This document shows, in pieces, positions 1 through 11,497 of a DNA stretch of 11,497 nucleotides (positions within the stretch are counted from its first letter, which is position 1; each line of letters begins with the position of its first letter). The notes beneath the pieces were generated by a model. The model worked only from the letters and a program-made list of their open reading frames with translations. It was not told the origin of the DNA and ran no database searches. The DNA comes from Desulfobacteraceae bacterium (GTDB taxonomy: Bacteria > Desulfobacterota > Desulfobacteria > Desulfobacterales > Desulfobacteraceae), in the NCBI GenBank assembly GCA_011390435.1, contig JAABSK010000070.1:1-11497 (forward strand), given 5' to 3'. Both the position numbers and the translations under genes were made by a program.

Positions 1-311
1 AGGGCCGGGCAGCAGCATCCCGGGCATTGACCCTTCTGGCCAAAAAAGACAACCTGTTCACCAGCGGGATCGTTGCCAGTGTTGATCCGATGAAATGCAG
101 CCAGTGCGGTGTGTGTGTTTCCATCTGCCCGTATTCTGCACCGCAGTTTGCTGAAGATGGCCGATTTGCCGGAAAAGCTGAAATCAATGCGGTTCTCTGT
201 AAGGGATGCGGTTTGTGTGTTGCGTCCTGCCGTTCCGGCGCACTGCATCTTCGAGGATTTGACACCCATCAGATTTTTTCACAGATCTTTGCATTAGGTG
301 AAGTTGTATAA
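1..311 (+). CDS. hdrA: HdrA-like heterodisulfide reductase subunit A, C-terminal end only
   Basis: This is the last ~103 codons of a gene that enters from the left edge (reading frame from base 3, stop at 309-311). HdrA is the FAD-containing subunit that splits electrons in Hdr complexes. The visible part holds two complete 4Fe-4S motifs: cysteine codons at 96, 105, 114 and 126 (CxxCxxCxxxCP) and at 198, 207, 216 and 228 (CxxCxxCxxxC, with Arg instead of the usual Pro after the last Cys). The text before them, [17 protein letters not shown], and the VDPMKC lead-in are typical of HdrA C-termini. The FAD-binding domain is outside the window. The next gene starts 14 bases after the stop, so the two are surely co-transcribed. 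No in-frame UGA occurs in the visible part, although some HdrA proteins are selenoproteins. Another ferredoxin-tailed FAD protein is possible but less likely given mvhD next door. Confidence 0.85.
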
Positions 312-325
312 AGGAGAAAAAAATA

Positions 326-748
326 ATGGCACAAAAAGATATTAAAATCGTAAGCTTCCTGTGCAACTGGTGCAGCTATGGTGCAGCAGATCTTGCAGGG
401 GTCAGCAGGCTTGAATATCCTGCTGATATTCGGGTGATCAGAATACCGTGTACCGGCAGGATGAGCCCGAAATTTATTTTGTCTGCATTAAGAGAAGGCG
501 CGGATGCCGTATGGGTATCCGGCTGACATCCTGGCGAATGTCATTACCTGGATGGTAATTATTATGCACGACGGAAATTTGCTCTCATGGGGAACCTTCT
601 CGAGCACATGGGGATTGAAAAAGACCGGGTTCATTTTTCCTGGATCTCGTCTGCCGAAGCCACCAAGTTTGTTGATGTGGTCAAGGAGATCTCTGAAAAA
701 GTAAGGGCAATCGGGCCGAATCAAAAACTTGTTAAGGACTATAGTTAA
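326..748 (+). CDS. mvhD: MvhD/FlxD-type iron-sulfur subunit, selenocysteine-containing (UGA at 524-526)
   Basis: MvhD passes electrons between an electron-input module (hydrogenase, formate dehydrogenase or Flx) and HdrA through a [2Fe-2S] cluster. The frame opens at ATG 326 behind a strong AAGGAG at 311-316. It meets TGA at 524-526 after 66 codons and then continues for 73 more sense codons to TAA 746-748, giving 140 residues, the normal MvhD length. The continuation is clearly MvhD: residue 67 (the TGA) is followed by HPGECHY, and in the family this position is a cysteine in GCHPGxCHY. Expected cluster ligands are C13, C16 (CNWC), C42 (PCTGRM), U67 and C72. The sequence therefore supports UGA decoded as selenocysteine, as known for VhuD of methanogens and for MvhD-like proteins of some sulfate reducers. 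A premature-stop pseudogene is unlikely because everything downstream is conserved. If Sec insertion fails, a 66-residue fragment results. Confidence 0.92.
524..559 (+). promoter_or_regulatory. Candidate bacterial SECIS element just downstream of the mvhD UGA
   Basis: Directly after the UGA lies a perfect 6-bp hairpin: ATTACC (543-548), loop TGGAT (549-553), GGTAAT (554-559). The loop starts 22 bases after the UGA and has guanines at its second and third positions. This fits the known bacterial SECIS arrangement (short G-bearing apical loop about 16-37 bases past the UGA). A second hairpin, TGACAT (524-529) with ATGTCA (538-543), would pair the UGA itself and shares only base 543 with the first. 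The element lies inside the coding sequence, as expected in bacteria. The stems are short and partly fixed by the HPGECHY codons, so the exact fold is inference. Confidence 0.6.
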
Positions 749-761
749 TAAAGGTAAGCTT

Positions 762-1709
762 ATGGATACCTGTATCAATAAAATAAGGGAAATTGCTTTC
801 GGGCTTCTGGAAAAAGAAGCTGTCAGTAAAGTGATCGGGTTCACCAGCGGAACCCTCCCCATGGCAAGCAATCCTGTTGTCATTCACTCAAAACAGGATG
901 TGGACCAGCTTGTTTTTAATTCAACCTGCGGACTCAACCTTGCAAATTATATCCGAAATCACAAAGGTAAAATTGCAGTGGTTGCCAAAGGCTGCGATTC
1001 CAGAAATATTGTCACCCACATCGTTGAAAACCAGGTGAAACGGGATCAGATTCATATCATTGGTGTTCCCTGTCACGGTATGGTGGACAAGAAAAAAATT
1101 GCTGCCCTGTTTGATGATGATATCATTGAATTCACTGAAACCGCTGACCAGCTGATGGTCAAGTCTGCCACCCAGGAAAAAACACTGGATAAAAAAGAGT
1201 ATCTCAGGGAAAATTGTCAATTGTGTCTGCACAGAAACCCGGTCATTTATGATGATCTGGCCGCAGACCTGGTTGATGAACAAACACTGGAAAATGCATT
1301 TTCAGATGTTGAAAAAATCGAATCCCTGGACAGCGATGCCAAATGGCAGCATTTTGAAAATTTAACCCAGAACTGCATCCGGTGCTATGCCTGCAGAAAT
1401 GCATGCCCGCTGTGCTATTGCCCCACCTGTTTTGTGGATGAATCCGGCCCACAGTGGGTTGGAAAAGGCCAGAACAAAACCGATGTCAACACCTTCCATT
1501 TCCTCAGGGCATTCCACTGCGCCGGCCGCTGTACAGACTGCGGCGCCTGTGTCGAAGCCTGTCCCATGGATATCAATGTCAGGGATTTTACACGGAAATT
1601 GAACAAGGATGCCTTTGAAATGTTTGGCTGGGAAGCCGGCCTGGATATTGTCAAACGCCCGCCTTTGGACGCTTACAGTCCAGATGATCCCAACGATTTT
1701 ATCAAGTAA
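762..1709 (+). CDS. FlxC-like 4Fe-4S subunit of Hdr-Flx electron-transfer complex
   Basis: A 315-residue cytoplasmic iron-sulfur protein, probably carrying electrons between the NAD(P)H-oxidising flavoprotein and MvhD/HdrA. The N-terminal ~190 residues resemble the FrhB/FdhB-type fold (KGCDSR around 76-81, GVPCHG around 101-106, CQLC at 152-155). The C-terminal part has a rich ferredoxin region: C205, C208, C211, C215 followed by C218, C220 and C223, then C257, C260, C263, C267. I chose ATG 762, preceded by AAAGG at 750-754, over an upstream in-frame TTG at 729 that would overlap mvhD. The gene follows mvhD by 13 bases and precedes the next by 16. The FlxC name is by position and domain content; the annotation 'coenzyme F420 hydrogenase/dehydrogenase beta-like' would also fit. 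Confidence 0.75.
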   Translation: MDTCINKIREIAFGLLEKEAVSKVIGFTSGTLPMASNPVVIHSKQDVDQLVFNSTCGLNLANYIRNHKGKIAVVAKGCDSRNIVTHIVENQVKRDQIHIIGVPCHGMVDKKKIAALFDDDIIEFTETADQLMVKSATQEKTLDKKEYLRENCQLCLHRNPVIYDDLAADLVDEQTLENAFSDVEKIESLDSDAKWQHFENLTQNCIRCYACRNACPLCYCPTCFVDESGPQWVGKGQNKTDVNTFHFLRAFHCAGRCTDCGACVEACPMDINVRDFTRKLNKDAFEMFGWEAGLDIVKRPPLDAYSPDDPNDFIK

Positions 1710-1725
1710 ATGAAAAGGGTATACT

Positions 1726-2778
1726 ATGAAATTTATAACAATTGATAAAAAAGACTGGGCCGACGGCATTGAAAAATCCAGAAAGACCTATCAGCTGTTC
1801 GGGCCTGTTAAAGAAAAAAACGGCTTTTTGATCAAAAGCCTCGGCAAAGATGCCCTGCCGGATATGACTTATCAGGATTCTGTCATGTCTGCAAAATCTG
1901 TTTTATTTCCCCAGTCGGAAAAAATGCTGAACACCTCCCTGGATGAATCCAAGGACGGCCATCATATCATGAACCGCGCTCCTGCAGACTACTCACCGCG
2001 GGCGGTCGTGGGCATTCGCCCCTATGATGCAAAAGCGATCCAGCTGCTTAAATTGAATTTTGATACCACTGATTATCGTGACCCATACTGGTGTGATGCC
2101 TATGACGTCACCACTTTTATCGGCCTTGGCATCAATACGCCTGGATTATTTGATTTTTCACCCTCTGCCGGTTCCGGCCCGTTTGATGAAGAAGGGCTGG
2201 ATGTACTGCTGGCTGACATGGATGATACCTACCTGGCCAAAATTTTAACGGATAAGGGTCAGGCCTTTGTTGATGCCTGTGGATTTACTGCCCCGGCAGA
2301 TGCAACGGAAAGCCAGGTGCTTCTGGATGTATTGAAAAAAGAGGCTGAAAAAAATATTGCTTCAGCAATCCAGACAGATAAACTCAAAGAGAAAACCATT
2401 CTGGATCTCTATGAAGCACCTTTCTGGGAAGATGTTGCCTTTTCGTGCATCAACTGCGGCACCTGTACCTATGTGTGCCCCACCTGCTGGTGTTTTGACA
2501 TCCAGGATGAAACCAAACAGAAAACCACGACCAGGTTCCGTCACTGGGATACCTGCATGTCTCCTTTGTTCACGCTTCATACCACCGGGCATAACCCCAG
2601 AGACAGCAAAACACATCGGGTCAGGCAACGGTTCATGCACAAGCTGAAATACTTTGTCGACAAATATGACCAGGGAACCATGTGCGTCGGATGCGGACGA
2701 TGTGTCAAAAGCTGTCCGGTGAACATTGATATTCGGAAAGTGTGCAATATGATGAACGCTTACGAGAAACAAGAATAG
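1726..2778 (+). CDS. FlxB/AsrA/HydB-like 4Fe-4S dicluster subunit
   Basis: A 350-residue protein of the family of anaerobic sulfite reductase subunit A and sulfhydrogenase beta subunits, which pass electrons to or from a partner FAD/NAD(P) subunit. Family marks are the SAKSVLFPQSEKML segment (55-68), GIRPYDAKAI (96-105), RHWDTC (272-277) and two cluster motifs: C241, C244, C247, C251 with C254 and C256 (CPTCWC), and C320, C323, C326, C330 (CVGCGRCVKSCP). GIRPYD carries Tyr100 where relatives often have Cys. ATG 1726 has AAAAGGG at 1713-1719. The next gene, its expected FAD/NAD partner, begins 17 bases downstream, so the pair mirrors asrAB and hydBG. With hdrA and mvhD upstream, the FlxB assignment is preferred over a sulfite reductase; no siroheme AsrC subunit follows. 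Confidence 0.8.
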   Translation: MKFITIDKKDWADGIEKSRKTYQLFGPVKEKNGFLIKSLGKDALPDMTYQDSVMSAKSVLFPQSEKMLNTSLDESKDGHHIMNRAPADYSPRAVVGIRPYDAKAIQLLKLNFDTTDYRDPYWCDAYDVTTFIGLGINTPGLFDFSPSAGSGPFDEEGLDVLLADMDDTYLAKILTDKGQAFVDACGFTAPADATESQVLLDVLKKEAEKNIASAIQTDKLKEKTILDLYEAPFWEDVAFSCINCGTCTYVCPTCWCFDIQDETKQKTTTRFRHWDTCMSPLFTLHTTGHNPRDSKTHRVRQRFMHKLKYFVDKYDQGTMCVGCGRCVKSCPVNIDIRKVCNMMNAYEKQE

Positions 2779-2795
2779 CGAACAAAGGAGGAAAG

Positions 2796-3641
2796 ATGCA
2801 AAACCCTTATATGCCGTATCCGGTTCGCATTGATGATATTGAAATTGCAACGGAAGATAAATCCCTGAAAACATTTAAATTCGTCTTTTTAAATCCGGAA
2901 GATGAAGAGAAGTTTTCCTACCAGGCCGGACAATTTGCAGAACTGTCCATTCCCGGTGTGGGTGAGATTCCCATCGGAATCGCTTCTTCTCCTGTTGAAA
3001 AAGGATTTGTCAAGTTTACTGTCTTCAGGGCCGGCGTTGTTACCAGTTACCTGCACAACATGAAAGTAGGCGATATCATGGGCCTCCGGGGGCCTCTGGG
3101 AAACTGGTATCCCTGGGACAAGCTGGAAAATAAAAACGTTGTAATTATCGGCGGTGGCTTTGCTTTTACCACGTTACGGTCTTCAATCGTTTACATGCTT
3201 GATCCGGCCAACCGGAAAAAATTCAAAAATATCGACGTGGTCTATGGTGCCAGATCACCTGGTATGCTTTTGTACCGCGAAGAGCTCTTTGAATGGGAAA
3301 AACGTGATGATATCAACATGCACATCACTGTAGACGGAACCGATGATCCCAACTGGCAGTACCATACCGGGTTTGTCCCGCAGGTGGTGGAAAAAAACGC
3401 ACCTAAGGCAACTGAAGATACCTATGCCATTATCTGTGGTCCGCCGATCATGATCAAGTTCACCATGCCCTCTTTAACCCAGCTGGGCTATCAGGAGAAC
3501 CAGATCATCATGTCACTGGAAAACAGAATGAAATGCGGCATTGGTATGTGTGGACGATGCAACATCGGCAAAGAACTTGTCTGCAAAGACGGACCTGTCT
3601 TCACGCTGGAGGAGCTGAATCAGACACCAAAAGAATATTAA
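2796..3641 (+). CDS. FlxA/AsrB/HydG-like FAD- and NAD(P)-binding 2Fe-2S subunit
   Basis: A 281-residue ferredoxin-NADP reductase-fold protein, likely the NAD(P)H entry point of the Hdr-Flx complex. Domains in order: FAD-binding barrel (about 8-105, with GQFAELSIPG at 45-54 and the isoalloxazine-site variant PIGIASS at 59-65), NAD(P)-binding domain (glycine-rich GGGFAFTTLRS at 119-129, ICGPP at 213-217), and a C-terminal [2Fe-2S] motif C247, C252, C255, C263. ATG 2796 is chosen because AAAGGAGG sits at 2784-2791, while the frame itself is open further upstream into the preceding gene. It is the last gene of the operon; no clear terminator follows before the dsrC promoter. The asrB name is possible on sequence alone, but the hdrA-mvhD context argues for FlxA. 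Confidence 0.82.
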   Translation: MQNPYMPYPVRIDDIEIATEDKSLKTFKFVFLNPEDEEKFSYQAGQFAELSIPGVGEIPIGIASSPVEKGFVKFTVFRAGVVTSYLHNMKVGDIMGLRGPLGNWYPWDKLENKNVVIIGGGFAFTTLRSSIVYMLDPANRKKFKNIDVVYGARSPGMLLYREELFEWEKRDDINMHITVDGTDDPNWQYHTGFVPQVVEKNAPKATEDTYAIICGPPIMIKFTMPSLTQLGYQENQIIMSLENRMKCGIGMCGRCNIGKELVCKDGPVFTLEELNQTPKEY

Positions 3642-3658
3642 CCGAACTTTAATTTATA

Positions 3659-3688
3659 TTGACAACTTACCATGGCTTAAGATATGTT
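3659..3688 (+). promoter_or_regulatory. Probable sigma70 promoter of dsrC
   Basis: A consensus -35 box TTGACA (3659-3664) stands 18 bases ahead of TATGTT (3683-3688). Transcription would start near 3695, leaving a leader of about 70 bases before dsrC. An inverted repeat CTTAA/TTAAG (3676-3691) spans the -10 box and could be an operator. A separate promoter is consistent with DsrC being needed in large amounts compared with the Hdr-Flx proteins. Confidence 0.6.
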
Positions 3689-3708
3689 AAGTTTTCAATA
3701 TTTGAAGC

Positions 3709-3725
3709 TAAGACAGGATGTCTTA
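3709..3725 (+). repeat. Perfect 7-bp inverted repeat in the dsrC leader
   Basis: TAAGACA (3709-3715), loop GGA, TGTCTTA (3719-3725). It lies in the predicted untranslated leader about 43 bases ahead of the dsrC start. No T-run follows, so it is not a terminator. It could be an mRNA-stabilising hairpin or a protein site; the function is unknown. Confidence 0.5.
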
Positions 3726-3767
3726 AATAATTGTAAAAAAAACACAACTTTTAGGAGGAAATTTTAA

Positions 3768-4085
3768 ATGGCAACAGTCGATTTTAACGGGAAATCATTC
3801 GAAATAGATGAAGACGGGTTCCTTCTTGACTACAATACGTATTGTGAAGAGTGGGTTGATTATGTAAAGACCCAGGAAGGTATTGATGAACTGACAGATG
3901 AACATTGGACCCTGATCAAAGTGCTTCAGGATTATTATGAAAAAAATGGAATCGCTCCGATGGTTCGTGTTCTGTCAAAACTGACAAAATTCAAACTCAA
4001 ACACATCTATGAACTGTTCCCCTCAGGACCCGGCAAAGGCGCCTGTAAAATGGCCGGCCTTCCCAAACCGACTGGATGTGTATAA
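3768..4085 (+). CDS. dsrC: DsrC, sulfur-carrier protein of dissimilatory sulfite reduction
   Basis: DsrC is the small cytoplasmic partner of DsrAB sulfite reductase; it carries the reduced sulfur as a trisulfide between its two C-terminal cysteines, which the DsrMKJOP membrane complex is thought to reduce. This 105-residue protein has the expected length and both catalytic cysteines, C93 and C104, spaced by ten residues and ending GCV, which separates true DsrC from TusE/RspA-like relatives with one. An extra C26 is present. It starts at ATG 3768 behind AGGAGG (3753-3758). It is flanked by its own promoter and terminator, so it is a single-gene unit, as dsrC often is apart from dsrAB. Its place directly after an Hdr-Flx operon suggests that it could also be a substrate of that complex. 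Confidence 0.96.
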   Translation: MATVDFNGKSFEIDEDGFLLDYNTYCEEWVDYVKTQEGIDELTDEHWTLIKVLQDYYEKNGIAPMVRVLSKLTKFKLKHIYELFPSGPGKGACKMAGLPKPTGCV

Positions 4086-4118
4086 TTCAATAGCCATCCA
4101 TTCCGTTTAGATAGATTT

Positions 4119-4154
4119 AAAGGCTCTGCATATCACTTGTGCAGGGCCTTTTTT
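4119..4154 (+). terminator. Rho-independent terminator after dsrC
   Basis: AAAGGCTCTGCA-type stem: AGGCTCTGCA (4121-4130) pairs with TGCAGGGCCT (4140-4149) with one T-G wobble, around a 9-base loop, followed by T-rich TTTTTATT. The stem can extend by two A-T pairs outward. It isolates dsrC from the ahb gene downstream. Confidence 0.85.
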
Positions 4155-4182
4155 ATTCATAAAAAGGAGTCGCACTGGCGCT

Positions 4183-4638
4183 ATGGCTGTTATTGACCAG
4201 AAAAATAAAATGATCCTCAACCATATTCAGGTTGACTTTCCAATCCACCCAAGACCCTATCAGATCATTGCTGACCAGCTGGGCATGGAAGAAGATGAAC
4301 TGATCCTGCGGATCCGTCAAATGAAAAAAGAGATGCTGATCCGTCGAATTGGTGGAAATTTCAGCCCGGACCGCCTGGGATACCACTCGACGCTGTGTGC
4401 TGCCATGGTTCCTGAAGATAAAATTGAACTGTTCACCCGGACAGTCAATGCTTACAGCGGAGTGACCCATAACTACCAGCGGGATCATCAATTCAACATC
4501 TGGTTTACTTTTATCTCTCCCCAAAAAGAGAAGATCGAAGAGAATCTGAAAGCAATTTCCAAAAGCACCGGCGTACAGACCATACTGAACCTGCCTGCCA
4601 CCCGTGTATTTAAAATCAGTGCCAATTTCAAACTATGA
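4183..4638 (+). CDS. Siroheme decarboxylase subunit (AhbA/AhbB, Lrp/AsnC-like fold)
   Basis: Siroheme decarboxylase converts siroheme to 12,18-didecarboxysiroheme in the alternative heme pathway used by sulfate reducers and archaea; AhbA and AhbB are paralogues that form the enzyme and resemble NirD/L/G/H. The 151 residues show a winged-helix-like N-terminus (about 5-55, FPIHPRPYQIIADQLG) and an AsnC-type ligand-binding half with the conserved THNYQRDHQFNIWFT (95-109), where H96 matches the catalytic region of the family. The presence of this motif argues against an amino-acid-responsive Lrp regulator. I cannot decide between AhbA and AhbB, and the second subunit and AhbC/AhbD are not in the window. 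The start at ATG 4183 is 13 bases from AAAGGAG (4163-4169), longer than usual, but no closer in-frame start exists. The gene overlaps the next by four bases (ATGA). Confidence 0.83.
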   Translation: MAVIDQKNKMILNHIQVDFPIHPRPYQIIADQLGMEEDELILRIRQMKKEMLIRRIGGNFSPDRLGYHSTLCAAMVPEDKIELFTRTVNAYSGVTHNYQRDHQFNIWFTFISPQKEKIEENLKAISKSTGVQTILNLPATRVFKISANFKL

Positions 4639-5435
4639 CATCGATGAAAATCGCCTTTGTTGTTCAGAATGCCGTTGCTGGCGCGTATGAACAAAATCTG
4701 CAGTCCACACTGAAGTTTATTGCTGATGCAAAAAAACAAGGCGCTCAAATGGTTGTTTTTCCGGAAATGAATCTCACTGGATATCTCACAGGCCCGGAAA
4801 TCAAAACCATCTGCCGCGGTATCGACCCGGGTATCATCGATCTGTTTTCAACGCTCGCACACCATCAGCAGATCCTGATTCTGACCGGGCTGGCTGAAAA
4901 ATCAGACAATGCCATCTATGCGTCCCACCTGGTGTTTCATCAGGACAGGCGGTATGAGGTATACCGCAAGATCCATACAGCACCGTTTGAAAAAAAATAT
5001 TTTACGCCCGGAGACCAACAGGTGCTGTTTGATTGCAATGGGTTCCGGTTTGGGGTTCAGCTGTGCTATGATGCGCATTTTCCTGAACTGTCGCTTGCCA
5101 TGGCTCTGCAGAATGTGGATATCATTGTAATGCCGCATGCATCTCCCAGGGGAACGCCTCAGGAAAAATGCCAGTCATGGATGCGCCATCTGACTGCCAG
5201 GGCATTTGATAACGGAGTGTATATTGCAGCCTGTAATCAAACCGGAGACAATCTTGCGGGATTGAATTTTCCCGGTCTCTGCCTGGTGATCGGCCCGGAC
5301 GGCAATGCAGTATACCAGTCAACAGATCCTGCTGAAGGCATTCACATGGTTCAATTTGAAAAAGCCGTGCTGGAGCATGTCCGCTCCCATGAGATGCGGT
5401 ATTTTTTACCCCACCGGAGGACAGATCTGTTTTAA
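4635..5435 (+). CDS. Nitrilase-superfamily carbon-nitrogen hydrolase
   Basis: A 266-residue C-N hydrolase, which hydrolyses amides, carbamoyl compounds or nitriles through a Glu-Lys-Cys triad. The triad is visible: E44 in VFPEMNLTGY, K112 in YRKIHTAPF and C144 in LCYDAHFPEL; E119 in the PFEKKYFTPGD segment matches the second conserved glutamate. Length is typical for a single-domain member with no signal peptide. The start ATG 4635 overlaps the TGA of the siroheme decarboxylase gene (translational coupling); a second in-frame ATG at 4644 could be the real start. The substrate cannot be read from the sequence. Its tie to a heme-pathway gene is only positional. It ends 11 bases before the convergent mlaA. 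Confidence 0.85.
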   Translation: MTSMKIAFVVQNAVAGAYEQNLQSTLKFIADAKKQGAQMVVFPEMNLTGYLTGPEIKTICRGIDPGIIDLFSTLAHHQQILILTGLAEKSDNAIYASHLVFHQDRRYEVYRKIHTAPFEKKYFTPGDQQVLFDCNGFRFGVQLCYDAHFPELSLAMALQNVDIIVMPHASPRGTPQEKCQSWMRHLTARAFDNGVYIAACNQTGDNLAGLNFPGLCLVIGPDGNAVYQSTDPAEGIHMVQFEKAVLEHVRSHEMRYFLPHRRTDLF

Positions 5436-5446
5436 AACAAGGAACT

Positions 5447-6232
5447 CTACTCAGCCACTTTCATCTTCCGGTTCTGGATATAAGCGTTTCTCAATGCAAC
5501 ATACGGGTCTAAAGCAGCCTCTTTTAATGCTTCATAATCCCCGATTCTGAAGGTTGTTTCATTAATGGCCCGGTAAAAGCTGATGCCGACTGAAAGCTCG
5601 GCAGGATCAAGATAGCGAATGGGGTTCATAAAAGAATCACCGACAAGTCCCACTGTATCCCTCAGCGTGGATGGACCAAAAAAAGGCAGCACAAGATAAC
5701 ACCCGTTTCCAATGGAATAACTGCCAAAGGTCTGGCCCAGATCCTCCTGGCTTGTATGCATGTCAAACCGGTTCTGTGCCACCTGCCCAAACCCGAGAAT
5801 ACCGCCGGTTGAATTCATCAGAAAGATCCCCACTTCAGTGCCGGCACTGTGAAATTTTCCCTGAAGCAGATTGTTGACAAAGCGAACAGGAAAAAGCAGG
5901 TTATGAAAAAAATTGCTTACCCCTTTTCGCACTGGTGTGGGCGTGACAGCCTTGTATCCGGTGGCAATGGGTTTCATGATACCGAAATATAAGAAATCAT
6001 TGACCCCGTACATGGCATAATTGAAATAGTACAATGGATCTGCAATCGCTTCAGAATCTGGAATGTCATCTTCAAAATCCGCCATGAGATCATCATCAGG
6101 TTCTTCATTTCCACTGGCAGAAAAACCCGCTGGTTCCTTGGGCTGTGTATTGCCTGAAGCATCAGAAAACGGCAGCAAACATACACAAAAGAAAATTACA
6201 AAAACCATGCAGCAGAATCTGTTTTTCATCAT
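5447..6232 (-). CDS. mlaA: MlaA/VacJ-family outer-membrane phospholipid transport protein
   Basis: MlaA takes mislocalised phospholipids from the outer leaflet of the outer membrane and hands them inward. The 261-residue protein has an N-terminal signal peptide (hydrophobic 9-22, likely signal peptidase I site at S23-x-A25), an acidic linker rich in Asp/Glu (43-62), and the VacJ domain beginning ADPLYYFNYAMYGVNDFLY (64-82) and including NSTGGILGFG (140-149) and VLPFFGPSTLRD (181-192). No acceptable lipobox precedes any of the N-terminal cysteines (C7, C8, C16, C18), so it seems not to be a lipoprotein, unlike E. coli MlaA. Shine-Dalgarno GGAAAGGA lies a few bases upstream. It is the last gene of the mla operon, 76 bases after mlaD. 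Confidence 0.92.
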   Translation of the reverse strand: MMKNRFCCMVFVIFFCVCLLPFSDASGNTQPKEPAGFSASGNEEPDDDLMADFEDDIPDSEAIADPLYYFNYAMYGVNDFLYFGIMKPIATGYKAVTPTPVRKGVSNFFHNLLFPVRFVNNLLQGKFHSAGTEVGIFLMNSTGGILGFGQVAQNRFDMHTSQEDLGQTFGSYSIGNGCYLVLPFFGPSTLRDTVGLVGDSFMNPIRYLDPAELSVGISFYRAINETTFRIGDYEALKEAALDPYVALRNAYIQNRKMKVAE

Positions 6233-6308
6233 GGGACAGTTCCTTTCCTATTGATCCGGTGTCTGTTGTTCAATCACGCCAATGAAAAAACGTGCGTCAT
6301 GTGTCCGG

Positions 6309-6761
6309 CTATGTTTCATCTTTTGAAAAAATCATTTTACGGATCAGTGATTCAATATCCAGGGCTGATTCTGTGTTATAGATCTCCTCTCCAGGTTCAA
6401 GCAGAATATCTGAACCACCCGGAGAAATATCAATGTATTTTTGACCGATAATCCCCGATGTTTTGATCGAGGCAATTGAATCTTCTGTCAGTCGAATATT
6501 TTTGTTGATACTGCATTCTATCCGTGCCATCAGCCTGTCTTCATCAATTCCCACCTTTGATACAACACCGATTTCAACTCCTGCCATCTCCACTTTCGCA
6601 CCAGGCTTCAATCCTGATACCGAGCTGAAAAGTGCATACAGCGGATAACGCTTGTCTTTGATCAGGCTGACTTCACCAAGAACGGTGAACAGGTATACGG
6701 TGCAAAACAGACCGATCAACACAAAAAGTCCCACGTAAAATTCTATCTTCCGTTTATCCAT
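6309..6761 (-). CDS. mlaD: MlaD, MCE-domain substrate-binding protein of the Mla transporter
   Basis: MlaD forms the periplasmic hexameric ring on the inner-membrane MlaFE transporter and holds phospholipid in its central pore. The 150 residues comprise one N-terminal transmembrane anchor (about 9-29, FYVGLFVLIGLFCTVYLF) and one MCE domain (about 39-116) with the typical SSVSGLKPGAKVEMAGVEIG stretch (46-65) and SGIIGQKYIDISPG (102-115). The short tail after the MCE domain is acidic and ends at 150, within the normal range for single-MCE proteins. AAGGA lies 5 bases before the ATG. It sits 43 bases downstream of mlaF in the same operon. Confidence 0.93.
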   Translation of the reverse strand: MDKRKIEFYVGLFVLIGLFCTVYLFTVLGEVSLIKDKRYPLYALFSSVSGLKPGAKVEMAGVEIGVVSKVGIDEDRLMARIECSINKNIRLTEDSIASIKTSGIIGQKYIDISPGGSDILLEPGEEIYNTESALDIESLIRKMIFSKDET

Positions 6762-6804
6762 GATATCCTTCTATATCGAACAATTTTCGATACTGATTTA
6801 TTGC

Positions 6805-7545
6805 TCAAACATCAATCCCTTCGGCAAAATCCTTCAACACATTGCCATGGACGTCAAAAATCTCTTTCTTACTGCCTTCAAACCGGATCAATCCATTATC
6901 AAGCATTGCAATACGCTGGGCAACATTGAAAATCTCCGGAATATCATGGCTCACAACCACGGCTGTAAACCCAAATTTTTTCTGATATTCGATAATCATG
7001 GAATGAACCTTGCGCTTTCGTACCGGATCAAGTCCTGCTGTGGGTTCATCAAAAAGCACCACGCTGGGGTCAGTTACCAGCGCCCTGGCCAAAGCCACCC
7101 GTTTACGCATGCCGCCAGACAGCTGGGCCGGGTATTTTTTTTCATCCCCTGACAGGCCCAGTTGTGCAATCCGTGTCATGACCTTCGGCTTGATTCTGTC
7201 TCTGGGATAAGCTGAATTCTCGACCAGAGGCAGCGCAATATTATCATATATTGTCATAAAATCAAACAATGCGTTTTCCTGGAACATATAACTGAGTTCT
7301 TTACGGAACCGCGTACGTTTCTCAGCAGCAAGCGTATCCATGGGTTCGCCGTTAATCAGAATCTGGCCGGAATCCGGATGAATCAACCCGATAATATGCT
7401 TGAGCAGAACAGATTTACCTGTTCCGCTTTTACCGATCACAGCAAGGATTTCTCCATGAAAAATTGAAAGGTTAATCCCTTTCAACACCTGTTGCGCACC
7501 AAACGCCTTGGTAACCTCTAAAAATTGAATCAGCGGAATGTTCAT
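6805..7545 (-). CDS. mlaF: MlaF, ATP-binding subunit of the Mla phospholipid transporter
   Basis: The cytoplasmic ATPase that drives the MlaE permease. In 246 residues all ABC landmarks are intact: Walker A GKSGTGKS (38-45), Q-loop Q89 in MFQENALFD, signature LSGGM (142-146), Walker B VVLFDE (162-167) followed by PTAGLDP, and H-loop H200 in VVSHD. The ENALFDFMTIYDN region after the Q-loop is characteristic of the Mla/Ttg2 ATPases. It starts two bases after the mlaE stop, so the two are translated together. A C-terminal GIDV tail ends the protein. Confidence 0.95.
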   Translation of the reverse strand: MNIPLIQFLEVTKAFGAQQVLKGINLSIFHGEILAVIGKSGTGKSVLLKHIIGLIHPDSGQILINGEPMDTLAAEKRTRFRKELSYMFQENALFDFMTIYDNIALPLVENSAYPRDRIKPKVMTRIAQLGLSGDEKKYPAQLSGGMRKRVALARALVTDPSVVLFDEPTAGLDPVRKRKVHSMIIEYQKKFGFTAVVVSHDIPEIFNVAQRIAMLDNGLIRFEGSKKEIFDVHGNVLKDFAEGIDV

Positions 7546-7547
7546 GC

Positions 7548-8333
7548 CTATACCAGAAAAAACGTAATAATATAATCAACTATCAGAATAAACACACAGG
7601 ACTGCACAACGGCATTGGTGGTTGTGGAACTGACGCCTTTTGCGCCAAACCCGGCGAACAGATGGGTATAGTAACCACGATAGCAGCAGATGGTGGTCAC
7701 GACCATTGAAAACGCAATCGCTTTATAAAACCCCCCAAGGACATCTGCGGTCACGACACTGGTCATCACCGTATCCATATACAGATAGCGGTTCATCCCC
7801 AACAGAACCGATCCGGAAAGGTATCCGCCAAAGATACCAAGAACATCAAACAAAGCTGTCAGAAACGGGAAACTGATCATTGCCGCAACCAGCCGCGGGG
7901 TAAAAAGGAACCGCACCGGATTGATGTACATGGTTTTCAGAGCATCAATCTGTTCAGACACCCGCATGACACCGATTTCAGCCGCCATGGCAGAACCTGC
8001 ACGTGCCGTGACCATGATGGCGGTAAACACCGGCCCCAGTTCGCGGACCAGCGTCAATGAAACCGCTGAGCCCAGAGCAGCTTCAGATCCGAATTTCACC
8101 AGGGAATAGTACCCTTGCAGCCCCAGAACCATTCCGGTAAATAATCCGGTCAGGGCAATCACAATGATGGATTTACTGCCGATGAACCGTATTTGTTCAA
8201 GAATTTTCCGATATTGAACAGGCCTGGTAAAGACATTGCTGATCCCGATTAAAAAAAACAGGGCAAAGCGTCCGACAGACTCGATCTGCTGGATGGTCTT
8301 GCGGCCGATTTTTTCTACAAATATATTTTGCAT
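7548..8333 (-). CDS. mlaE: MlaE, permease subunit of the Mla phospholipid transporter
   Basis: The inner-membrane permease that pairs with MlaF and MlaD. The 261 residues contain the family core LVRELGPVFTAIMVTARAG, then AAEIGVMRVSEQIDAL with the EQIDAL coupling motif, and about five hydrophobic membrane segments, the last at the very C-terminus (FILIVDYIITFFLV). The N-terminal segment (VEKIGRKTIQQIESVG) is an amphipathic interfacial helix typical of MlaE. It is the first gene of the operon and is read divergently from the ribbon-helix-helix gene. Only a weak ribosome site (ACAGG) precedes the ATG; the predicted promoter lies very close to it. Confidence 0.94.
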   Translation of the reverse strand: MQNIFVEKIGRKTIQQIESVGRFALFFLIGISNVFTRPVQYRKILEQIRFIGSKSIIVIALTGLFTGMVLGLQGYYSLVKFGSEAALGSAVSLTLVRELGPVFTAIMVTARAGSAMAAEIGVMRVSEQIDALKTMYINPVRFLFTPRLVAAMISFPFLTALFDVLGIFGGYLSGSVLLGMNRYLYMDTVMTSVVTADVLGGFYKAIAFSMVVTTICCYRGYYTHLFAGFGAKGVSSTTTNAVVQSCVFILIVDYIITFFLV

Positions 8334-8341
8334 AGCCTGTT

Positions 8342-8370
8342 TATATATCTGTTATACCGGCAAATTGCAA
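8342..8370 (-). promoter_or_regulatory. Possible promoter of the mlaEFDA operon
   Basis: Read on the minus strand, TTGCAA (8365-8370) lies 17 bases ahead of TATATA (8342-8347). Transcription would begin about 8335, leaving almost no leader before the mlaE ATG. An alternative -10 box TATAAC lies at 8351-8356, but its -35 is poor. The region is AT-rich, so chance matches are likely. Confidence 0.35.
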
Positions 8371-8429
8371 CTGTTTGTACATGTTTTTGGGCTGGACACT
8401 TCACCGTTAAAAAAAGCGTGTGAAAAAAA

Positions 8430-8458
8430 TTGACACGTACTTAAAAAACGGCTACGTA
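8430..8458 (+). promoter_or_regulatory. Possible promoter of the ribbon-helix-helix/activase unit, with ACGTA repeats
   Basis: A perfect -35 TTGACA (8430-8435) is followed after 17 bases by TACGTA (8453-8458), a poor -10. The pentamer ACGTA occurs at 8435-8439 and again at 8454-8458, 19 bases apart, about two helical turns, at the two promoter elements. This could be an operator for the ribbon-helix-helix protein encoded just downstream (inference). Confidence 0.35.
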
Positions 8459-8501
8459 TAGCAATGTTCAACCCGGATCCATTTAAAGAAGGAATACACC
8501 A

Positions 8502-8981
8502 ATGGCGCAAAAAATAACCCTCAGCATCCCGGATATGCTGCATGAAAAATTAAAAGAGTGGCGCTCGTCATTTAATTTTTCAAAAATGTTTCAGGAAGCT
8601 GTCACTGATGCCATACAGAAAAAGGAAGAATTTCAAAAACGGTTTTCCCAGGAGCTTGATCTTTCTGAAGTGATTCATCGTCTTAAACAGGAAAAACTGG
8701 CCTGGGAGAAAAAATTTTATACTGCAGGAAAAGCAGAAGGGATAAAATGGGCGACATCTGCACACTATGCCGACCTTTTGTATGTCCTGCATCACAGCGG
8801 CCAATACCAGCTGACCTCTGATCCCAGACTGATGCCGTATTTTGAACAGGCCTATCAAACATCCGGTCTTGAGAGCTATCGCAGCTCTGAATCTCTGTTC
8901 CATGAACAGATGTTCATGGATGGCTGGTTTAAAGGGGTAAATGATTTCTGGAACCAGATAAAAGGAAAAATCGAATCATGA
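8502..8981 (+). CDS. Ribbon-helix-helix protein with conserved C-terminal domain of unknown function
   Basis: A 159-residue protein. Residues 3-40 (KITLSIPDMLHEKLKEW, then FSKMFQEAVTDAI) have the strand-helix-helix pattern of CopG/Arc-type DNA-binding dimers. A charged, helical stretch follows (40-72, coiled-coil-like), then YTAGKAEGIKWA (72-83) and a helical C-terminal part ending WFKGVNDFWNQIKG. I do not recognise a characterised protein. The start ATG 8502 has AAGAAGGA at 8486-8493. Its TGA overlaps the ATG of the activase gene, so the two are coupled and it may regulate that unit. It is not followed by a toxin gene, so an antitoxin role is not supported by the neighbour. Confidence 0.7.
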   Translation: MAQKITLSIPDMLHEKLKEWRSSFNFSKMFQEAVTDAIQKKEEFQKRFSQELDLSEVIHRLKQEKLAWEKKFYTAGKAEGIKWATSAHYADLLYVLHHSGQYQLTSDPRLMPYFEQAYQTSGLESYRSSESLFHEQMFMDGWFKGVNDFWNQIKGKIES

Positions 8982-11497
8982 CATCCACCTCACCAATTCT
9001 GGGTATCGACATTGGTTCAGTATGCATCCACATCGCACTGATCGATTCAGACACCCGCATTCTTCACACTGCTGCTGATTATCACCACGGAGAGATCCGG
9101 CAATGCCTTGAAAGACTTCTTGACCACACAGCCATCGATCTTGCTGCAATTCATCAGGTGGCCAAAACCAGCCAGACCCCATCATCGGTTCACGCAGACC
9201 AGGCCTATGACGGACAATTGTGCCGGATACGGGCAGCCCGGCTGCTTCATCAGCAGTTTCATGCAATTTTACATATCGGCGGTGAAAATTTTTCTTTAAG
9301 CCGGTTTGACGACTCCCTGACCTATCTGGGGGCCAAGCACAATACATCATGCGCAGCTGGAACAGGCAGTTTTCTGGATCAGCAGGCCAGACGGCTCAAC
9401 CTTTCAGGTGGTTCTGAAGAATTGAGCAAAATGGCCCTTGCCAATACCCGGAAACGACCGGATATCGCCACCCGGTGCGCGGTTTTTGCAAAAACCGACC
9501 TGATTCATGCCCAACAGGAAGGGTTTGATGTCCATCAGATCTGCGACGGCCTCTGCTACGGACTTGCCAAAAATATCGCCAACACCCTTTTCAAACATGA
9601 AAATATCGGATCAAAAATCATATTCTGTGGCGGCGTTGCTGCCAATGCCAGCGTTCAACATCACCTGGAAACCCTTACTGGATATGAATTTGTCATTGAT
9701 GAACATGCCAACTTCTACGGCGCTGTCGGCGCGGCACTCTGTCATTTTGAAGCACTCCGGAACCATGTGCCGTCAAAAGCACCAAAACCCCTTGAACATC
9801 TGGATGATCTGTTTGTCGCTTCCCAGAACGAAACCGTCCTGAGCTATCCTGAACTGACACTGAAATACTCGGCCTATCCGGATTTCAACTGTTTTTCTTC
9901 CTACATGTTCGAATCAGTTGAAGCGGATATTTACCAGGACCCTTTCCGGATACGCACCAAAGCCGCTTACCTGGGCATGGATGTGGGATCCACCAGTACC
10001 AAAAGCATATTGATCGATGAAACAGGCCAGCCCATTGCCGGTTTCTATACCAAAACCGCTTCTCAACCGGTGAGGGCAGTTCAGCAAATTTTAAAGGCTT
10101 ATGATCACTTTTTCACAAAATACAGCCTGGCCATCACCATCAAAGGATGCGGCACCACAGGCTCTGGCCGCAGAATCAGTGGAAAAATCCTCGAGGCGGA
10201 TATTGAACCCGATGAAATCACCGCCCATGCCACTGCAGCATCGAATCTGAATCAAAATGTGGACACGATCATCGAAATCGGCGGTCAGGATGCCAAATTT
10301 ACCCTGTTGAAAAACGGAATTGTTACTGCCTCCACCATGAATTCGGTCTGTGCGGCTGGCACTGGAAGTTTTATCGAAGAACAGGCTTTGAAACTGGAAT
10401 GTCCCTTGTCTGAATATTCAAGCAGGACCGAAGGGGTCAGATCTCCTGTGGCCAGTGATCGATGTACGGTTTTTATGGAACGGGATATCAATTACTATCT
10501 TGCACAGGGATATAAAAAAAATGAAATTTTAGCATCTGTCCTGCACTCTGTCCGGGACAATTACCTGACCAAGGTTGCCAATATCGCCCAGATCGGCGAG
10601 TGCATCCTTTTTCAAGGTGCCACCGCCAAAAACAAGGCACTGGTGGCGGCATTTGAACAAAAACTGAACAAACCCATCCATGTCTCAAAATACTGCCATC
10701 TTACCGGCGCGCTGGGCGTGGCCCTCCTGGTAAAAGAAAAAAATCTGGCTGTTTCAGCCTTCCGGGGATTTGATCTCTGGCAGCAGCCCATCCCGGTTCG
10801 ACAGGAAGTCTGTCATCTATGCACCAACAACTGCAAAATCACCCTTGCCGATATTTCCGGCCAGACCCTGGCATATGGATTTTTATGCGGCAGGGATTAT
10901 CATACCCAGAAACGGGCAACACAGAATCATGCATACGACCTGTTCAAACGCAGAAAAATGGCCATGCCGAAAAAAGAAGCCACCCCAGTCGAACACGCTT
11001 TTTCCATTGGCATTCCTGCCGGACTTCATCTGTTTGAAGATACAGATTTCTGGGTCTGTTTTTTTGAAAAACTCGGCATAAAAACCATTACCAGTGAATC
11101 GCTCAAACATCCGGTACGAAAGGGCAAAATCAAAGCCGGGGCTGAATTCTGCGCTCCGGTGGTTGCCATGCACGGCCATGTCCAGTATCTGCTGGAAAAG
11201 GCAGATTATGTTTTCCTGCCCTTTTACTTTGAAGAGAAACAAACACAAAAAGACCGGCGACGTCAGGACTGCTATTATACACAATTCGCCCCCTCAGTCA
11301 TTGCCTGTCTTTCCGGAATCGACCAGAACCGACTGATCTCACCGATCGTCAAATATTTGTATACAAATTTTCATACCAAGCTTGAGTTGTACAAATCCCT
11401 GAAAAAAATATCATCGGATTTTATGTTTTCATTCATGGATATTGCTTCAGCCTATGAAGCTGCCCTTGAATTTCAGCAGACCTGTAAAACTTCATTA
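8978..11497 (+). CDS. Tandem-domain acyl-CoA dehydratase activase (BcrAD/BadFG/HgdC family, with DUF2229), 3' truncated by window edge
   Basis: Activases of this family use ATP and a [4Fe-4S] cluster to inject low-potential electrons into 2-hydroxyacyl-CoA dehydratases or benzoyl-CoA reductase-like enzymes. The frame is open from ATG 8978 to the right edge, 840 codons, with no stop. Two ASKHA ATPase domains follow each other. The first (1-~270) has GIDIGS (9-14), a changed IGGENF (100-105), CAAGTGSF with C125 and RCAVFAKTD with C167. The second (~330-585) is canonical: GMDVGSTSTK (333-342), GCGTTGSGR (390-398), IGGQDAKF (434-441), CAAGTGSF with C458, RCTVFMERD with C496. After that come C612, C615, C619 (CHLCTNNC) and a DUF2229 region from about residue 677 (IGIPAGLHLF, AGAEFCAPVVAMHGH). 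Family members of this layout run to roughly 1400 residues, so a substantial part lies beyond the window. The target enzyme is not visible. Confidence 0.9.
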   Translation, partial: MTSTSPILGIDIGSVCIHIALIDSDTRILHTAADYHHGEIRQCLERLLDHTAIDLAAIHQVAKTSQTPSSVHADQAYDGQLCRIRAARLLHQQFHAILHIGGENFSLSRFDDSLTYLGAKHNTSCAAGTGSFLDQQARRLNLSGGSEELSKMALANTRKRPDIATRCAVFAKTDLIHAQQEGFDVHQICDGLCYGLAKNIANTLFKHENIGSKIIFCGGVAANASVQHHLETLTGYEFVIDEHANFYGAVGAALCHFEALRNHVPSKAPKPLEHLDDLFVASQNETVLSYPELTLKYSAYPDFNCFSSYMFESVEADIYQDPFRIRTKAAYLGMDVGSTSTKSILIDETGQPIAGFYTKTASQPVRAVQQILKAYDHFFTKYSLAITIKGCGTTGSGRRISGKILEADIEPDEITAHATAASNLNQNVDTIIEIGGQDAKFTLLKNGIVTASTMNSVCAAGTGSFIEEQALKLECPLSEYSSRTEGVRSPVASDRCTVFMERDINYYLAQGYKKNEILASVLHSVRDNYLTKVANIAQIGECILFQGATAKNKALVAAFEQKLNKPIHVSKYCHLTGALGVALLVKEKNLAVSAFRGFDLWQQPIPVRQEVCHLCTNNCKITLADISGQTLAYGFLCGRDYHTQKRATQNHAYDLFKRRKMAMPKKEATPVEHAFSIGIPAGLHLFEDTDFWVCFFEKLGIKTITSESLKHPVRKGKIKAGAEFCAPVVAMHGHVQYLLEKADYVFLPFYFEEKQTQKDRRRQDCYYTQFAPSVIACLSGIDQNRLISPIVKYLYTNFHTKLELYKSLKKISSDFMFSFMDIASAYEAALEFQQTCKTSL

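Follow-up and report, generated by a model that had tools for sequence, protein, structure and literature searches.

An in-frame UGA at a conserved cysteine codon of an flxD (mvhD-type) gene from Desulfobacteraceae is predicted to encode selenocysteine

Introduction

A FlxABCD-HdrABC system with DsrC has reportedly been described in Desulfovibrio vulgaris, in studies said to be those of Ramos (2015) and Ferreira (2023). Proteins of the MvhD type are presented, in the accessible text of two papers, as passing electrons from hydrogenase to the flavin of HdrA (PMC12350162, PMC6019823). As far as the accessible text of the respective papers goes, 19 FrhD selenoproteins were counted in bacteria in 2006, with Deltaproteobacteria named (PMC1794560); in 2009, selenocysteine (Sec)-containing mvhD1, 2, 3 and 5 were reported in Desulfobacterium autotrophicum HRM2, as was, for that species, an HdrL1-MvhD-DsrA-DsrB-DsrC cluster (PMC2702500); and Sec in the MvhD family was reported again in 2016, in Desulfococcus multivorans (PMC5109826), and in 2021, in a marine deltaproteobacterial metagenome (PMC8318568). 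A sequence-only reading of the locus analysed here had named Sec as known both in VhuD of methanogens and in some sulfate reducers, and the accessible parts of the literature agree with it (PMC1794560, PMC2702500, PMC2933860).

The gene presented in this work lies in a stretch of 11,497 nucleotides from a Desulfobacteraceae bacterium. We refer to this whole stretch as the window; all of its features whose strand is of relevance here are on the forward strand.

Results

The flxD frame and its neighbours

The mvhD-type gene (flxD) occupies nucleotides 326–748. Its frame, read directly, is preceded by a Shine-Dalgarno-like AAGGAG (311–316), opens with ATG (326–328), runs for 66 sense codons up to nucleotide 523, meets TGA at 524–526 and continues for 73 sense codons (527–745) to a TAA (746–748). 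When the TGA is read as a residue, the resulting 140-residue product covers positions 1–123 of the 123 of the profile PF02662 (FlpD/MvhD), at 179.1 bits (E 4e-53; cut-off, 22.3). Standard translation of the locus yields only a 66-residue ORF. Both the 66-plus-73-codon MvhD frame of the sequence-only reading and its expectation that naive annotation would give a broken gene are thus borne out.

The TGA stands at codon 67, for the first Cys of the motif GCHPGECHY, where the earlier reading had also located it. Six solved MvhD-type chains matched the product; the four for which alignments are shown have a Cys at the position of residue 67 and share Cys at positions 13, 16, 42, 67 and 72. No ligand assignment for Cys 67 was found in the accessible text of the literature on solved MvhD structures, and the [2Fe-2S] cluster of the window FlxD is predicted by analogy, the cluster literature dealing with other members of the MvhD family. 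Residue 67 may be a ligand of this cluster or a neighbour of one, as the earlier reading proposed.

Upstream of flxD, the window starts inside hdrA, of which the C-terminal 102 residues with two 4Fe-4S motifs remain (3–311). Downstream follow genes for an FlxC-like iron-sulfur protein of 315 residues (762–1709), an FlxB-like, AsrA/HydB-like 4Fe-4S dicluster protein (PF17179; 1726–2778), an FlxA-like, AsrB/HydG-like FAD/NAD-binding protein (2796–3641) and DsrC (3768–4085), which retains both C-terminal cysteines (CKMAGLPKPTGCV) and is a possible redox partner. By NCBIfam, the FlxB and FlxA proteins are AsrA- and AsrB-like, below the cut-offs of those families. In a comparison of domains alone, the make-up of these genes is consistent with that expected of an Flx set. 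Further downstream of dsrC (4183–5435), an AhbA-like siroheme decarboxylase gene (NF040708, over cut-off) overlaps a carbon-nitrogen hydrolase gene by ATGA, and both are found in many related loci as well. The window closes within a long protein that contains two acyl-CoA dehydratase activase (CoA_E_activ) stretches (8978–11497).

A single scan of a genome collection, with the adjoining flxC as the query, gave 34 related loci, among which hdrA, flxD, flxC, flxB and flxA occur together repeatedly. In one of them the flxA match comes in two pieces (L003:8037-8886; 8037–8531 and 8533–8886), possibly by frameshift or assembly error. By tblastn (threshold 1e-10, 40% coverage), dsrC is next to flxA in 21 of the 34. 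The stretch ends too soon in eight more (L007, L008, L013, L016, L022, L023, L029, L033), and L030 is broken within flxB. In the remaining four (L021, L028, L031, L032), no dsrC was detected beside flxA though at least 1.2 kb follows, which argues against a fixed Flx-DsrC pairing.

No CCG (HdrB) domain was detected among the eight window proteins scanned, the window beginning inside hdrA. In two related loci, L088 and L002, hdrA is preceded by genes of opposite orientation, so that hdrBC is not part of the cluster there; CCG proteins are present in all 12 relatives' genomes searched, with 16 to 50 matches per genome. The HdrA beside flxD carries an in-frame TGA of its own, at NDCAM-TGA, in 22 of the 34 loci (e.g., L024:1000-5448). 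In another six (L001, L004, L009, L017, L018, L025), HdrA starts NuoG-like and is preceded by a NuoF-like gene; this variant gave no match to the NDCAM-TGA site, and its FlxD keeps the TGA. The stretch does not show the site in the other six.

Recurrence of the UGA and selection beyond it

Alignment of residue 67 with MvhD homologues, proposed as a check in the earlier reading, was carried out on the 32 of 34 loci in which flxD adjoins flxC (L011 and L034 begin downstream of flxD). Codon 67 is TGA in 31 of them and TGT in one, a recurrence that excludes chance. The exception (L031:5587-5979) is the only Cys67 FlxD of the set; its adjacent HdrA carries TGA, and a second, distant mvhD on the same contig has TGA at the same place.

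The same codon is used well beyond these loci. Every TGA-bearing MvhD listed for L041–L090 has TGA at codon 67, including paralogues of about 50% identity, and wherever a sequence with only one TGA was retrieved it lies at that codon. MvhD relatives were found in 59 of 59 genomes of the family to which G015 belongs, reaching at least 13 in one genome among the matches listed, and the paralogues among those matches have no TGA, one or two. Double-TGA forms (codons 16 and 67) come from nine loci, L071–L079, with eight distinct segments (e.g., L078:4771-5145), and the codon-16 site has a strong hairpin of its own, with the loop TGGCT in all eight. Two loci contain tandem HdrA-MvhD pairs, L083 (3202–3615 and 8728–9138) and L084 (3904–4314 and 9425–9835); in both, the upstream MvhD has Cys67 and stands with its HdrA directly upstream of HdrA(TGA)-FlxD(TGA)-FlxC-FlxB. 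Such tandem pairs possibly constitute a selenium-dependent switch.

Substitution rates were compared in the 17 relatives from the flxC scan that align over the full length without gaps and are at least 78% identical. Values of dN range from 0.033 to 0.107 before the UGA and from 0.036 to 0.101 after it; dS, where defined, ranges from 1.11 to 2.20 before and from 0.83 to 2.77 after, being saturated and hence undefined in five comparisons before the TGA and in one after. Purifying selection on the second part of the gene equals that on the first, and this equality of constraint makes it most likely that both parts are translated and selected alike. This bears on the possibility that a nonsense mutation has turned flxD into a pseudogene, or that translation proceeds only to residue 66. 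Such an origin would agree with the 66-residue ORF of standard translation; set against the equal constraint in these 17 relatives, and against a TGA common to many genomes and to paralogues with about half of their residues identical, it is very unlikely.

A candidate recoding hairpin

Downstream of the UGA we located a candidate apical hairpin of a bacterial SECIS (bSECIS) at 543–559, consisting of ATTACC (543–548), the loop TGGAT (549–553) and GGTAAT (554–559). The loop begins 22 nt after the TGA and has G at its second position. According to the accessible text of PMC13188914, a bacterial SECIS is a small stem-loop whose first or second loop nucleotide is G and whose loop begins 16–37 nt past the UGA; hairpin 543–559 agrees with this model in the loop G and in the distance.

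The hairpin was compared among 108 distinct 60-nt segments, identical ones from different genomes being counted once. They were drawn from the 34 loci of the flxC scan, 30 loci of a paralogue search, 60 stretches chosen by hand among the matches listed and two more; matches were kept only if they covered codons 16 and 67 and extended over at least 60 nt from codon 67 onwards. The exact stem ATTACC/GGTAAT is present in 82 of 82 TGA segments, with nine forms of the loop, and in none of 26 Cys segments (Fisher's test, p 1.4e-25, kinship of the sequences ignored). TGA genes use only TAC at residue 74, GGT at 77 and AAT at 78, whereas Cys genes use several synonymous codons at these positions. Of 200,000 random synonymous recodings at the codon usage of the window, 3,847 had the exact stem and 13,797 had six pairs of any standard kind. 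The 12 stem letters are invariant in the 82 TGA segments, which leaves no covariation to count; the comparison with Cys genes served in its place. The signature ATTACC-(TGnnn or AGnnn)-GGTAAT, 22 nt after the TGA, separates Sec from Cys mvhD in the 108 segments, and the stem signature is useful for the annotation of mvhD copies.

Folding gave a more differentiated picture. RNAalifold returns the same hairpin on the 82 TGA segments, and only a two-pair stem located elsewhere on 25 of the 26 Cys segments (the L132 row, which aligns with an insertion, was excluded). The free energy of the window hairpin is unremarkable (z between -1.29 and 0.06), and neither the window nor nucleotides 470–640 matched any Rfam family. 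When the 42 nt after the UGA are folded, the hairpin is the lowest-energy structure in 46 of 82 TGA segments, i.e., in 21 of 53 of Flx type, 17 of 21 others and 8 of 8 double-Sec ones, the Flx and other groups being set by identity alone (cut-offs of 65% and 60%) and not by gene-by-gene context. For the 42-nt segment of the window itself, the hairpin loses to a longer stem that starts next to the UGA; in three of the four window stretches folded, those including the UGA, hairpin 543–559 is part of the best fold. The fold therefore depends on the ends chosen. When the first 12 nt are omitted, the hairpin appears in 81 of the 82 TGA segments and in none of the 26 Cys segments; in the cell, these nucleotides might be covered by the ribosome occupying the UGA.

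The longer stem right after the UGA was itself considered as a SECIS and rejected. Its loop begins only some 11 nt past the UGA and lacks G at positions 1 and 2; the stem, though strong in L041, for example (-16.4 kcal/mol), has its pairing disrupted in many TGA genes.

Selenocysteine machinery

With family cut-offs, the sel genes were searched in 20 hand-picked genomes among those represented by the 34 loci, and in 14 control genomes. Matches over cut-off were obtained for selA in 20 of 20 relatives' genomes (controls, 1 of 14), and in 18 of 20 each for selC (G013 and G019 below; controls, 5 of 14), selB (G014 and G018 below; controls, 2 of 14) and selD (G014 and G018 below; controls, 2 of 14). 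Each of the 20 has selB and/or selC over cut-off. The cut-off counts are preferred because the looser tallies at E 0.001, although giving 20 of 20 for selC and selB, are uninformative, all 14 controls matching too. Among the selD matches listed, 21 of 22 themselves contain an in-frame TGA.

These data bear on the identity of the inserted residue, which under a changed genetic code, or by leaky near-cognate read-through, could be one other than Sec. UGA continues to act as a normal stop within the window, terminating 3 of the 13 genes checked; moreover, codon 67 stands in for a conserved Cys with a SECIS-like hairpin downstream, and the relatives' genomes hold sel genes. Taken with these observations, a residue different from Sec has very little probability. 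The least probable explanation of all, that TGC or TGT was misread as TGA in sequencing or assembly, needs only a single base but would have to hold for the same codon in 31 of 32 separately assembled loci, and for a hairpin that accompanies TGA and is missing from the Cys genes examined.

Discussion

Judging from sequence comparison, Sec is by far the best reading of codon 67, as the sequence-only reading had proposed: recurrence of the UGA, the hairpin, purifying selection past the UGA and sel genes in the relatives' genomes all support it. The gene that standard annotation splits is nearly certain to represent a conserved selenoprotein. More specifically, we are highly confident that it would encode an MvhD-type subunit (FlxD) with SelB-directed Sec at residue 67, linking an Flx module to HdrA. 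In the mechanism that we propose, SelB with Sec-tRNA would be recruited by the small hairpin at 543–559, and insertion of Sec at residue 67 would give a [2Fe-2S] protein of 140 residues; when selenium is lacking, a 66-residue fragment would result. FlxA would oxidise NAD(P)H, and the electrons would pass through FlxB and FlxC to the putative [2Fe-2S] cluster of FlxD, which would hand them on to the HdrA flavin; DsrC may act as disulfide partner.

A broader reading would join these elements into a selenium-tuned NADH-Flx-HdrA complex of the Desulfobacteraceae, without dedicated HdrB/HdrC and often feeding DsrC, with Sec at NDCAMU of HdrA and at GUHPGEC of FlxD, and with the adjacent Cys MvhD and HdrA copy of some relatives serving as a selenium-controlled switch similar to Vhu/Vhc. 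We consider it unlikely as a whole and put it forward tentatively, the more so since four loci lack dsrC next to flxA.

With regard to known systems, the D. vulgaris FlxABCD-HdrABC is, in the accessible text of PMC10553843 and PMC6687939, similar to the window in its NADH-oxidising Flx module, its HdrA and DsrC as the proposed disulfide partner. It differs in HdrB, which is found neither among the eight window proteins nor directly upstream in two related loci. In the accessible text of these two accounts Sec in FlxD is not mentioned, and in that of PMC6687939 Sec is named only in a formate dehydrogenase; a Sec-FlxD under that name was not found in the literature searched, mostly outside subscription journals.

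VhuD of Methanococcus, to go by the accessible text on it (PMC2933860, PMC11097638, PMC6019823), resembles the window FlxD as a Sec-containing electron connector to HdrA, and its Cys isoforms take over when selenium is short. Unlike in the window, its partners are described there as hydrogenase or formate dehydrogenase, and archaeal SECIS elements, in the available part of PMC13188914, are mostly placed in the 3′-UTR, whereas the hairpin of the window follows the UGA. The FrhD/MvhD selenoproteins described in PMC1794560 have, in the text available, Sec in the same family in sulfate reducers and relatives, and some of the clusters place FrhD/MvhD beside a Sec-HdrA. Those clusters hold hydrogenase subunits (hdrA-frhD-frhG-frhA), where the window has FlxC, FlxB and FlxA instead.

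Another close system is found in the genome G032, presumed to be that of D. autotrophicum HRM2. Its order HdrL (TGA at NDCAM)-MvhD (TGA67)-FlxC-FlxB-FlxA-DsrC-AhbA-nitrilase (L131) is that of the window, and an MvhD of the same genome (L112) is 83% identical to that of the window and has the same hairpin stem. The HdrL of G032 contains GltD and has its own TGA, whereas the window HdrA is cut by the edge. In L131, FlxB and FlxA occupy the positions beside HdrL that the 2009 paper assigns to dsrA and dsrB. Since the window proteins in the corresponding places are AsrA-/AsrB-like by NCBIfam, we suspect that the dsrA and dsrB labels given in 2009 to the genes beside HdrL1 may denote FlxB and FlxA. 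The sequence-only reading had stressed that the Sec-MvhD sits in an Flx-type complex rather than in a hydrogenase; FlxC, FlxB and FlxA do adjoin flxD, but the setting is less distinctive than this suggests, because the 2009 paper reports Sec-containing mvhD and the HdrL1 cluster and G032 has the same gene order with TGA in both HdrL and MvhD. A non-hydrogenase setting of Sec-MvhD is thus probably not new either. Sec in the MvhD family is already in print, and flxD of the window is a further instance of it.
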